Shown in pieces: positions 1-64,000 of a stretch of 64,000 bases of DNA. Every line of letters starts with the position of its first letter. The first letter of the stretch is position 1. This DNA comes from a bacterium. GTDB taxonomy: Bacteria; Auribacterota; UBA3054. The stretch is from NCBI GenBank assembly GCA_017557885.1, contig JAFYXV010000002.1:379056-443055 (forward strand). The letters are read 5' to 3'. The notes under the pieces are model-generated. The model ran no database searches. It was not told where the DNA came from and worked only from the letters and a program-made list of their open reading frames with translations. The position numbers were made by a program, and so were the translations under genes.

Positions 1-544
1 TCCGCTTGAAATACCTGAGCCCCAATTCCACATCCCTCAAAATCATATCAACAGTCTGCCCCTTGACTCCCACCAAAAAATTCGCTTCCTCAAAATACCT
101 CGCCACTTCTTCCGGAGTAACGCCCGGCATTCCCTTCTTCAAATACCCTTCCCTAAGATTCTCGTCAAAAGTTTCCAATCCTACCCGCATCCTCACTTCG
201 ATCCCAGAAAAAAACGAACGAAGCCCGGCAATTTTATCCCTCACGAGATAATGCGCCTCGAAATGCAGCACCCTTATCCCTTTTTCCCTAGCGGTCTCCC
301 TAATAAGCGAAAGCGTCCTTTCTCCCAATTCATGAAAAGACCCGCTGTTTATAACTTCCAGGTTCCCATACACTCCGGTCACCTGCTTCAAGACCGACTT
401 GTTCAGCTCATAATTCTCATCATCATCCGAACACGCGTCCAGATGATAATCGCAAAAGGCGCACTTCTTATAAAAGCACCCAGTTCCCCTAAGAAGCACT
501 ATCTCCCTAGGGTCTTTTTCAGAAATGATCCCATACCTAAGCAC
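1..544 (-). CDS. Radical SAM protein, C-terminal part cut by window edge
   Basis: About 181 residues are readable on the minus strand without a stop; the gene continues beyond base 1. No ATG is in frame after the upstream stop, so I take the GTG at 544 as the start, with a GGAG Shine-Dalgarno about 10 bases upstream. Near residue 20 is GTGCFYKKCAFCDYH, a radical-SAM-type Fe-S cluster motif but spaced CX4CX2C rather than the usual CX3CX2C. Further on are GLETFDENLREGYLKKG and GVKGQTVDMI, which resemble the conserved barrel segments of radical SAM enzymes. From memory the sequence is close to a clostridial-type family that includes the queuine-salvage lyase QueL, but I cannot test this, so no gene symbol is given. 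A -10-like TATAAT lies at 612-617 on the minus strand, immediately beside a phased repeat array. Confidence 0.75.
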   Translation of the reverse strand, partial: MLRYGIISEKDPREIVLLRGTGCFYKKCAFCDYHLDACSDDDENYELNKSVLKQVTGVYGNLEVINSGSFHELGERTLSLIRETAREKGIRVLHFEAHYLVRDKIAGLRSFFSGIEVRMRVGLETFDENLREGYLKKGMPGVTPEEVARYFEEANFLVGVKGQTVDMILRDVELGLRYFKR

Positions 545-629
545 AGGTTTATGTCTCCGTAGTTTTGTTTTAGGTTACCCAAGGCAGGATGGTTTCGAAC
601 TGCCAAATCCCATTATATCAAATCCAAAC

Positions 630-745
630 TGGCTCATGTTTTACCCATAAAACCCCTAAAAGTGGCTCATGTTTTACCCATCAAACTCCCAAAAGTGGCT
701 CATGTTTTACCCCTCTAGCCCCTAAAAGTGGCTCATGTTTTACCC
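630..745. repeat. Four copies of a 17-bp repeat with exact 33-bp periodicity
   Basis: TGGCTCATGTTTTACCC occurs at 630-646, 663-679, 696-712 and 729-745, each start exactly 33 bases after the last; the A-rich and C-rich spacers are also similar. Thirty-three bases is close to three helical turns, so bound proteins would stack on one face of the DNA. Two readings are possible: a multi-site operator for the radical-SAM gene, whose likely promoter abuts the array, or the terminal multi-repeat end of a decayed IS21-family element, whose ends carry similar repeated transposase sites. No transposase gene is visible here. Confidence 0.85.
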
Positions 746-917
746 GCCATATTGCTTTTCGCTAAGCTATTTGCTGTGACATCAATAACTTAGGAAATAT
801 ATGCGAAAGCATTTTTTTTATTCACCAAACCCGCTTACAATTCTTCCAGCATCAGGAAGTCTTTTAGTTTAATGTGTCGTACTGTGGAAGTGGAATAGTC
901 GATATCGTCTGTCGTTC

Positions 918-1040
918 TACTGAACCTTTTTGCGAAAATCAGTAAAAAGGTTCACTAGCACTGAACCTTTTTTCAAAATTCAACAAAACATTTCAGTACT
1001 ACTGAAAACTTTTACCAAAACCGCAAAAACTTTTCAGTAG
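918..1040. repeat. Cluster of direct and inverted TACTGAA(C/A)-T-run repeats
   Basis: ACTGAACCTTTTT at 919-931 is answered by AAAAAGGTTCACT at 944-956, forming a 12/13 inverted repeat. A further CTGAACCTTTT copy begins at 961. TACTGAAAA at 1000-1008 is inverted at 1031-1039 (TTTTCAGTA). The cluster lies in non-coding DNA between the radical-SAM and DUF5131 genes. It could be an operator group, a replication or recombination site, or remnants of a mobile element; the sequence does not decide. Confidence 0.6.
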
Positions 1041-1183
1041 CATGATCCCCTTTAGGCACAGCCTTTCTCTAAAATAGCACTTGTCAATTATTATCAATCC
1101 CTAATTACACAACTTTCGTGTTTTAAATTATTTATCAGAAAAATCACTTGTCAATTGCCATTGATATAATACGCATAACAACG

Positions 1184-1211
1184 TATTTATAAACCGCTTA
1201 AGCCATTAAAC
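1184..1211. repeat. Left copy of a 28-bp direct repeat flanking the DUF5131 gene
   Basis: TATTTATAAA followed by CCGCTTAAGCCATTAAAC matches 2313-2340 at 24 of 28 positions, same orientation, 1129 bases apart. The two copies bracket the DUF5131 gene, as would be expected of the limits of an inserted unit or of a duplicated regulatory site. Confidence 0.5.
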
Positions 1212-1245
1212 ATTTTTAAACGTGCTTCCGATGAATGATATCTTA

Positions 1246-1376
1246 CCAGCAAGTTAGCGGCAAGTTACCAGCAAATTACCAGCAAGTTAAATCTAAAATA
1301 CAACTATGCTAATAGCAATAACTTAAAATTTTAGACCGCTTTTTAAATCCCACTCCAGCAAGTTACCGGCAAATTA
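1246..1376. repeat. 11-bp tandem repeat CCAGCAAGTTA, four plus two copies
   Basis: Four contiguous 11-base units lie at 1246-1256, 1257-1267, 1268-1278 and 1279-1289 (CCAGCAAGTTA, GCGGCAAGTTA, CCAGCAAATTA, CCAGCAAGTTA). Two more contiguous units are at 1355-1365 and 1366-1376, just downstream of the DUF5131 stop codon. An 11-base period is about one helical turn, as in iterons or arrayed operator sites. Confidence 0.85.
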
Positions 1377-1414
1377 AATTCTCGGTGAAGCAATTATCAA
1401 AATCGTGTATGTTA

Positions 1415-2140
1415 TTACACCGGCATCGCCTGAATAACCTTCCCTTCAATAAGCTTTCCGTTCTTATGCTTGCTGCGCTTGATGCCGTCGCTTCCCCATG
1501 TTCCCCATTGTTTAAAAAAGAACGCCGCGCCTTGTTCTTCCGCTTGCCGCATTACGCTTAATACCCATTCCTCTTTCATAGGACGAGCCTGAGGGCCGCT
1601 CTCACCGCCGACTATTACCCAATCGATATTGGTCAGATCCAGTTCTCCCAGATCTTCAATCAGCGGTTCGCACGACAAGAACCTTATCGGCGCATCTAAT
1701 CCTCTAAGACAATCGATGCGCGACTTAGATGATTGCGCCTCCACAGTAACACCGAGCCAAGCGTTTTCAGGTATGTCACGCTCAAGAAAATATTCCTTCA
1801 TACGCTCTGCTCGCTTAGTAAGCAGCTGATAGCGATGCTGAGGAGTCTTACGAATAGTTTCCATCACTTTGTCAATAAAAGAAAACGGTACGTCTTGATG
1901 GAAAAGGTCGCTCATAGAGCAAACAAAAATAGTGTGCGGCTGTTTCCACTCCAACGGCTCATCAAGGCATTCTTCATGCAGAGCAACACGGAATCCGTTC
2001 TCATATTTCTCCAATCCCATAGCGCAAAGACGACGCGTCATTACCTCGGCATAGCAGTGAGCGCAGCCAGGCGAAATCTTGGTGCATCCGGTAATAGGAT
2101 TCCAAGTCTTATCAGTCCATTCTATTTTTGTGGTTTTCAT
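1415..2140 (-). CDS. DUF5131 family protein (phage Gp37/Gp68-like, radical-SAM-like)
   Basis: The 241-residue protein begins with KTTKIEWTDKTWNPITGC, the hallmark N-terminus of the DUF5131 or phage Gp37/Gp68 family. Three cysteines in CX6CX2C arrangement follow (C19, C26, C29 in GCTKISPGCAHCYAE), thought to hold an Fe-S cluster in a radical-SAM-like fold. FVCSMSDLFH, LTKRAERM, WLGVTVE and VIVGGESGPQARP are further conserved family blocks. Length is normal and the frame is intact. The molecular reaction of the family is not established to my knowledge; members occur in phages and mobile regions, sometimes with a three-Cys-motif partner, which is not seen here. The start has a GGAG ribosome site. 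Flanking direct repeats and TTGTCAATT motifs suggest it is a transferred unit. Confidence 0.9.
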   Translation of the reverse strand: MKTTKIEWTDKTWNPITGCTKISPGCAHCYAEVMTRRLCAMGLEKYENGFRVALHEECLDEPLEWKQPHTIFVCSMSDLFHQDVPFSFIDKVMETIRKTPQHRYQLLTKRAERMKEYFLERDIPENAWLGVTVEAQSSKSRIDCLRGLDAPIRFLSCEPLIEDLGELDLTNIDWVIVGGESGPQARPMKEEWVLSVMRQAEEQGAAFFFKQWGTWGSDGIKRSKHKNGKLIEGKVIQAMPV

Positions 2141-2432
2141 TGTTCTATCTCCATCCTACCCAACTTCGTGACACATTATAACACCAATTGACAATTAAAA
2201 GGCGACTTGTCAATCATTATTGTTAATCTGTCATTTAAGATTAGTATTTTCAAACATTTAATCGCAAATAAACAATTTGTTGACCATTGTCAATTAATTT
2301 TTATTAAACTTCTATTTATAAATAACTTAAGTCATTAAACTTTAATAAATTGTCAAGTTTTACTTTAATAAATTGCTGCGTTTTGGTTTAAAGATTTGTG
2401 GTTTCAGAAAGAATCGCACCCCATCCCTTCCT
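2141..2432. other. AT-rich spacer with repeated TTGTCAATT motifs
   Basis: The motif or its complement occurs at 2186-2194 (inverted), 2207-2215 (last base different), 2287-2295 and, degenerate, at 2350-2358; two more copies lie on the other side of the DUF5131 gene at 1081 and 1148. The inverted copy overlaps the likely promoter of the DUF5131 gene (TATAAT at about 2174-2179 on the minus strand). No ORF is supported. Confidence 0.5.
2313..2340. repeat. Right copy of the 28-bp direct repeat flanking the DUF5131 gene
   Basis: TATTTATAAATAACTTAAGT followed by CATTAAAC, the partner of 1184-1211 with four differences. Confidence 0.5.
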
Positions 2433-2487
2433 GTCATTATTTTTTCCCACCAACCGCCTTTCCACCCCCTTCCTCTCTGCTAGAATA
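2433..2487 (+). promoter_or_regulatory. Promoter module, copy A (duplicated at 4291-4345)
   Basis: These 55 bases match 4291-4345 at 50 positions without gaps. Within it TTTCCA (2459-2464), a 16-base spacer and TAGAAT (2481-2486) with an upstream TG form an extended -10 promoter reading toward the repeat-protein gene at 2526. The same elements at identical spacing are kept in the second copy, which supports function. Confidence 0.7.
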
Positions 2488-2525
2488 CTCTCAGAACAAA
2501 ATAAAAAACAACACACCACAAAGTC

Positions 2526-3164
2526 ATGAAACTCCCCATCTCCCTCTTCATCATCTTCCTCATACTTTCCCCCTTCGCCGCCACAGCTGATTTCACCACA
2601 TATTCAGCCTACGACAGCAACGGCAACACCTTCAGCGCCACCACCACCAGGATCGGCGACTCCACCTTCACCTCCGGCTACAACAACAATACCTCCTTCA
2701 ACACCTCCCAAACCAGAATAGGCGGAACGTCCCTCTTTTCCGGCACTACCTCAGAAGGCGACTACTTCAGCGCCTCCACTACCAGGATTGGTAGTTCCAC
2801 CTTCACCTCAGGCTACGACAACAACTCCTCCTTCAGCGCTACCACTACAAAAATCGGCGATTCCATCTTCACTTCCGGATACGACTCCAACGGCGACTCC
2901 TTCAACGCCACCACCACCAAAATAGGCAACTCCACCTTTACTTCCGGCTACAACAACAACACTTCCTTCAACGCCTCCCAAATGAAGATCGGCAACTTCA
3001 CCTTCACCTCTGGCACCACCTCCAACGGCGACTCTTTCAACGCCACCACTTCAAAGATAGGCAACTTTACCTTCACCTCAGGCACCACCTCCGAAGGCGA
3101 TTCCTTCAACTCAACCCAATACAACTTCGACAACGATAACGACGACTTTGACTTTGACTTTTAA
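2526..3164 (+). CDS. Secreted protein of eight 22-23 residue repeats with acidic tail
   Basis: A clear signal peptide (KLPISLFIIFLILSPFAATA) is followed by eight imperfect repeats of 22-23 residues with the pattern sTFTSGYxxNGxSFNATTTKIG(N/D), rich in Ser, Thr, Asn and Gly and with no cysteine. The last unit runs into an acidic Asp/Phe tail (DNDNDDFDFDF). Such regular polar repeats with alternating small and aromatic residues suggest a beta-solenoid-like surface or secreted protein, but I recognise no named family and infer no activity. Codons strongly prefer C at the third position, like the neighbour at 3600 and unlike the AT-rich gene at 5152. It has its own duplicated promoter upstream and a hairpin module downstream, so it forms a self-contained cassette. 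Confidence 0.8.
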   Translation: MKLPISLFIIFLILSPFAATADFTTYSAYDSNGNTFSATTTRIGDSTFTSGYNNNTSFNTSQTRIGGTSLFSGTTSEGDYFSASTTRIGSSTFTSGYDNNSSFSATTTKIGDSIFTSGYDSNGDSFNATTTKIGNSTFTSGYNNNTSFNASQMKIGNFTFTSGTTSNGDSFNATTSKIGNFTFTSGTTSEGDSFNSTQYNFDNDNDDFDFDF

Positions 3165-3190
3165 AGCCACCTTGTGGTATACCTCCCGCA

Positions 3191-3265
3191 CCTTACCGGA
3201 AAGGGATTTGTCGCCCCTTGCTTGCAAAGACAGCAAAGCCCCGTGCCAACGGCACGGGGCTTATT
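3191..3265 (+). terminator. 3' module, copy A: small hairpin plus Rho-independent terminator
   Basis: CCTTACCGGAAAGGGA followed by GTCGCCCCTTG allows an AAGGG/CCCTT hairpin; then AGCCCCGTGCCAACGGCACG and GGGCTT (3237-3262) form a strong terminator stem. The whole arrangement recurs downstream of the next gene at 4201-4288. The conserved part ahead of the terminator is more than a terminator needs and may be a structured 3' untranslated RNA. Confidence 0.75.
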
Positions 3266-3599
3266 ATTCCTAGTCCGCTTATCTAAACCGCATTACAAAA
3301 ACCTTGTCTATTCGGCACTCCCAATGCCGTTCTGAAACCGCTATAAGTAATTTATATGCAGGCACTTGACAAGTTTTAGCGTTTTCATCATAATAGATTA
3401 TGAATACCCAATAATGAAGTATTCACGTTCATTCTCTCAAAAATAGTAGTACATTTTCACCCAAAACAACGATTTTAAAGGAAAAACATCGATGACATAG
3501 CACAAAATTCTACATAATCAAGTGGCAATTGTAATAACACTTTTACCATAGAGTATTCTTTGATAATGTATAGTTAAATCCAACCAATAGGAGATATCT
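3266..3599. other. Long leader region upstream of the first orphan paralogue
   Basis: No gene is supported. A near-consensus promoter at 3366-3394 would give an approximately 200-base leader before the gene at 3600. The leader contains a three-codon minigene (ATG ACA TAG near 3492) behind AAAGGA, which may be chance. Confidence 0.5.
3366..3394 (+). promoter_or_regulatory. Near-consensus sigma-70-type promoter
   Basis: TTGACA (3366-3371), 17-base spacer, CATAAT (3389-3394). It is the best -35/-10 pair between the terminator at 3262 and the gene at 3600. Confidence 0.65.
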
Positions 3600-4157
3600 A
3601 TGAACAACATCAATTTCGAAAAGACAAACGACACCCAGATCCTCTTAACCAACGCCAAAAAAGCCGTCGCCCTCTGCCAAGAAATAAACCCCGGTTCCGG
3701 CATGCGCTTCTTCATCCCGCCCAATGAGGACATCAAACACATGCCCTCCGACGCAAGAGTGGAGTTCATCTACCTTCCCACCTACACTCTTGCCGCCTAC
3801 CTCATTCACTGCAAGATGATCCTAAAAGATCTCTTCACCAACGACCCTGAACTCGAGCAAGGCTTCAAACAGATCCTTCTCGCCTGCACCGCCCGCAACA
3901 TGACCGGCCACGGCTACGAAGAACTCGACGGCCTCGTCGATGCCCTCGAGATCTTCCTCACTGCCCCAATTAAGGCCTTTCTCGCCGAACACGGCTCCGA
4001 ATGCCCCGAATTCACGAAATGCCTCAAAAATGCCATCAAGACGCTCCACGGCATAGCCGGCGGTTCAGTCCACTCCCCCTGGGGCAAATCCGAAGAGCTC
4101 GTCAGAAAAGCCAAAGACCTCATAGGCATCTGGGAAAACCAAAAAGAAACCGTATAA
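3600..4157 (+). CDS. Orphan protein, paralogue 1 of a two-gene family
   Basis: The 185-residue protein starts at ATG 3600 behind AGGAG six bases upstream. It is clearly homologous to the gene at 4395: shared blocks include FEKxNDxxILLxNAK, GMRFFxPP, YxLAAYLIxC, ACTxRNxxGxG, LxGLVDxxEI, APxKxF and GKxExLxxxA ending in IWxN. It is predicted soluble and largely helical, with no signal peptide or membrane segment. I recognise no family. Conserved Cys, His-poor but Arg/Asn-rich blocks (ACTxRN) could be a binding site, which is a guess. The gene is GC-rich with C-ending codons, whereas its paralogue is AT-richer, so the pair is old or was acquired separately. Confidence 0.8.
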   Translation: MNNINFEKTNDTQILLTNAKKAVALCQEINPGSGMRFFIPPNEDIKHMPSDARVEFIYLPTYTLAAYLIHCKMILKDLFTNDPELEQGFKQILLACTARNMTGHGYEELDGLVDALEIFLTAPIKAFLAEHGSECPEFTKCLKNAIKTLHGIAGGSVHSPWGKSEELVRKAKDLIGIWENQKETV

Positions 4158-4200
4158 GCATTGTTTTTCATAATTTTTCCTTATATATAAAACCTATGCT

Positions 4201-4288
4201 CCTTACCGGAAAGGGACCGTCGCCCCTTGGCAGCAGAGACAGGAATTATTTTTCAAAGCCCCGTGCGCAAGCACGGGGCTTCTTTTTT
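4201..4288 (+). terminator. 3' module, copy B: small hairpin plus Rho-independent terminator
   Basis: Begins with the same CCTTACCGGAAAGGGA as copy A, then GTCGCCCCTTG, and ends in AAGCCCCGTGCGCAAGCACG plus GGGCTTCTTTTTT. A 12-base AT-rich insertion separates the two hairpins relative to copy A. It ends the transcript of the gene at 3600. Confidence 0.8.
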
Positions 4289-4290
4289 AT

Positions 4291-4345
4291 GTCACTATTT
4301 TTTCCCGCCAACCGCCTTTCCAGCCCCTACGTCTCTGCTAGAATA
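4291..4345 (+). promoter_or_regulatory. Promoter module, copy B
   Basis: Identical in length to copy A at 2433-2487, with five differences. TTTCCA (4317-4322), 16-base spacer, TGC, TAGAAT (4339-4344). It directly follows the 3' module copy B and drives the paralogue at 4395. Confidence 0.7.
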
Positions 4346-4394
4346 AGCCCACACACGAAACCAAATCCAATTTCAAACAAGTAATGAGACCATC

Positions 4395-4964
4395 ATGACA
4401 GATTTCCCATTTGAAAAGATCAACGATCGAGACATCCTCTTAGCCAACGCTAAAAATGGTATCGCCATGTGCAAGGTACTCGATTCAAGTCCTGGTTACG
4501 GCATGCGCTTTTTTGCCCCACCCGACATAGACTTCAGACAAATAGCAGACAGAGAAATTCAGAATCTCATCTTAACGTCGACTTACAAGCTTGCCGCTTA
4601 TCTCATCTATTGCAGGTTGCATTTAAGCGATGATTGCTACAAAAACGACATAGATTTTTATCTTGGTCATTGCCACGTCTTGCACGCTTGTACCATCAGG
4701 AACTTTAAAGGTTGCGGCAAGAAGAACGCCCTGCACGGTCTTGTTGACACGATGGAAATCTTAATCGAGGCTCCTTTAAAACCCTTTCATTATCATTATT
4801 GTGACGATTTCTGGTTCTACTCATGCGTAGAAATATCCTTATCAACCTTGCGGGAAATTGCTAAAGGAACCGCCGACTTTCCATTCGGCAAAGACGAAAA
4901 ACTCATAACCAGAGCCCAAAAACTCTTAGACATCTGGAACAACTCCAGCTCAGAGATAGAATAA
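4395..4964 (+). CDS. Orphan protein, paralogue 2 of a two-gene family
   Basis: A 189-residue soluble protein homologous over its whole length to the gene at 3600 (shared FEKxND, ILLxNAK, GMRFFxPP, LAAYLIxC, ACTxRN, GLVD, IWxN blocks). It differs by a Tyr/His/Phe-rich stretch near residue 130-145 (FHYHYCDDFWFYS) absent from paralogue 1. Its codon use is AT-richer. No signal peptide, membrane segment or known motif is seen, and no function can be assigned. It is driven by the duplicated promoter module and is followed after 187 bases by the nuclease-helicase gene. Confidence 0.8.
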   Translation: MTDFPFEKINDRDILLANAKNGIAMCKVLDSSPGYGMRFFAPPDIDFRQIADREIQNLILTSTYKLAAYLIYCRLHLSDDCYKNDIDFYLGHCHVLHACTIRNFKGCGKKNALHGLVDTMEILIEAPLKPFHYHYCDDFWFYSCVEISLSTLREIAKGTADFPFGKDEKLITRAQKLLDIWNNSSSEIE

Positions 4965-5151
4965 AACAAAAGCCCCGGTCACAAAAACCAGGCGCCAATT
5001 TGTACCTTTTTAAGAATCGTTAATCCTTATCATAATCAAACAAACTTACGAAACAAACTAGAGATATTAATCTATATTGTGATCTTGACTCCAAACGTCT
5101 TTATTTTGCATAATATCTATGGCCTACTCTTAGTTACACTAACGAAGAAAT

Positions 5152-7227
5152 ATGATATCACGATATTTTTACTACGCTAAGCTAGAAGATTTCCTTCAGA
5201 AATCTTTTGAATCCATCTTCGGTAAATTAGCCAAAAGCGATGATGGTGACTCCGTGCAATCACAAAAAAGTGCATGGGATACCGAGATTCAAATATTGAA
5301 AAATGCTCTAGATCCCTTTGGCAAGGAAAACGCTTGGATTACGTTTGAATACTCCCTTATCCGCCTTGGCAAAAGAATAGATGCAGTATTGCTTCTCCGG
5401 GAGAGAGTATTTGTTTTAGAATTCAAAGTTGGCGAAAACAAATATCTAAAGAGTGATGTCGATCAGGTTTTAGACTATGCTCTGGATCTCAAGAATTTTC
5501 AACAGGGCAGTAAAGATAGAATTATTGCCCCAATATTAATTGCAACTGAAAGCCCAACTATAAATGATGATATAAGTTTTTCAATTTATGACGATAGTGT
5601 ATATTCTCCAATTTACACAAATGCGGAAAAGCTGAGTGAAACCATAACAAAACTGCTTAATTCTCAAATACCGCAAAGAAATTATAATGTTGAATTAAAA
5701 GATTGGATAAGAAGCCGCTATGCTCCCACTCCAACCATTATAGAAGCAGCCAAAGCTCTTTATCTCAACCACAGTGTGGCCGACTTAACTAAAAGCGAAG
5801 CGGAAGGCGCACAGCTGGATAAAACAACGAATTATTGTTTAAAGATAATTAAAGAGACCAAAGAAAAAGGCAAGAAAAGCATTTTATTTGTTACCGGCGT
5901 CCCGGGCGCCGGAAAAACTTTAGTCGGCCTTAATGTTGCTATAAAGCAATCAGAAGATAAAAAAGACGAAGCAGATAAAGCCGTCTATTTATCGGGAAAT
6001 GGCCCATTAGTAGAAGTGTTGACTGAAGCATTAGCTCGCGATAAAAAGAAACAAGAAGAAAAGAACTCTGGACAAAAATACAACATTACTACGGCAAGAA
6101 GGGAAGTAAAACAATTTATACAGATTATTCACCGCTATCGTGATCAAATGCTTGGTAAATTACAATTCCCGATAAAAGGAAAGGATTTGCAAATAGACCC
6201 TACTAAGGAATTAAAGGATAAAGAAGCTGGATACGCAGAAGTAGAAAACATTGCTATTTTTGATGAAGCACAAAGATCTTGGAACCAAGAACATTTATCA
6301 TCTTGGTTAAAAAGGAAAAAGGGCGTTAATAATTTCCCGATGTCAGAAGGTGAATTTTTAATTTGGTCATTAGACCAAAGACCTGATTGGGCGGTTATAA
6401 TATGTCTGGTAGGAGGAGGTCAGGAGATCAATACAGGAGAAGCTGGCATTGGAGAATGGATAAGAGCTATAAAAGAAACATTCCCAGATTGGCAAGTTTA
6501 TATTTCAGACCAATTAACTTCAAAAGAATATGCAGAAGGTAATGTTAAGCAGCTCCTATCTGACTACAAAAATGTCGTCTATTCCAACGATCTTCATCTG
6601 GCTGTTTCAATGCGTAGCTTCAGAGCTGAAAAATTATCAGAATTGGTTCATCACCTGCTAGATGGAGAAACGACAAAAGCCAAAGATCTCTACAATGAGA
6701 TAAAAGAAAAATATCCAATAAAACTGACTCGTGATCTCAATAAAACAAAAGCTTGGCTAAGAGAAAGAGCAAGAACTAATGAACGATATGGATTGATTGT
6801 GTCCTCCAAAGCATACCGTCTTAAACCCATGGCTATCGACGTTCGCTGTAAACCTGATACCGTGCATTGGTTCTTGGATGACATTAACGATATTCGTTCT
6901 TCTCTATTCCTTGAAGACGCCGCAACAGAATTTGACGTACAAGGTTTGGAGTTAGACTATGTCGGTCTAATTTGGGATGGTGACTTAAGACGAAATAAGA
7001 ACTCTTGGGATTATTTCGAATTTAACGGCGGAACAAAATGGAATAATGTCAACAAAGAAGAACGCAAAGCTTATCAATTAAATGCCTATCGTGTCCTTTT
7101 AACAAGAGCTCGTCAGGGGGTAGTTATTTGTGTCCCAACTGGTGACCTTAAAGATCCCACCAGATCACCTGAAATATACGATGGGACATATGAATATTTG
7201 AAATCAATTGGATTTGAAGAAATCTAA
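5152..7227 (+). CDS. DUF2075 (Schlafen group 3-like) helicase with N-terminal PD-(D/E)XK-like nuclease region
   Basis: The 691-residue protein has a superfamily 1-type ATPase: Walker A GVPGAGKT at 249-256, Walker B DEAQRSW at 371-377, a glutamine motif GGGQEINTGEAG near 424, and a late arginine-bearing motif AYRVLLTRARQG near 645. This is the DUF2075 arrangement. The first 120 residues contain RIDAVLLL...VLEFKVG (D77, E90, K92), the D...ExK pattern of PD-(D/E)XK nucleases, followed by DVDQVLDYALDL, as seen in nuclease domains that bind via a helix after the active site. Such nuclease-helicase fusions are common in phage-defence regions, so an antiviral role is a reasonable inference. The gene is markedly AT-rich, consistent with recent transfer. 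The ribosome site is weak. Confidence 0.85.
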   Translation: MISRYFYYAKLEDFLQKSFESIFGKLAKSDDGDSVQSQKSAWDTEIQILKNALDPFGKENAWITFEYSLIRLGKRIDAVLLLRERVFVLEFKVGENKYLKSDVDQVLDYALDLKNFQQGSKDRIIAPILIATESPTINDDISFSIYDDSVYSPIYTNAEKLSETITKLLNSQIPQRNYNVELKDWIRSRYAPTPTIIEAAKALYLNHSVADLTKSEAEGAQLDKTTNYCLKIIKETKEKGKKSILFVTGVPGAGKTLVGLNVAIKQSEDKKDEADKAVYLSGNGPLVEVLTEALARDKKKQEEKNSGQKYNITTARREVKQFIQIIHRYRDQMLGKLQFPIKGKDLQIDPTKELKDKEAGYAEVENIAIFDEAQRSWNQEHLSSWLKRKKGVNNFPMSEGEFLIWSLDQRPDWAVIICLVGGGQEINTGEAGIGEWIRAIKETFPDWQVYISDQLTSKEYAEGNVKQLLSDYKNVVYSNDLHLAVSMRSFRAEKLSELVHHLLDGETTKAKDLYNEIKEKYPIKLTRDLNKTKAWLRERARTNERYGLIVSSKAYRLKPMAIDVRCKPDTVHWFLDDINDIRSSLFLEDAATEFDVQGLELDYVGLIWDGDLRRNKNSWDYFEFNGGTKWNNVNKEERKAYQLNAYRVLLTRARQGVVICVPTGDLKDPTRSPEIYDGTYEYLKSIGFEEI

Positions 7228-7236
7228 CCTGTATTA

Positions 7237-7270
7237 AAAAGGCGGCATTTAATGCCGCCTTTTTTGTTTT
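7237..7270. terminator. Bidirectional terminator
   Basis: AAAAAGGCGGCATT/AATGCCGCCTTTTTT hairpin between two convergent genes; T-runs on both strands. It marks the border between the AT-rich accessory region and the GC-rich core-like region. Confidence 0.9.
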
Positions 7271-7276
7271 GCTTTG

Positions 7277-9862
7277 TTATTTCTCGCCTTTGACGCGGAG
7301 TTTGTAGATCTTGATGTTGGAGCCGGGGATGCCGACTACACCGAGGCGGTGGGCTGGGCGAGGGGTGGTTTCTCTGTACCAGCCGATTTCTTTGCCGTCA
7401 TAGAGCATGAAGAAGTATTTGCCTTGGCGTTGGAACTGCATGGTGTGTTTGCCGGGGGTGAGGCCTATGCGCTCTTCTGTTACTTCGCCCATGTTGATGA
7501 GTCTTATTTTGGAGAGCTCGTTGAGGTAGCCGCCGATGAAGCCGATGGAGTCCTGACCGGGGTCGATGTGCTTGGTGTCTTTGCTGAAGGCGCCCAGGAC
7601 TGCGTCCTGGGTCGCCTCGAACTCCATGAAGACGGTGAAGTCACCGTTGCCAGTGAAACCGGGAACAAGGAGATAACAGGAGGCGTCGGGGTCGAGGTCT
7701 TGTTTGAGGATGAGGGCTCCGTCTTTTTGTTCCCAATCTTGGAAGGTGAACTCGAATTGGGAGAGGTCTGTGTCTTTTGAGAAATCGAGTGAGACATCGG
7801 CTTCAGTTTCTGTGAGGTTCGGGTTGGGGGTGACTGGGCAGGTTTGGGTGCCCTGGAGGGGTTCCATGAAGCAGTAGGTGGGTTGGTAGCCGTCGCCGAG
7901 GGTGTATTGGGCTTTGTTGGGGAGACGGAGGGTGACGGCGTTGCCTATTTCTCTTCCGGCGCCTTGCCAGAACCAGGTGGAGTCACCGCGGTTTTCTATG
8001 GAGAATTCTATTGTTATTTTGTTTTGTCCTTTTTTGGCTTTTGATTCGAAGCCCTTGCCGAGGGAGTGGTAGGTTACTCTGGGCTCTTCGGTGTTTCTGT
8101 CGAGGTCAATGTGGATCTCGTAGAGGTCCTTGCTGCGGCCGAAGCCCTCGAAGCCGTTGTAAATGCCGTCGGCTTCACCGTCGAGCATGATGTTGAGTTC
8201 CCAGAAGGGGCCTTCTATTTCTACGAGGCCGTAGTAGAAGGAGTCGTCGTGGGCCTGCTTGAAGGAGAAGGTGGTTTGTTCTACGGTTTTTTTGCCGATG
8301 AATGGTATGTCTTGCCAGTCTTGAGTGTTGGCGTCGAGCTCGATGGTCTTAGCCCAGATGAAGGGAGGATAAGGGATGGTGGGCAGAGGATCCTCGATGT
8401 CGGGGATGCCGTCTCCGTCGGAGTCGGGGGTGTTGGGGTTGGGGATGTCGAGGTATTCGGGCTGACGGGAGTACCAGGGGCTCATAGCGCCGCCGGACCA
8501 GATGGATTGACGGATCTTTTGAAAGTCGTTGAGTGTGCCGTCGGTTTCTGGTGTTTCGGGGTCGTAGCCGTACTTTAGTTCGGTGAAGGGAACGTCCCCT
8601 CCGTCGGGGACGTCGTCCTCGTCCTGGTCGGGAACCATGATGGTCTCACCGAAGTAGTAGCGGAGCCACTGGATGTCGGTGAGCTGTCTGTCGGTCATGG
8701 CGATGCCGGACCAGTGTTCGCCGAATTTGCCGCCGCAGTCCCAGGGGAATTCATCGAATGAGCCGTCAGGTTTCTGGTAGCGGAAGCGGTTGGAGAAGTG
8801 GTCGAAAACGACACGGTCGTTTTCCTGGTCGAGGCCGGAAAGGTAGGTCTGGCTTTCTATTTCGTGGTGGTATTCGTGGGTGGTAAGCCAGGCAATGTCG
8901 TCGCCTAAGAATTGGGATCTGCCGGGAATGCCCTCCGGCCAGCCGTCTATGCCTAATGTTCCGCCGCCACTAATGCACCATTCCCATTTCTTGGCGTACC
9001 AATCGTAGCGCTGGAGAAGATCGTTTTCTATTTGTCCGACGTAGCCGTCGTGAATGGGAGAGTGGTTTAGTTTTGTCAGGTCTCTGGTGTCTGATATGGA
9101 GAAGTCGCCTCCTCCGGGGCCACTGAACTCGTTGCCGGGCCAGTTGCGGCAGGGAACGAGCTTCTTGTATTCCTCCGGAGCGTCATCGGGCATTTCGCCC
9201 CAGTACTGCGGTCTTTCATCCCAGAAGTACTGCAGATCGTGCCAGACTCTGAATCCGTTGTTGACGAACCAGAAACGCTTGGCAAGCTCGAATTCTCTTA
9301 TGAGCTTGGCTTTGTCTTGTTCGTTCATGGGGGGCGGGAGCGGAGCCCATTCGCCGTCTTTATTTTTGGCGGTGTAGAGGCTGTACACGTTCGGCATGAT
9401 GATGACTTTTACCGGAACGCGGATGACGGTCTTGTAACCGTCTGGGGCGAGAGTACTGACGGCGTATTCTCTGGACCAGGGCTTTTCAGCGCCCCAGCGG
9501 GTCTCCTGGTTGGTGGGCTCGATGTCGCCGTTGTTGAGGCGGTAATAATAGCGCGTAGCGGGCTGTAAGCCCGTTATCGTTATGCGGTGGTAAGTGGAGG
9601 TCTCGGAGGTCTCGAAGGTTTGGAATTCGTTCTGCCAGGGCTTGTATTCCTGGCCTTTGGGGTACCAGGTGTTGCAGGGCTCCCCCCCTTTCCTAAGCTG
9701 GACCTTGGTTTGGCAGGGAGCAGGCGTGCTCCACTGCAGGGTGAATTCCGTCTGGCCGAGCATAGGTATGGGCCTTGTGGGATCGAATTTGGTCTCCTCG
9801 GCTTGGAGAGCGGTCGCTACAAGGGCGGCTGCTACTGTTGTGACGATAAGGGACTTTCTCAT
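7277..9862 (-). CDS. Large secreted multidomain protein with HEXXH metallopeptidase-like motif
   Basis: I start at the second ATG (MRKSLIV), because the first ATG overlaps the AAGGA ribosome site. Order of parts: signal peptide ending at about residue 20; a fibronectin-III/purple-acid-phosphatase-like N-terminal domain ending ITGLQPATRYYYRL near 110; a central region with HEYHH (about 329-333), which fits the HEXXH zinc-peptidase motif, followed by candidate third ligands; two calcium-binding thrombospondin-type-3-like stretches (DQDEDDVPDGGD near 412 and PDSDGDGIPD near 480); a CBM9-like domain (about 505-660); and a C-terminal LamG/DUF1080-like beta-sandwich. It probably acts outside the cell on protein or glycan. 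It is last in the purM-ykgJ-purH-sulfotransferase strand run, 29 bases after the sulfotransferase. Confidence 0.75.
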   Translation of the reverse strand: MRKSLIVTTVAAALVATALQAEETKFDPTRPIPMLGQTEFTLQWSTPAPCQTKVQLRKGGEPCNTWYPKGQEYKPWQNEFQTFETSETSTYHRITITGLQPATRYYYRLNNGDIEPTNQETRWGAEKPWSREYAVSTLAPDGYKTVIRVPVKVIIMPNVYSLYTAKNKDGEWAPLPPPMNEQDKAKLIREFELAKRFWFVNNGFRVWHDLQYFWDERPQYWGEMPDDAPEEYKKLVPCRNWPGNEFSGPGGGDFSISDTRDLTKLNHSPIHDGYVGQIENDLLQRYDWYAKKWEWCISGGGTLGIDGWPEGIPGRSQFLGDDIAWLTTHEYHHEIESQTYLSGLDQENDRVVFDHFSNRFRYQKPDGSFDEFPWDCGGKFGEHWSGIAMTDRQLTDIQWLRYYFGETIMVPDQDEDDVPDGGDVPFTELKYGYDPETPETDGTLNDFQKIRQSIWSGGAMSPWYSRQPEYLDIPNPNTPDSDGDGIPDIEDPLPTIPYPPFIWAKTIELDANTQDWQDIPFIGKKTVEQTTFSFKQAHDDSFYYGLVEIEGPFWELNIMLDGEADGIYNGFEGFGRSKDLYEIHIDLDRNTEEPRVTYHSLGKGFESKAKKGQNKITIEFSIENRGDSTWFWQGAGREIGNAVTLRLPNKAQYTLGDGYQPTYCFMEPLQGTQTCPVTPNPNLTETEADVSLDFSKDTDLSQFEFTFQDWEQKDGALILKQDLDPDASCYLLVPGFTGNGDFTVFMEFEATQDAVLGAFSKDTKHIDPGQDSIGFIGGYLNELSKIRLINMGEVTEERIGLTPGKHTMQFQRQGKYFFMLYDGKEIGWYRETTPRPAHRLGVVGIPGSNIKIYKLRVKGEK

Positions 9863-9891
9863 GTGCATCCTTAAGGTTATATCGTTTTTGC

Positions 9892-10773
9892 TTACTGCCA
9901 GTCGAAACGTTTCCCCAGGAGCTCATAGAGCTCTTCGTTTTTCGGGGCGAAATAAGCCTTTAGTTTTTCTTTGGTCTCGGGAGCCATTTTGGCGTATTTG
10001 AGAGCGTTCTTGGCCTCGAAGACAGGCAGCGTATAGGAGTTGAGGCCTAAGTATTCGACGATCTCGTTGTAAACTCTGGGAGTATCCTTGTAGAACTCTT
10101 CGCTCTGGACAACGAGAAGCTGTTCCTTGGGGAAGTACTTGTACCATTCCTTGAGCTGCTTGGCGTAGTAGCCTCTTGTAAGGTAGGAGTAGTCCCTTCT
10201 CTGGTCGGCTTTGTAGAATTCGTCCTTATTTAGCTTTTCAATGTCCGGAGTGATGCGCTCTTGCTCCTTTTCAATGGCTTCCTCGAAGGAGAGTGGTTCG
10301 CGGTTGAGCCTTCGGATGTGGTTGTAGTGGGAGTAGGCGCGCTCAATGGGGTCTCTGAGGACGAGGATGAGCTTGACTTGTGGAAGCGTTTCTTTGATCC
10401 TTCTGGCAGCGTAGGGGTGGAAGAAGTAGCTGGGGGATGCCTCTCCGGTGATGACTCTGGCTACGAGGTCTCTTTCCAGTTTCTCCTTCTGTTTTTCGGT
10501 TGGAAAAAAGGACTTGTACCAGTTGATGGGCCTCGTGTAGTAGTCGTCGAAGTAGAAGAGCTCCTTTACGGGAGAAGGAATGATCTGCGGATGATTGGAA
10601 AGATAATCGTAGAGCGAAGTGGTGCCGCAGCGCTGAGCGCCTATTATGATGAAGCTAGGAAGGATCCTTTGATTGGCGGTCAGGTCTCTAATCCAGATGT
10701 CCGGAATGGGCAGAGCCCGTTCCGGCCATCTGGTAAGAAATTTACGGATTTTTTCTTTAGTTAATTTTGGCAT
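9892..10773 (-). CDS. Sulfotransferase, PAPS-dependent
   Basis: A 293-residue sulfotransferase of the heparan-sulfate/N-sulfotransferase-like group. The 5'-phosphosulfate loop is GAQRCGTTSLYDYL near residue 43; the 3'-phosphate-binding motif is LILVLRDPIERAYSHYNH near 130. HPQIIPSPVKELFYFDDYY is the typical segment after the first motif. It would move sulfate from PAPS to a carbohydrate or similar acceptor; the acceptor cannot be told from sequence. The gene starts 5 bases after purH stops, so it is probably co-transcribed with it, although no metabolic link to purine synthesis is obvious. The downstream neighbour is a secreted protein with carbohydrate-binding-like domains. Confidence 0.88.
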   Translation of the reverse strand: MPKLTKEKIRKFLTRWPERALPIPDIWIRDLTANQRILPSFIIIGAQRCGTTSLYDYLSNHPQIIPSPVKELFYFDDYYTRPINWYKSFFPTEKQKEKLERDLVARVITGEASPSYFFHPYAARRIKETLPQVKLILVLRDPIERAYSHYNHIRRLNREPLSFEEAIEKEQERITPDIEKLNKDEFYKADQRRDYSYLTRGYYAKQLKEWYKYFPKEQLLVVQSEEFYKDTPRVYNEIVEYLGLNSYTLPVFEAKNALKYAKMAPETKEKLKAYFAPKNEELYELLGKRFDWQ

Positions 10774-10778
10774 TTAAA

Positions 10779-12350
10779 TTAATGCTTGAAGTGGCGCATG
10801 CCGGTGAAGAGCATGGTCATGCCGTGTTCGTCGGCGGCAGCGATGGATTCTTCGTCCCTGATGGAGCCGCCGGGCTGGATGATGGCGGTGATGCCGGAAG
10901 CGGCCGCGGCGTCAACACTGTCCCTGAAGGGGAAGAAAGCGTCACTAGCCATTACGCAGCCCTGGATGGGCTTTCTGGCCTTCATGACGCCGATCTTGGC
11001 GGAATCGACGCGGCTCATCTGTCCGGCGCCGACGCCGACTAATTCGGTGCCCTTGGCGTAAACGATGGCGTTAGACTTGACGTGCTTGCAGCACTTCCAG
11101 GCAAAGAGGAGGGATTTCACTTCCTCTTCGGTGGGCTCGCGCTTGGTGACGCACTTCAGGCCGTCGGGGCCGAGGACGGCGAGGTCTCTTTCCTGGACGA
11201 GGAGACCGCCTACGACCTTTCTCGTCATGAAGCCACTGGCGGGACGTCCTTGTTCAAGCCACTGGGGAAGATCCTCGACCGTCATGATGCGGATGTTTTT
11301 CTTCTTGCTGATGATCTCAAAGGCTTCCGGAGTGTAGGCGGGCGCGATGACCGCCTCGACGAAGACCTTGGATAATTCTTCGGCTAAGGGCGCCTCGACG
11401 GTGCGGTTGAAGGCCAGGATGCCGCCGAAAGCGGAATCCGGGTCGGTCTCGCGGGCTTTGAGATAGGCGGTCAAGAGATCGTCGTCGGTGGCCGCGCCGC
11501 AGGGGTTGGTGTGCTTGACTATTATGGCCGCGGGCTCGGTGAATTCCTTGACTAATTCGAGGGCGCCGTCCAGGTCGATGAAGTTGTTATAGCTGAGTTC
11601 CTTGCCGTGCAGCTGCTTGGCGGTGGTGGCGCAGGGCTCATTGATCTTGGCTTCCTTGTAGAAGGCGGCTGCCTGGTGGGGGTTCTCGCCGTAGCGGAGG
11701 CCTTGGACCTTGCGGTAGCCGAAGGTTTTCGTTTCGCCGAACATCGGGGCCTCAGGGCCCATGGCGTTGGCCAGAAAGTCCGCGATAAGGCTGTCGTAGT
11801 AGGCCGTGGCGGCGAAGACCTTCTGGGCGCAGGCGCGGTTGAATTCGAAGGTGGACATTCCTCCGTTCTGGTCCATGATCTCTAAGAGCTTGTTGTAGTC
11901 CGCGGGGTCGGTGATGACCGTCACGTCTTTGAAGTTCTTGGAAGCGGAGCGCAGCATGGTCGGGCCGCCGATGTCGATGTTTTCTATGGCTTCCGGGAAA
12001 GTGACGTCCGGTTTCTTGATGGTCGCCTCGAAAGGATAGAGATTGACAACGACGAGATCGATGTACTCCAGAGAGTATTCCTGCATGGTCTTCTGATGGG
12101 CGGGATTGTCGCGCATGGAAAGGAGACCGGCGTGGACCTTCGGGTGCAGCGTCTTGACTCTGCCGTCGAGCATTTCCGGGAAGCCCGTGAACTCGTCGAT
12201 AGTCTTGATGGGGACGCCTTCGCCTTTAAGAAGCTTGGCGGTGCCGCCGGTGGAGATGATCTCCACGCCGCGTTTACTTAGTTGCATGGCCAGTTCCGCA
12301 ATCCCTGTCTTGTCGGAAACGCTAATCAGAGCACGTTCGATCTTTTTCAT
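10779..12350 (-). CDS. purH: Bifunctional AICAR transformylase / IMP cyclohydrolase
   Basis: Catalyses the last two steps of IMP synthesis. The N-terminal cyclohydrolase part begins [16 protein letters not shown] and has [10 protein letters not shown] and [15 protein letters not shown]; the transformylase part has YGENPHQAA and the catalytic [11 protein letters not shown]. It ends in [10 protein letters not shown] and FTGMRHFKH, standard for PurH, and the 523-residue length is normal. A longer open frame extends upstream, but the ATG at 12350, behind an AGGACC ribosome site and overlapping the ykgJ-like stop by four bases (ATGA), is the true start. This indicates translational coupling in purM-ykgJ-purH. 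Confidence 0.97.
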
Positions 12351-12739
12351 TTTTGAAGGTCCTGTAATGTTAGGTTGTTTCGCTTTAATATTTCTTTGAA
12401 GAGCTTGCACTCTTCCATTAATTTCGCTTCTTCCCTCACCCAGACGTAGGGAAAGTTCCGGCACTGATCTGGCCTCGCCTTGTAGATCGTGCAGCCCTTT
12501 TCCGAAAGGAAGGGGCAAGGGTCGCCTTTTCCCATCCTCAGCCGCAGATTCCTGCGGTCGTCGCTTAATTCAAAAAACTTTTCCGCGCAGTCCCTAACGT
12601 CCATATGAAGAAGGTCAGCCAGGGCGTCCAGTTCCTGTGGCGCGAAAAGCACCTCCCCGTCCCAGCGGCAGCAGGAAGTGCAGGTTCCGCAGATTTGGGA
12701 ATCGTTTTCTTCCTCGCTGAAACGGATGAGGTTTCTCAC
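12347..12739 (-). CDS. YkgJ-type cysteine cluster protein (Fe/Zn-binding)
   Basis: 130 residues with GTCTSCCRWDG near the N-terminus, and later CPFLSEKGCTIYKARPDQCR with FPYVW, the cysteine arrangement of the YkgJ/UPF0153 metal-chelating family. The function of this family is not established. The start is GTG (GTGA) overlapping the purM stop, and the stop overlaps the purH start, so it is translated as the middle member of a tightly coupled purine operon. This suggests, without proving, a role connected with purine synthesis or its metal-dependent regulation. Confidence 0.88.
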   Translation of the reverse strand: MRNLIRFSEEENDSQICGTCTSCCRWDGEVLFAPQELDALADLLHMDVRDCAEKFFELSDDRRNLRLRMGKGDPCPFLSEKGCTIYKARPDQCRNFPYVWVREEAKLMEECKLFKEILKRNNLTLQDLQK

Positions 12740-13773
12740 AGATTTACGATCTCCACCTTGCGGTCGCCTTCCGTCACCTTGCCGATGACGGCGGCGGGAA
12801 GATTCTGTTTTTCCCTGGCGAAACGGATGACCGTCTCGGCGTTCTCGGGAGAAACGAAGATCACCAATCCGATGCCCATGTTGAAGACGCGGTACATTTC
12901 CTTAGGATCGACCTCGCCCAGCTTCTGCATGAACTGGTAGATGAAGGGCACCGGGAAAGCCTTGGCGTCGAAAGTGACGCCCGTGCCTTCCGGAAGGATA
13001 CGGGGAACGTTCTCGTAGAGGCCGCCGCCCGTGATGTGGGCGAGGCCCTTTACGGGAATGGCGTCGATGAGAGGCAAGACCGTCGGAATGTAGGAGCGGT
13101 GCGGCTCAAGCAATATGTCGCCTAAGGTCGGGCCGCCGGCTTCCGGCATGTAGCTGAGGTCGTAACCGCCGTCCTGGAAGAGGATCTTCCTCGCCAGGGA
13201 GAAACCGTTGGTATGCAGACCGGAACTGGGGAGCGCCACCGCCACGTCGCCGGGCTTGATGGTCTTGCCGTCTATGAGCTTCTTGCGGTTGACGACGCCG
13301 ACGATGCAGCCCGCCAGGTCGTATTGTCCGCGGCAGTAGGTGCCGGGCATCTCCGCTGTCTCGCCGCCAAGAAGCGCGCAGTGGTTGGTGCGGCACTCTT
13401 CCGTAATGCCCGCCACGATCTCCGTCACGCCTTCCACGGTAAGGTCAGCGGCCGCCACGTAGTCTAAGAAAAAGAGCGGCCTGGCGCCCTGGACGACGAT
13501 GTCGTCGCAGCAGTGAGCGACGATGTCGTGGCCGACGCCGCGGAAGCGGTTCAGCTGCGCGGCCAGGTGCAGTTTCGTGCCGACGCCGTCAATGGAGGCA
13601 ACGAGAACGTTTTCGCCTTCGCCCAAACCGGTGATGTCATAGAGTCCGCCGAAAAGCCCGATGTCAGCCAAGACCGCGGGGCTGAAAGTGGAGCGGACCA
13701 TGCCCTTGATGTCTTTAACGATCTGATTACCCTTGTCGATATCGACACCGGCCTCAGTGTACTTTGATTTCAT
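12736..13773 (-). CDS. purM: Phosphoribosylformylglycinamidine cyclo-ligase (AIR synthetase)
   Basis: Converts FGAM to AIR using ATP in purine synthesis. KSKYTEAGVDIDKGN is the typical PurM N-terminus; later VASIDGVGTKLHLA, HCCDDIVVQGARPLFFLDY, LLGGETAEMPG and GLAHITGGG are family blocks. I use the ATG at 13773, preceded by GAGGGAAG, rather than an ATG nine codons upstream that has no good ribosome site. Length of 345 residues is normal. It is the first gene of purM-ykgJ-purH. Confidence 0.96.
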   Translation of the reverse strand: MKSKYTEAGVDIDKGNQIVKDIKGMVRSTFSPAVLADIGLFGGLYDITGLGEGENVLVASIDGVGTKLHLAAQLNRFRGVGHDIVAHCCDDIVVQGARPLFFLDYVAAADLTVEGVTEIVAGITEECRTNHCALLGGETAEMPGTYCRGQYDLAGCIVGVVNRKKLIDGKTIKPGDVAVALPSSGLHTNGFSLARKILFQDGGYDLSYMPEAGGPTLGDILLEPHRSYIPTVLPLIDAIPVKGLAHITGGGLYENVPRILPEGTGVTFDAKAFPVPFIYQFMQKLGEVDPKEMYRVFNMGIGLVIFVSPENAETVIRFAREKQNLPAAVIGKVTEGDRKVEIVNL

Positions 13774-13827
13774 AACTTCCCTCATTTTAAATTTGAACAC
13801 ACATTAATTAATTATTTTATATGATAG

Positions 13828-13889
13828 CAAAAAATCCCCGCCTCAGGATAAGGCCTTTTGGAATAAAGACCTATGGGAAAACCGGGGAT
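13828..13889 (-). terminator. Likely terminator after comF-like gene
   Basis: On the minus strand ATCCCCG (13889-13883) pairs with CGGGGAT (13840-13834), followed by a T-run. The 42-base loop contains smaller complementary pieces. It separates the rarA-comF run from purM. Confidence 0.55.
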
Positions 13890-14005
13890 CAGGGGCGTTT
13901 TGTGGATGTTCGGGCGGAGGCGGAGGAGGCGCGGGCGGGCCTTTGCGGGCGCGGATGCGGGAGGGGCGGGAGCGCCAGGCGTTGCCGGGGACTCGGGGCG
14001 CTTTT

Positions 14006-14824
14006 TCAGGTCTTGGCGGCGGTTAGGAGGATGATGTTTTTGAAGCCGGCGCTTTTGAGGGCCCGGGCGCACAGTTCCGCGGTGGTGCCGGTGGTGCAGA
14101 CGTCGTCTATGAGGGCGACGAGCTGGTTTTTCTTCATTTGCTGAAAATTGGGGCGCTGGCTCTCCCGGAACTGGAAGGCGCCCCCCAAATTGCTTTTCCT
14201 CCGCTCCATGGAAAGGGAGGCCTGGGGGCGGCTGAAGCGGGTGCGTTTTAAGGCGTTGATGACCGGGATGCCCGTCTCGGCGCTGAGGGCGTAGGCCAGA
14301 TCCTCGGATTGGTTGAAGCCCCGGGTGAACAGCCTGAACCAATGCAATGGTACCGGGACGAGGGCGTAAATGTGGGGCGAGAGCACCGGGAACTCCGGAT
14401 GGAGGGTGATGAAGCGGGCCAGGGGCTTGGAGAGATACCTCAGCCCGCTGTACTTCAGGCCGGAGATCAGGTCCGGGACCTTCCCGGAATAACTGGCGCC
14501 GGCGATGACGCGGGAGAGCGGATTCCTTTCTTTGCTCTTTATAAGGCACTCCTCGCAGAGCAGCGTCGCCTCGTCCAGCTTGGGATCCATGCGGGAGCAG
14601 CGCAGGCAATAGGGCGCTTTTACTAAAAAAATATCCCGCCGGCAGCGACGGCAAAAAAGCTCTTCTCCTAAATTTGGTAGCGGCTCTTTGCAGAAATAGC
14701 AGATCGGCGGGAAAAAGAGATCGCTGAGGCCTCGGAGCGCCTCGTCTAAGCAAGGCGCCGGATCGGGGTCACTCAAGGATCTTGGAAAAAGTTTGAATAC
14801 TCTTGGCGATTCCTGTTTGTTCAT
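14006..14824 (-). CDS. ComF family phosphoribosyltransferase-like protein
   Basis: 272 residues with a zinc-finger-like N-terminal part (CYFCKEPLPN, FCRRCRRDIF, YCLRCSRM, LLCEECL) and a C-terminal type I phosphoribosyltransferase fold: LVPVPLHWFRLFTRGFNQSE and the PRPP loop VALIDDVCTTGTT. ComF proteins support DNA uptake in competent bacteria (the helicase partner) but are widespread without proven transformation. The ATG at 14824 has a good GGAGAT site and lies 56 bases inside the ymdB-like gene, an unusually long but plausible overlap. The GC-rich stretch between this gene and the terminator holds no further ORF I can support. Confidence 0.9.
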   Translation of the reverse strand: MNKQESPRVFKLFPRSLSDPDPAPCLDEALRGLSDLFFPPICYFCKEPLPNLGEELFCRRCRRDIFLVKAPYCLRCSRMDPKLDEATLLCEECLIKSKERNPLSRVIAGASYSGKVPDLISGLKYSGLRYLSKPLARFITLHPEFPVLSPHIYALVPVPLHWFRLFTRGFNQSEDLAYALSAETGIPVINALKRTRFSRPQASLSMERRKSNLGGAFQFRESQRPNFQQMKKNQLVALIDDVCTTGTTAELCARALKSAGFKNIILLTAAKT

Positions 14825-15539
14825 CTATCTCCACTACGGCTCCGCTCACCTGGCAGGGTCCGTCTGCCACTTGGAATTTTTGCGGAAGCCCGGTCAAAAA
14901 ATGATCAAGCACTGGTTCGATCTCCCGGCCTATCACGGACTCCTCGGGACCCACCATGCCAAGGTCCGTTATGTAGGCGGTCCCGTGGTGGAGGATCTTC
15001 GCGTCGGAGGTCTGAACGTGGGTGTGGGTGCCGGCCACGACGGAGACTTTGCCGTTCAGATGGTGGCCCATGGCGATCTTCTCGCTGGTGGCCTCGGCGT
15101 GGAAGTCCACGATGATGACGCGGGAGGTTATCTTGCTTAGTATCTCGTCCACCGCAAGGAAGGGATTCTGGACGGGCTGCATGAAAGTCTGGCCCTGCAG
15201 ATTGATGACGGCTATGTCAACGTTCTTCCATTTGGTCTCCAGGTATCCCACGCCCACCGGCGCTGGGGTGGCGTTGGCGGGACGGACGATGCGGCCGAGG
15301 GCGAGCATCTCCTTGTAGTCCTTCTGGCGGAAGGCGTGGTCGCCAAGAGTGATGACGTCCACGCCGCCAGAAAGAAGCTGCTTGGCGATGTCCACCGTCA
15401 GCCCGCTGCCGCCCGCGGCGTTCTCCGCGTTGACCACGCAGAAATCCGCCTGCAGGGTGGCTTTGATCCTGGAAAGATTATTTAGGAGCACGGTGCGGCC
15501 AGAGCGGCCCACCACGTCTCCGAGTAGGACTATTCTCAT
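14769..15539 (-). CDS. YmdB/TIGR00282 metallophosphoesterase
   Basis: 256-residue calcineurin-like phosphoesterase of the YmdB family, known in Bacillus as a 2',3'-cyclic-nucleotide phosphodiesterase affecting RNA turnover and biofilm formation. Visible metal-site blocks: LLGDVVGRSGR, VVNAENAAGGSGL, ITLGDHAFRQKD, VDFHAEATSEKIAMG and VVAGTHTHVQTSD. It overlaps the RNase Y gene by four bases (ATGA), the same rny-ymdB order seen in Firmicutes, so the two are probably made together. Confidence 0.93.
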   Translation of the reverse strand: MRIVLLGDVVGRSGRTVLLNNLSRIKATLQADFCVVNAENAAGGSGLTVDIAKQLLSGGVDVITLGDHAFRQKDYKEMLALGRIVRPANATPAPVGVGYLETKWKNVDIAVINLQGQTFMQPVQNPFLAVDEILSKITSRVIIVDFHAEATSEKIAMGHHLNGKVSVVAGTHTHVQTSDAKILHHGTAYITDLGMVGPEESVIGREIEPVLDHFLTGLPQKFQVADGPCQVSGAVVEIDEQTGIAKSIQTFSKILE

Positions 15540-17113
15540 TTGGCGTACTCGACGACTCGGGTCTCCCTGACCACGCAGACTTTGATCTGGCCGGGGAACT
15601 GGACCTCGTCGGAGACGCGCTTGGCGATGTCTCTGGCGATGACCAGCATCTTGTTATCATCGATACTCTCGGCGTCAACGATGACGCGGAGTTCCCTGCC
15701 AGCCTGGACCGCAAAGGCGTTCTGCACGCCCTCTATTTCACCCGCGATCTTCTCAAGCTGCTCGATGCGTCTCAAATAAGTGTCGTAAGCCTCGCTGCGG
15801 GCTCCCGGGCGGGCGGCGCTGATGGCGTCGGCCGCGCTGCAAAGCACCGCCATTCTGGACTTGGCTTCCGTTTCGTTGTGGTGGGCGGCGATGGCGTTGA
15901 CCACCTTGTCGCACTCCTGGTAATGGCGGGCCAGTTCCGCGCCGATGGCGGCGTGGGGGCCTTCCACCTCGTGGTCCACCGCCTTGCCGATGTCATGCAG
16001 CAATCCCGCTCTCTTCGCGAGCGTCGGATCCTCCCTCATTTCCGTGGAAAGGGCGCCCATGATCTTAGAGACCTCGATGGAGTGGGCCAGCAAGTTCTGG
16101 CCGTAGCTGGTGCGGAATTTCAAACGGCCCACCAATTTCACCAGCTCGGGATGCAAGCCGCTGATGCCCAGATCCAGGCAGGCTTTCTGGCCGGCTTCCT
16201 CGATCTCCTTGTCTATTTCGGAGCGCACGCTGTTCAAGACTTCCTCGATGCGGGCGGGATGGATGCGGCCGTCGGCGATTAGGCGTTCCAGGGTGCGGCG
16301 GGCGATCTCGCGGCGGACCGGATCGAAGCCGGAGATGACCACCGCGTTGGGCGTGTCGTCGATCAAGATCTCCACGCCGGTCTCCTGCTCGAGGGCTCTG
16401 ATGTTGCGGCCCTCGCGGCCTATGATGCGGCCCTTAAGGTCGTCGGAGGGCAGGCTGACGGAGGAGACGGTGTTTTCCGCCACGTATTCCGAAGCGCAGC
16501 GCTGGATGGCCCTGGCGATGATGTCGCAGGCCACCTTGTGGGCCTCCTCCTCCGCTTCCTGCTGGCGGCGGCGGATAAGGTTGGCGGCGTCGTACTCCAC
16601 TTCGCGCTCCAGTTTTTCCCTCAGGCTCTTCACGGCTTCCTCTTTGGAAAGGCCCGCCACGCGCTGCAAGGCGACCTCTTCTTCCGCGATGAGTTTTTCA
16701 ACTTTTTCTTTGCTCAATTCTATCTGCTTGCGCTCCGCCTGAAGCTTGGCTCTGTCCGCTTCCAGCGTCTGCTCCTTCTGCTCGAGCTGGTCGGCCCTTT
16801 TGTCGCAGCTGGCCTTCTTCTGCTCGATCCTCTCCTCTTCCTTCTTCAGTTCGCGCCTGGTCTCCTTGGTGCTGTTCTCAAAGTCCACGCGCATCTTGTG
16901 TTCCTTGTCCTTTATCTCCAGGTCGCTTTCCCTTTTGATCTGGTGGGCTTCCCTTTTCGCCTTGTCGATGAGCCTTCTGGCTTCGTCTTTGACTTTGTTT
17001 TCCCTTGAGCGCGCTTTGGCCGAATGGATGGCGCTCAAAATGAGGGCGCCCAGAATGAAGCCTACCACTGCCGCGGCGGCGATTAAAACGATCGTTGTGC
17101 TGGTCAATTGCAT
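15536..17113 (-). CDS. rny: Ribonuclease Y
   Basis: Membrane-anchored endoribonuclease that starts mRNA decay. An N-terminal transmembrane helix (about residues 7-27) is followed by a long charged coiled coil (about 30-200), a KH RNA-binding domain with KGRIIGREGRNIRALEQETG near 228, and an HD domain with LLAHSIEVSKIMG and AGLLHDIGKAVDHE. Length of 525 residues matches the family. It heads a short minus-strand unit with ymdB and comF-like genes and lies ten bases after the folate cyclo-ligase gene. Confidence 0.96.
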   Translation of the reverse strand: MQLTSTTIVLIAAAAVVGFILGALILSAIHSAKARSRENKVKDEARRLIDKAKREAHQIKRESDLEIKDKEHKMRVDFENSTKETRRELKKEEERIEQKKASCDKRADQLEQKEQTLEADRAKLQAERKQIELSKEKVEKLIAEEEVALQRVAGLSKEEAVKSLREKLEREVEYDAANLIRRRQQEAEEEAHKVACDIIARAIQRCASEYVAENTVSSVSLPSDDLKGRIIGREGRNIRALEQETGVEILIDDTPNAVVISGFDPVRREIARRTLERLIADGRIHPARIEEVLNSVRSEIDKEIEEAGQKACLDLGISGLHPELVKLVGRLKFRTSYGQNLLAHSIEVSKIMGALSTEMREDPTLAKRAGLLHDIGKAVDHEVEGPHAAIGAELARHYQECDKVVNAIAAHHNETEAKSRMAVLCSAADAISAARPGARSEAYDTYLRRIEQLEKIAGEIEGVQNAFAVQAGRELRVIVDAESIDDNKMLVIARDIAKRVSDEVQFPGQIKVCVVRETRVVEYAK

Positions 17114-17123
17114 ATCTATGTCC

Positions 17124-17738
17124 TTATATGTGATGATTAATATATGTCTCCCCCGGCGTAATGACGACGTCCAGGGAAGCGTCCCACTCCTCGGTGGGGA
17201 TCCGGTCCGCGATCTGGCAATCGAATGCCACGCCGGCTATCGTGTCGCCGGCGCGCCGGAGAGTGCGGAGCCTTTCCAGCGTTCTGTCGTAATAGCCTCC
17301 CCCCTGGCCGAGCCTGCGGCAATCCCTGTCGAAGGCCACGCCCGGGAGAAGCCAGAGCGTATTGAAACGTTCTTCCATTGGGTTCCAGAGAGGAAGCTCC
17401 TCCCTTGGTTCCCTTATCCCGAAGGAACCTACCTTGAAATATTCCTCAGTAAGTCCCCCCACTTCCCTAAAGATCAAGTCTTTTCCGGCCACCACCGGCA
17501 GCACGAGCTTCTTTCCCTCGGCGAGAACTTTTCCGTTCAGTTCCGCAAGATCCAGTTCAGAGCCCAGCGCCATGTAGGAAACGACGACTCCCGCTCTCTG
17601 GTAAGAGAGGCTTTCCATGATCCTCTCCAAAACGCGGCGCGTTTCAGAGCTTCTTATTTCCGTCGTCAGCGCTTTCCTCGCGGCGCGCATCTTCGCGCGC
17701 AGCTCGTCTTTTCTTGCGCCACATGGACAAGCGTTCAT
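17124..17738 (-). CDS. 5-formyltetrahydrofolate cyclo-ligase (YgfA/MTHFS family)
   Basis: 204 residues; converts 5-formyl-THF to 5,10-methenyl-THF with ATP. KDELRAKMRAARKAL is the usual N-terminus, LLPGVAFDRDCRRLGQGGGYYDRTL the ATP/folate-binding signature, and FDCQIADRIPTEEWDASLD the usual C-terminal block. The ATG at 17738 has a good GAGAGGA ribosome site but lies 95 bases inside the end of rarA; even the next internal ATG would overlap. A 6S RNA candidate sits upstream of rarA, echoing the known linkage of the 6S RNA gene with ygfA. Confidence 0.93.
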   Translation of the reverse strand: MNACPCGARKDELRAKMRAARKALTTEIRSSETRRVLERIMESLSYQRAGVVVSYMALGSELDLAELNGKVLAEGKKLVLPVVAGKDLIFREVGGLTEEYFKVGSFGIREPREELPLWNPMEERFNTLWLLPGVAFDRDCRRLGQGGGYYDRTLERLRTLRRAGDTIAGVAFDCQIADRIPTEEWDASLDVVITPGETYINHHI

Positions 17739-19074
17739 AGATCCTCTCTTCCGCGCCGATAGTGGTCGGCTGGTAATATAATTTTTCCTCGGGCATGTAT
17801 TCCTGACTGGCGGAAAAATGCCCTTCGGCGTCGTGACTGTATTCGTAGCCCTCCCCGTGTCCCAGATTCTTGGCGCCCTTGTAATGGGCGTCCTTCAAAT
17901 GGTCCGGGACCTCCATGGTGGCGTTCTCCATAACGTCCTTCCAGGCCGCTTCCAGGCCCAGATAGGCTGCGTTGCTCTTGGGGCAGCAGGAAAGATAAGT
18001 GACCACGTGCCCCAGATTGATCCTCACCTCCGGCATGCCGATCCTCTCCGCCGCCTGGTAGGCCGCCATGGCCATGGGCAGCGCCAGATAATCCGCGCAG
18101 CCGATGTCCTCGCTGGCGAAGATGACCATGCGGCGGGCGATGAACCTGGGGTCCTCCCCGGCCTGCAGCATCTTGGCGAGCCAGTAGAGCGCCGCGTCCG
18201 GATCGGAGCCCCGCATGGATTTTATGAAGGCGGAGATGGTGTCGTAATGTCCGTCCCCGTCGCGGTCGTAGAGCAGGACTTTCTTCTGCAGTGAGGCCTC
18301 GGCGTCGGAGAGGGCGACGGTTATCGTCCCCTTCTCGTCCGGAGCGGTGGTCATGGCCGCCAGTTCCAGGGCGTTCAGCGCCACCCTGGCGTCGCCCTCG
18401 CAGCGGGCGGCGATGAAATCCTCCGCCTCGGGCGTCAAATCAAGCGGCATTTTCCCCAGGCCGCGCTCCCCATCGTGCCAGGCCCTTTCCAGGACGATCT
18501 TGATGTCCTCGGCCTCCAGAGGCTTCAGCTGAAAAACTCTCGAACGGGACAAAAGCGCGTTGTTCAAGGCGAAATAAGGGTTCTCGGTGGTGGCGCCGAT
18601 AAGAATGAGCGTGCCGTTCTCCACGTGCGGCAATAAAACGTCCTGCTGGGCCTTGTTGAAGCGGTGGATCTCGTCAAGGAAAAGCACCGCGGTGCTAAGT
18701 TTGGCCCGCCGGCGGGAATTGGAAAAATCCACCACGTCCCTCACGTCCTTCACGCTGGAAGTAACCGCGGAAAGCCGGCAGAAGGGCCGCTTGGTGACCA
18801 AGGCGATGACCTCCGCCAAGGTGGTCTTGCCGCAGCCGGGAGGCCCGAAGAAAATGACGGAGGAAAGTCTGTCCGAGGTGATGGCCCGCTCCAATAGCGA
18901 ACCCTTATAGAGCAGATGCTTCTGGCCGGCGATCTCGCTGAGATCCCGGGGACGCATGCGGAAAGCCAGAGGCGCGTTTCCAAAATCAGAACTTTCGCCC
19001 GGGCAGGGAGAGGGATCCCCCGTCGCGTCGGCGGGCGAAATGAAAGAAAAAAGTTCCTGATACGTATCGGACAT
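17644..19074 (-). CDS. rarA: Replication-associated recombination protein A (clamp-loader-like AAA+ ATPase)
   Basis: 476 residues of the RarA/MgsA/WRNIP1 family, acting at stalled replication forks. Walker A GPPGCGKT at 77-84, Walker B VLFLDEIHRFNKAQQD, sensor 1 GATTENP, and the C-terminal tetramerisation part containing DPDAALYWLAKMLQAGEDP and RRMVIFASEDIG. The C-terminal 30 residues are very basic and acidic by turns (RKKRRAAREDARREE) and overlap the start of the folate cyclo-ligase gene. Confidence 0.95.
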   Translation of the reverse strand: MSDTYQELFSFISPADATGDPSPCPGESSDFGNAPLAFRMRPRDLSEIAGQKHLLYKGSLLERAITSDRLSSVIFFGPPGCGKTTLAEVIALVTKRPFCRLSAVTSSVKDVRDVVDFSNSRRRAKLSTAVLFLDEIHRFNKAQQDVLLPHVENGTLILIGATTENPYFALNNALLSRSRVFQLKPLEAEDIKIVLERAWHDGERGLGKMPLDLTPEAEDFIAARCEGDARVALNALELAAMTTAPDEKGTITVALSDAEASLQKKVLLYDRDGDGHYDTISAFIKSMRGSDPDAALYWLAKMLQAGEDPRFIARRMVIFASEDIGCADYLALPMAMAAYQAAERIGMPEVRINLGHVVTYLSCCPKSNAAYLGLEAAWKDVMENATMEVPDHLKDAHYKGAKNLGHGEGYEYSHDAEGHFSASQEYMPEEKLYYQPTTIGAEERIYERLSMWRKKRRAAREDARREESADDGNKKL

Positions 19075-19137
19075 TTATGACAAAGCGCAAAATAAAAAAG
19101 ACTTTGCCGGATCAGGAAAGAATAGGAGGATATATAG

Positions 19138-19318
19138 GGGCCCTGCGTGTGCCGTCGGCTTTTTGGTCTAAACCCGTTATTCTAAAAATAAGGCTCGCAA
19201 AGCTTTAAGGCTTCCCGCTCGAAGACGGGCCTGCACAACCACCTTGTCTTGGCCCCGGTACTAAAGCGAATGTCGGTTCAGACGCATTCTGAGCGATAAC
19301 GAACACCGCAGGGTTAAT
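19138..19318 (-). ncRNA. ssrS: 6S RNA candidate
   Basis: The minus-strand RNA contains GAGCGGGAAGCCTTAAAGC, which matches the characteristic GAGAAGCCUUAAAAC stretch of E. coli 6S RNA. The ends pair: CCCTGCG(G)TGT at 19313-19303 with ACACGCAGGG at 19150-19141, one bulge, giving a closed molecule of about 180 nt (E. coli 184). A promoter with -35 TTGGAA and -10 TATTAA ends about 8 bases upstream of the 5' end. 6S RNA sequesters housekeeping RNA polymerase in stationary phase. Its position upstream of rarA and the folate cyclo-ligase gene supports the call. A short ORF on this strand is incidental. Confidence 0.75.
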
Positions 19319-19325
19319 TTTCATT

Positions 19326-19353
19326 TTAATATCAAGTCCTATTTCAATTCCAA
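19326..19353 (-). promoter_or_regulatory. Promoter of the 6S RNA candidate
   Basis: On the minus strand TTGGAA (19353-19348), 16-base spacer, TATTAA (19331-19326), predicting a start near 19319. A second, stronger extended -10 (TGCTATAAT, 19413-19405) lies further upstream and could give a longer precursor. Confidence 0.55.
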
Positions 19354-19557
19354 TTCCGGCCCGAAAGCCATCTATATTCAAACTCTCCAAGAGAGACCAC
19401 TAGTATTATAGCAAATCAAAATCAAATAAAAAAGAGCGGCCGGGCGTCCGGCAAAAAAGCCTCCCGGCCAGGGTGAGCGCCCTTGCCCGCGGAGGGCCTG
19501 TTCGCATATAATGAAGAAGGCCAGGCGAATATTTTTTAAAATGAAAGGACCGGACAG

Positions 19558-20082
19558 ATGCAGGAAATAAGAGGAGAAAAGATCATACTGCGGAAGCAGA
19601 AAACAGAGGACGCCGCCTTTTTCGCCCGTTGGTTCAACGATCCTATGATCATGTTCCAATGCGGCTTTACGGAAGCCACGGACGAAGAGAAGGAAATAAA
19701 GCAGATCAGCATTGCCCACGCCCGGGAGGACTCCCTCTGGTTCACGATAACGGACCTGGAAGGCCGCATTCTCGGCGAGACCGGGCTTCTGCGCATGTTT
19801 CCTTCCTGGCGCTGCACCGACCTTTCCATCATCATCCCCGATCCCGAAGCGCAGGGCAAAGGCTTCGGCACGGAGGCGATCCGATTGATGCTTGACCTGG
19901 CTTTTCATAAATACGATATGAACCGCGTCTCCATCGGCGTGGTGGGCTTGAACGAAAGAGCCCTGAGATTTTACGAGAGGATCGGGTTCAAAAAGGAAGG
20001 CATTCAGGAGCAGGGCTATTATTACGACGGGAAATTCAGCGACTTTGTTATGATGCGCATCCTGCGTTGCGAATGGAAGTAG
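19558..20082 (+). CDS. GNAT acetyltransferase, RimJ/RimL type
   Basis: 174 residues. The N-terminus LRKQKTEDAAFFARWFNDPM, the acetyl-CoA-binding loop PDPEAQGKGFGTEAIRLMLD and NERALRFYERIGFKKEG are the usual GNAT motifs (D, A and B). The RimJ/RimL subgroup includes ribosomal-protein and small-molecule acetyltransferases; the substrate cannot be told. AAGGA precedes the ATG. It faces the 6S/rarA unit head-to-head and converges on hisN at a shared terminator. Confidence 0.85.
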   Translation: MQEIRGEKIILRKQKTEDAAFFARWFNDPMIMFQCGFTEATDEEKEIKQISIAHAREDSLWFTITDLEGRILGETGLLRMFPSWRCTDLSIIIPDPEAQGKGFGTEAIRLMLDLAFHKYDMNRVSIGVVGLNERALRFYERIGFKKEGIQEQGYYYDGKFSDFVMMRILRCEWK

Positions 20083-20100
20083 GCCTCCCCTGGCGGCGCG

Positions 20101-20136
20101 AAAAAAGCCCTGTCCGCGCGGACAGGGCCTTTTTTC
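20101..20136. terminator. Bidirectional terminator
   Basis: AAAAAAGCCCTGTCC-GCGC-GGACAGGGCCTTTTTT between the convergent GNAT and hisN-like genes; works for both strands and ends the long mre operon. Confidence 0.92.
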
Positions 20137-20149
20137 TCTTGACGTTTTT

Positions 20150-20914
20150 TCAGGCGTTCAGGATCTCCAGGGCCTGGCGGTGCAAAGCAGGCGGGGCCGC
20201 CAGACAGGAGTCGGCTCCCACCGGGTCCTGGCCTTCCCAGCCGGTGATGACGCCGCCGGCGCCCCGGATGACCGGAATAAGGGGCAGGATGTCCCAGGGA
20301 TTCATCTCCGCGTCGGACATGACCGCCGTCAGGCCGCCCGCGATGAGAGCGTAGCCGTAGCAGTCCCCCCACATCCGGAAGATCTTGCCCTTTTCGATGA
20401 GAGCGTCGAAATTAGCCCGGTTCTTCAATCGGGCTATATCGCATATATCCGTGGTCAGGATAACGGCCTCCTTGAGGCTCTGGGCGTCTTTTACGCGCAC
20501 CGTATCTCCGTTCCGCTCCGTCGTCTCGTTGTCGCCCAGATAGATCTCGTCGCGCATAGGCAAGCCGATGGCGCCGAGGATGGGCTGACCGTTCCTAAGA
20601 AGCGCAACAAGCGTTCCGAAGAGCGGAGCGCCGGAGACGAAGGACTTGGTGCCGTCGATGGGGTCCAGCACCCAGGTGTACTCCGCTTTCTCGCTCGCGC
20701 CAAACTCCTCGCCCAATATCGCGTGGCCGGGAAAATTTTTGGCGATCATTTCCCTCAGCATCATCTCGGCCTTGCGGTCTATTTCCGTCACCGGGCTCAG
20801 ATCCTTTTTCACTTCCACGTGATAAGCGCGGGAGTTGAAGGAGTCCCTGATGAAGGGCATCACGACCTTCAGCATGGCTTTTATGAAATCTTTGTATTGG
20901 TCCAGTTCCGTCAT
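20150..20914 (-). CDS. Inositol-monophosphatase-family enzyme, probably histidinol-phosphatase (HisN-like)
   Basis: 254 residues with the Mg/Li-dependent phosphatase signatures GEEFG, WVLDPIDGTKSF and NPWDILPLIPVIRGAGG. The segment FRMWGDCYGYALIAGG is characteristic of the HisN-type histidinol-phosphatase subgroup, so removal of phosphate from histidinol phosphate is the favoured role; inositol monophosphatase activity is the alternative. It overlaps the aminopeptidase gene by four bases and is the last gene of the long minus-strand operon. Confidence 0.85.
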   Translation of the reverse strand: MTELDQYKDFIKAMLKVVMPFIRDSFNSRAYHVEVKKDLSPVTEIDRKAEMMLREMIAKNFPGHAILGEEFGASEKAEYTWVLDPIDGTKSFVSGAPLFGTLVALLRNGQPILGAIGLPMRDEIYLGDNETTERNGDTVRVKDAQSLKEAVILTTDICDIARLKNRANFDALIEKGKIFRMWGDCYGYALIAGGLTAVMSDAEMNPWDILPLIPVIRGAGGVITGWEGQDPVGADSCLAAPPALHRQALEILNA

Positions 20915-22365
20915 AGTATGACCTCGAGCAGTTCGATGAAGAGCCTGACGCCGTAGCCCGTGGCGCCCATGGGATTGTAGCCCTCGGCAGAGGGACGCAT
21001 GCCCATTCCCGCGATATCCACGTGAGCCCAGGGAACAGCGGGCGCGAATTTCTTCAAAAAGAGCGCGGCGGTGGATGATCCGGCCGGGCGGCCGCCGCCG
21101 TTCTTAATGTCCGCGACGTAGCTCTTCAAAAGCTTCTCGTAGCCCTTGTACATGGGCATCTGCCAGAGGCGTTCGCCCGTCTTCTCGCCCGCCGCCTTCA
21201 GAGCGAGGGAGAGCTTTTCGTCTTCGCAGAAAAGGCCCGCCGCCTCGTAGCCCAGGCAGGTGATGATGGCGCCGGTCAAGGTCGCGATATCCACGACGGC
21301 TTTCGGCTTGAATTCGCCCGCTCTCAGAAGACCGTCCGCCAAAATGAGCCGGCCTTCCGCGTCCGTGCTTATGATCTCCACTTTGACGCCGTTTTTATAT
21401 TCGATGACGTCGCCGGGCAAAAGCGCGTTGGGGCCCGGCATATTGTTGGTGGCGGGCACGAGCCCCACGACGTTCTGCTTCACCTTGAGAGCCGCCGCCG
21501 CGTAGAGCGTGCCGATGACAGAGGCGCCGCCGTGCTTGTCCATGCGCATGGCTTCCATACCGTTGCTTCCCTTGATGGAGATGCCGCCGGTGTCGAAGGT
21601 CAGGCCTTTCCCGACGAAGACTACGGGCGCTTCCTTCTTGTTCCTGGCGCCCTGCCAGACAAGCTCGATGAAGCGCGCCGGCTGGGTGGAGCCGCGGTTG
21701 ACGGCCAGCAAGCCCGCCATGTTCTTCTTCTTGATGTCTTCCATCTCCAGGACGCTGACTTTCAGCCCGAAGTGCTTCAGGCTCCTGGCGACCTGGGAGA
21801 GGCGCTCGGCGTTGATCTGGGAGTGCGGAGCGTTCGCCAGTTCCCTGGCCAGGATCACACCTTCGCAGATGGTCTGCGTTCTCTTTAAAAGAGGCTTCAC
21901 TTCCTTGGGATCTTCCGCCGTGATGAAGCAGATCTCCTCGAAGGGCGTTCTCAAGCGGGGCGTGAAATCCGCCTTGTATTCGTAGCCGCGCAGCAAAAAG
22001 CCTTCCAGGGCGGCGACCGTCGCTTCCTCTTCAAGGATGGCGTCGCTTCTGAAAGGCAGGACGCGGAATTTTTTGACGTTCAGTTTCGCCAGCGCGTCGC
22101 CTGCGGAGACCGCGGCGCGCCTGATGTCTTCAAGCTCCAGATTTTCGACGCCGCCCAGGCCGCACAAGAGGAAGCGTCCCACTTCGCCCTCCGTATAGAC
22201 CGTCACCGTTTCCCCCGCTTCGCCTTTGAAATCCTCCCAGACCTTTTTGGTCAGGGGGAAAGTCTTTTGGGCTTCCGGCAAAAGTTCCTTGGTTAAAAAC
22301 ACGACCGCCGCTTCGTTGGGCGCGCCCGTTTTGCTCTTCAAACAGGTGATCTTCACTTCCGACAT
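20911..22365 (-). CDS. pepA: Leucyl aminopeptidase, M17 family
   Basis: 484 residues. The C-terminal catalytic domain has VGKGLTFDTGGISIKG, MRMDKHGGASV, NNMPGPNALLPGDV and STDAEGRLILADGL, giving the Lys, Asp, Glu and Arg of the two-metal active site (the usual NTDAEGR reads STDAEGR here). The N-terminal part is the variable macro-like domain. It releases N-terminal residues in the cytoplasm; E. coli PepA also binds DNA. AAGGAG precedes the ATG. Fourth from the end of the mre operon strand run, with hisN-like immediately after. Confidence 0.95.
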   Translation of the reverse strand: MSEVKITCLKSKTGAPNEAAVVFLTKELLPEAQKTFPLTKKVWEDFKGEAGETVTVYTEGEVGRFLLCGLGGVENLELEDIRRAAVSAGDALAKLNVKKFRVLPFRSDAILEEEATVAALEGFLLRGYEYKADFTPRLRTPFEEICFITAEDPKEVKPLLKRTQTICEGVILARELANAPHSQINAERLSQVARSLKHFGLKVSVLEMEDIKKKNMAGLLAVNRGSTQPARFIELVWQGARNKKEAPVVFVGKGLTFDTGGISIKGSNGMEAMRMDKHGGASVIGTLYAAAALKVKQNVVGLVPATNNMPGPNALLPGDVIEYKNGVKVEIISTDAEGRLILADGLLRAGEFKPKAVVDIATLTGAIITCLGYEAAGLFCEDEKLSLALKAAGEKTGERLWQMPMYKGYEKLLKSYVADIKNGGGRPAGSSTAALFLKKFAPAVPWAHVDIAGMGMRPSAEGYNPMGATGYGVRLFIELLEVIL

Positions 22366-22403
22366 AAAAAAACTCCTTATCTTGAATTTATATTTTCTTT
22401 TTT

Positions 22404-23462
22404 TCAGGCTTTCCTCTCAAGGCTCATTTCCACGAGATCCAGCAGGATCTCCCGGCGCGGGCCGTCGAATCCCTCCAGCGCTTTTCTGGCTTTGAGGGCC
22501 AAACTTTCCGCCAAAGCCGCCACTTTTGATCTGATGCCCTTGGCTTCCAAAAGATATCTTACTCTTTCCACCATTTCCATAGAAGGCGCGGGATTGCCGA
22601 AGATCCCTTTGAGCTCCTCCCTTTCCTCCAAGGAGGCCGCTTCCAGAAGCATCTGCCAGAAAACGGTCTTCTTCCCTTCCCTGATGTCGGAGCCCACGGG
22701 TTTGCCGAGTTTCTCCGCGTCTCCGTAGATACCCAGCTCGTCGTCCTTCACCTGGAAGAGCACCCCCAGCGCCAGGGCGTATTCCCTTAAACGCTCCAAA
22801 AGTTTTTCGTCGGCTCCCACCAGCATGGCGCCCGTCAGAAGCGGCAGCGTGAAGGTGTAGCCAGCGGTCTTGCCCCTATAAAGCGCGAGGATCCTTTCCA
22901 CGCCAGGCAGTTCCTGCGCGCCGGAAAGATAAGTGTCCTCCATCTCCGCGGCCCCAACCTTGGCGAATTCGCAGCCCCAATAGACGTTCACGCGCCGTAA
23001 GATTTCGGGTGGGCATTCCGTCTCGTTCAAAAGCGCGAAGGTCAGCATCAGGGCGATGTCCCCCAGGCAGATCGCCATGCTCTCCCCGGTCTTCTCCGGG
23101 CGGGAGATATTCCTGTCCTTTAAGAAACCGGCGAACTCTACGTGCATCGAGCTCTTTCCCCGGCGCAGCGCGTCGCCGTCGATGATGTCGTCGTGCATCA
23201 ATATGCCGGACTGGAAAAGCTCGATAGCCGCCGCGGCCTTGCAAAGGGAAGGCGCCTTGGAAAGATCGCCCCCCGCCGCCTCAAAGCCCAGCAGCACGAG
23301 ATTTCCCCGGAGGCATTTGCCGCCGGCGGTGTAACAGACGAGTTTTTCCGGCAGCTGCTTTTCCCACTTAAGATTCAGCAGCTCCTTTATGTCCTTCCTC
23401 AGGAGGAATTCCCCGAGAGCTTGCAGGATAAGTTCTTTTCTTTCCTTGAACAGCGTTTTCAT
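22404..23462 (-). CDS. Polyprenyl synthetase family protein
   Basis: 352 residues. First Asp-rich motif DDIIDGD and second DDELGIYGD with GKPVGSDIREGKKT are those of trans-prenyltransferases that extend isoprenoid diphosphates (farnesyl, geranylgeranyl or longer). The protein is slightly longer than the usual 300-330 residues. Overlap of four bases with mrdA suggests a coupled role in supplying isoprenoid for cell-wall lipid carrier, which is an inference; a quinone side-chain enzyme is possible. Confidence 0.88.
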   Translation of the reverse strand: MKTLFKERKELILQALGEFLLRKDIKELLNLKWEKQLPEKLVCYTAGGKCLRGNLVLLGFEAAGGDLSKAPSLCKAAAAIELFQSGILMHDDIIDGDALRRGKSSMHVEFAGFLKDRNISRPEKTGESMAICLGDIALMLTFALLNETECPPEILRRVNVYWGCEFAKVGAAEMEDTYLSGAQELPGVERILALYRGKTAGYTFTLPLLTGAMLVGADEKLLERLREYALALGVLFQVKDDELGIYGDAEKLGKPVGSDIREGKKTVFWQMLLEAASLEEREELKGIFGNPAPSMEMVERVRYLLEAKGIRSKVAALAESLALKARKALEGFDGPRREILLDLVEMSLERKA

Positions 23463-25264
23463 TTCTTTGCTTTTTCTTCCGAAGGTTTGGTCCTGACCTT
23501 GGAGTAGGTCTTGTAAATCTCGCCGGCGATGGGCGCCGCGTCGGTGCCGCCAGAAGTGGCGTTCTCCACCACGATGGCCAAGGCCACCTCCGGATCCTCG
23601 TAGGGCGCATAGGAGGCGAACCAGGCGAAAGTTTTTCTGCCCAGCATGGCGGAGCCGGTCTTGCCGCAGAGGGTGAGGCCCTTAACCTTGGCCCGGCGCC
23701 CGGAGCCGTTGGGTTTGTTGACCACGGCGTACATGCCCTCCCTCACGGCCTGCAGCGCTTCCGGCTTGAATTCCGAATGCCTGACCGGGGGCTTCTCGCC
23801 ATTGTAGGCGATGGTCACGCCGCCCTGGCGCAGGCCTTTTATGAGCGTCAGGGGCATCACGTCTCCGCCGGTGGCCAGCGCCGCCGCCATTCTGGCGATC
23901 TGCACCGGCGTCACAAGGATGAAGCCGTGTCCGATGGCCAGGTTCACCGTGTCGCCGGGATACCAGGACTCGCCCTGGATGTTCTTTTTCCAGATCGGCG
24001 TGGGCACCTGCCCGTAAGCCTCCGAGGGCAGCTCCACGCCCGTACGGTCCCCCAGTCCCAAGGCCCTGGCGTACTTGGCCAGATTGTCCGCGCCGATTTG
24101 ATTGGCGTAGTAGCAGAAGAAAGTGTTGCAGGAGACTCTGAGGGCGTCCTCCAGGGTTATGCTGCCATAGACCGCCTTGTGATAGTTGTGGATGGTGTGG
24201 TTGCCTATCTGGAATTCGCCGTCGTCATGATAGATGGTCTTAGCGGTGAAGACGCCCGTTTCCAGCCCGGCCAGCGAAGTGACCAGCTTGAAGACGGAGC
24301 CCAGAGGATACAAGCCCTGGGTGGCGCGGTTCAAAAGAGGATGATTGGGATCGTCCCTTAAAAGCGCGTAATTGGTCTGGCTTATTCCCCCGATGAAAAG
24401 ATTGGGGTCGTAGGAGGGGGAAGAGACCAGAGCCAGGATCTCCCCGCTTTTAATGTCCACCATGACCGCCGCGCCCACCTTTCCTTTCATGGCTTCCGCC
24501 GCGGCCCGCTGCAGCCTCAGATCCAAAGTCGTGATGATGTCCTGCCCGGGAACGGCGTCCTCCTGAAGAAGTATTCCGGTGTAGCGGCCCACCCGGTCCA
24601 CCTCCACCATGCGCCTGCCGTTGCGGCCGTGAAGGATGTCGTCGCAGACGTACTCCATGCCCTCCCGGCCCACGATGTCGTTGATGTGGTAGGGGCCCGC
24701 GGCGGGGTCCTGGAGCCTTTTGTCAGAGGCCCGGATCAAGCCGGTGTAGCCAGTCACGTGGCCGAAGAGCGATCCGAAGGGATAGCGCCTGGCGGCCTCG
24801 TAGTCAAGCTTCAATCCAGGGATCTCGTCGCTTCTCTCCGCCACTCTGGTGAAGCTGGATTCCGAAACGTTGCGGGCCAATATCGCCGTGCCGTCCGGCA
24901 GCCTTTTTTTGGGCTTCAGGTTTTCCGAGAGCTCGCCGGGCAGACAGCGCAGAAGATAAGCCAGCCTCGTGACCGCGTTGCTCTGGGCTCTCTTGGAGTA
25001 AACCGAAGCTTCGTAGAGCACGTTCCTTTCCGGGCTGTTGTAGGCGATGATCTCGCCGTTGCGGTCCAGTATCTCGCCCCTGGTGGCGTTGACCCAGACT
25101 TTCCTGGTGCTTTGGTTCGTGACTCTGCGGCGGTAGTTGTCGCCCTTGTAAAGCTGAAGGTAAGCCAGCCGGAGGGTGATCAGAACGAAGATCACCAGGA
25201 TAAGGCGGGCCAGGATCTCCAGACGGAAAAAGGAGAGCAGACGATTTCTCGAAAGCCTCACCAC
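23459..25264 (-). CDS. mrdA: Penicillin-binding protein 2 (elongasome transpeptidase)
   Basis: 601 residues: N-terminal membrane helix (about 15-38), class B dimerisation domain with ATRGEILDRNGEIIAYNSPE, and a transpeptidase domain with all three motifs: SVFK at 323-326 (catalytic Ser), SCN at 378-380 and KTGS at 535-538. Start is GTG. It cross-links peptidoglycan during rod elongation together with MreC/MreD. Gene order mreC-mreD-mrdA with short overlaps is the classic arrangement; mreB and rodA are not in this window. Confidence 0.96.
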   Translation of the reverse strand: MVRLSRNRLLSFFRLEILARLILVIFVLITLRLAYLQLYKGDNYRRRVTNQSTRKVWVNATRGEILDRNGEIIAYNSPERNVLYEASVYSKRAQSNAVTRLAYLLRCLPGELSENLKPKKRLPDGTAILARNVSESSFTRVAERSDEIPGLKLDYEAARRYPFGSLFGHVTGYTGLIRASDKRLQDPAAGPYHINDIVGREGMEYVCDDILHGRNGRRMVEVDRVGRYTGILLQEDAVPGQDIITTLDLRLQRAAAEAMKGKVGAAVMVDIKSGEILALVSSPSYDPNLFIGGISQTNYALLRDDPNHPLLNRATQGLYPLGSVFKLVTSLAGLETGVFTAKTIYHDDGEFQIGNHTIHNYHKAVYGSITLEDALRVSCNTFFCYYANQIGADNLAKYARALGLGDRTGVELPSEAYGQVPTPIWKKNIQGESWYPGDTVNLAIGHGFILVTPVQIARMAAALATGGDVMPLTLIKGLRQGGVTIAYNGEKPPVRHSEFKPEALQAVREGMYAVVNKPNGSGRRAKVKGLTLCGKTGSAMLGRKTFAWFASYAPYEDPEVALAIVVENATSGGTDAAPIAGEIYKTYSKVRTKPSEEKAKK

Positions 25265-25731
25265 GCCCGGCCCTCCATCTCAGCTTTCTTGGAAGCGGTG
25301 TAGAAAAAGATCATGGAGATCAGTCCGGCGGTCAGAACAGAAGTGGCCAGGGTGGAAAAAGCCAGCGGAGAGGAGAGCAGATCGGCGAAGGCCGCGGCGT
25401 AGATGAGCCCGCAGCCATGCCAGATGAAGGAGAAGACCGCCCCCGCCGCGAAGACCATGCCCGGGCGGGCGCGCCAGTCCTCGAAAAAGCTGACTCTGAA
25501 AAGCCACTGGGAGAGATAAAAGCCCAGGAGCAAGACCAGGATCGGCTGGGGAAAAATGACGGAGACCAGAATGCCGGTCAGAAGCGTCCACAAGACCATC
25601 ATCTGAAGCTTCTGGGTGACTGTCCAGTAAAGCAGAACAGGAGTTAAAAAATCGCAGAAACCGCCGCCCAAAAGTTTGGCGGAAGCGATCTGAAGGCACA
25701 AGGCCGCCAGCATTAACCCGAAAGTCCTCAC
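25258..25731 (-). CDS. mreD: Rod shape-determining protein MreD
   Basis: 157 residues with about five hydrophobic membrane segments and little else, overlapping mreC by four bases upstream and mrdA by seven downstream. Sequence similarity alone is weak, as usual for MreD, but size, topology and position between mreC and mrdA make the call. Confidence 0.88.
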   Translation of the reverse strand: MRTFGLMLAALCLQIASAKLLGGGFCDFLTPVLLYWTVTQKLQMMVLWTLLTGILVSVIFPQPILVLLLGFYLSQWLFRVSFFEDWRARPGMVFAAGAVFSFIWHGCGLIYAAAFADLLSSPLAFSTLATSVLTAGLISMIFFYTASKKAEMEGRAW

Positions 25732-26564
25732 TTCTTCTCCTCTTCGGGCTCCGGGGAAAGAGAAAGATTGGGCGGGGCGTGCTTGATGACCGTGACGGTC
25801 TCCATGGAGCGCATATCCGCCGCCAGCTGCACCTCGGCGCGCTGGTAGAAATTCCGCTCGTCCCTTTCCACCCTGATGACGGAGCCGATATGGTAGCCGG
25901 CGGGGAAAACGCTGCCGGTGCCGGAGGTGTAAACTTCGTCGCCGATGCCCACCTTGGCGTCCAGGGGCAGGAAGTTGATCTTGGCCAAGCCTTCGCCGCG
26001 ACCTTCCAGGATGCCCGCGGCCTCGGAGGGACGCAGCAGCACGCCCACTTTGAAGGTGGGGTCGTTTATAAGCAGCACCTTGGAGTTCATGTAGCCGGCT
26101 TCCACGATCTTTCCTATCAAGACTCCGCCCCTGATGACCGGCATGCTGGGCAGTATCCCGTCCCGGCGGCCGCGGGAAATGATGATGGTCTTGCTCCAGC
26201 TGAACTCGTCCCGGAAGATGACGGGAGCCGGCAGCAGCTCGAAGTCGTATTCCTTCTGGAGGTTCAGCATCTGCTCCAGCTCGTGGACTCGGGCCTGAAG
26301 ATCCCTGGTCTGGTCGTACTTGCGCTGCAGCGCCTCCAGCTGCAGCTTCAGGGCGTCGTTCTCCCTCAGGACCGCGCTGCGGAACTGATAGAGATTCCAG
26401 TAATAGCTCGCCCTCTGTCCGGGGTAGGCGACGACGCGCAAAAAGAGTCCGGAGGCGTCCAGGGTCAGGTGTTTGGCGAAGGAGCCCAGCCAGCCGGAAG
26501 CCGCGCAGACAACGAAGAGCGCCAGCGCGATGAAAAAGAGCAGGATGTTTCTCGGTTTAAACAT
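25728..26564 (-). CDS. mreC: Rod shape-determining protein MreC
   Basis: 278 residues: N-terminal membrane helix (ILLFFIALALFVVCAASGWL), a coiled coil near 65-100 and the periplasmic beta-barrel part with VIRGGVLIGKIVEAGYMNSKV, LINDPTFKVGVLL and GIGDEVYTSGTGSVFPAGYHIG. MreC organises the elongation complex. Its start lies eight bases inside the end of the upstream CotH/PEP-CTERM gene, which ties cell-shape genes to a secreted protein gene. Confidence 0.95.
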   Translation of the reverse strand: MFKPRNILLFFIALALFVVCAASGWLGSFAKHLTLDASGLFLRVVAYPGQRASYYWNLYQFRSAVLRENDALKLQLEALQRKYDQTRDLQARVHELEQMLNLQKEYDFELLPAPVIFRDEFSWSKTIIISRGRRDGILPSMPVIRGGVLIGKIVEAGYMNSKVLLINDPTFKVGVLLRPSEAAGILEGRGEGLAKINFLPLDAKVGIGDEVYTSGTGSVFPAGYHIGSVIRVERDERNFYQRAEVQLAADMRSMETVTVIKHAPPNLSLSPEPEEEKK

Positions 26565-29556
26565 TCAACGGCCTTTTGAAAAGAAAAAGAGGAAGCAGGA
26601 GGAAAACAAGCGACCAGGGCTCCGGGATCTCCTCCACGGTAAATCCCGCTTCGCCCCGCATGGGAAGATCAGTTTCCGTCGGCGCATAGCAGCAGCGGAA
26701 AACAAGGGAATTCGTCATGACGATCGGCGAAACGTAAGTCTTGGCGGAAGCGGAGGTCCAGGGGTCGCTGCCGTCCAATGTGTAAAGGATCTTTTTGGCG
26801 CCGGAAAGCGCCAGCTCCGCGCCGTAGGGCACCGCGCCTCCCGGAATAGAAAGCAAGGGCGGATCGATTCCGGGGAACCAGCCCGCTTCGCGGTACTGCT
26901 CAAGCGTCGCTTCGTAACGGTGGGGCAGAAATTTGTCCCTTATGTAATTGATGTTGGGCTGCCAGTCGCGGTTCCTGCGCAAGGGCAGCCTGTCAGCGTA
27001 GGGCGCCCTGATGTCGCCCCAGCGCGCGGATTCGCAGACCACGGCGTCGTAGATGGAGTCGGCCCTCTTCATGAAAAGCGTTTGCATTTTTTCCGGCAGC
27101 GCGGCGCCGCCGTTGTAGTAATGCTTGCAGACTCTGTCAACGAAAAGTTTTCTGTATTCGCCCGACTTCATCAGCCTCTGGTGCAGGTAGCGGGAGTTGA
27201 ACAAATTGAGCTTAGATCCCACCGGGGTGTCCTTTGTCAGGTCGGCGTCGTAATAATCCCTGAGGAGCGAGCATTCGCTGTCGTGGTTGATGAATTTGAA
27301 GCCTTTGGGCTTTTCGCGGTTGTAAAGGGCGAAGAAATTGTTGACGTGCTGGTCGTCCACGGCCACGGGGCTGTCCATGTTGCAAACCAGGCTGTTCAAT
27401 ATGGCCATGTCCGCCACGTTGGTGGGATCCAAAAGCCCGCACTTCACCGTTTGCAGATAACTCGCGTCGGAAAAGCCGTTGGTGGCCGCCTGCCAAAGCC
27501 TTTTGTAGGCGTCCATATTGCCCTGCGTCACGGTCACGAAGAGATCTTCCGGCTTCAAAACGTCGTAATCTTCCTCGCTGCCGCCGAAGTAGTGGGCCGC
27601 GTAGTTCTGGTCGGGCCTTTCCTCCGTCTGGTAGAGGCCCCAGTAGTGGCCGTTCAGAAGCACGTGGTAGTAGCAACCCCTGGTGCCCGGCATACCCATG
27701 GAAAGAGCCAGATCCCGGACGAATTCGTCCGAACAGTAGGTGGACTGGTAGGCGTCGCCCTCGAAATGCCAGGAGAAAGTCTGGGTGGATCTTAGGTCTA
27801 TTTTGTCGAACTCAGCTATTTCGTTTTCGCCGAAGAGCGGGAACTTCAGTTTCCCAACTCCCCACTCGTTGCGGAAGAAAAGCCTGAAGGAGTGCTTGGG
27901 ATTGTTGGCGGCCCGGCTCGAGCTGCCCCTGATCCTCAGCCCGCAGCCGACGGAAAAGCCTGCTGATCCGTCATGGTTCAAGAGCTCGATATGCGCCTGG
28001 CGCTCCCAATTTTTCCCGTCCTGCTTGGCGTTGACGTAGATGCCGCTGGAGGCGTTGAAAAGGTTGGCGGGGCTCGCCACGATGGAGATGAAGGGCAGCT
28101 GCTTGAGGCCTGGAAGCATGGCGTCCTTATATTCCGGCGACTGGGTGATCCTGGTGTCCATTCCGTAATCCAGCCTTTGCTTGTTCACGGAATTGGTGGG
28201 CCACAAACTTCCCGGCGGAACGCCGTCGGGAGAATTGACGATGTCATTTAGAAAAACGAAGGTGCCGGTGAACTCCTCCGCGCCGCCGGCGTCGTCCTTA
28301 TAGGCGATCGCCCTTACGATGGTCGTTTTGTCAACCGTGAAATGCCCGCGGTAAATAGTTCCGCCTTTCCTGGGCGTCGTTCCGTCCAGAGTGTAAACGA
28401 TCCTGGCGCCCTCCGTGGCGCAGCGCAGCCTCAGTTCGAAACTCTCCTCGTAAAAGCCCGGTTCGGGAATGGAGGTGACTTCCCCTAAGATCTCGCCGAA
28501 GCCGCCGCGGTTGGGATATCCCGGAGAGGCGGGCTTCATGTATTTCAAAGCTTCGTTGGTAAAGGAGACCGCTTCGCCGCCCAAAAGCGTCGGGCTTATC
28601 AAAAATTCCTCGTCGGAAATATTGGCGGTCGTTCCCACTATGGCCAAAACGTTCGTCCCGGAAGTCAGGAGAGAACGGAACTTGGTGATGTCGAAACTGC
28701 GCCAGGCAATGGCGTCCTTCTTCGCGCGGTCGCCCTGGGAAAAAGCGTTCGCCCCGGAACCGGACATCTTCTCCTCCCTGACGATCAAAACTCCGTTCAG
28801 GTAGGCTTCGAAGGAATCGGCGTAGCGCATCTTAAGGGCGAGGGAATAAAGTTTCGGCGTTCCCTTGAGAACGAAAGGATAGCGGACGAAGGCGGCGCGC
28901 CTCTTTGAGTACATCGCCTCCTTGATGTCCACTTTGACATATTTGGAAAAATCGTATTCGCTTCCCTTGTTGCATTCAAAGCCAACGCTGCCGGCGCTCT
29001 TGAGCCAGCCGGCGTCGCTGAAATCCGGAAGATACCAGACGGCGTCGATAGAGCTGTTGCCCGGAACGCAGACGCGGCAGGGATTGTTTTCATTCAGCAG
29101 CGTGACATTTTCCGTCTCCGCTTCGCCGCACCAGCCGTAGGAGGTGTCTTCAAGCTGCGGAGGAAAGGTCGGGGCAAAACTTGAAAGCACGACGCCCTCC
29201 CTGTCGCAAAGCCCCAGGTATTCCCCGTCCGCGGAAAGCTTGAAGCCACAGTGCAGCTCGCGGCCGGGAACTCTCCAGGAATCCGAAGTGGCGAAGACGA
29301 TCAGATAACTTTTCGCGAACAGATTGGTGTCGGGAAAACGCCATTTGAAAGGCTTGTCCTCTTTGTCGGTAAGCCCGAAATCCTTCAAACTTACCGTTTC
29401 GTCTCCGTCGTTGTAAATTTCTATCCAATCGGAGCGCTCGCCGAAAGAATCCTGTATCCCCGACTTGTTGGAGGCCATGAATTCATTGATGCGCACACCC
29501 TTCGCCGAAGCGGCGAAGAGCAAAGCGAAAAAGACTATGACGGGAAGCAGTTTCAA
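26557..29556 (-). CDS. CotH kinase family protein with lamin-tail and chitobiase-like domains, PEP-CTERM tail
   Basis: 999 residues starting at TTG 29556 (needed to keep the signal peptide KLLPVIVFFALLFAASAKG). Order: signal peptide; lamin-tail domain beginning INEFMASNKSGIQDSFGERS; a jelly-roll-like region; a chitobiase/hexosaminidase C-terminal-like unit (IVYTLDGTTPRKGG); a CotH kinase-like domain with LLNGHYWGLYQTEERPDQNY and INHDSECSLL; another YTLDGSDPW unit; and a tail PEPWSLVFLLLPLFLFKR that fits a PEP-CTERM exosortase signal. Homologous to the gene upstream. CotH proteins phosphorylate proteins in spore coats in Firmicutes; here the role is unknown, probably surface or matrix. The stop is within mreC. 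Confidence 0.85.
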   Translation of the reverse strand: MKLLPVIVFFALLFAASAKGVRINEFMASNKSGIQDSFGERSDWIEIYNDGDETVSLKDFGLTDKEDKPFKWRFPDTNLFAKSYLIVFATSDSWRVPGRELHCGFKLSADGEYLGLCDREGVVLSSFAPTFPPQLEDTSYGWCGEAETENVTLLNENNPCRVCVPGNSSIDAVWYLPDFSDAGWLKSAGSVGFECNKGSEYDFSKYVKVDIKEAMYSKRRAAFVRYPFVLKGTPKLYSLALKMRYADSFEAYLNGVLIVREEKMSGSGANAFSQGDRAKKDAIAWRSFDITKFRSLLTSGTNVLAIVGTTANISDEEFLISPTLLGGEAVSFTNEALKYMKPASPGYPNRGGFGEILGEVTSIPEPGFYEESFELRLRCATEGARIVYTLDGTTPRKGGTIYRGHFTVDKTTIVRAIAYKDDAGGAEEFTGTFVFLNDIVNSPDGVPPGSLWPTNSVNKQRLDYGMDTRITQSPEYKDAMLPGLKQLPFISIVASPANLFNASSGIYVNAKQDGKNWERQAHIELLNHDGSAGFSVGCGLRIRGSSSRAANNPKHSFRLFFRNEWGVGKLKFPLFGENEIAEFDKIDLRSTQTFSWHFEGDAYQSTYCSDEFVRDLALSMGMPGTRGCYYHVLLNGHYWGLYQTEERPDQNYAAHYFGGSEEDYDVLKPEDLFVTVTQGNMDAYKRLWQAATNGFSDASYLQTVKCGLLDPTNVADMAILNSLVCNMDSPVAVDDQHVNNFFALYNREKPKGFKFINHDSECSLLRDYYDADLTKDTPVGSKLNLFNSRYLHQRLMKSGEYRKLFVDRVCKHYYNGGAALPEKMQTLFMKRADSIYDAVVCESARWGDIRAPYADRLPLRRNRDWQPNINYIRDKFLPHRYEATLEQYREAGWFPGIDPPLLSIPGGAVPYGAELALSGAKKILYTLDGSDPWTSASAKTYVSPIVMTNSLVFRCCYAPTETDLPMRGEAGFTVEEIPEPWSLVFLLLPLFLFKRPLNV

Positions 29557-29559
29557 GAC

Positions 29560-32500
29560 CTAAAAGAAAATTTTCCTTGCGCCCAGAAGAGCGAGAAGCG
29601 AGATTAAGAGGAAGGAAGGTTCCGGCAGATCTTCGCGGCCGGGGGACCCGTAGGATTCCCCGGAAAGCCGCCAGGCGCCCTTGGCGCTGTATTCCTCGAA
29701 GGGCAGGTCGTAGCTTACCGGCACGATGGAAGGTCCCAAACCCCGGGCGCCCTCGAACCAGTAGCCGCTGAAATTGAAGCTGTAGTTGGAGAGGAAGAAG
29801 CGCTCGCCGTCGTTAGAGATGCTGCCGTCGAAGGTCCCGGCGATGTACATTCCGTTGGTCTCGTAGCGCTCCGCGAAAGCCGCCGGATTCTTGACCAGAA
29901 GCACGTAGCTTTTTTCCGGAATGGCCTTGGAGCCCCGGGCGAAAACGAAGTCCACGCCGCCCGTCACGGATTGTCCCTCCGGATAATAGGGCTTGTCGGA
30001 ATTGTTGAAGAGCTCGATGAATTCATAATCCTTGTCCGTGAAGGCGGAGCCCGCCTCGGGAGGAGCGGGCATGTACATCAGCTCGGTGACGACAAGCGGG
30101 CTCTTCTCCGACAGGGTGAAGTAAGCGGAAACGTCCAAGGGCGCGTCGCTGTAGGCGGGGTCGTAGGAGCAGCGGATCAGCATGGGCTGGTCGATCACGA
30201 CGGGGCCGGTGTAGCGCTTGGCGGTGGAAGAGGTGTAGGGGTCGCTTCCGTCCGTGGTGTATTTGACGTAAGTCTCGCCGCTCATGGTGACCTTGGTGCC
30301 CGCCATCACCCTGCCGCCGTTGGGATAGATCCTGGGAGGCGCGAGGGAGGGATACCAGCCCCGGTTCCTGAACTGGGTGAGGTTCACTTCGTTCCTGGTT
30401 GGGAAGAAGGTGTTGGTGATCCAATTGATCTCTGGCCACCAGTGGTCGTCGCGGTTAAGCGGCTGGTACTGCCGGCAGTCCGTCCTGACGTCGCCCCAGC
30501 GGGCGGATTCGCAGATGATGGCCTGGTCGATCTCATGGACACGGGATAAGAGAAGTTTCGAAGCGTTGTTGGGCGTCAGAAGGCCGTCGTTGAAGTAGTG
30601 CTTGCTGACTCTTGACTGGAAGATGCGGAGGTAGCCCTCGGTCGCGCAGAGCCTCTGGTGGAGGTAGCGGGGGTTGAAGGCGCCCGTGCCGTCGCGGCCG
30701 GTGGTTATGTTGCCGGTCTTGTCGGTCCTAAGATACATCTTCACCATGGCGTGCTCCGTGTCGTGGCAGAAATATTTGAAGCCGCCCTGCTTCACGCGGT
30801 CGTAGATGGCGAAGAAGTTGTTGGGGCCGCTGTCCGTCATGGTCAGAGGACCGTCGGTGTTGCCCAAAAAGTTGTTGATGATGGTGTAGTCCGCCAGATT
30901 GGTGGGGTCGAGAAGCACGGGATAGTTGGGATTCCTGGAACCGTCGGGATTGCGGCCCACCGCCTTCAGATACGTCTCTTCCGTGAAGCCGTCCCGGGCC
31001 ATCTGCCAGAGCGCTTTCCAGGCGTTGATATTGCCGTTGTTGACCGTGGCCACGTAGCCGTCCGGCTTGATGACGTCGTAGTCTTCCTTGTCGCCGCCGA
31101 AATACGTCTCGGCGAAATGTTCCTCCGCCCTTTCCTGGAACTGGTAGAGGCCCCAGTAGTGGCCGTTCAGAAGCAGATGGAAATATCTGCTCCTGGTGTA
31201 GGGTTCGCCCATCTCGCGCTGCATATCCCGGGCGAAGACGTCGCGGCACATGATGTTTTCCCTGGCGTCGTTGCCGCCTTCGCAGCTCCAGGAATAGTTC
31301 TGGGCGGTCCTCAGGTCGACCTTGTCGAATTCCGGGGCGCCCTCGGAGCCGAAGAGCGGATACTCCAGTTTGGAGTCGCCGTACTCGCTGCGGAAGAAGA
31401 GGCGCCAGGAGTGCTTGGCGTTGCCGGAAGAGCGGGACGCGCCGCCGCGGATCCTGAGCCCGCAGTTGACGGCGAAGCCCGGCGTTTCGTCATGGGTAAG
31501 GTAGTTAAGCTGGGCGAAGCGCTCCCAGTTGCGGCCGTCCTGCCAGGGGTTGACGTAGATGCCGGTAGAGGAGTTGAAGAGGTTTCCGGGCGAGACGATG
31601 ATGGAGAGCATGGGGATCTGCTCGAAAGCGCCCCGCATCAGGCCGCCGTAGCGGGCGGACTGGGTTATCTTCGTGTCCATGCCGTAGTCGAACTTCTGGT
31701 TGTTGATGGAGCCGCTTGGCCACTGAGAGCCAGGTCTGGAGCCGCTCGGCTGAGCGATGACGTCGTCCAGGAAAACGTAAGATTTGGCCGTCGGCCTGGG
31801 ACTGTAGGCGCCGGTCTTGAAAACGCCCACCCGGATGACCGTGGTCTGGCTGACGGTGATAGGGTTCCTGTAGGTCGTCCCGTTGGAAGTAGTGGGCTCC
31901 GTGGCGTCCAGGGTGTAGCGGATCACCGTGCCCTCGTCGGGGGAAGTGATGGTCAAACGGAAGGAGTCCTCGTAAAAGCCGGAGTCGTGGCTGAAAACGG
32001 GCGGCTGCAGAAATTCCTCGTAGGCTTCGCCGTTGACGCGTCCAGGCGTGGGATTGGTGAAATATCCTCTCTCCTTGAACTGCATGCTCTCCACGCCCTT
32101 GCCCCTCAGTTCGGCATCCATCAAAAAGTCGGTGCTGGTGGTGGTGTCGTTGAGGCCGTGGATGCACAGCACGTTCTTGCCCTTCCTTATAAGGCTGACG
32201 TAATCGGTGATGTCCACGTCCTCGAATCTCAGAATGTTGGATTCGTTGTGGTAGGTGGGCGAGCAGGATTCCCAGCTGACGGTGGGCGGAGCGTTGACTC
32301 TGGCGACCTCCACGCCGTTAAGATAAGCGACGAAGCCGTCGTCGTAGAGCATCCTCAAAACAAGCTTCTGCAGATTCGGCTTCTCGGCGACGTCGAAAGG
32401 CATGCGGATGAAGCAGGTGCCGTTCTTGCCGTACATGTCGTCCATAACGTTGATGCCGACATAGTCTGTGACGTCGGTGGAGCTGCCGGGGCTCTTCTCA

Positions 32501-33069
32501 TAGCCGACGCCGGAATTGCCTGATCTCCAACCAGAGTCGTCGAAGGTGGAACGGTACCAGGATGTCTCGAGACTGTCGTCGGTGGGGACCAGAACGCGGC
32601 AAAGAGAATTGGTGGAGCGCAGAATAATTTCCTGGGTGGCAGTGACGCAGCCGTCGCCGTAGGAGACGTCCTCGTACTGCACGGGGAACGTCGGCTTGTA
32701 TTCGCTGACTACCTGCCCCTCGCTGTTGAAAAGGCCTAAATATTCGCCGCTGGAGGAGAGCTTGAAACCGGTGTGCATTTCCTGCCCGGGCTGCGCGATC
32801 TCCCTGTCCGAACACCAGACGAGCATATAGGTCCCGGCCACGAAGTTGGTGGCGGGGAATTCCCACTTGCGGGGCTTAGTCTCGTTGTCCGTCAGGCTCC
32901 AGCCGTCCAATGAGAACGTCTCGCCGTCGTTGTAGAGCTCCACCCAGTCGGAACTTTCGCCGAAGGAGTCTTTGATCGTTCCCTTGTTGGAGGCCATGAA
33001 CTCTGTTATGCGCGCCGCCGAAAGGGAAAGCGCGGCTGTTATCATGAGGAAAAATATCGCCTTTTTCAT
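29560..33069 (-). CDS. CotH kinase family protein with two lamin-tail domains, PEP-CTERM tail
   Basis: 1169 residues, paralogue of the next gene. Signal peptide KKAIFFLMITAALSLSA; lamin-tail domain from ITEFMASNKGTIKDSFGESS; chitobiase-like unit VIRYTLDATEPTTSNG; CotH part with LLNGHYWGLYQFQERAEEHF and KYFCHDTEHAM; a second chitobiase-like unit VKYTTDGSDPYTSS; then, unlike the paralogue, an extra lamin-tail domain from VVTELMYMPAPPEAG; and a C-terminal LPEPSFLLISLLALLGARK sorting-signal-like tail. Only three bases separate its stop from the TTG start of the paralogue, so the pair is probably translated by re-initiation. Exosortase is not in this window. Confidence 0.85.
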   Translation of the reverse strand: MKKAIFFLMITAALSLSAARITEFMASNKGTIKDSFGESSDWVELYNDGETFSLDGWSLTDNETKPRKWEFPATNFVAGTYMLVWCSDREIAQPGQEMHTGFKLSSSGEYLGLFNSEGQVVSEYKPTFPVQYEDVSYGDGCVTATQEIILRSTNSLCRVLVPTDDSLETSWYRSTFDDSGWRSGNSGVGYEKSPGSSTDVTDYVGINVMDDMYGKNGTCFIRMPFDVAEKPNLQKLVLRMLYDDGFVAYLNGVEVARVNAPPTVSWESCSPTYHNESNILRFEDVDITDYVSLIRKGKNVLCIHGLNDTTTSTDFLMDAELRGKGVESMQFKERGYFTNPTPGRVNGEAYEEFLQPPVFSHDSGFYEDSFRLTITSPDEGTVIRYTLDATEPTTSNGTTYRNPITVSQTTVIRVGVFKTGAYSPRPTAKSYVFLDDVIAQPSGSRPGSQWPSGSINNQKFDYGMDTKITQSARYGGLMRGAFEQIPMLSIIVSPGNLFNSSTGIYVNPWQDGRNWERFAQLNYLTHDETPGFAVNCGLRIRGGASRSSGNAKHSWRLFFRSEYGDSKLEYPLFGSEGAPEFDKVDLRTAQNYSWSCEGGNDARENIMCRDVFARDMQREMGEPYTRSRYFHLLLNGHYWGLYQFQERAEEHFAETYFGGDKEDYDVIKPDGYVATVNNGNINAWKALWQMARDGFTEETYLKAVGRNPDGSRNPNYPVLLDPTNLADYTIINNFLGNTDGPLTMTDSGPNNFFAIYDRVKQGGFKYFCHDTEHAMVKMYLRTDKTGNITTGRDGTGAFNPRYLHQRLCATEGYLRIFQSRVSKHYFNDGLLTPNNASKLLLSRVHEIDQAIICESARWGDVRTDCRQYQPLNRDDHWWPEINWITNTFFPTRNEVNLTQFRNRGWYPSLAPPRIYPNGGRVMAGTKVTMSGETYVKYTTDGSDPYTSSTAKRYTGPVVIDQPMLIRCSYDPAYSDAPLDVSAYFTLSEKSPLVVTELMYMPAPPEAGSAFTDKDYEFIELFNNSDKPYYPEGQSVTGGVDFVFARGSKAIPEKSYVLLVKNPAAFAERYETNGMYIAGTFDGSISNDGERFFLSNYSFNFSGYWFEGARGLGPSIVPVSYDLPFEEYSAKGAWRLSGESYGSPGREDLPEPSFLLISLLALLGARKIFF

Positions 33070-33110
33070 CTTGTCTCCGATCTTTTCAGATGAATGTCGT
33101 TTTTAAATGT

Positions 33111-34406
33111 TTATCTCAGGTTGAATATTTCGTTCAGGCTATGGTGGATCACGTAACAGTCGTTGCTCTGCAGCGCCTGCTTTTCGAAAAACTTCTCGCC
33201 CTGCCCGGAGGGGACGCCTTTTTTGACCATGATCCTGTCGATGGTCCCGCCTTCTTTGACCGCGGCCTTGGGAATGACGATGTCCACTCCCCCTTCCAGT
33301 TTTTCGTTGAGGCGCAGGATCTCCCGCCAGTTGCTGAAGCTAACTTTGGAAGTGTCGCAGCGGAAGCTGAAGCTGGCCTTGCCCTCCGGCATGTCCGCCT
33401 CGCCAAGGCAACCCGCGGCGGGGCCGAAGCGCAGGAATTCCTTGATGCTGTCGAAGGCGCCCGCCACCTGGGAAATGATCCCCAGGTTGAAGCCGCTCTT
33501 CTTGGCTTTCTTCAGGGACGCCAGGTTGGTCCTGAACTCGTTGAATTTTCCGAAGTGGCAGTTGGAAAGGGAAAAATCAAGCCGCATGGGCAGCTTTTCG
33601 CCGTCCCAGCTGGTCTCGGCCTCCATGGTAAGGCGCGTGTTGTGCAGCTTGTTGCTGACGGAGCCCGTCACTATGCAAAGTCCGGAATCGGCGGAGATCG
33701 CGCCGCCGCTGACTTCCTGCAGCGTGCCGGTCAGGGAATAGGCCACCACGTTCTCGCTGATGATGCGGCTGCCGCCCTTCAGGAAGAAATTGCTGAAGCC
33801 GCCCTCCCCCATTTCCGCGCCCAGCGCCTGGCAGTCGAAGGCGGTCGATTTCCCGGAAAGCGGCACCGTCAGGTTGCCCTTGATGTCCATGACGTCGCAG
33901 GTGAAGGATTCCGCCACCGCCAGCCCCGGCATCAGACTTTCCAAAAGCTCGTTGGAGAGTTTCCCGCCGGGAATGACGAAGGAGGCTCTTACGCAGGCGT
34001 CCCAGCCCAGGCTGGCCTTGAGGTCCATTTCCTTTTCGATATTGCCCGGCGCGATAAGCACCGTCTGGCCCTCGCCCTTGCAGTAAAAAGTCTTGTCCTT
34101 CAGGGAAGGGCAGTGGTAGATGTCGAAGGTGGACCTTAGGACCACGGAGGTCAGAACATCCATGAACTGCTCCTTCTGGACCTCGTCCAGATAGCCCTTC
34201 AGAAGATCCAGGGCGTTGAACTCCACCAGGCAGTAAGATTTCAAATATCCTTTGTCATAGCTCCGCACCGCTTCCTCCCCCAGGGGGGAGCGCTGGAAGA
34301 AGGAGCGTATCTCCCGTTCCGCAAAATAGCCGTTCACCACCGGCAGAACAGCCAGAACAACAATCAAAAGGAGAAGAAAAACAGGCGCTTTTCTAATGAT
34401 CTTCAT
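33111..34406 (-). CDS. DUF945 (YdgA-like) protein 1
   Basis: 431 residues. N-terminal membrane anchor (APVFLLLLIVVLAVLPVVN) followed by a periplasmic part. The early segment SYDKGYLKSYCLVEF resembles the conserved start of DUF945/YdgA proteins, whose function is unknown. The gene next door at 34411 is similar in layout and blocks, so they are likely a duplicated pair. Five bases or fewer separate them and both precede the CotH genes on the same strand. Confidence 0.6.
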   Translation of the reverse strand: MKIIRKAPVFLLLLIVVLAVLPVVNGYFAEREIRSFFQRSPLGEEAVRSYDKGYLKSYCLVEFNALDLLKGYLDEVQKEQFMDVLTSVVLRSTFDIYHCPSLKDKTFYCKGEGQTVLIAPGNIEKEMDLKASLGWDACVRASFVIPGGKLSNELLESLMPGLAVAESFTCDVMDIKGNLTVPLSGKSTAFDCQALGAEMGEGGFSNFFLKGGSRIISENVVAYSLTGTLQEVSGGAISADSGLCIVTGSVSNKLHNTRLTMEAETSWDGEKLPMRLDFSLSNCHFGKFNEFRTNLASLKKAKKSGFNLGIISQVAGAFDSIKEFLRFGPAAGCLGEADMPEGKASFSFRCDTSKVSFSNWREILRLNEKLEGGVDIVIPKAAVKEGGTIDRIMVKKGVPSGQGEKFFEKQALQSNDCYVIHHSLNEIFNLR

Positions 34407-34410
34407 AATT

Positions 34411-35544
34411 TCACATTTCTTTGCCGTTTACAAATAATTTTCCCTGATCGTAAGTGATCTTCTGAGGCGTTCCGTCAGCCTTCACGCCCAAACTTTCCAG
34501 TTCTTTGGGAACGCCGCCCTCCAGCTCGGCCTCCACCAATAGCAGGTCCGCCAGATCGTTCCAGGAGGAAACGGGGACGTCGCTCTCCCTGAAGGACAGC
34601 TTCAGCTTCAGGCTGAAATTTTTCCCGCCCGCAGAAAGGGAAAGCTCCGCTTTGGGTCCGCTTTGCAGAAAGCGCTGGGGATCCTCGGCGTCCAGGGCTT
34701 CCGTGAAACTGTCTTTTTGCGCGGCGCGGGCCAGGGCGCCCTTCAGGAAGGCGAGGCTCCGGCCGGAATATTTGAGCTCCAGCTGCGCCGCGCCAAGATC
34801 TTCGCCTTTCACGGAAAGCTCCGCGGCCTTCAGGGCGACGGAGTAATTTCCGGAGCCTTTTTCCAAAAGCTCGCCCCGGATCCTCAGGTCGAGATTGCTG
34901 ACGCGCCCTTCGGACAATTTCAAAAGAGACGCTTTGGCCAGATTCTCCCAGCCTTTCCCGCTCTCATGGTATTCCGAGCGGAAACCGCTCGCAGCCACGC
35001 CCGGCCAGAGGGCGAAATTTTCCGCCTCCAAAATTCTGCTTTTAGCCTTGTCGCCAAAGCCGCCGCTTGTTTCCTCCCGGAGGGTGCAGTTTTGGAAAAC
35101 GAAAAGGGAGCCCTCCGCTTCCTGCGCCTGGTCGTCAAACCTGAGGAAGCGCTCGCTGGCTCCGCTCATTTTGTTCGTGACCCACTCCTCGCCGCTCACT
35201 TTCCAGTCCTTCCCGGCCAGGGAAAAGGTGCTGTGGGCCGCGCCCCACATGAGATGCTTCGGTCCGTGGACGATCTCGCCGGAAATGTTGAGGGCAATGT
35301 CCCGGAAAACGTCCACCACTTCCGGACGCAATCCCAGGGAGGAGACGGTGGAGGACAAGGGCTCGTTCAGGTCCAGGTAAGAACGCAAATACCCCGTGCC
35401 GGACCCGAAGGGTCTTTCGTTGATGCCCAGTTCGGCGCAGACGTTATTGAAGCGCGCCTTGTACATACTGACGCTCTTCCTCCCGCAGAAATAGGGGGAA
35501 AGGACGCAAAGCGCCGCAAGGACAACAATGAGGACGTATTTCAT
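34411..35544 (-). CDS. DUF945 (YdgA-like) protein 2
   Basis: The ATG at 35544 (KYVLIVVLAALCVLSPYF) gives a typical membrane anchor; an open frame nine codons longer needs a TTG and is not preferred. About 377 residues. GTGYLRSYLDLNEPL and SGEIVHGPKHLMWGAAHS match the DUF945 plan (a shell-like periplasmic domain with an early HGP block). The rest is predicted beta-rich. Function unknown. It is the first gene of the run DUF945-DUF945-CotH-CotH-mreCD-mrdA. Confidence 0.6.
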   Translation of the reverse strand: MKYVLIVVLAALCVLSPYFCGRKSVSMYKARFNNVCAELGINERPFGSGTGYLRSYLDLNEPLSSTVSSLGLRPEVVDVFRDIALNISGEIVHGPKHLMWGAAHSTFSLAGKDWKVSGEEWVTNKMSGASERFLRFDDQAQEAEGSLFVFQNCTLREETSGGFGDKAKSRILEAENFALWPGVAASGFRSEYHESGKGWENLAKASLLKLSEGRVSNLDLRIRGELLEKGSGNYSVALKAAELSVKGEDLGAAQLELKYSGRSLAFLKGALARAAQKDSFTEALDAEDPQRFLQSGPKAELSLSAGGKNFSLKLKLSFRESDVPVSSWNDLADLLLVEAELEGGVPKELESLGVKADGTPQKITYDQGKLFVNGKEM

Positions 35545-35623
35545 GAGCCTGTTCTCTCGTAGGTGAAACAATTCATTATTATCTATTTATTTTAACATAA
35601 AACAGGAAATTTTTTCATAAAAA

Positions 35624-35650
35624 AAACGCGGGGCGCAAAGCCCCGCGTTT
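35624..35650 (-). terminator. Terminator of the helical-repeat protein gene
   Basis: AAACGCGGGGC-loop-GCCCCGCGTTT, followed by a T-run on the minus strand. It isolates the gene at 35670 from the DUF945/mre operon. Confidence 0.9.
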
Positions 35651-35669
35651 CTTGCCGCGCAACGCTCTT

Positions 35670-37667
35670 TCAGTCTTCCTGGGGGAACCAGCGCAGTTCC
35701 TGGGCCGCCCGGCCCAACTTGGTCTCCTGGCATTTTTCCACCAGCGTCTCATAGAAGCGGCGCGCTTTTTCGGCGTCGCAGTTTTCCGTCCATTTTCCGG
35801 CTTCGCAAAGGATCTCCGACAAAGTTTCGCTGTTATCCGGCAGAAGCTCGACCGCCAGCCAGACCTGGCTCACGGCGGAGTCGAGGCAGAAGTCCCGGGC
35901 GGAAAGAGCGGGGGTATATTTTTGCACCCTCTTCTCCTCGTCGGCGCTGAAGGGCGCCAGCTGGCTGCCCCGGCGGCTCCGCAGCTGCCGCTGCCAAAGT
36001 CCGCTGTAAGCCTCCCTGCCTTCGTTTATCAGCCAGTCCGGCGCGTTCTCCGCGGCGTAGATCGGCTCGCCGCCGTGATAGACCGCCCGGGCGGCGTCGG
36101 CGCGGGCCCGGCCTCTTTCCTCCGGGGGAAGGTCCGCGTTGGCGCCCATGGAAAGCGAAGTCAGAAGCTGCTCCGCAAAGGAGCGCTGCAGCCTGGGGAA
36201 ATAGGGCAGCGCGGCGTTGAGATCCCCGGATCTGGAAAGGCGCCGGGCCAAAAGATAGCGCAGCCGCGCGTCCAGAGGACTCTCTGCCTTTTGGGAGGCC
36301 TTTTCCCTTTCCTTGACAAAATCCTCCAGCTCCCTAAGGTCAAGGACGTCCTCGGCGATGTAGGAGGCCTCCTCCCAGTCGCCGGAGATCAGCGTCACCC
36401 GCAGGGCCTCCTTGTAATTTCCGAAGGAAAGGTAAAGCAGGGCCAGCTCGTGGCCGATCTCGTCCCTCAGGTTTTCCGGCAGATCCTTAAAACTGTAGAA
36501 GACCGTAGCCAGATCGCTGGCGGCGCCTTTGCGGTCCCCGGCTTCCAGTTTGGTCTTGGCCAGAATCCAGGCGGCGAAGGGCGCCATGGCCCGGGCGGAA
36601 TCCAGGGCTTCCCCGGTCATCTGCTTGTCCCCTATGCGGTAGGCCGCCACCGCCGCCAGATCGGCGACATCCTTCAGGCTCCCCTCTTTTTTCAAGGTCC
36701 TGAGCCAATTCCTGATCGCCTCGGCGTCCTCAAAGGATATATTGAGGAGCCTGAGGTCGGAATAAAAAGTGGCGGCGTGCCAGGTGGTCATGGCCGCCAC
36801 CGCCTTGCTCCGGGCGGCCACCGCCAGGTCGGCCCCCTTGGTCTGGAGGATAAGGTTGGCGATGTGGCGGACCATCTCCTCGTGGCGGAAGCCCAGAAGA
36901 TTCAGGGCGAAATAGCAGTTCATGGCCTGGGGGTAGTTGGTCACCGCGGCGTAAGAGGCCGCCTCGAAGCGCAGAAGGCAGGCCGCCAGTTTCTCGTCCC
37001 GGCCGCCGCTTTTCCCAATCTCGTTCCTGAGCTTCTCCAGCTCCCTCAAAGTCCTGTAGGGATCGTGCTCGGCGAAGGACTCCGCCGTCAGCACGCGCCC
37101 CCAGTTGGCGCAGTAAGTCTTCCTGTTCAAAGGCAGCGCCTCAAGCTTTTCCCAATGCTCCCTGGCGGCTTCCGGTTCGCCGTTGTAGAAATGCTGAAGC
37201 CCGTCAAGTAAAAAAAGGAATTCCTCCGGCATGTCGGAGGGAAATTCCATAAGGCTCAGGGTGGGCTTTTGAGGCGGCTCGTAAAGTCCGTAAAGGGCCC
37301 AGTAGCGGCGGTAGTTGTAATCGTCCCTGGCTTCCGTATAGGCCAGGAAATTCGTCTCAGCCCGGCGGTAGATCTCCAGGAGCTCGTTCTGCCGCGCCTC
37401 CGAGAGCTTGGTGAGCGCGAGCGCCTGGGCGAACTCGCCTTCGCCGGGCTGCCAGCCCGTCAGCTCGCCCGCCGCAAGCTTGTCCCGGCCGGAAAGCGCC
37501 ACTATGGCGCTGTTGGTGGGCCAGGGCGCCAGGGAAGAAAGGATCTCCACGGCCGCGTCGCAGGAAAGCAAAAACTCTTTTTCACCGTTCTGGAAGTCCC
37601 CGCGGCAAAAAGAGGCGGAGGCCAGAAGGATAACGAGGGCAGGATATATGGAAAAATAACGCCGCAT
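35670..37667 (-). CDS. Secreted helical-repeat (TPR/SEL1-like) protein of unknown function
   Basis: 665 residues with a signal peptide (ending FCRG near 23) and then almost entirely predicted alpha-helix. TPR-like pairs are visible, such as YNGEPEAAREHWEKLEAL, AKTKLEAGDRKGAASDLATVFY and ALLYLSFGNYKEALRVTLI. No catalytic motif is seen. It is likely a periplasmic or outer-membrane-side scaffold. AAGGAG precedes the ATG at a rather long distance. Transcribed alone, with its own terminator. Confidence 0.75.
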   Translation of the reverse strand: MRRYFSIYPALVILLASASFCRGDFQNGEKEFLLSCDAAVEILSSLAPWPTNSAIVALSGRDKLAAGELTGWQPGEGEFAQALALTKLSEARQNELLEIYRRAETNFLAYTEARDDYNYRRYWALYGLYEPPQKPTLSLMEFPSDMPEEFLFLLDGLQHFYNGEPEAAREHWEKLEALPLNRKTYCANWGRVLTAESFAEHDPYRTLRELEKLRNEIGKSGGRDEKLAACLLRFEAASYAAVTNYPQAMNCYFALNLLGFRHEEMVRHIANLILQTKGADLAVAARSKAVAAMTTWHAATFYSDLRLLNISFEDAEAIRNWLRTLKKEGSLKDVADLAAVAAYRIGDKQMTGEALDSARAMAPFAAWILAKTKLEAGDRKGAASDLATVFYSFKDLPENLRDEIGHELALLYLSFGNYKEALRVTLISGDWEEASYIAEDVLDLRELEDFVKEREKASQKAESPLDARLRYLLARRLSRSGDLNAALPYFPRLQRSFAEQLLTSLSMGANADLPPEERGRARADAARAVYHGGEPIYAAENAPDWLINEGREAYSGLWQRQLRSRRGSQLAPFSADEEKRVQKYTPALSARDFCLDSAVSQVWLAVELLPDNSETLSEILCEAGKWTENCDAEKARRFYETLVEKCQETKLGRAAQELRWFPQED

Positions 37668-37732
37668 TAGAATAATTATACTCCTTAGCCCTTCGGGTGA
37701 AAAGAGGAGCGCCTCCCGCGCTCTGGCCTTTT

Positions 37733-37740
37733 GCTATAAT
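37733..37740 (+). promoter_or_regulatory. Extended -10 element upstream of the M48 gene
   Basis: TGCTATAAT-type extended -10 (TATAAT at 37735-37740) 36 bases before the ATG at 37777; no clear -35 in the GC-rich stretch before it. Confidence 0.5.
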
Positions 37741-37776
37741 TTAGAAAAATAATCTTAAAATCCAGGAGGACATTTT

Positions 37777-38559
37777 ATGCGTCACATTTCCCTTTTCGCG
37801 CTTGCATTGGCCGCTTTCCTGCTTCAGGCCTGCTACACCGTTCCCGTCACCGGGCGTTCCGCCTTCATCATGACCTCCGTGGAAGAAGAGAAAGCTCTGG
37901 GATTGGAAGCCTACAACGTTTACAAGACCAACGAGGTCATCCTCACCGACTACGCCATCAACAACCGCATCAAAACCATCGGCCAGAGGATCGCCAAAAT
38001 AGCGGAGCAGGACACTCCGGGCATGGAGTGGGACTGGGAGTTCACGGTCTTCAACGACAATGAGACCGCCAACGCCTGGTGCCTGCCCGGCGGCAAAGTC
38101 GCCGTTTACACCGGCATCCTGCCGTACGCCAAGAACGACGCGCAGCTTGCCACCGTCATGGCCCACGAGATCGGGCACGCCGTGGCGCGCCACGGCGTCG
38201 AACGCATGGGCACCGAAACGATGGTGGGCGTTCTGGGAAGCGTCATCGGCAGCAGCGTCTCCGAAGCCAACGCCGACGCGGTCCTGGCGGCCTACGGCGT
38301 GGGCTCCTCGCTTTTCGTGACTCTGCCCTTCAGCCGCGACGACGAATACGAAGCGGACCAGATCGGCATGAACTTCATGGCCAGGGCCGGCTACGACCCC
38401 AACGAAGCCATCAAGTTCTGGGAAAACTTCATGGCCTCCGGCGGTTCCTCCGTTCCGGAGATGCTCTCTACGCACCCCTCCGACGCCAACCGCATCGCCA
38501 AACTTAAAACTTATCTTCCCGACAACGAAGCCCTTTATAAAAAGGCCGTCGGCAAATAG
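37777..38559 (+). CDS. M48 family metalloprotease, lipoprotein
   Basis: 260 residues. Lipobox LLQAC with Cys19 predicts a lipid-anchored periplasmic protein. The zinc site is HEIGH at 130-134 in VMAHEIGHAVARHG, with DEYEADQIGMNFMARAGYDP supplying the third ligand, followed by STHPSDANRIAKL, all typical of the M48 (HtpX/Oma1/BepA/LoiP) family. It probably degrades or matures envelope proteins. AGGAGG precedes the ATG. The stop overlaps the start of dusB by one base. Confidence 0.93.
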   Translation: MRHISLFALALAAFLLQACYTVPVTGRSAFIMTSVEEEKALGLEAYNVYKTNEVILTDYAINNRIKTIGQRIAKIAEQDTPGMEWDWEFTVFNDNETANAWCLPGGKVAVYTGILPYAKNDAQLATVMAHEIGHAVARHGVERMGTETMVGVLGSVIGSSVSEANADAVLAAYGVGSSLFVTLPFSRDDEYEADQIGMNFMARAGYDPNEAIKFWENFMASGGSSVPEMLSTHPSDANRIAKLKTYLPDNEALYKKAVGK

Positions 38560-39557
38560 TGCTCAAAGCTCTTCAAATAGGAGGGCTTTCCTTTGACCCT
38601 CCTATCGCGCTGGCGCCCATGGCGGGCTACAGCGACTATCCCATGCGCCAAATAGTCCGCAGCCTTGGCGGCTGCGGATTGTTTTACACGGAGCTAATAA
38701 GCTGCCACTCGGTCATCCACGCCCATGACAAAGTCAGGGCGCTTTTGAAAAGCGACGCGGGCGAATATCCCCTGGCGGTCCAGCTTTTCGGCTCCCACCT
38801 TGAATTCATGCCCGCCGCCGCCTCGCAATTGGAAAGCCTCGGCGCCGGCCTCATCGACATCAACATGGGCTGCCCCGTTTCCAAGGTCGTGAAGACCGGC
38901 GGCGGCGCCGTATTGATGAAGGAACCCAAGACCGCCGCGGCGGTGGTGCGGGCCGTGAAAAAAGCCGTCTCTGTTCCCCTGACGGTCAAGATCCGCCTGG
39001 GCTGGGACAGCGCCAGCAAGAACGGTCCGGAATTCGCGGCCCTGATGGTGGCCTCCGGCGCCCAGGCCGTGGCGGTGCACGGCCGCACCAGAGCCCAGCT
39101 CTATTCCGGCCAGGCCGACTGGGCGGAGATCGCCAAGGTCGTGGAGGCCGTTAAAAAAGAAGACGCATCTGTTCCCGTCATCGCCAACGGCGACATAGTG
39201 AGCCCGCAAAGCGCCGCGAAAATAATCGAGGAGACGGGCTGCGACGGCATCATGATCGGCCGGGCGGCCCTGGGCGCTCCCTGGCTTTTCCAAAGAGTGG
39301 AAAAATATTTGCTAACGGGCGAACTGATCCCGGAACCGAGCCTGGCCGAAAGAGGAAATCTGGCCTTAATGCACCTGGAGCACCTCAAGGCCACCTACGG
39401 CGAGAAGCTGGCCTCGCTGCACATCAGAAGGATCGCCTGCGGCTACGCCAGGGGCTTCCTGGGCGTGGCGGAATTCCGGCGCCAGATAGTAAAAGCCGCC
39501 TCGACAAGCGAGGCGGCTCAGATCATAAAGGATTTTTTCCTGAAGGCCGAATCATAA
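38559..39557 (+). CDS. dusB: tRNA-dihydrouridine synthase B
   Basis: 332 residues, start GTG at 38559 overlapping the M48 stop (TAGTG). APMAGYSDYPMRQIVRSLGG, INMGCPVSKVVKTGGGA (catalytic Cys), TVKIRLGWD, VHGRTRAQLYSGQADW and IMIGRAALGAPWLF are the FMN- and tRNA-binding blocks of DusB, which reduces uridine in the tRNA D-loop. The C-terminal helical domain is complete. Confidence 0.95.
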   Translation: MLKALQIGGLSFDPPIALAPMAGYSDYPMRQIVRSLGGCGLFYTELISCHSVIHAHDKVRALLKSDAGEYPLAVQLFGSHLEFMPAAASQLESLGAGLIDINMGCPVSKVVKTGGGAVLMKEPKTAAAVVRAVKKAVSVPLTVKIRLGWDSASKNGPEFAALMVASGAQAVAVHGRTRAQLYSGQADWAEIAKVVEAVKKEDASVPVIANGDIVSPQSAAKIIEETGCDGIMIGRAALGAPWLFQRVEKYLLTGELIPEPSLAERGNLALMHLEHLKATYGEKLASLHIRRIACGYARGFLGVAEFRRQIVKAASTSEAAQIIKDFFLKAES

Positions 39558-39575
39558 GACAAGGCCTTTTTTATT
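39543..39575. terminator. Terminator overlapping the dusB stop
   Basis: AAGGCC (39543-39548) and GGCCTT (39563-39568) with a T-run after it; the 14-base loop contains the dusB stop codon. Convergent with the glycosidase gene. Confidence 0.6.
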
Positions 39576-40749
39576 TTTTGAAAACTTCCGGGAAATTCTC
39601 CTCCAGCATATCCACGATAAGAAGGTTCCAGCTAACGAAGCCGCCTTCTTTGCCTTTGTTCATGTCCGCGGAGGGCGCCAAGCCGCCGCCGCATTCCGCG
39701 CAGTAGTTCTCGTGCAGGCTGCCGCAGTTGTGGAGATCCGTTAGCAGCGTGTCGGCCAGTCTCTTTGTGACTTCCCGCGCCTCCTCCCGGAGACCGTAGC
39801 GCAAGAGCGCGACAGTGTGAAGATAATTGGCGACCACCCAGATGGGGCCCTGCCAGTTGGAATACGGGACGATCATGCATTCGTTGTTATAATCCGGATC
39901 GTCCTGGGATAGGCTTCTTATCCCGTAGCGGGAGAGCATATTTCTTTTAAGAAGATGATCCTTTAAAAGCGCCTGTCCTTTTTCCTTGTCGTCGATGAGG
40001 CCGTAGGTCAGGGGAATGTAGTTGGAGAAGGCGTTCCTTCTGACGATTTGTCCGTCCCTTCTCCTGTTCCAGAACATGTTCTCCTCTTCATGATAAAGAT
40101 ACTTCATGATATTGGCCTTAAGGACAGCCGCTTTTTTCCCGTAGGTTTCGGCCTTGTCCCCAATGCCCAGAAGGTCCGCCATTTCTGAAAGAGCCAGGTA
40201 TTCCGCGTAGATGTAGGCGTTGACGTCGCAGGAAAGGACCTGGTTTATGTTTTCGGGGCCGTCGCCCACGGCGGGGTTGTTGTCCGCCCCGGACATCATG
40301 GAATCGTACCAGAAGAAGAGGCCCGTAGGCCCGTCCTGCCTAACCTTTTCCCAACGCGCGATGGTGCTCTCGACTTTCGGGAAAACTTCCCTCCCCCAGT
40401 CAGGATCTTTGTTGTCCTTCATGGCGCGGAGGGCGCCCCTGGCGAAAAAGGGCTTCAGGATGAGGGAAGGATGCCTGAGAACTTTCTGGTCGGCCCTGAC
40501 GCAGGCCGGCGTGTCTTCCTCGGGATCGAAAATGGAAAGGAAATTGTCCACCCAGTATTTCAGATACTGGGGCTGGGGGTCCCGCCTGCCGCAAAGATGG
40601 TTGGCCATGAAATAGGCGTCCCAGTCCCACTGCTGGGTGTAGAAGCCTCCGGGAATAAGGTAGGGATAAGGGATGGCGCCGCAGGGCGGCCTGATGATGT
40701 CTTTATAGCTCGCTTTGAGAAAATCCACGAGCTCAAGATATTTTTCCAT
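39571..40749 (-). CDS. Glycoside hydrolase, GH63/GH37-like (alpha,alpha-toroid)
   Basis: 392 residues, cytoplasmic (no signal peptide). PGGFYTQQWDWDAYFMANHL near 33 and YSNWQGPIWVVANYLH near 300 are the characteristic blocks of GH63/trehalase-like (alpha/alpha)6 glycosidases, with acidic residues in QWDWD and in the Glu-containing C-terminal part as likely catalytic groups. Substrates in this clan include trehalose, mannosylglycerate or glucosylglycerate and glucosyl oligosaccharides; the exact one cannot be told. GGAGG precedes the ATG. Confidence 0.85.
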   Translation of the reverse strand: MEKYLELVDFLKASYKDIIRPPCGAIPYPYLIPGGFYTQQWDWDAYFMANHLCGRRDPQPQYLKYWVDNFLSIFDPEEDTPACVRADQKVLRHPSLILKPFFARGALRAMKDNKDPDWGREVFPKVESTIARWEKVRQDGPTGLFFWYDSMMSGADNNPAVGDGPENINQVLSCDVNAYIYAEYLALSEMADLLGIGDKAETYGKKAAVLKANIMKYLYHEEENMFWNRRRDGQIVRRNAFSNYIPLTYGLIDDKEKGQALLKDHLLKRNMLSRYGIRSLSQDDPDYNNECMIVPYSNWQGPIWVVANYLHTVALLRYGLREEAREVTKRLADTLLTDLHNCGSLHENYCAECGGGLAPSADMNKGKEGGFVSWNLLIVDMLEENFPEVFKK

Positions 40750-40858
40750 AGGATCCTCCGTTTTGGTCGGTATGATTTTAGCATAATGGCGAAAACTGAT
40801 TTAAAAAACAGCGGGAGAAAAAATAGTAAAATAAAACGAATCTCAAAAAGGAGGAAGC

Positions 40859-41350
40859 ATGAGTCCCCTGCAATTGGAAAAAGCCGCCGATCTGAAAGAG
40901 CTGGCGGAGTTCGCAAAAGCCATCTGGCTGGAACACTGGAAACCCCTGCTGCCGGAGGGTCAGACGGAATACATGATCGAAATGTTCCATTCGGAAAAGG
41001 TCATGAAAAAGCAGATCGAAGAGGACCGCTACCATTATTTTTATTTGCGAAACGAGGAGGGCCGCGTCGGCTACACGGCTTTGAGCGTGAAAGAGGACCA
41101 GCTCTTCCTCTCCAAACTTTACATGCTGAAGGAATACCGCCGCAGGGGCTTCGGGACCGCCGCCTTCGAACTGATAAAAGGATTCGCCGCCGCGCATTCC
41201 CTTCCCAAGATCACGCTGACCGTAAAAAGGACCAACACGCCCGCCATCGACGCCTATCTCAAGTGGGGCTTCAAGATCGCGAAAAGCATCGACACGGACA
41301 TCGGATCGGGCTTCGTCATGCCGGATTACGTGATGGAATACACGCTGTAA
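40859..41350 (+). CDS. GNAT acetyltransferase
   Basis: 163 residues. KLYMLKEYRRRGFGTAAFEL is the acetyl-CoA loop (RRxGxG type) and VKRTNTPAIDAYLKWGFKI the second motif. Substrate unknown. A strong AAGGAGG site precedes the ATG. Divergent from the glycosidase and convergent with lptD at a shared terminator. Confidence 0.87.
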   Translation: MSPLQLEKAADLKELAEFAKAIWLEHWKPLLPEGQTEYMIEMFHSEKVMKKQIEEDRYHYFYLRNEEGRVGYTALSVKEDQLFLSKLYMLKEYRRRGFGTAAFELIKGFAAAHSLPKITLTVKRTNTPAIDAYLKWGFKIAKSIDTDIGSGFVMPDYVMEYTL

Positions 41351-41367
41351 AAATAATTAAGACGCCA

Positions 41368-41407
41368 ACAAAAAAGCGGACGAAATTTTTCGTCCGCTTT
41401 TTTGTTT
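41368..41407. terminator. Bidirectional terminator between GNAT gene and lptD
   Basis: AAAAAAGCGGACGAAA-TT-TTTCGTCCGCTTTTTT, T-runs on both strands. Confidence 0.92.
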
Positions 41408-44116
41408 TTAGTTGCCCAGGTTCAGCTTGCTCTTGGGATAAGCCGTGAGCCAGAAGGTGGCGTAGACCGAGTGGTCGTTGTCGTCCCTCAGGCGGTAGGA
41501 AACGGAAGTGTCTATGCACTTTTTCCAGTTCTTGTAAAGCGTGAACTCCATTTCCTGGAGGCTGCCCTTCTCCGCCTCGAAGCGCACGTAGGACTCGAAG
41601 CCCCAGCCCCTCGTCAACTCTCTGGCCCAGGCTTTCTGCTGCATCTCCAAAGAGAGCCAGGGCGTGAAGTCGTCGAACCAGATGCGGCCGCCGGCGGAGA
41701 TGAGGTTGGAGTAATCGTAGAGATAACGGTAGCTGGCGTTCAATATGAGCTCGTCCTTTCTGCCTCTCAGCCAGCGCGGCAGAGAAGGATGGGACAGGGC
41801 TTTCTGCAGAACGCGGGTGGCGTCCATGTTGGCGCCCAGGTTGGCGAAGGTCACGCGTTTGTATTTGTCCAGATCCCAAAGGAGGTCGCCCTGGATGTTG
41901 AGCCAGTCGGTGGGATCGGACTGGAAGGCCAATCCGACGGCCGTGGTGGCCTGATACTGGCGGAAGACTTTTCCTTGGGTGTATTTGCCCCGGTAGTCGT
42001 AATGATGGCGGTAATCCTGGGATTTGTAAACGTCGTCGTGATAATAGCGCTGGCTGACGTAGGCCGTGAAGTCCAGCAGGTTGGCGTTGTTGCCTTTCCT
42101 TTCGATCTGGATGGCGTTCCTGATGCCCAGGTCGCCGCCCGCCGCCAGACCCATTTCGGTGCCGAAGGCCGTGTTGCCGAAGATGGCGGCCTTGGGCTCG
42201 ATGATGTGGCGGATCTTCTCGCTGTCAGACTGGAGGTATTTCCTCATCAGCTCGCCGGCGTAGGTGCCTTCCAGATTGTAAGTCCTGTGCAGCTTGAAGC
42301 TGACGTCCACGCCGCCGTAGGGCATGGCGCGGAAGAAGGCGCCCTCGTCCTGGGGACGGTAGGCGTCTATGGCCATCCTGGTGTAGCGGTTGTAATTCTG
42401 GTTGAAGTGATTGACCGGGAAGTTGACGGTCTTATGCCTCAGTTTCAAACGCCTGTTGAAGCCGCCCGCGGCCCCCGGAGAAATGCGGGAGCGTTTCCAG
42501 ACGTAGTCGTATTCCTCGCCGTCGTTGTAGTTGTTGATGTTGCCGAAGTCCATGGCGAAGCCCAAATAGGGCTCGACGTTGAGGAAGTTGAAGAAGCGCT
42601 TGGGCATGGAGATCTTGTGATCCGTCTGGGCCTGCCACATGGTGTAGCTGGCGTGGGCGTCCTGCTTGTCGCTCTGGACGTAATGGTAATAGCCCGCGGT
42701 GGTCTTGCTCTCGTAATAGACGGGAATGTTGAGAGCGGGCAGGCTCATCACCCTGCGCTTCCTGAAGACGTGCCTCAATTCCGGCAGACGCTCGTAGGTG
42801 GTGTAGAAACTGTTGACCTGCTTGACGGCGTAGAAGCTGACTTCGTTGTCCTCGCCGATGGGGATCGTGAAGTCCAGCCAGGTGTCGCGCTGGCCGTAAT
42901 GGTTGTAGTCGTCGCGGTAGAATTCATGCACCACGTCCATATCCTTCATCCAGTCGATCTGCCAGGAGAGAAGGCCCTTGTTGAGCCAGCCGGCGCCTGG
43001 GCCGAAGGTCTGCACGTGCTCCCAGAGCAGGCGGTAGCGGAACTGCTTGTCGCCCTCTTCGTCGTGCTTGTCTTTTTCCTGGATGAAGCGGCGGGCGGTG
43101 TCGTCGATGAAAAGGGATTCCCATTCGCCGGCGATGGTGGTGACGTTGGTGAAGACCACGTTGTAGGAGCCGTCCAGACCGAAGGTGATGCCGTGCTTGG
43201 AATAGTAGCCGATGTGCGGCGTCAATCTGAGTTCCTTGCTGTGATAGACGTCCAGCGCCAGATCAAAGAAGCCGCCCTTCTTGGAATCGTAGCCGGCCTT
43301 GACCTGCACCGGGAAGGGATTGTCGTCTTCGCTGGGAGTGTAGGTGACCTGGGGCAGCCACAGGAAGGGCACGCCCTCGAATTTCACCAGGCAGTTGCGG
43401 GCCGTGACGCGGCTCTGTTCCCTGGGATCGTTGAGATTGGGCACCGCGACGGTGATGTCCTTGGCCTCGAAACTGTAGAGGGCGGACTGGTATTCCGGCG
43501 GGCAGGTGGTGCAGCGGCCGTCCGTGACGTGCAGGACGTTTTCATAAGGATCCTTGACCAGCGTCTTGCCGTAGATGTACCATTTTTTCTCGTACCAGCG
43601 GCCTTCCTCGAGATCCTTGAAATTGCCGAAGTCCACCTTGGCGTGGGCGTTCTCGAATTGGCCGGCGTAGTTTTCCAGATTGAAGATGACGCGTTCGCCC
43701 AGCACTTCGTAGCAGAAGGGGCCCATCTCGTTGTCCACCGCGATGCCGGTCTGGTTCATGGCTTCGTAGAGATCCTCGGGAGCGGTGTAGGTGATCCTGG
43801 TCCAGCCCGGGGAAGTGAGGATCTTGGTGGCGGTGTTGTATTCCACCGCGTCGGAATAGACGCGGTAGTCGCCGTAGGAAAGCACGACGTTGCCCGCGGC
43901 TCTCAGAACGGTGTTGCTGATATAGGAAAATTCCAAAGCTTCCACCACCGCCTGCTCGCCTTCGGGAACGGGGGTGATGAACCAAGGCTCGGTGCCAAGG
44001 GCGAAATCCGCCGGAGCGCCTTTGCCGTTTTCAAAGGCCGCTTCCTCCGCGCCGAAAAGCGGCACTGAGAGAAGCAAGGCCGTAAGGACTGCTGAAATCA
44101 ATACACGATCACACAT
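41408..44116 (-). CDS. lptD: LPS-assembly protein LptD (OstA-like outer-membrane barrel)
   Basis: 902 residues. Signal peptide (ISAVLTALLLSVPLFGAEE); an N-terminal OstA/LptA-like domain with AAGNVVLSYGDYRVYSDAVE and YNTATKILTSPGW; then a long beta-strand-rich region with many aromatic alternations (for example GFAMDFGNINNYNDGEEYDY) ending in the barrel. Two early cysteines (CTTCPPEY) could serve the disulphide relay known in LptD. It places LPS in the outer leaflet, so the host makes LPS. The sequence is divergent from proteobacterial LptD, as expected for PVC bacteria. Confidence 0.85.
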   Translation of the reverse strand: MCDRVLISAVLTALLLSVPLFGAEEAAFENGKGAPADFALGTEPWFITPVPEGEQAVVEALEFSYISNTVLRAAGNVVLSYGDYRVYSDAVEYNTATKILTSPGWTRITYTAPEDLYEAMNQTGIAVDNEMGPFCYEVLGERVIFNLENYAGQFENAHAKVDFGNFKDLEEGRWYEKKWYIYGKTLVKDPYENVLHVTDGRCTTCPPEYQSALYSFEAKDITVAVPNLNDPREQSRVTARNCLVKFEGVPFLWLPQVTYTPSEDDNPFPVQVKAGYDSKKGGFFDLALDVYHSKELRLTPHIGYYSKHGITFGLDGSYNVVFTNVTTIAGEWESLFIDDTARRFIQEKDKHDEEGDKQFRYRLLWEHVQTFGPGAGWLNKGLLSWQIDWMKDMDVVHEFYRDDYNHYGQRDTWLDFTIPIGEDNEVSFYAVKQVNSFYTTYERLPELRHVFRKRRVMSLPALNIPVYYESKTTAGYYHYVQSDKQDAHASYTMWQAQTDHKISMPKRFFNFLNVEPYLGFAMDFGNINNYNDGEEYDYVWKRSRISPGAAGGFNRRLKLRHKTVNFPVNHFNQNYNRYTRMAIDAYRPQDEGAFFRAMPYGGVDVSFKLHRTYNLEGTYAGELMRKYLQSDSEKIRHIIEPKAAIFGNTAFGTEMGLAAGGDLGIRNAIQIERKGNNANLLDFTAYVSQRYYHDDVYKSQDYRHHYDYRGKYTQGKVFRQYQATTAVGLAFQSDPTDWLNIQGDLLWDLDKYKRVTFANLGANMDATRVLQKALSHPSLPRWLRGRKDELILNASYRYLYDYSNLISAGGRIWFDDFTPWLSLEMQQKAWARELTRGWGFESYVRFEAEKGSLQEMEFTLYKNWKKCIDTSVSYRLRDDNDHSVYATFWLTAYPKSKLNLGN

Positions 44117-44258
44117 ATCTTCACTCGATTTTTATTGCATTATTTAGGTCAGGTTATTTTAGCAAAGCGCGGTGGAAAAGTAAAGACGCAAAAAGCCGGT
44201 AAGCCGCTCTATTAAAAGGAATAGCGAGCACCGGCCAGCAAAAACAGCCCTTCCGGCC

Positions 44259-44312
44259 TGTGGATAAAATTGACGACATTTTGTTGATAACTTGTTGAAA
44301 ACTTGTTGAAAG
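44259..44312. repeat. DnaA-box-like cluster with 11-bp phasing
   Basis: A perfect DnaA box TGTGGATAA (complement TTATCCACA) at 44259-44267 is followed by TGTTGATAA (44282-44290), TGTTGAAAA (44293-44301) and TGTTGAAAG (44304-44312), the last three spaced exactly 11 bases. Flanks are AT-rich. It may be an origin, a DnaA titration or regulation site, or chance; flanking genes are not typical of oriC. Confidence 0.5.
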
Positions 44313-44354
44313 GAAACATACGCGCCATTGTTTCAATCATTTATAAGTTATTCA

Positions 44355-44407
44355 GAAAAAAGGCGGCAAAGGGGTAATAATCAAGACATTTTACCCTCTA
44401 TGCCGCC
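44355..44407 (-). terminator. Two-tier terminator of the WYL regulator gene
   Basis: On the minus strand GGCGGCA-TAGA-GGGTAA pairs with TTACCC-CTT-TGCCGCC, followed by TTTTTT. Both stem parts are perfect; the 13-base loop lies between. Confidence 0.85.
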
Positions 44408-44431
44408 CCTTGAAAACGCCCCGTGCAGGGC

Positions 44432-45499
44432 TTATTTCCCATAGGGCTTGCGGTTCGCCTTGAGGAATTTCTCATATTCGTCCCTCACGTCCAAGGGCCC
44501 TTCGATGATAATGTCGCCTCTGAAGTTGGTGATCCAGCTGAAGAAAGTGGGAGACAGGCTGACTTTCACCGTCACAGTAGCCGCGTTGGGATCGTCATCA
44601 GCCTCCCGGCATTCGACATCCTCGCCGAAAGCGTCGAAGATCATCTCCGCCAATTCTTTTTTGAAGCGAAGGGCAATGCTCTTGGCGGGGCCGCCGTACA
44701 TGGAAAACAGCGTGGAAATATGGACCGGGAGATCATCTCTTTTTTCCAGGGCGACGTCGGACACCTTCTTCTTTTCCTCGATGACCTCAGTCATCCTGTC
44801 CAGGCGGTATTTCTTGATGTTGTCGTTGCCTTCTTTGTCGTAGCACATGACGTAGTAGCGGCCGTTGTCGATGATGAGCGTCAAAGGTTCCGCCGTGTAT
44901 CTTTGCCCTTCGTTTCTGGGGACCAGTTCTTTATTTATGTTGCGGTCGTTGTACACAAAGGAGATCCGGCGCCCGTCAACGAGCGCGTTCCTGATGGCCT
45001 CGATGCTGTCCAGGATCTCTTCGTTGCTGCGCTTCTTGATCCTCATGAGCTTATAGCTCTCATCCACCCTCTTCTTGATGGTGGGGCCGCCGATGCTGCC
45101 AAGTTTTTTGACAATGTGCTCCGTGGAATATTTCGAAAGGAAAGCCGCTTCCTGGACGGCGTCGATGAGGATCTTGAGCTCCGTGTCGTCCAGAGCGCGG
45201 CGTTGGACATAATAAGCGTTTTTCCGGCCGATCTTTTTCTCCTTGATGCCCACCCCCTTCCAGCCGGCCAAAAGCTTCATGTCGGCTCCAAAAGTCCGAC
45301 GTTCGAACTTAATGCCTTCGTTGGACAGTTTGTCGGCGATCTCATCCCTGGTCAGGGGCTTGTCGTCGCTGGAACATTCCTGCAGGATCTGATAGACCCT
45401 CAGAAGTTTGATCTTGTCGCTGCCCGGCTTTTTATTGGTTTTGCCATCGCCGGTGTTTTTGGCGTTTTTTTGAGATGAGCTAACGGTTGATTTTTTCAT
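44432..45499 (-). CDS. WYL-domain transcriptional regulator
   Basis: 355 residues. A basic, low-complexity N-terminus (1-30) precedes a winged-helix HTH (about 33-105; LTRDEIADKLSNEGIKFERR), and a WYL domain (about 160-250) with RRISFVYNDRN, PLTLIIDNGRYYVMCYD and KKYRLDRMTEV; the C-terminal part is the WCX-like segment. WYL proteins bind nucleic-acid-type ligands and often control stress, DNA-damage or defence genes. Its targets are not evident; the structured intergenic DNA upstream is a candidate. Confidence 0.92.
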   Translation of the reverse strand: MKKSTVSSSQKNAKNTGDGKTNKKPGSDKIKLLRVYQILQECSSDDKPLTRDEIADKLSNEGIKFERRTFGADMKLLAGWKGVGIKEKKIGRKNAYYVQRRALDDTELKILIDAVQEAAFLSKYSTEHIVKKLGSIGGPTIKKRVDESYKLMRIKKRSNEEILDSIEAIRNALVDGRRISFVYNDRNINKELVPRNEGQRYTAEPLTLIIDNGRYYVMCYDKEGNDNIKKYRLDRMTEVIEEKKKVSDVALEKRDDLPVHISTLFSMYGGPAKSIALRFKKELAEMIFDAFGEDVECREADDDPNAATVTVKVSLSPTFFSWITNFRGDIIIEGPLDVRDEYEKFLKANRKPYGK

Positions 45500-45956
45500 A
45501 GTATTAAAAAAATGGGTGATGTTAATGCGCCTCTCGGGCGCTTGTATATCTAAAAGCAGTCGCTGCCTTTGTATGCGATATTATATTCTTTTCCTTCTTT
45601 TTCCGCTACGGAAAAACGGAGAGTTTTCTCTTTTTTAAGCGGCGTCCGAAGGCTTCAAGCCTCCGGACGCCTGAACAAACCACAAGGAGTTGGCAAAGAA
45701 CCGGGAAAGATACCGGCATGGTCGGCTTACGGTTGCGCGGGAGGAGGTCCTGCTCTCCCGGGGTTGCGGGAGACCTCGCCGGCCATTGTATTTGCCATTT
45801 TTGCTCGATCAACAAAAGGAGTTGAACAACATGAAAGGCAAAAGAGACACTACTATGAGGGTTTTCTGACTCTATTCTATAAAAAATAGTGGCATTAGCA
45901 AGGGGGCTAATGGGAAAAATTTTTCCCATTAGTCCCCGCCTTTTGACCGGAAACTA
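45500..45956. other. 457-bp intergenic region, gene-free but structured
   Basis: Two overlapping ORFs of about 106 codons on opposite strands have no coding character or ribosome sites. The centre (45641-45777) is rich in perfect hairpins and is listed separately. Confidence 0.5.
45641..45777. other. Candidate structured RNA or DNA element
   Basis: GGCGTCCG (45641-45648) pairs with CGGACGCC (45664-45671), with an inner AGGCT/AGCCT stem. A second hairpin joins GAGGT (45744-45748) to ACCTC (45773-45777) and CTCCCG (45755-45760) to CGGGAG (45767-45772). A short CCGG...CCGG pair lies between. No T-run follows either hairpin in either direction, so these are not simple terminators. It could be a non-coding RNA, a leader of the WYL gene, or a mobile-element end. 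I recognise no known class. Confidence 0.4.
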
Positions 45957-47300
45957 TTAAAGGAGCGTTTCCGGGTCCTGCGCTCCCGGCCCGCTTCCCT
46001 CTTCGGGATCCGCATCGATTTCGATCTCTTGGGGATCGCTTTCAGAAGTTTCGCCCTTCTGGGCTTTCAAAAGCGCCTGGACGGTCTTGTTGCCGTAAGT
46101 CAGTTTCCTGACGGTTATTGCTTCCATCGATTTTTCGGCCCTCTCATAGTATTGGGAAGCGCTTAAAAGAAAGTCCTTGGTGGCCTGCATCGCCTTGATG
46201 GTCTTGTCTATCTCGTCAATAGCTTTTTGGAAGTTGGAAGCGGCCAGCCGACTGTTCCTTTCCACCGCTTTCTTGGCGGCCTGCAGTTTGTCTTCGAAGT
46301 TGGTGAGATCCAGGTCCTGGGCTTTCATGACCGCGAGTTCGAGTTTGCTCTCGGCGTTTTTCAAAGCGGCTTCCTTCAGGATGTGGATCAGGGGAAGGAA
46401 AAACTGAGGCCTGATGACGAACATCTTGGGATACTTGTGGGACACGTCCACTATGCCCTGGTCATAAAGATCGTTGCCGTCTTCCAAAAGAGAAACGAGA
46501 ACGGCGTATTCGCAGCCTTTTTCCCTGCGGTCCTTGTCCAGTTTGGCTAAGAATTCCTCGTTTTTGTGCTTCCTGCCGGTGCCCTCGTCCTCGTTCTTCA
46601 TCTCGAACATGACGGATACGAGCTCCACCTTTTCCCCGTTCACCTTTTCAGCGAGGTAATCGCGGAAAATAAAGTCGCCCTTCGTGCCGTCGGAGGCGTC
46701 GTTGTCCTTTTCAAAGTAAGCATTGGGATAGGCCGCGGCCCTGATGCTGTCGAACGCTATCCTGCAGTGCTGCTCCAGAGTTTCGCCCAGCATCTTCGTG
46801 GAGAGGCTTTTCTTCATGTTTTTCAAGAGGTCTATCTGGCCGGTCAGAAACTTTTCCTTTTCCAGGGCCTGGGCCTTGGTTTGGGCAAGATCCGCCCTCA
46901 GGGCTGCCTTTTCCTGTTCCGCGGCGGTCACTTTCTCCTGCCATGTTATGGCGGCGTCCTTCAGCGCCAGCTCCCGGACCTGATCAGCGTTTTCAAGCTC
47001 CCGCCGGAGCTTTTCGACCTCGCTGCCGTTCTTAAGCATGAGCTCTTTCAGCTCGCTTTCGCGCCTGGCGTTGACGACCTTAAGCTCCGCCTTGAGTTCG
47101 GCGATCTGGGCCTCCAAGTCCTGACTCTGCTTTTCCAGCGCCAGTTTATGCTCGCTCTCAAGCGCCTTCAGACTGAGCTCCAGCCTTTCCGCCACTTCTC
47201 TCTTCAGCTCTTCGTCCCTGACCTGTTTCAGGATCTGGGCGTAACTACTCTCATCCACGGTGAAGACCTCACCGCATTTAGGGCACTTAATGGTTGCCAT
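45957..47300 (-). CDS. DUF2130 family coiled-coil protein
   Basis: 447 residues. N-terminal zinc-knuckle-like IKCPKCGEVFTVDESSY, a long Glu/Lys/Leu-rich coiled coil (about 30-165), then the conserved DUF2130 part with MLGETLEQHCRIAFDSIRAAAYP, GTKGDFIFRDY and FEMKNEDEGTGRKHKNEEF; this part has a restriction-endonuclease-like look (D...ExK: DFIF...FEMK). Function is not established; a nucleic-acid-related role is an inference. AAAGGAG precedes the ATG. Confidence 0.9.
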   Translation of the reverse strand: MATIKCPKCGEVFTVDESSYAQILKQVRDEELKREVAERLELSLKALESEHKLALEKQSQDLEAQIAELKAELKVVNARRESELKELMLKNGSEVEKLRRELENADQVRELALKDAAITWQEKVTAAEQEKAALRADLAQTKAQALEKEKFLTGQIDLLKNMKKSLSTKMLGETLEQHCRIAFDSIRAAAYPNAYFEKDNDASDGTKGDFIFRDYLAEKVNGEKVELVSVMFEMKNEDEGTGRKHKNEEFLAKLDKDRREKGCEYAVLVSLLEDGNDLYDQGIVDVSHKYPKMFVIRPQFFLPLIHILKEAALKNAESKLELAVMKAQDLDLTNFEDKLQAAKKAVERNSRLAASNFQKAIDEIDKTIKAMQATKDFLLSASQYYERAEKSMEAITVRKLTYGNKTVQALLKAQKGETSESDPQEIEIDADPEEGSGPGAQDPETLL

Positions 47301-47506
47301 AAATGTTTCTCCTTTTTTTGATTTTAAAAAAATAAATAAATATAGGCGAACGCTGCCGGCCTCGCGAATAACTTTTTAAAGTTTTAAAAGCCGGGCAATT
47401 CGTTCCGCGCCTTCTTAGATTAGCAAAAATATCTCCAGTCAAAGGCTGGAAGCGGGAAAAATTTTGCGCATTGGGGGGCTTGACTTTTGGAAAACTTTTG
47501 GCAATC

Positions 47507-47836
47507 TCAGCCCCTGCCCCGGACTCCCTCCAGCCAGCCGTTGTAAAAGCGGGCCACCTCCGCCGCGTCGGAGGCGGAAACAAAAGGCGTGGGCACCCGC
47601 TCGGCGAAGGAGACCTCCGTTCCGCTTTCCAGCCGGCAGGAACATTTGGCGATGTTCTTGTCCGTCGTGACGTCCGTGATCTTCTCCACCACGAACCTGG
47701 CCCCGCGGAGCTTCTCCCCGCCGGCCGCCAGAACCTCCGGCAGCCCCAGGAACATGAAGTTGACGTTGACCAGGAAATCTGTTCCCTGAAGTCTGACCAC
47801 GAAGGTCTCGTCCTGAGCCCATCTTTCAAAATTCAT
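47507..47836 (-). CDS. Small hypothetical protein
   Basis: 109 residues, soluble, no signal peptide. Readable blocks are DFLVNVNFMFLGLPEVLAAG and CSCRLESGTEVSFAERVP, suggesting a small beta-rich fold. AAGGA lies upstream of the ATG at a normal distance. I recognise no family. Other ORFs across this stretch overlap it in other frames and look like shadows; composition favours this one. The 206 bases between it and DUF2130 hold nothing I can name. Confidence 0.5.
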   Translation of the reverse strand: MNFERWAQDETFVVRLQGTDFLVNVNFMFLGLPEVLAAGGEKLRGARFVVEKITDVTTDKNIAKCSCRLESGTEVSFAERVPTPFVSASDAAEVARFYNGWLEGVRGRG

Positions 47837-47994
47837 TCAGCGGATCCTTGCCCTTTTAAACTTAAAGTTCAGTTTTTATTCTTCGCCTATATCTTAAGAC
47901 TTTTTTGGTATTAAAACAATGCGCCGATAAATATCGGCTTTATTGAAAAAAAGCATCAACTAAATTTGATAGCAAAAAGTCCGCGGCAAAAAGT

Positions 47995-48032
47995 AAAAAA
48001 CAAGCGCGCCCGGTTGGGCGCGCTTGTTTTTT
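47995..48032. terminator. Bidirectional terminator
   Basis: AAAAAACAAGCGCGCCC-GGTT-GGGCGCGCTTGTTTTTT, a perfect 17-bp stem, ending the FGE-like gene. Confidence 0.95.
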
Positions 48033-48057
48033 ACAACCTCAGTTCAAAGAGCATTTT

Positions 48058-49728
48058 TTATTGAACCAGGAACACACGAAAGCCGTTGCTTTCGTCGCCG
48101 TAGCTATTGGGGTTGTCGTAGCCGCGTCTAGCAGAGCGGCACAAGCTGGCCATTGAAGTTGCCCAGCCCCCGCCACGTTGGATACGGCTAGCTCCATTTG
48201 CGCCTTTCGGATCGACTGCATTTCCATCGTACAAATCATACCAATCCAAACACCATTCCGAAACATTCCCGTGCATGTCGTACAATCCCCAGGCATTGGG
48301 AAGATAAAAGCCGACGGTGGTGTGCTCGCTGTATCCGCCTTTTCCATCCTCTTTATTGAAACCGTAGCGGCCGACTTCCTTCATGTTCGCATCGTCGGTT
48401 GTGCTGGTTAGATTCTTTCCGCTGTTCAAAGCTGTGGTCGTTCCCGCCCTGCAGGCGAACTCCCACTGCGCTTCCGTGGGAAGGTCAAAGCTTAAACCGG
48501 TTTTGGCGCGGAGAATGCCAAAGAACGAATCTTCGTCAACTTCGTTGTTAGCAGGCCAGGCAGTGCCTTTATCCGTTCCGCGGAGCAACTTGTATGAAAC
48601 TCTTTCCACCGGCCTGGCATTTCCTTGATGCTTAGAAGGGGTCGAACCAGTGACCAATTCATACTGTTTCTGGGTCGCCTCGAAAACGCCGGCATAGAAC
48701 GGCTTCGTCAACGTCACTTTGTGCTGAGCTTCTCTGTCATATCTTCCCAATTCGCCTTCAGGGCTTCCCATAATATACGTTCCTGCGGGAATCAGGCGCA
48801 TGACCATTTTAGTGGTCTTGTAGTCGTCACTCCAGCCGCCAGCTGGCACGTCGCCAAGATAGCTTACAGGATAACTTGCGGCTTCTGTCCCGCCCGAAAG
48901 GTCTATGACCAGGTAATTCCTTGTGCTGGAGATCTCCGTCGCTTCAACTTTGACTTTGAAATTGTCGACTTTGGTGGAAGAAAAACTTGCATCCGGCGTC
49001 CAGACGGCTTTGTGCGTTCCGGCGCTGCAGAAGGTCTCGTTAAGGTTGGCAACTGACAAATGAAGCTCTCCCCTGTCCTGAAGATTGAATACAGTCGCGC
49101 CGTTGTCCGTAGAGCCGTAGAACTTGACATCATAGATCGTGTTCGCGGCCGGGGTCACAGTATAGGTTATCGCTACGTCTCTGGTGAACGGCAGCATTTG
49201 CTGGAAAGTGACTCCGCTTACAACGTCGGCTTTGGCGCCGATGGCAGAAACAGACACAAGAGCCAAAATTGCAACGAGAGCTTTAACGCGTTTGCGAAGG
49301 AAGAGCGCGCCGGCAATGAATAGCAAAGCCAGAATTGCCGGTTCAGGCAGGATCGTAACAGAGCGTGAAAGCGCTTTAGTTTCATACGAGCTGACGACCG
49401 TTTCCGTTATGGTGTAGGTGTCGTTCTTCGGCAGATCGGAAGCGGTGTAATTCCACGTCGCAGAGCCTTCCACCGCGGTTCCGCTGTTATCGGAAAAGAT
49501 CGTAGCAGTCTTGGTTGAATCCGACTGATCGACCGCGCCGATAGTTAAGGAAGCGGGAGTCCCGTCCGCCAAAGCGCTGCTGTAAAACAAAGAATCGGTC
49601 GGACGCAAAAGAAAAGAAGCTGCTGTGATCTCACTTCCGTCGAAGCTGCCGGCCGCAGACCAGGCTTCGTCACAGAGCGCCGTCACGCTAAGAAGCGCAA
49701 CAATACTAAATAAAATCGCTTTTTTCAT
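48058..49728 (-). CDS. FGE/SUMF1-like protein fused to an N-terminal PEP-CTERM unit
   Basis: 556 residues with an unusual order. Residues 1-19 are a signal peptide; 20-125 a Ser/Thr-rich small domain; 127-147 is LPEPAILALLFIAGALFLRK, a PEP-CTERM-type sorting tail; it runs straight into a second signal-peptide-like segment (RVKALVAILALVSVSAIGAK, about 147-166); then a linker domain, and from about 305 an FGE-sulfatase domain (LIPAGTYIMGSP, DLPTEAQWEFACRAGT, DMHGNVSEWCLDWYD, RIQRGGGWATSMASLCRSAR). Only one of the two cysteines of true formylglycine-generating enzymes is seen near the end, so sulfatase activation is doubtful. It looks like two genes joined in frame; alternatively the tail works as an internal membrane anchor. 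Confidence 0.8.
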   Translation of the reverse strand: MKKAILFSIVALLSVTALCDEAWSAAGSFDGSEITAASFLLRPTDSLFYSSALADGTPASLTIGAVDQSDSTKTATIFSDNSGTAVEGSATWNYTASDLPKNDTYTITETVVSSYETKALSRSVTILPEPAILALLFIAGALFLRKRVKALVAILALVSVSAIGAKADVVSGVTFQQMLPFTRDVAITYTVTPAANTIYDVKFYGSTDNGATVFNLQDRGELHLSVANLNETFCSAGTHKAVWTPDASFSSTKVDNFKVKVEATEISSTRNYLVIDLSGGTEAASYPVSYLGDVPAGGWSDDYKTTKMVMRLIPAGTYIMGSPEGELGRYDREAQHKVTLTKPFYAGVFEATQKQYELVTGSTPSKHQGNARPVERVSYKLLRGTDKGTAWPANNEVDEDSFFGILRAKTGLSFDLPTEAQWEFACRAGTTTALNSGKNLTSTTDDANMKEVGRYGFNKEDGKGGYSEHTTVGFYLPNAWGLYDMHGNVSEWCLDWYDLYDGNAVDPKGANGASRIQRGGGWATSMASLCRSARRGYDNPNSYGDESNGFRVFLVQ

Positions 49729-49914
49729 TTTTTCTCTCCCAAAGGGAATATGGTTTTAGGTTGACCCTCGAATTTGCCGTTTGCTTTGCATTACGGAAAC
49801 ACGAGTGATTTTAACAAGATTTGTTGCAATATTTTACCAAAAAATCAAATAAAAGCAACGGCTTGGCAAAATTCCAGCGTTTATTAGGCTTTTGAGCGCT
49901 TTAAGATCCCCCGC

Positions 49915-49943
49915 TTGCAAATTAAAAAGATAAGTGCTAACAT
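49915..49943 (+). promoter_or_regulatory. trp operon promoter
   Basis: TTGCAA (49915-49920), 17-base spacer, TAACAT (49938-49943); start expected near 49950, 25 bases before the leader peptide. Confidence 0.65.
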
Positions 49944-49974
49944 TTTCGCCGAACAATCGAGGAAAAGTTTTTTC

Positions 49975-50052
49975 ATGAACACTAAAATGAACTTCTGGTG
50001 GTGGTATGCTTTCTCCGGGCTTTTTCAAGCCGGGACGACTCCTCGTAGCTGA
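49975..50052 (+). CDS. trpL: trp operon leader peptide
   Basis: A 25-codon ORF beginning MNTKMNFWWWYAFSG and ending TTPRS, with three consecutive Trp codons (TGG at 49996, 49999 and 50002). GAGG lies 12 bases before the ATG. Position between the promoter and the terminator ahead of trpE fits a ribosome-mediated attenuation leader: slow decoding of the Trp codons when tryptophan is scarce leaves the downstream antiterminator free to form. Confidence 0.9.
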   Translation: MNTKMNFWWWYAFSGLFQAGTTPRS

Positions 50053-50118
50053 AAGCAAACCTAAAAGAAGTTGAAGCAAGAGGGCCCCGCTTGAAAAAGC
50101 GGGGCCCTCTTCTTTTTT
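50019..50118 (+). promoter_or_regulatory. trp attenuator: antiterminator and terminator
   Basis: Terminator: 50079-50092 pairs perfectly (14 bp) with 50097-50110, GAAA loop, then TCTTTTTT. Antiterminator: GCTTTTTCAAGC (50019-50030) is the exact complement of GCTTGAAAAAGC (50089-50100), which includes the terminator loop and upper stem, so both cannot form. The upstream arm lies 15 bases after the last Trp codon and can also fold locally (CCGG...CCGG, 50015-50034). Confidence 0.88.
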
Positions 50119-50146
50119 CGCTTAACGATCAACTTAAATAAAAATT

Positions 50147-51634
50147 ATGAAACCAAGTTTAGATGAATTCGCAAAGATGGGAACCGGTAGTGAATTTATT
50201 CCGGTTTACCGGGAGTTTTTGGCCGATCTGGAGACGCCGGTCTCGGTTCTCCGGCGCTTCGCGGAAGAAAAGCACGTTTTCCTATTGGAATCCGTGGAAG
50301 GCGGCGAGCGCTTCGGGCGCTACTCCATCATAGGCGTCAACCCTTACGGGATCTTCACCGTCGAGGACGGACAGGCTTACTTTTCCGCGCCCGGGAAACC
50401 CAAAGAGGCTTTAGGCGAAAAAGGCAAAGGCTTCTTCGCGCTGCGCGAACTGATGAAGGAAGCCAAGGCTCTGACTTATCCCGGCCTTCCTCCCCTTTTC
50501 GGCGGCGCGGTCGGCAGCCTCGACTACGAGATCGTAAGCGAATTCGAAAAAATACCTTTGCGCGAAAAAAAGGAAGACCGGCCGGAAGCGCTCTTCATGC
50601 TGACGAGGGAGATGATCGTTTTCGACACCATGAAGCACACCGTCATGATCGTCGTCTCCGTCAGGAAGAACGATCACAAGGACCATGAGAGCGCCTACAG
50701 ATACGCCGAGGAAAGGATAACCGCGATCAGGGAGCGCATGACAGCGCCTTTGCCCCCTTCCGAACTGGAGCCGGAAATTTCTAGATCCGAGGAGATCAAA
50801 CTAGAAAGCAACATGACGAAAGAGGATTACTGCGAGGCCGTTGAGAGAGCGAAAGCGCTGATCGCGGCAGGCGAAGTGATCCAGGTCGTGCCGGCCCAGA
50901 AATTCTCCGCTCCCGCCCCGAAAAACAGTTTCCAGATCTACCGCGCGCTGCGCCTCATTAATCCTTCCCCTTACCTTTTCTTCATTAAGAACGGCGACCG
51001 CATCCTTATAGGCTCTTCTCCGGAAACGATGGTGAAATTGGAGAACGGCACGGCGGCCATCCGCCCGATCGCCGGCACAAGGCCGAGAGGAATCGATCAG
51101 AAAGAAGACACGCTTCTGGCTGACGAACTATTGAAAGACGAAAAGGAGCGCGCCGAGCACCTTATGCTGGTGGACCTTGGCAGAAACGACCTCGGCCGCC
51201 TCGCCATGCCGGGCAGCGTGCAGGTGAAGAGCTTCATGCAAGTGGAGCGCTATTCCCACGTCATGCACCTCGTCTCCAACATCGAGGCGGAACTGAAGCC
51301 GGAGTACGACGCCTTCGACCTGGTCGCCAGCTCTTTCCCGGCCGGCACTCTCTCGGGCGCGCCCAAGATCCGCGCGATGGAAATAATATCCGAACTTGAG
51401 CCGGAAAGAAGAGGCGCCTACGGCGGCGCGGTCGGCTACTTCAGTTCGACGGGCAACATGGACCTCGCCATCACGATAAGAACGCTGGAAATTAAAGGCG
51501 GAACGCTCTCCTTCGGAGTGGGCGCCGGCGTGGTGGCCGATTCCGTGCCGGAAAACGAATATAAAGAAACGCTGAACAAGGCCGGGGCGATCATGAAAGC
51601 TCTGCGCTTCGTTTCAGAGGGGCTTTCCCTCTAA
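50147..51634 (+). CDS. trpE: Anthranilate synthase component I
   Basis: 495 residues; with TrpG makes anthranilate from chorismate. HVFLLESVEGGERFGRYSIIG carries the LLES segment that binds feedback tryptophan. The chorismate-binding core has NPSPYLFFIKNGDRILIGSSPE, RPIAGTRPRG, LMLVDLGRNDLGRL, SYPAG-type FPAGTLSGAPKIRAMEII and GVGAGVVADSVPENEYKET. The ribosome site before the ATG is weak. First structural gene of trpEGDCFBA. Confidence 0.97.
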   Translation: MKPSLDEFAKMGTGSEFIPVYREFLADLETPVSVLRRFAEEKHVFLLESVEGGERFGRYSIIGVNPYGIFTVEDGQAYFSAPGKPKEALGEKGKGFFALRELMKEAKALTYPGLPPLFGGAVGSLDYEIVSEFEKIPLREKKEDRPEALFMLTREMIVFDTMKHTVMIVVSVRKNDHKDHESAYRYAEERITAIRERMTAPLPPSELEPEISRSEEIKLESNMTKEDYCEAVERAKALIAAGEVIQVVPAQKFSAPAPKNSFQIYRALRLINPSPYLFFIKNGDRILIGSSPETMVKLENGTAAIRPIAGTRPRGIDQKEDTLLADELLKDEKERAEHLMLVDLGRNDLGRLAMPGSVQVKSFMQVERYSHVMHLVSNIEAELKPEYDAFDLVASSFPAGTLSGAPKIRAMEIISELEPERRGAYGGAVGYFSSTGNMDLAITIRTLEIKGGTLSFGVGAGVVADSVPENEYKETLNKAGAIMKALRFVSEGLSL

Positions 51635-51643
51635 GGAGAAATT

Positions 51644-52219
<576 letters not shown>

Positions 52220-52222
52220 ATT

Positions 52223-53236
52223 ATGCTGAACAAAGAAATAAACAAGGCCTTGGCGAAAGAGAATTTCAGCGCCGAGGAAATGGAAGAGATCCTCTCGAAA
52301 TTGGCTTCCAAAACGGAAAGTGATGCCCAAATGGCGGCCTTCCTCATCGCTTTGAGAGCCAAGGGCGAAACGGTCGAAGAGCTGACCGGCGCGGCGCGCT
52401 TTTTGAGGCGCAAAGGGCAGTTCATCGACACGGGCGCCGCGGAAGTCATGGACATCGTGGGCACGGGCGGCGACGAATCGTACTCCTTCAACATTTCGAC
52501 GACCTCCTCTTTCGTGGCGGCCGGCGCCGGCGTCATCGTCGCCAAGCACGGCAACCGCTCCGTCTCATCTAAATGCGGCGCGGCGGACGTGCTGCAGGCC
52601 CTGGGCTTCAATCTTGAGACGGCCCCGGAAAACATGGAGGAAAGCATCCGCGAGAATAGGATCGGCTTCCTTTTCGCCCAGAAGATGCACCCGATCTTGG
52701 GCAATGTGGCGCCCTTGAGAAAGGCCCTGGGCGTCAGAACGATCTTCAACATGATAGGCCCTCTTACGAACCCGGCCGGCGCGACCACGCAGCTGACGGG
52801 CGTTTACAACGGCGCCATTACGGAATTGGTGGCCGGAGCGCTTAAAGAGCTCGGCGTGAAACGCGCCATGGTCGTGCATAGTGAGGACGGCATGGACGAG
52901 ATCAGCTGCAACGTTCCGACGCGCGTCTCCGAACTGAAGGACGGACTCGTCACTACCTATGACCTCGAGCCTTCCTTGTATCTCGATGGTTTCGAGGGCG
53001 GAGAAATAGGCGGCGGCACTCCGGAGGAAAACGCTAAGATCCTGCTTGACGTCCTGGAAGGCAGAGACCGCGGCGCCAACAGAGCCGTGACGCTCATCAA
53101 TTCCGGCGCGGCCATCTACATTTACGGCCTCGCCAAAGATATTCAAGAAGGCGTCAAAATGGCGGAAGAATCCATAGACAAAGGCTTGGCCAGACAAAAA
53201 CTCGACGAACTTATTACCGCCAGCAAAAATGCGTGA
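52223..53236 (+). CDS. trpD: Anthranilate phosphoribosyltransferase
   Basis: 337 residues; joins anthranilate to PRPP. MDIVGTGGDESYSFNIST is the PRPP-binding loop; KHGNRSVSSKCGAADVLQALG, FLFAQKMHP, GVRTIFNMIGPLTNPAG and VHSEDGMDEIS are family blocks. Begins three bases after trpG and overlaps trpC by eight bases. Confidence 0.97.
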   Translation: MLNKEINKALAKENFSAEEMEEILSKLASKTESDAQMAAFLIALRAKGETVEELTGAARFLRRKGQFIDTGAAEVMDIVGTGGDESYSFNISTTSSFVAAGAGVIVAKHGNRSVSSKCGAADVLQALGFNLETAPENMEESIRENRIGFLFAQKMHPILGNVAPLRKALGVRTIFNMIGPLTNPAGATTQLTGVYNGAITELVAGALKELGVKRAMVVHSEDGMDEISCNVPTRVSELKDGLVTTYDLEPSLYLDGFEGGEIGGGTPEENAKILLDVLEGRDRGANRAVTLINSGAAIYIYGLAKDIQEGVKMAEESIDKGLARQKLDELITASKNA

Positions 53237-54011
53237 CATTCTTTTGGAAATAGCCGAAAAGTCGGCCGCCGACCTCAAGGCGAAAAAGGCAGAGGTTCCC
53301 GAAGCGGAATTGATAAAAGCAATTGAGAAGCGGGACAAATTGCCGCTTTCGCTTTACGCTGCTCTGAAAAGAGAGGGCGTCTCCGTCATCGCGGAAATAA
53401 AGAAAGCCTCACCCAGCAAAGGAATAATCAAAGCCGATCTCGATCCAGTTGGCTTAGCGAAAACCTACTCTGCCAACGGCGCGGCGGCCATCTCCGTCCT
53501 GACGGAGGAAAACTATTTCCTCGGCTCCATGGACATTCTGAAAACGGTCCGCAGGGAAACTTCTCTTCCCGTTCTGCGGAAGGATTTCATCTTCGACCGC
53601 TATCAGATCCTGGAGGCCGCGGCGGCCGGCGCCGACGCCGTTCTGCTCATCGCCTCGCTTTTTCATGACGACGCGCTCCTTAAAGAGCTCTTTAAGTTCA
53701 CGCAGGAACTGGGCATGGAAGCGCTTTGCGAAGCGCACGACAAAATGGAGGCGCAGCGCCTCGTTGACCTCGGCGCGAAAATAATCGGCGTGAATTGCCG
53801 CGACCTCAGAACTTTCCAGGTCTTCCCGGAAAAGTCGGAAGCGGTCATAGAAACGCTGCCAAAAGAAGTCGCGAAAGTGGCGGAAAGCGGCTTGAAAACG
53901 CCAAACGATCTTAAACTTTACCCTGCCGCCGACGCTTTTTTGATCGGCGAAACTTTAGTCAGGTCAAATGATCCCGGCGCAACTTTGAGAGGTTTCGCTA
54001 ATGGCCGCTAA
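53229..54011 (+). CDS. trpC: Indole-3-glycerol-phosphate synthase
   Basis: 260 residues, (beta/alpha)8 barrel. VIAEIKKASPSKGII, VLTEENYFLGSMDIL, LPVLRKDFIFDRYQI, GVNCRDLRTF (usually NNRDL) and KVAESGLKTPND carry the catalytic Lys and Glu residues. Separate from TrpF, unlike the fused enzyme of enterobacteria. Overlaps trpF by eleven bases. Confidence 0.97.
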   Translation: MRDILLEIAEKSAADLKAKKAEVPEAELIKAIEKRDKLPLSLYAALKREGVSVIAEIKKASPSKGIIKADLDPVGLAKTYSANGAAAISVLTEENYFLGSMDILKTVRRETSLPVLRKDFIFDRYQILEAAAAGADAVLLIASLFHDDALLKELFKFTQELGMEALCEAHDKMEAQRLVDLGAKIIGVNCRDLRTFQVFPEKSEAVIETLPKEVAKVAESGLKTPNDLKLYPAADAFLIGETLVRSNDPGATLRGFANGR

Positions 54012-54600
54012 ATTCGTAAAGATCTGCGGACTCACCAACTATGCCGACGCGCGCTTCGCCTTCGAAGCGGGCGCGGATTACCTCGGTTTCATCCTGATCC
54101 CGGGGTCAATGCGCGCCATAGACAGGGAAGAGTTCGAAAAGATCGATTTCGGAAAAAAAGTCGGCGTATTCCAAAACGCCCCCCTAGACTACGTCCTCTC
54201 CTTTAAACTCGACACGATCCAGCTGCACGGAACAGAGAGTGAGGAATACGTTGACAAACTGCGCGCAAGAACTAATTGCGAGATCTGGAAAGCGCTGCCA
54301 ATCGTGGACGCCGCGAGCCTGGAGTTCGCAAAGTCGCGCTACAAGGGCCTCGCCATTTTAGCCGACGGCGAGAAGGGCGGCCGCCATTGCGATCGGGTCT
54401 TGGCGCGCGAACTGAGCGTAATGAGGCCTACGATCCTGGCCGGGCAATTGACGCCCGAAAACGTGGGAGAGGCGATCAATTTGGTCGATCCCATCGGCGT
54501 GGACGCGGCCAGCGGCGTGGAAACCGAAAACGATCCCAGAAAAAAAGACGAACATAAAATATTAGCTTTCATAAACGAAGTAAGGAAACACTTATGTTAA
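54001..54600 (+). CDS. trpF: Phosphoribosylanthranilate isomerase
   Basis: 199 residues; carries out the Amadori rearrangement before Trp[21 protein letters not shown] holds the catalytic Cys; [19 protein letters not shown] and [19 protein letters not shown] (catalytic Asp and phosphate site) match the family. Overlaps trpB by seven bases. Confidence 0.96.
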
Positions 54601-55781
54601 AAACTCATTTCGGCCCCTACGGCGGACAATACGTGGCGGAAACGCTGATGCCCGCCCTGCATGAACTGGAACAGGCTTACAGAGAAGCGAAATCTGATCC
54701 CGCTTTCAAATCAGAGATGGCCAATCTTCTGCGCGATTACGTGGGACGCACTTCCCCTCTCTATTTCGCCAAGCGTTTGACGGAAAAAGTTGGCGGCGCG
54801 AAGATCTATCTCAAAAGGGAAGACCTGAACCATACCGGCGCGCACAAGATAAACAACACCATCGGCCAGGCCCTCTTAGCAAAGCGCATGGGCAAGAAGC
54901 GCCTGATCGCCGAAACGGGCGCCGGCATGCACGGCGTCGCGACGGCGACTGTGGCGGCGCTTTTGGGCTTCGAGTGCGAAGTCTTCATGGGCGAACTTGA
55001 CATCAGGCGCCAGGCCCCGAACGTCCAGCGTATGCACGCCCTGGGCGCCAAGGTTAGAAGCGTCGCTTCCGGAACGGGAACTTTGAAGGACGCTATGAAC
55101 GAAGCGCTGCGCGACTGGGTCGCCACTTATGAGGACACTTTCTACGTCATCGGCACGGTGGCCGGCCCGCACCCCTACCCCGCGATGGTAAGGGATTTCC
55201 AGTCGGTCATAGGCAAGGAAGCCAGACGCCAGTTCAAAAAGCTCTCCGGCAAATTGCCAGACCAGGTGATCGCCTGCGTGGGCGGCGGCAGCAACGCCAT
55301 GGGCATTTTCCACGCTTTCCTCCGTGACAAGGACGTCGCTCTTTTCGGCGTGGAAGCCGGAGGCAAAGGCCTGAAGACCAAAGCGCACGCCGCCAGCATC
55401 AATGGCGGCGAAGTGGGCGTTCTGCACGGCTGCAAGACCTACCTTCTGCAGACTGATGACGGTCAGATCCTGGACGCCTATTCTGTTTCAGCGGGCTTGG
55501 ATTATCCCGGCGTCGGTCCGGAGCACTCCTACCTTGGCGACATCGGGCGCGTCACTTACACCGCCATCAATGACAAGGAAGCGCTTTCCGCTTTCCACGC
55601 CCTTTGCGAATACGAGGGCATTATCCCGGCCCTTGAGAGCGCGCACGCCCTGGCGCAGGCCATTAAAAACGCCAAAAAGCTTGGCAAGGACAAAAACATC
55701 ATCGTCTGCCTTTCCGGGCGCGGCGACAAAGACATGGACAACGTTATCAATTACGAAGCGAAAATGCAGGAGAAGAAATAA
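54594..55781 (+). CDS. trpB: Tryptophan synthase beta chain
   Basis: 395 residues. [19 protein letters not shown], the PLP lysine in [56 protein letters not shown] and [11 protein letters not shown] are the classic TrpB1 blocks. It joins indole, passed from TrpA, to serine. One-base overlap with trpA. Confidence 0.98.
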
Positions 55782-56584
55782 TGAGCGGCAAACTGAGAAA
55801 GATTTTTGCGGACGGAAAAAAGAAACTTGTGGGCTTCGCCTCCGCAGGCTGCCCAACCGTAGGAGAAAGCCTTGAATTCATGGACGCGATGTTAAAGGGC
55901 GGCGTGGATATTCTCGAAATAGGCGTGCCCTTTTCCGACCCGATGGCGGACGGCCCGACGATCCAGGCCTCCTCGCAGAAAGCGCTCGCAAGCGGCACGA
56001 CCGTGAGCGACGTCCTTAAGATCTGCAAAAAATTGAGCGATAAATATCCCGAAAAAGGCTTCGTCTTATTCAGCTACTACAACCTGATCTTTCATATGGG
56101 GCCAGATAAATTCGCCCGCGCCGCCAAAGCCTCCGGCGCCGACGGGATCTTGGTAGTGGACGTCCCCTTGGAGGAAAGGAAAGAAATAAAACCCTTCTTC
56201 GACAAGTACGGCCTCGACCTTATCCCGCTCGTTTCACCCGCCACGCCCAAAGCGAGGGCCAAAGAGATATTAAAAGGCATAGGCGGCTTCGTCTATTACA
56301 TAATCTTTAAGGGCGTGACCGGAACGAGAACGGAATTACCGAAAGACCTTAAAGCCAAAGTCGCGGAACTGAAGAAAACAGGCAGCCTTCCCGTGGCGGC
56401 CGGTTTCGGCGTAAGCGACGCCGCCATGGCGAAAAAAGTCGCAGCGATCTCTGACGGAGTCGTCATTGGCTCAGCCTTCGTGAAGATCCAGCTGGACGAA
56501 ACGCTCTCTATGACCGAAAAGCGCGCCAAAGCGCTTGCTTTCGCCAAGGCGTGCAAAGAGAGCCTGTCCTTTGCGAAGCCTTAG
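55781..56584 (+). CDS. trpA: Tryptophan synthase alpha chain
   Basis: 267 residues. GFASAGCPTVGESLEF, VDILEIGVPFSDPMADGPTI (catalytic Glu and Asp), SPATPKARAKEI and VAAGFGVSDAAMAKKV match TrpA, which splits indole-glycerol phosphate. Last trp gene. Its stop overlaps the stop of the convergent helicase gene by four bases, so no terminator lies between them. Confidence 0.97.
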   Translation: MSGKLRKIFADGKKKLVGFASAGCPTVGESLEFMDAMLKGGVDILEIGVPFSDPMADGPTIQASSQKALASGTTVSDVLKICKKLSDKYPEKGFVLFSYYNLIFHMGPDKFARAAKASGADGILVVDVPLEERKEIKPFFDKYGLDLIPLVSPATPKARAKEILKGIGGFVYYIIFKGVTGTRTELPKDLKAKVAELKKTGSLPVAAGFGVSDAAMAKKVAAISDGVVIGSAFVKIQLDETLSMTEKRAKALAFAKACKESLSFAKP

Positions 56585-59301
56585 TCTTCCGGAGGAAGGT
56601 ATTTCTTGACGCGGCGGCAGACTGGATAATTGCTGCAGCCGTAGTAGGGGCCGTTCTTGCCTTGCCGCAGGAGCAGGAAGCCGCCGCAGGAGCACCTGTA
56701 TTTCAGGTCGGCAAGCGGGCGGTTCACGCTGAAATCGCAGCGGGGATAGTTGGAGCAGCCCACGAATTCGAGGTTTTTCTCCTGGTTGAGCCGCGGTATG
56801 AGATTGCCGGTCTTGCAGCGGGGGCACTTCAGTGGATTCGTTATCTCCTCGAAACCGATGGCCCTTGTCTTTATGGCCCTGTCGGGAGAATAGTTGTCCC
56901 GCTGCAGTTCCGGGACGAATTCGGAGGGGCAGTTCTTGTTGGCTATGAGATATACTCTGTTGCGGGAGCGGGTCAAAGCCACGTATAAAAGTCTTCTCTC
57001 CTCCGCGTAGAGATGCTGGTCGCTTTCCGTCAGCACCAGCTCCAGCACGGGATCGTCGGAGAGCTGGTTGGGAAAGCCCATGGCGGAGTTGTTGAAGTTC
57101 ACGATGATCACGTTGTCCGCCTCCAGCCCCTTGGCCTTGTGCACGGTCATGAACTGGATGGTCATGCCCTGGTATTCCGGGGAAACAAGGTAGTCCTGGC
57201 CGCCGATCCTCTGCTTTTCAAAAAGACCGTTCAAAAGCTGCTCCTCGTCGTAATTCGTGCGCCCCAGGATAAGGATGGATCTTTCCGGCCCGAAATCTCT
57301 AATGATGTCGTCTAGGGCTTCCTTGACGGCTTCCTGCTGGGAGTCCTTGTAAAGATAAAGCCTGAGGGGATTCTTGAGATGTTTCTGGGCGGTCAGCTGC
57401 TTCCGCCATTGGATGGCGTTCTTCAAAACGAAGCTCTGGGCCGCGTCGGAAAGCTCCTGAGGACAGCGGAAGGTCTCCTCCAGCTTGCTCAGGCAGGTGG
57501 CGCCGAAATATTTGGCGAAATCCCGGAAAAGCCAGAGGTCGCTGCCGGTGAAACGGTAGATGGACTGCCAGTCGTCGCCCACGCAGAAGAGTATCGCGCC
57601 GCTTTTCTCCACGATGTTTTTCAAAAGCCGGAAGCGGGCCATGGAAATGTCCTGGTATTCGTCCACGATGACATACTTGTAGTTTCTCACGACCTCCCCG
57701 GAGGCGATTATCCCGGAAGCGCGGTTGATCATGTCGGAGAAATCCACCTTCCCGGTGCTTTTGAGCATGGCCTCGTACTCCGACAGCATCGGCGACATGA
57801 TGCTTTTGAAAAGCCTCAGGCGTTCCTTGAAGAAAGGCGTGCGGAAAATATCGCTCTTGTAATCCAGGCTCTCAAGGTCCTCCAGGCCGAAGCCCATGGA
57901 TTTGAAAAGCCTGAGGAAAGCCCCGCAGAGCTTGATGAACTCACGGTAGTAGTTGTCCGCCAGATCCTTGAAGATCTTTTCAAACAGCGCGTAGGGATCC
58001 GGCTCCTTTAACTGAACGCCCGCCTCCCGGAGAGTTTTTTCCAGCATTTCCAAAAGGATGCCTTCCCTGGTGTACCAGGAGTAGGTCTCCAGAAGTTTCG
58101 TGTTGTTCCTGGCGTGCAGCTCCCGTTTCCATTTCATGCCGTCCTGATACTTCAGCTCCTCCGCCCGGGAGAGCTGCGGCGCCCGTCCCTCCCGGTCCAC
58201 GCCGAAGTGCTCCAGATAAATGTCGTAGCCGCTTAAATAGAAGTCTGGGCGATAGGCCTTCCTGAAGCGCGTGTCCTCCTCGGAAAGATGGGGATAGAGC
58301 GATTCGTACTCGTACTCCACGCCGTGCAGGAAAAGGAAGTTGGCTATCTGCACTTCCTCCCGGCTCTTGACGAATTCGCCCTGCAGCGTCCTCTTGTCCT
58401 GCTCATATTTCCCGGCCTTGGCCCGGAGATATTTGGACTTCAAGGTCTCCAGCTCGCTCCGCCTTTCGTATTCGTACTGGCGTCCCAGGGAATCGAAATC
58501 CCAGACGTTGCCGGGAATGGTCAGGTAGCAGCCGAAGAAGGTGATCAGATTTTGCAAGGTGACGCCGCCCAGCTTCGAGATCTTGTCCGAGAAGAAATTT
58601 TCCAAAAAAGCCCGCTGGTCGTTTTCGTCCAGGACGTCCGGCCTTTCCCCGCTCTTTTCCGTGATGATGTCCAGGCCCAGTTTGTGGAAGGTGCAGGCCT
58701 CGGTCTCGATGCCGTTGCGCTTCAGCCTCTCGGTCATCTCCCCCGCGTTTTTCCTGGCGAAGGATATCAAAAGGATGTCCTGGGGCCGGATCTTTTTCCT
58801 TTCCAGGAGATATTTCGCTTTGCCGATGATGGTCAGAGTCTTGCCGCTGCCGGCGCCAGCCACCACCAAATTGTTGTCCTCGTCGCAGATCACAGCTTCC
58901 CGCTGCTGGACCGTCAGCGGCCGGCCGTCCACGTTCTCAAAAAGCCTGGCGCACTCTTCCTTCTCCTTTTCCACGAAGCTTATGTTGAGCTCCCTGGTCC
59001 TGGCCGTCAGAGCGGCGTATTTGTCCAGAAAATCCCGGTGCTTTTCCGAGACCTTGGCGTCCAGGCCGCCCACAAGGGACTTTATCTCCTTCGCCGCGGC
59101 GGAAAAATCCTCCCTGACCCGCGCAACGTCGCTGTTGCGCAGGTAAGCGCCCTGCAGCGCGGCGTACCTTTCCTCAAAGCGCTCTATCAATTCATTGAAA
59201 GAAGCCAGCTTCTCCAGCCTCCTCTTTAAATGGCGGAGGCGCAGGATAAGAGCAAAAGCGCAAGCGGCAACCATCAAAACGGCGACCAAAACAACTGTCA
59301 T
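56581..59301 (-). CDS. UvrD/HelD-like SF1 helicase, membrane-anchored, with two C-terminal zinc ribbons
   Basis: 906 residues. An N-terminal hydrophobic helix (about 2-20) and coiled coil precede a UvrD-type helicase: Walker A GAGSGKT at 149-155, motif Ia ISFARKNAGEM, Walker B VDEYQDIS, motif III GDDWQSIYRFTGSD, motif V TVHKAKGLEADNV and motif VI LLYVALTRSRNRV. Between I and II is a long insertion with a nuclease-like look (DFYLSGYDIYLEHFG). The end carries two topoisomerase-type zinc ribbons (CPRCKTGNL...CSNYPRC and CSCGGFL...CSNYPVC). It resembles DNA helicase IV, but the membrane anchor and paired ribbons are distinctive. Likely role: DNA repair or processing. Confidence 0.88.
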   Translation of the reverse strand: MTVVLVAVLMVAACAFALILRLRHLKRRLEKLASFNELIERFEERYAALQGAYLRNSDVARVREDFSAAAKEIKSLVGGLDAKVSEKHRDFLDKYAALTARTRELNISFVEKEKEECARLFENVDGRPLTVQQREAVICDEDNNLVVAGAGSGKTLTIIGKAKYLLERKKIRPQDILLISFARKNAGEMTERLKRNGIETEACTFHKLGLDIITEKSGERPDVLDENDQRAFLENFFSDKISKLGGVTLQNLITFFGCYLTIPGNVWDFDSLGRQYEYERRSELETLKSKYLRAKAGKYEQDKRTLQGEFVKSREEVQIANFLFLHGVEYEYESLYPHLSEEDTRFRKAYRPDFYLSGYDIYLEHFGVDREGRAPQLSRAEELKYQDGMKWKRELHARNNTKLLETYSWYTREGILLEMLEKTLREAGVQLKEPDPYALFEKIFKDLADNYYREFIKLCGAFLRLFKSMGFGLEDLESLDYKSDIFRTPFFKERLRLFKSIMSPMLSEYEAMLKSTGKVDFSDMINRASGIIASGEVVRNYKYVIVDEYQDISMARFRLLKNIVEKSGAILFCVGDDWQSIYRFTGSDLWLFRDFAKYFGATCLSKLEETFRCPQELSDAAQSFVLKNAIQWRKQLTAQKHLKNPLRLYLYKDSQQEAVKEALDDIIRDFGPERSILILGRTNYDEEQLLNGLFEKQRIGGQDYLVSPEYQGMTIQFMTVHKAKGLEADNVIIVNFNNSAMGFPNQLSDDPVLELVLTESDQHLYAEERRLLYVALTRSRNRVYLIANKNCPSEFVPELQRDNYSPDRAIKTRAIGFEEITNPLKCPRCKTGNLIPRLNQEKNLEFVGCSNYPRCDFSVNRPLADLKYRCSCGGFLLLRQGKNGPYYGCSNYPVCRRVKKYLPPED

Positions 59302-59431
59302 AAGCTATCCGATATCTGCTTTTTAAGTAAAAACGACCGCAAAGGAGCCGAACCGGCCAACCGCTGCCGGAAGGCTGGCCCTTCCCGCAACCCAGATCAA
59401 AACAGCCGGCGGAAAAGAGCGCGCCGCCAAA

Positions 59432-60160
59432 TCAATGGCGGTTGTTGTAGCGGTAGCCGTTGTTGTTATTGTAGCGGTAGCGGGGCGCGTAGCCGCCGTT
59501 GCCGGTCCCGTTGTTGTAATTGCCCATCTGCCTGTTCTTGAAAAATTTCGGATTGGGCTCCTTGAAGAAGATGACCTTCGTGCCGGCGATGTAGTCGCCG
59601 ATCCGGCGGAAGCCCAGGAAAGCCTGGAAGCATTCCAGCAATATGATGCAGAACAGGATGAGATTGACTAAATTGGCGTGGGGATATTTCGCCTGGGAGG
59701 CCATGTTGGCGGTTATGAGGACCGCGGGAACGAGTATGGTCAAATTCCGCAGGAAATAATGGTAGATCCTGGGACGGGAGGCTCTCACGGTGAAGATCTT
59801 CAGATTGCAGAAACGTTTGCCGACGCTCCGGCTGTATCCCCAGGTGTCCCGCATGATGACGGCGACGAAAAACCAAAGGGCCAGAGCGATCTGCTTTATG
59901 ATAATGACCAGGTGCGGCTCGTATTCATAGACCGTGCCGCCTATGCTCAAAGTCCCGTTGAACTTGGAGGCGATGAAGTTAATGGCGGTCAGGCCGCCCA
60001 GAAAGATCAGTCCGTCTATGGTGGTGGCGCCCAGGCGGTTCATCAGATCGTTAAAGAAAAATGTTCTGCGCGGTTTGAACTCTTCCCTTGGCGCAGCGTT
60101 CGCGCTGGCGGCGCCGGTTTCAACTTGAGGTTCATCAATAGAGCTTTCGTAATTTTCCAT
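59432..60160 (-). CDS. RDD family membrane protein with Asn/Tyr/Arg-rich tail
   Basis: 242 residues with three to four membrane segments (about 45-65, 85-105, 130-150, 155-175). The early RLGATTIDGLIFLGG and late FRRIGDYIAGTKVIFF supply the Arg-Asp-Asp plan of RDD proteins, of unknown transport-like function. The last 35 residues are low-complexity, rich in Asn, Gly, Tyr and Arg (NNGTGNGGYAPRYRYNNNNG), which may be a binding or phase-separating tail. Divergent from the RND adaptor. Confidence 0.75.
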   Translation of the reverse strand: MENYESSIDEPQVETGAASANAAPREEFKPRRTFFFNDLMNRLGATTIDGLIFLGGLTAINFIASKFNGTLSIGGTVYEYEPHLVIIIKQIALALWFFVAVIMRDTWGYSRSVGKRFCNLKIFTVRASRPRIYHYFLRNLTILVPAVLITANMASQAKYPHANLVNLILFCIILLECFQAFLGFRRIGDYIAGTKVIFFKEPNPKFFKNRQMGNYNNGTGNGGYAPRYRYNNNNGYRYNNRH

Positions 60161-60197
60161 TTTTTAACCTTATTTTTTAAATTGAACTGTTTGTTTA

Positions 60198-60238
60198 ATT
60201 ATTACCAATAATTTTTTTATATTATTACCAATAATTTT
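60198..60238. promoter_or_regulatory. Twin palindromic sites upstream of RDD/RND genes
   Basis: ATTATTACCAATAATTTT occurs at 60198-60215 and 60221-60238, 23 bases apart; each contains the inverted repeat ATTATT-ACC-AATAAT. They sit 38-78 bases before the RDD start and 206 bases before the RND adaptor, where a regulator of either could bind. Confidence 0.5.
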
Positions 60239-60394
60239 GATTCATTCTATCAATTTGACGGAAAGAAAGCAAAAGGAAGCGCTTTCCGCCCGGATCTATG
60301 AGATTAATTATGCGCGCCGCACATGCCGGGCAAGGGCCGGAGACGACTGAAAAATTTTTGTTTTTCCCGGGACTTATGATCGGAAAAATGCTAT

Positions 60395-60400
60395 TATAAT
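60395..60400 (+). promoter_or_regulatory. -10 element of the RND operon
   Basis: TATAAT 44 bases before the adaptor ATG; the -35 region is poor, suggesting an activator or weak promoter. Confidence 0.4.
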
Positions 60401-60443
60401 AGTTAATACTTTTTAACCTGAAAATTGTTGTCAACGAGGTAAC

Positions 60444-61544
60444 ATGAAAAAGGAAAACTTCGCGTCCACTCTTTTGATGAAGCTTATGGGGATGATCCTC
60501 CTGGCCTCCTTCGCCTTTGCGGCTCCCGAAGCCCCGAAGGCCTATGTCGCCGTGGGAACCGTTTCCTCCACTCACAATATAGTCCAGCACCGCTACACGG
60601 GCCGAATCGTCAGTCCGGCCAAGGTCGACCTCATCGCCAGGATCAGCGGCGAAATGAAGGAAATGGGTTTTGAGGAAGGCACCTTCGTGGAGGAAGGGCA
60701 AGTGATGTACAAGCTCGACGACGTCCCTTACAAAGCCGCCGTTTTGAGCGCGGAAGCCCAGCTGGCCGAAGTGAAAGCCAAGGCGGAATACGCCGAGCAG
60801 ACTTATAATCGCGTACAGGATCTTTACAACAAGCAGGTGACAAGTAAGGACGCCTTCGACAACGCCAAGAGCGCCCTGGCGGTGGCCAAGGCCGCGGTCC
60901 AGGCCGCGGAAGCCGCGCTCCTGACCGCCCAGGAAAACCTGAGCTACACCGTCATTGTTTCCCCCATCGCGGGCAAAGTCGGCACGACCGCCAAAACGAA
61001 GGGCAACTACATCACCCCCAGTTCCGGCGTTCTCGCCTCCGTCATCCAGCAGGATCCCCTGAGAGTGCGCTTCGCCATCTCTAACAAGGATTTTCTCCAG
61101 AACTACGGCACGGAAAAAGAGCTTAAGGAAAATTCCGAAGTGGTCCTGAAGCTGAGCGACGGCTCCCTCTATCCCATAACGGGAAAAGTTTCCATCACGG
61201 AGAACCAGTCCAACGAAGCCACGGACACCATGGTTTTGTACGCCGTCTTCGCGAATCCTGACAACAAGCTCAGCCCCGGCTCCACGGTCTCCGTCCTTTT
61301 GAGGAAAAAAGAGACCGCCACATTGCCCTGCGTCCTTCCCAGCGCCGTCATGCACGACGGGACCTCGTCTTATGTTTACGTTCTTGACGAAAACAACATC
61401 CCGACCCGCCGCAACGTCAAGGAAGGCGTGCAGAGCGGCGACAAGCAGATCATATTGGAAGGCCTCAAAGAGGGCGAGAGAGTCGTAACCGACGGCATGC
61501 TGAAAGTCGTGCCCGGAACCGCGGTCGTGCCTGTCGAGGAGTAA
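60444..61544 (+). CDS. RND efflux periplasmic adaptor (AcrA/MexA type)
   Basis: 366 residues. N-terminal signal segment (LMGMILLASFAFAAPEA), a lipoyl-like half near 50-85 (RISGEMKEMGFEEGTFVEEG), an alpha-helical hairpin (about 100-165) and the second lipoyl half (YTVIVSPIAGKVGTTAKTKG), then beta-barrel and membrane-proximal domains (EGVQSGDKQIILEGLKEGER). It bridges the inner-membrane pump and an outer-membrane channel. GAGG precedes the ATG. The pump gene begins three bases after its stop. Confidence 0.93.
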   Translation: MKKENFASTLLMKLMGMILLASFAFAAPEAPKAYVAVGTVSSTHNIVQHRYTGRIVSPAKVDLIARISGEMKEMGFEEGTFVEEGQVMYKLDDVPYKAAVLSAEAQLAEVKAKAEYAEQTYNRVQDLYNKQVTSKDAFDNAKSALAVAKAAVQAAEAALLTAQENLSYTVIVSPIAGKVGTTAKTKGNYITPSSGVLASVIQQDPLRVRFAISNKDFLQNYGTEKELKENSEVVLKLSDGSLYPITGKVSITENQSNEATDTMVLYAVFANPDNKLSPGSTVSVLLRKKETATLPCVLPSAVMHDGTSSYVYVLDENNIPTRRNVKEGVQSGDKQIILEGLKEGERVVTDGMLKVVPGTAVVPVEE

Positions 61545-61547
61545 GCG

Positions 61548-64000
61548 ATGTTTTCCAAGATCTTCATAGAAAGGCCGCGCCTGGCCATGGTCATCAGCCT
61601 GGTCCTGCTTTTTGCCGGCGCCATCGCCATCCCCAACATCCCGGTGGCTGAATATCCCGAGATCGCGCCTCCCCAGATCTACGTCGGCTGCAGCTACGCC
61701 GGCGCCTCCGCCCAGGTGGTCCAGGAGACCATCGCGGTGCCCTTGGAAGCCGAGATCAACGGCGTCGAGCACCTTCTGTATTTCACTTCCTCCTGCGACG
61801 ACAACGGCTCCTACAGCTGCTCCATCGTCTTCCAGCCCGGCATAGACTACGACATGGCCATGGTCAACGTCCAGAACGCCGTGAAAAGGGCTGAGGCGAA
61901 GCTGCCGGACGAAGTGAAGAAAGTGGGCGTCAACATCTACAAAAGAAGCGGCGACTTTTTGTGCATTTACTCCTTCCTCAGCGACAACGACTATTCGCTT
62001 CTTGACCTCAACAACTTCGTCAACACCACCATCAAGGACGCCATCTCCCGTCTGGAGGGCGTCGCCACTGTGGCGGTCTTCGGCGAAAGAGTTTACTCCA
62101 TGCGCATCTGGCTCGACCCCTTCCGCATGGCCGGGCTCAACATAACCACCGCCAACATAATAGCCGCCATCCAGAGCCAGAACATCCAGGCGGCCGCCGG
62201 CACCGTGGGCACGGAATCCAGCAACGAATACATCGAATATAAGATCGACATGCAGGGCCGCCTTCTGACCACGGAGGAATTCGGCAACATCGTTCTGAGA
62301 ACGGAAGCCGACGGCTCCATGGTGAAGCTCTGCGACGTGGCGAGAGTGGAATTGGGCGCCCGCTCCTACGCGGGCCAGGGACTTTTGGACGGCAAGCCCG
62401 GCGTGGGCATGGCCGCCTTCCGAACCAGCGACGCCAACGCCCTGGACACGGTCAACAGCATCAATAAGCTTCTTGAGGAACTGAAGCCCCGCTTTCCGGA
62501 GGGCGTCTATTACCAGGTGGCCTACGATCCCACCCGCTTCATCAAGGTCACCATCCAGGAGATCATCGAGACGCTCGTCATAGCGCTCATACTGGTCATC
62601 GTCATCACCTACCTCTTCCTGCAGGACTGGCGCGCCACCATCGTTCCCGCCGTGGCCATCCCCGTCTCGTTGCTGGCGACTTTCCCGGTCATTTACATCA
62701 TAGGCTACAGCATCAACGTCCTGACCATGTTCGGCTTGATCCTGGTCATAGGATCCTTGGTGGACGACGCCATCGTCGTCGTGGAGAACTGCCAGTCCCT
62801 GATGGAAAGGGAAGGCTTGAATTCCCGGGACGCCGCCGCCAAGAGTATGGAGCAAATAACCGGCGCCATTATCGCCACCACCTTGGTGACGGTGGCCTGC
62901 TACGTGCCGCTGGCTTTCTACGGCGGCATGGTGGGCAACATCTACCGCCAGTTCTCCGTCACCATGTGCGTATCCTTGTGCTTTTCTACGCTGGTGGCCC
63001 TGACGCTCTCCCCGGCCCTCTGTTCCCTCATTATGCGGCCTCCGAGAAAGAAAGCTCTCTGGGTGTTCGCTCCCTTCAACCTGATACTTAACTGCTCCCG
63101 CAGCATCTACCTTTTCGTGGTGAAGCTTCTGGTCCGCCGCGGCATCATCACCATTCTTCTTTTCGGCGCCTGCTGCTACCTGGCCTACAGAGTCCACGGC
63201 ATGATCCCCTCCGCCTTTTTGCCCACTGAGGACAAGGGCGTCATTCTCTGCAACCTTGAGCTTTCTCCCGGCGCCACTCTAGCCCGCACTGAAAAGGCCA
63301 TTGCGGAGTTCAGGGACAAGGTCCGGGACGTCCCCGGCATCAAGACCTGCTTCTCCGTTTCCGGCCAGAACATCGTGAACGGCAACGGCGAGAACAACGG
63401 CATGCTCATCGTTCAGCTTAAGGACTGGGACGAGCGCAAGACCAAGGATCTCAGCCTGTCCTCCATTTTGCAGAAGGTCCAGGCGGCCGCGGCCACCATT
63501 CCCAGCGCCTCCGTCAACTGCTTCACGCCTCCCGCCATCATGGGCTTGGGCGCCACCGGCGGCGTCTCCTACAAGATCTGCTCCGACTCCGACTCCGATC
63601 CTGTCAAGCTCAGCAATATCGCCAAGAAGATGTCAATGGAGCTCACCATGCGGCCCGAGACGCTGTACGTCATGTCGAGTTTCAACGCCGACACGCCCCA
63701 GATCTACTTCGATCTGGACAGGGAGAAGGCCCAGAGCCTGAACGTCTCCGTCGCCAGCGTCTTCGCGACCTTGCAGAGCAAACTGGCCTCCTACTACATC
63801 AACGACTTCACCATGAACGGCGAAAACTACTTCGTCAAGATCCAGGCGGAAGCCGAGGAGCGCTCCTCCATAGAAAACATCGACGAACTGATGATCCCCT
63901 CCCAGAGCGGCGCCCAGGTTCCGCTTTCCTCCCTTGGCACCATGCGCTACACCGTGGGTCCCAAGGTCATCCAGCGCATGAACAAACTGATGTGCGCCGG
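61548..64000 (+). CDS. RND efflux pump, inner-membrane component (AcrB/MexB type), 3' end cut off
   Basis: About 817 residues are readable from ATG 61548 to the window end; the family is about 1,030. The start FSKIFIERPRLAMVISLVLL is typical, followed by IAIPNIPVAEYPEIAPPQI. TM4 has the proton-relay pair in GSLVDDAIVVVEN, and the loop AFLPTEDKGVI after TM7 is the HAE1-family signature. Substrates are probably drugs or hydrophobic compounds. The frame is intact throughout. A long open frame on the other strand here is only its shadow. Confidence 0.95.
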   Translation, partial: MFSKIFIERPRLAMVISLVLLFAGAIAIPNIPVAEYPEIAPPQIYVGCSYAGASAQVVQETIAVPLEAEINGVEHLLYFTSSCDDNGSYSCSIVFQPGIDYDMAMVNVQNAVKRAEAKLPDEVKKVGVNIYKRSGDFLCIYSFLSDNDYSLLDLNNFVNTTIKDAISRLEGVATVAVFGERVYSMRIWLDPFRMAGLNITTANIIAAIQSQNIQAAAGTVGTESSNEYIEYKIDMQGRLLTTEEFGNIVLRTEADGSMVKLCDVARVELGARSYAGQGLLDGKPGVGMAAFRTSDANALDTVNSINKLLEELKPRFPEGVYYQVAYDPTRFIKVTIQEIIETLVIALILVIVITYLFLQDWRATIVPAVAIPVSLLATFPVIYIIGYSINVLTMFGLILVIGSLVDDAIVVVENCQSLMEREGLNSRDAAAKSMEQITGAIIATTLVTVACYVPLAFYGGMVGNIYRQFSVTMCVSLCFSTLVALTLSPALCSLIMRPPRKKALWVFAPFNLILNCSRSIYLFVVKLLVRRGIITILLFGACCYLAYRVHGMIPSAFLPTEDKGVILCNLELSPGATLARTEKAIAEFRDKVRDVPGIKTCFSVSGQNIVNGNGENNGMLIVQLKDWDERKTKDLSLSSILQKVQAAAATIPSASVNCFTPPAIMGLGATGGVSYKICSDSDSDPVKLSNIAKKMSMELTMRPETLYVMSSFNADTPQIYFDLDREKAQSLNVSVASVFATLQSKLASYYINDFTMNGENYFVKIQAEAEERSSIENIDELMIPSQSGAQVPLSSLGTMRYTVGPKVIQRMNKLMCA

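Follow-up and report, generated by a model that had tools for sequence, protein, structure and literature searches.

A probable leader-peptide attenuator, apparently acquired with its trp operon from Lentisphaeria

For a long time leader-peptide attenuation was known chiefly from Proteobacteria and Actinobacteria; according to Naville and Gautheret (2010), none had been shown outside Proteobacteria and Actinobacteria before their own case in bacilli, the histidine leader peptides of hisS/hisZ (PMC2965389). The question raised here is what to make of a region directly upstream of a complete trpEGDCFBA operon, within a 64,000-nucleotide stretch of DNA (the window) from a member of the Auribacterota, in which a short reading frame with three consecutive Trp codons is followed by competing hairpins. 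The earlier note had read it as a trp attenuator governed by a leader peptide, and that is still the best reading, supported by the parts of the element, their conservation and folding around a ribosome footprint. Judged from its sequence, this is very probably a functioning trp attenuator of an ordinary type, in a new lineage and horizontally acquired, and we are confident that it is a ribosome-mediated transcription attenuator that arrived along with the operon from the Lentisphaeria.

Between a divergent gene (48058-49728, - strand) and the start of trpE at 50147 lie, in order, a possible promoter, the motif GAGGA, the leader ORF and an intrinsic terminator, the last of these sitting between the leader ORF and the first structural gene (Table 1). 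The possible promoter matches 8 of 12 consensus bases, which places it under the cut-off of the promoter scan, and its stretch is conserved in genus mates, two of which have TAATAT. The leader ORF, presumably translated, is short and carries a run of codons for the very amino acid that the operon produces; the three Trp codons described in the earlier note are indeed in place before trpE. Three bases past the last of them begins the 5' strand of the protector, a fold of dG -19.3 when 50005-50060 is folded in isolation. The antiterminator core, described earlier as an exact 12-bp match, consists of 12 perfect pairs; by itself it would reach only the top of the terminator, and when 50019-50100 is folded alone, core and extensions together take in the terminator's entire 5' arm (dG -30.9, z -4.2). 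The terminator stem is as perfect as had been claimed and measures 15 bp, rather than the 14 bp given at the time (dG -32.2, z -7.2); the terminator scan found it alone on the + strand between leader and trpE, and the element is thus not of the twin-terminator form discussed below. As the earlier note said, the stop codon (50050-50052) is located past the antiterminator arm, a geometry unlike that of E. coli trpL and found likewise in several Lentisphaeria attenuators; unlike E. coli trpL, too, the arm pairs across the terminator apex plus its 5' arm.

Table 1. Features of the trp leader and operon in the window, with the related twin-terminator loci
Feature	Position	Strand	Basis or remark
Possible promoter TTGCAA-17-TAACAT, extended -10 (TGC before TAACAT)	49915..49943	+	inference from sequence
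Possible Shine-Dalgarno GAGGA of leader ORF	49959..49963	+	conserved in genus
Leader ORF MNTKMNFWWWYAFSGLFQAGTTPRS*, 25 aa	49975..50052	+	kept in 8/8 genus members
Three consecutive Trp codons (control codons)	49996..50004	+	invariant in genus
Protector (1:2): outer helix 50007-50013 x 50051-50057, inner hairpins 50015-50034 and 50035-50046	50007..50057	+	folding, pairing probability, double change
Antiterminator arm (region 2), partner 50089-50100	50019..50030	+	folding, shuffles, genus alignment
Antiterminator extension: 50032-50034 x 50085-50087 and 50040-50044 x 50080-50084	50032..50044	+	folding; all pairs kept in genus
Intrinsic terminator hairpin, 15 bp, 50078-50092 x 50097-50111, loop GAAA 50093-50096	50078..50111	+	folding, terminator scan, genus alignment
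Terminator T-run CTTTTTT	50112..50118	+	sequence, terminator scan
trpE	50147..51634	+	PF04715, 3e-29
trpG-like amidotransferase	51644..52219	+	ORF; named from sequence and operon position
trpD-like	52223..53236	+	ORF; named from sequence and operon position
trpC-like	53229..54011	+	ORF; named from sequence and operon position
trpF-like	54001..54600	+	ORF; named from sequence and operon position
trpB	54594..55781	+	ORF; homologues found
trpA-like	55781..56584	+	ORF; named from sequence and operon position
Twin-terminator loci, one W-rich leader, each terminator matched by its own half of region 2	L125-L143, L149-L168, L197-L210		trpE upstreams, Lentisphaeria

As a separate observation, the divergent ORF bears a PEP-CTERM-like stretch (PEPAILALLFIAGALFLRKR) about halfway along; after it come an apparent second signal peptide and a SUMF1-like part. 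The ORF may be two fused genes or reflect a frame problem.

Runs of Trp codons are common in this DNA, with 8 copies of TGGTGGTGG in the window against 0.27 expected and 102 in the genome, so the evidence rests on the arrangement and not on the Trp run. The 12-bp run was reached by none of 2000 shuffles of the leader and its duplex energy by 3 of 2000, while the 176-base leader folds with z = -5.1. The search of related genomes suggested in the earlier note found leader, WWW and stems retained in all seven genus mates compared (eight species including the host); in the eight-species alignment the antiterminator pairs in 208 of 208 cells and the terminator in 120 of 120, and one loop change turns into a U-G pair within the antiterminator. 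The covariation check suggested alongside it yielded a single double change, at the closing pair of the protector (50007-50057), where U-A has become C-G in four species in a compensatory manner; the competing stems barely vary within the genus, which makes their covariation uninformative at that range. Relatives lacking the Trp run or compensatory changes, the outcome that was to count against attenuation, are not what the seven genus mates present. A run of six codons in arm 2 is free of change at all positions, a state reached by 7 of 490 six-codon windows of trpE in the same species. The closest relative outside the genus, the Lentisphaeria MAG L039, has an antiterminator no better than shuffles (360 of 2000), and it was dropped as support for covariation.

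How the parts might act together was explored by stepwise folding of the nascent RNA around a ribosome footprint extending 12 bases past the first base of the A-site codon. With RNA visible to 50095, the probability of the antiterminator is 0.61 with Trp codon 1 in the A site, 0.64 with codon 2 and 0.97 with codon 3; it is 0.01 with the ribosome at codon 15, 0.00 at the stop and 0.00 with no ribosome at all, when the protector has a probability of 1.00. The control codons are, by this measure, so placed that a stalled ribosome frees the antiterminator arm. Once RNA is visible to 50100 the antiterminator wins even without a ribosome (0.98), and with the full terminator visible the terminator beats it at equilibrium in all ribosome states, so that the outcome has to be decided kinetically. 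Under a shortage of charged tRNA-Trp, the ribosome would stall at the three Trp codons and cover the protector's 5' strand (50007-50013), and the freed arm 2 (50019-50044) could pair with the terminator's 5' arm and apex (50080-50100) as these emerge, allowing the polymerase to enter trpE. With ample Trp, the ribosome would pass arm 2 and reach the stop at 50050, the terminator (50078-50111) would fold first, and transcription would be expected to stop near 50113-50118. As the stop lies beyond arm 2, the ribosome would clear that arm before its release, and the arm could then fold on itself (50018-50022 x 50027-50031).

The same arrangement, in other sequences, stands before trpE in most Lentisphaeria of the clade from which the operon appears to derive. 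Of 106 Lentisphaeria trpE upstreams that were 300 bases or longer, 79 contain a W-rich leader ORF, in every case with a terminator further downstream; the controls gave such ORFs in 7.4% of shuffled sequences and in 4 of 106 reverse complements. The upstreams without a W-rich ORF belong largely to more distant TrpE types.

That the operon is foreign to its host emerges from a comparison of gene histories, for which trees of RpoB, TrpE and TrpB were built from motif-checked reading frames. Host TrpE is 91-97% identical within the genus, 76% to L039 and 56-61% to other Lentisphaeria, versus 46-48% to mates of its own order; for host RpoB the identity is 62-65% to those order mates that have a full-length copy, versus 49-53% to Lentisphaeria. 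In the RpoB tree the host groups with its order mates, while in the TrpE tree the operon is nested within the Lentisphaeria and in the TrpB tree it groups with Lentisphaeria rows, each time with L039 as sister. Forcing host and order mates together was rejected for both proteins (p-AU 4.6e-91 for TrpE, 1.7e-36 for TrpB). No W-leader was found upstream of trpE in the five order mates examined, and in three mates of the host's order (G008, G011 and G014) trpE and trpB are on separate contigs. Because RpoB places the host with order mates that have no attenuator, and TrpE and TrpB place the operon with Lentisphaeria, operon and attenuator would have been acquired together, and their joint transfer is the simplest account of these sequences. 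The suggestion in the earlier note of an example from the PVC group thus holds for the source of the operon, the Lentisphaeria, and the host's own phylogenetic neighbours are without the element. The window's contig is 542 kb long and the operon is present in all seven genus mates, and this speaks against misbinning of the host; the contig of L039 is just 13 kb. One genus mate also has a second TrpB-like gene (G002:C69:10271-11413, L291; 53% identity), which groups with second TrpB copies of Lentisphaeria.

Could the hairpin be a mere constitutive terminator insulating trp from upstream transcription, with the small ORF a chance frame? In keeping with such a reading, the terminator is very strong and the genome has many copies of TGGTGGTGG; however, the upstream gene is divergent and supplies no transcript in need of insulation, a terminator that always acts, placed between the likely promoter and trpE, would shut the operon off, and the ORF, its Trp codons and the 12-bp complement of the terminator are conserved together. 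With W-rich ORFs also so much more frequent before Lentisphaeria trpE genes than in shuffles, we regard this explanation as highly improbable. Protein- or tRNA-binding leaders control trp in Firmicutes, and a leader of that type might sense Trp here by another mechanism, making the ORF incidental. This seems extremely improbable, given that the Trp codons are positioned as the ribosome footprint would have them and that no Rfam leader family matched the window at gathering threshold, where the sole Rfam match was 6S RNA (RF00013, 64.2 bits, 19136-19317, - strand); a scan at lax thresholds gave Phe_leader as the best leader family, with 20.3 bits against a gathering threshold of 55, and the T-box had no match in the window at either setting.

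A further alternative accepts the attenuator and disputes its origin: the operon would have been inherited vertically, and in the order mates the attenuator would have been lost and the trp genes replaced. Such a history gains what standing it has from the breadth of the comparison, which covers five order mates with full-length TrpE. Against it, TrpE and TrpB each join the Lentisphaeria with L039 as sister, at the p-AU values given above, and RpoB does not, and the different contigs of trpE and trpB in three order mates likewise tell against it; we consider vertical descent very unlikely and retain the reading of an attenuator transferred with its operon.

Within the Lentisphaeria there is a second design. 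In about 30 genomes, a peptide ending in W-x-W-x or similar is followed by the stop, region 2 and then a tandem pair of terminators (T1 and T2). A single terminator, behind a longer peptide that extends over region 2, is the pattern in other Lentisphaeria and resembles the window's element. Permutations over 16 dereplicated representatives, with relatedness not fully corrected for, indicated a better fit of region 2's first 8 bases to their own T1 than to the T1 of other species (p 0.0024), with no such fit to T2 (p 0.93), and of bases 8-20 to their own T2 (p < 1e-4), with none to T1 (p 0.999). In stepwise folding, region 2 is paired to T1 with P of at least 0.94 when the RNA extends to mid-T1 (16 of 16), and is paired to T2, with the T1 hairpin closed, when it extends to mid-T2 (16 of 16); on a stricter five-base measure of this hand-over all 16 pass, against 10% with region 2 shuffled. 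We lean towards a model in which one stalled ribosome would free a segment whose first half blocks T1 and whose second half then blocks T2, a double lock under one leader peptide, and in which the window's single-terminator form would descend from this group and have spread by operon transfer. The twin-terminator form appears, on computational grounds, to be an undescribed variant and more novel than the window's element. Separately, at seven loci (L128, L129, L144, L147, L175, L202 and L212) a single trpE is preceded by two W-rich leader ORFs in succession, in most cases with a terminator between them or after them; these are apparently duplicated attenuators.

Set beside known systems, the window's element has in common with the trp attenuators of Proteobacteria (E. 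coli trpL) and Actinobacteria (Corynebacterium, Streptomyces; PMC1262725) a leader ORF in which Trp codons stand in twos or threes, competing antiterminator and terminator folds, a T-run and a site before the trp operon. It differs from them in its lineage, with no sequence or Rfam relation detected, in the stop codon past the antiterminator arm and in the pairing of that arm across the terminator apex as well as its 5' arm. With the twin-terminator loci (L125-L210), from the clade that is the operon's source, it shares a W-rich leader, protector, antiterminator and terminator before trpE; their W-x-W peptides end just after the Trp codons and their two terminators are served by the two halves of one region 2, whereas the window has WWW, a long tail and one terminator. 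More than one attenuation step per leader is also a feature of Salmonella mgtCBR, but there two ORFs answer two different signals, in contrast to the one ORF and one signal of the Lentisphaeria (PMC3641672). The hisS/hisZ leaders of bacilli are, like this element, leader-peptide attenuators beyond Proteobacteria and Actinobacteria, with another amino acid, phylum and set of genes (PMC2965389). A literature search, weak because subscription journals were mostly outside its coverage, returned no paper on Lentisphaerae together with the trp operon or leader peptides. The whole class Lentisphaeria appears to use leader-peptide attenuation for trp, and offers a clear clade for studying how attenuator geometry evolves; that one copy would have moved with its operon to another lineage implies that the regulator travels as a working unit, and the twin-terminator form provides a testable design for a double-locked switch under one signal.

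A leader MKTGAENTVRFFAWGWSRH* and a terminator also stand before a trpE that is not of the Lentisphaeria type in a different family of the host's phylum (L029, genome G041), and a similar hairpin region lies upstream of trpE at L298 (G036); this may be an independent trp attenuator.
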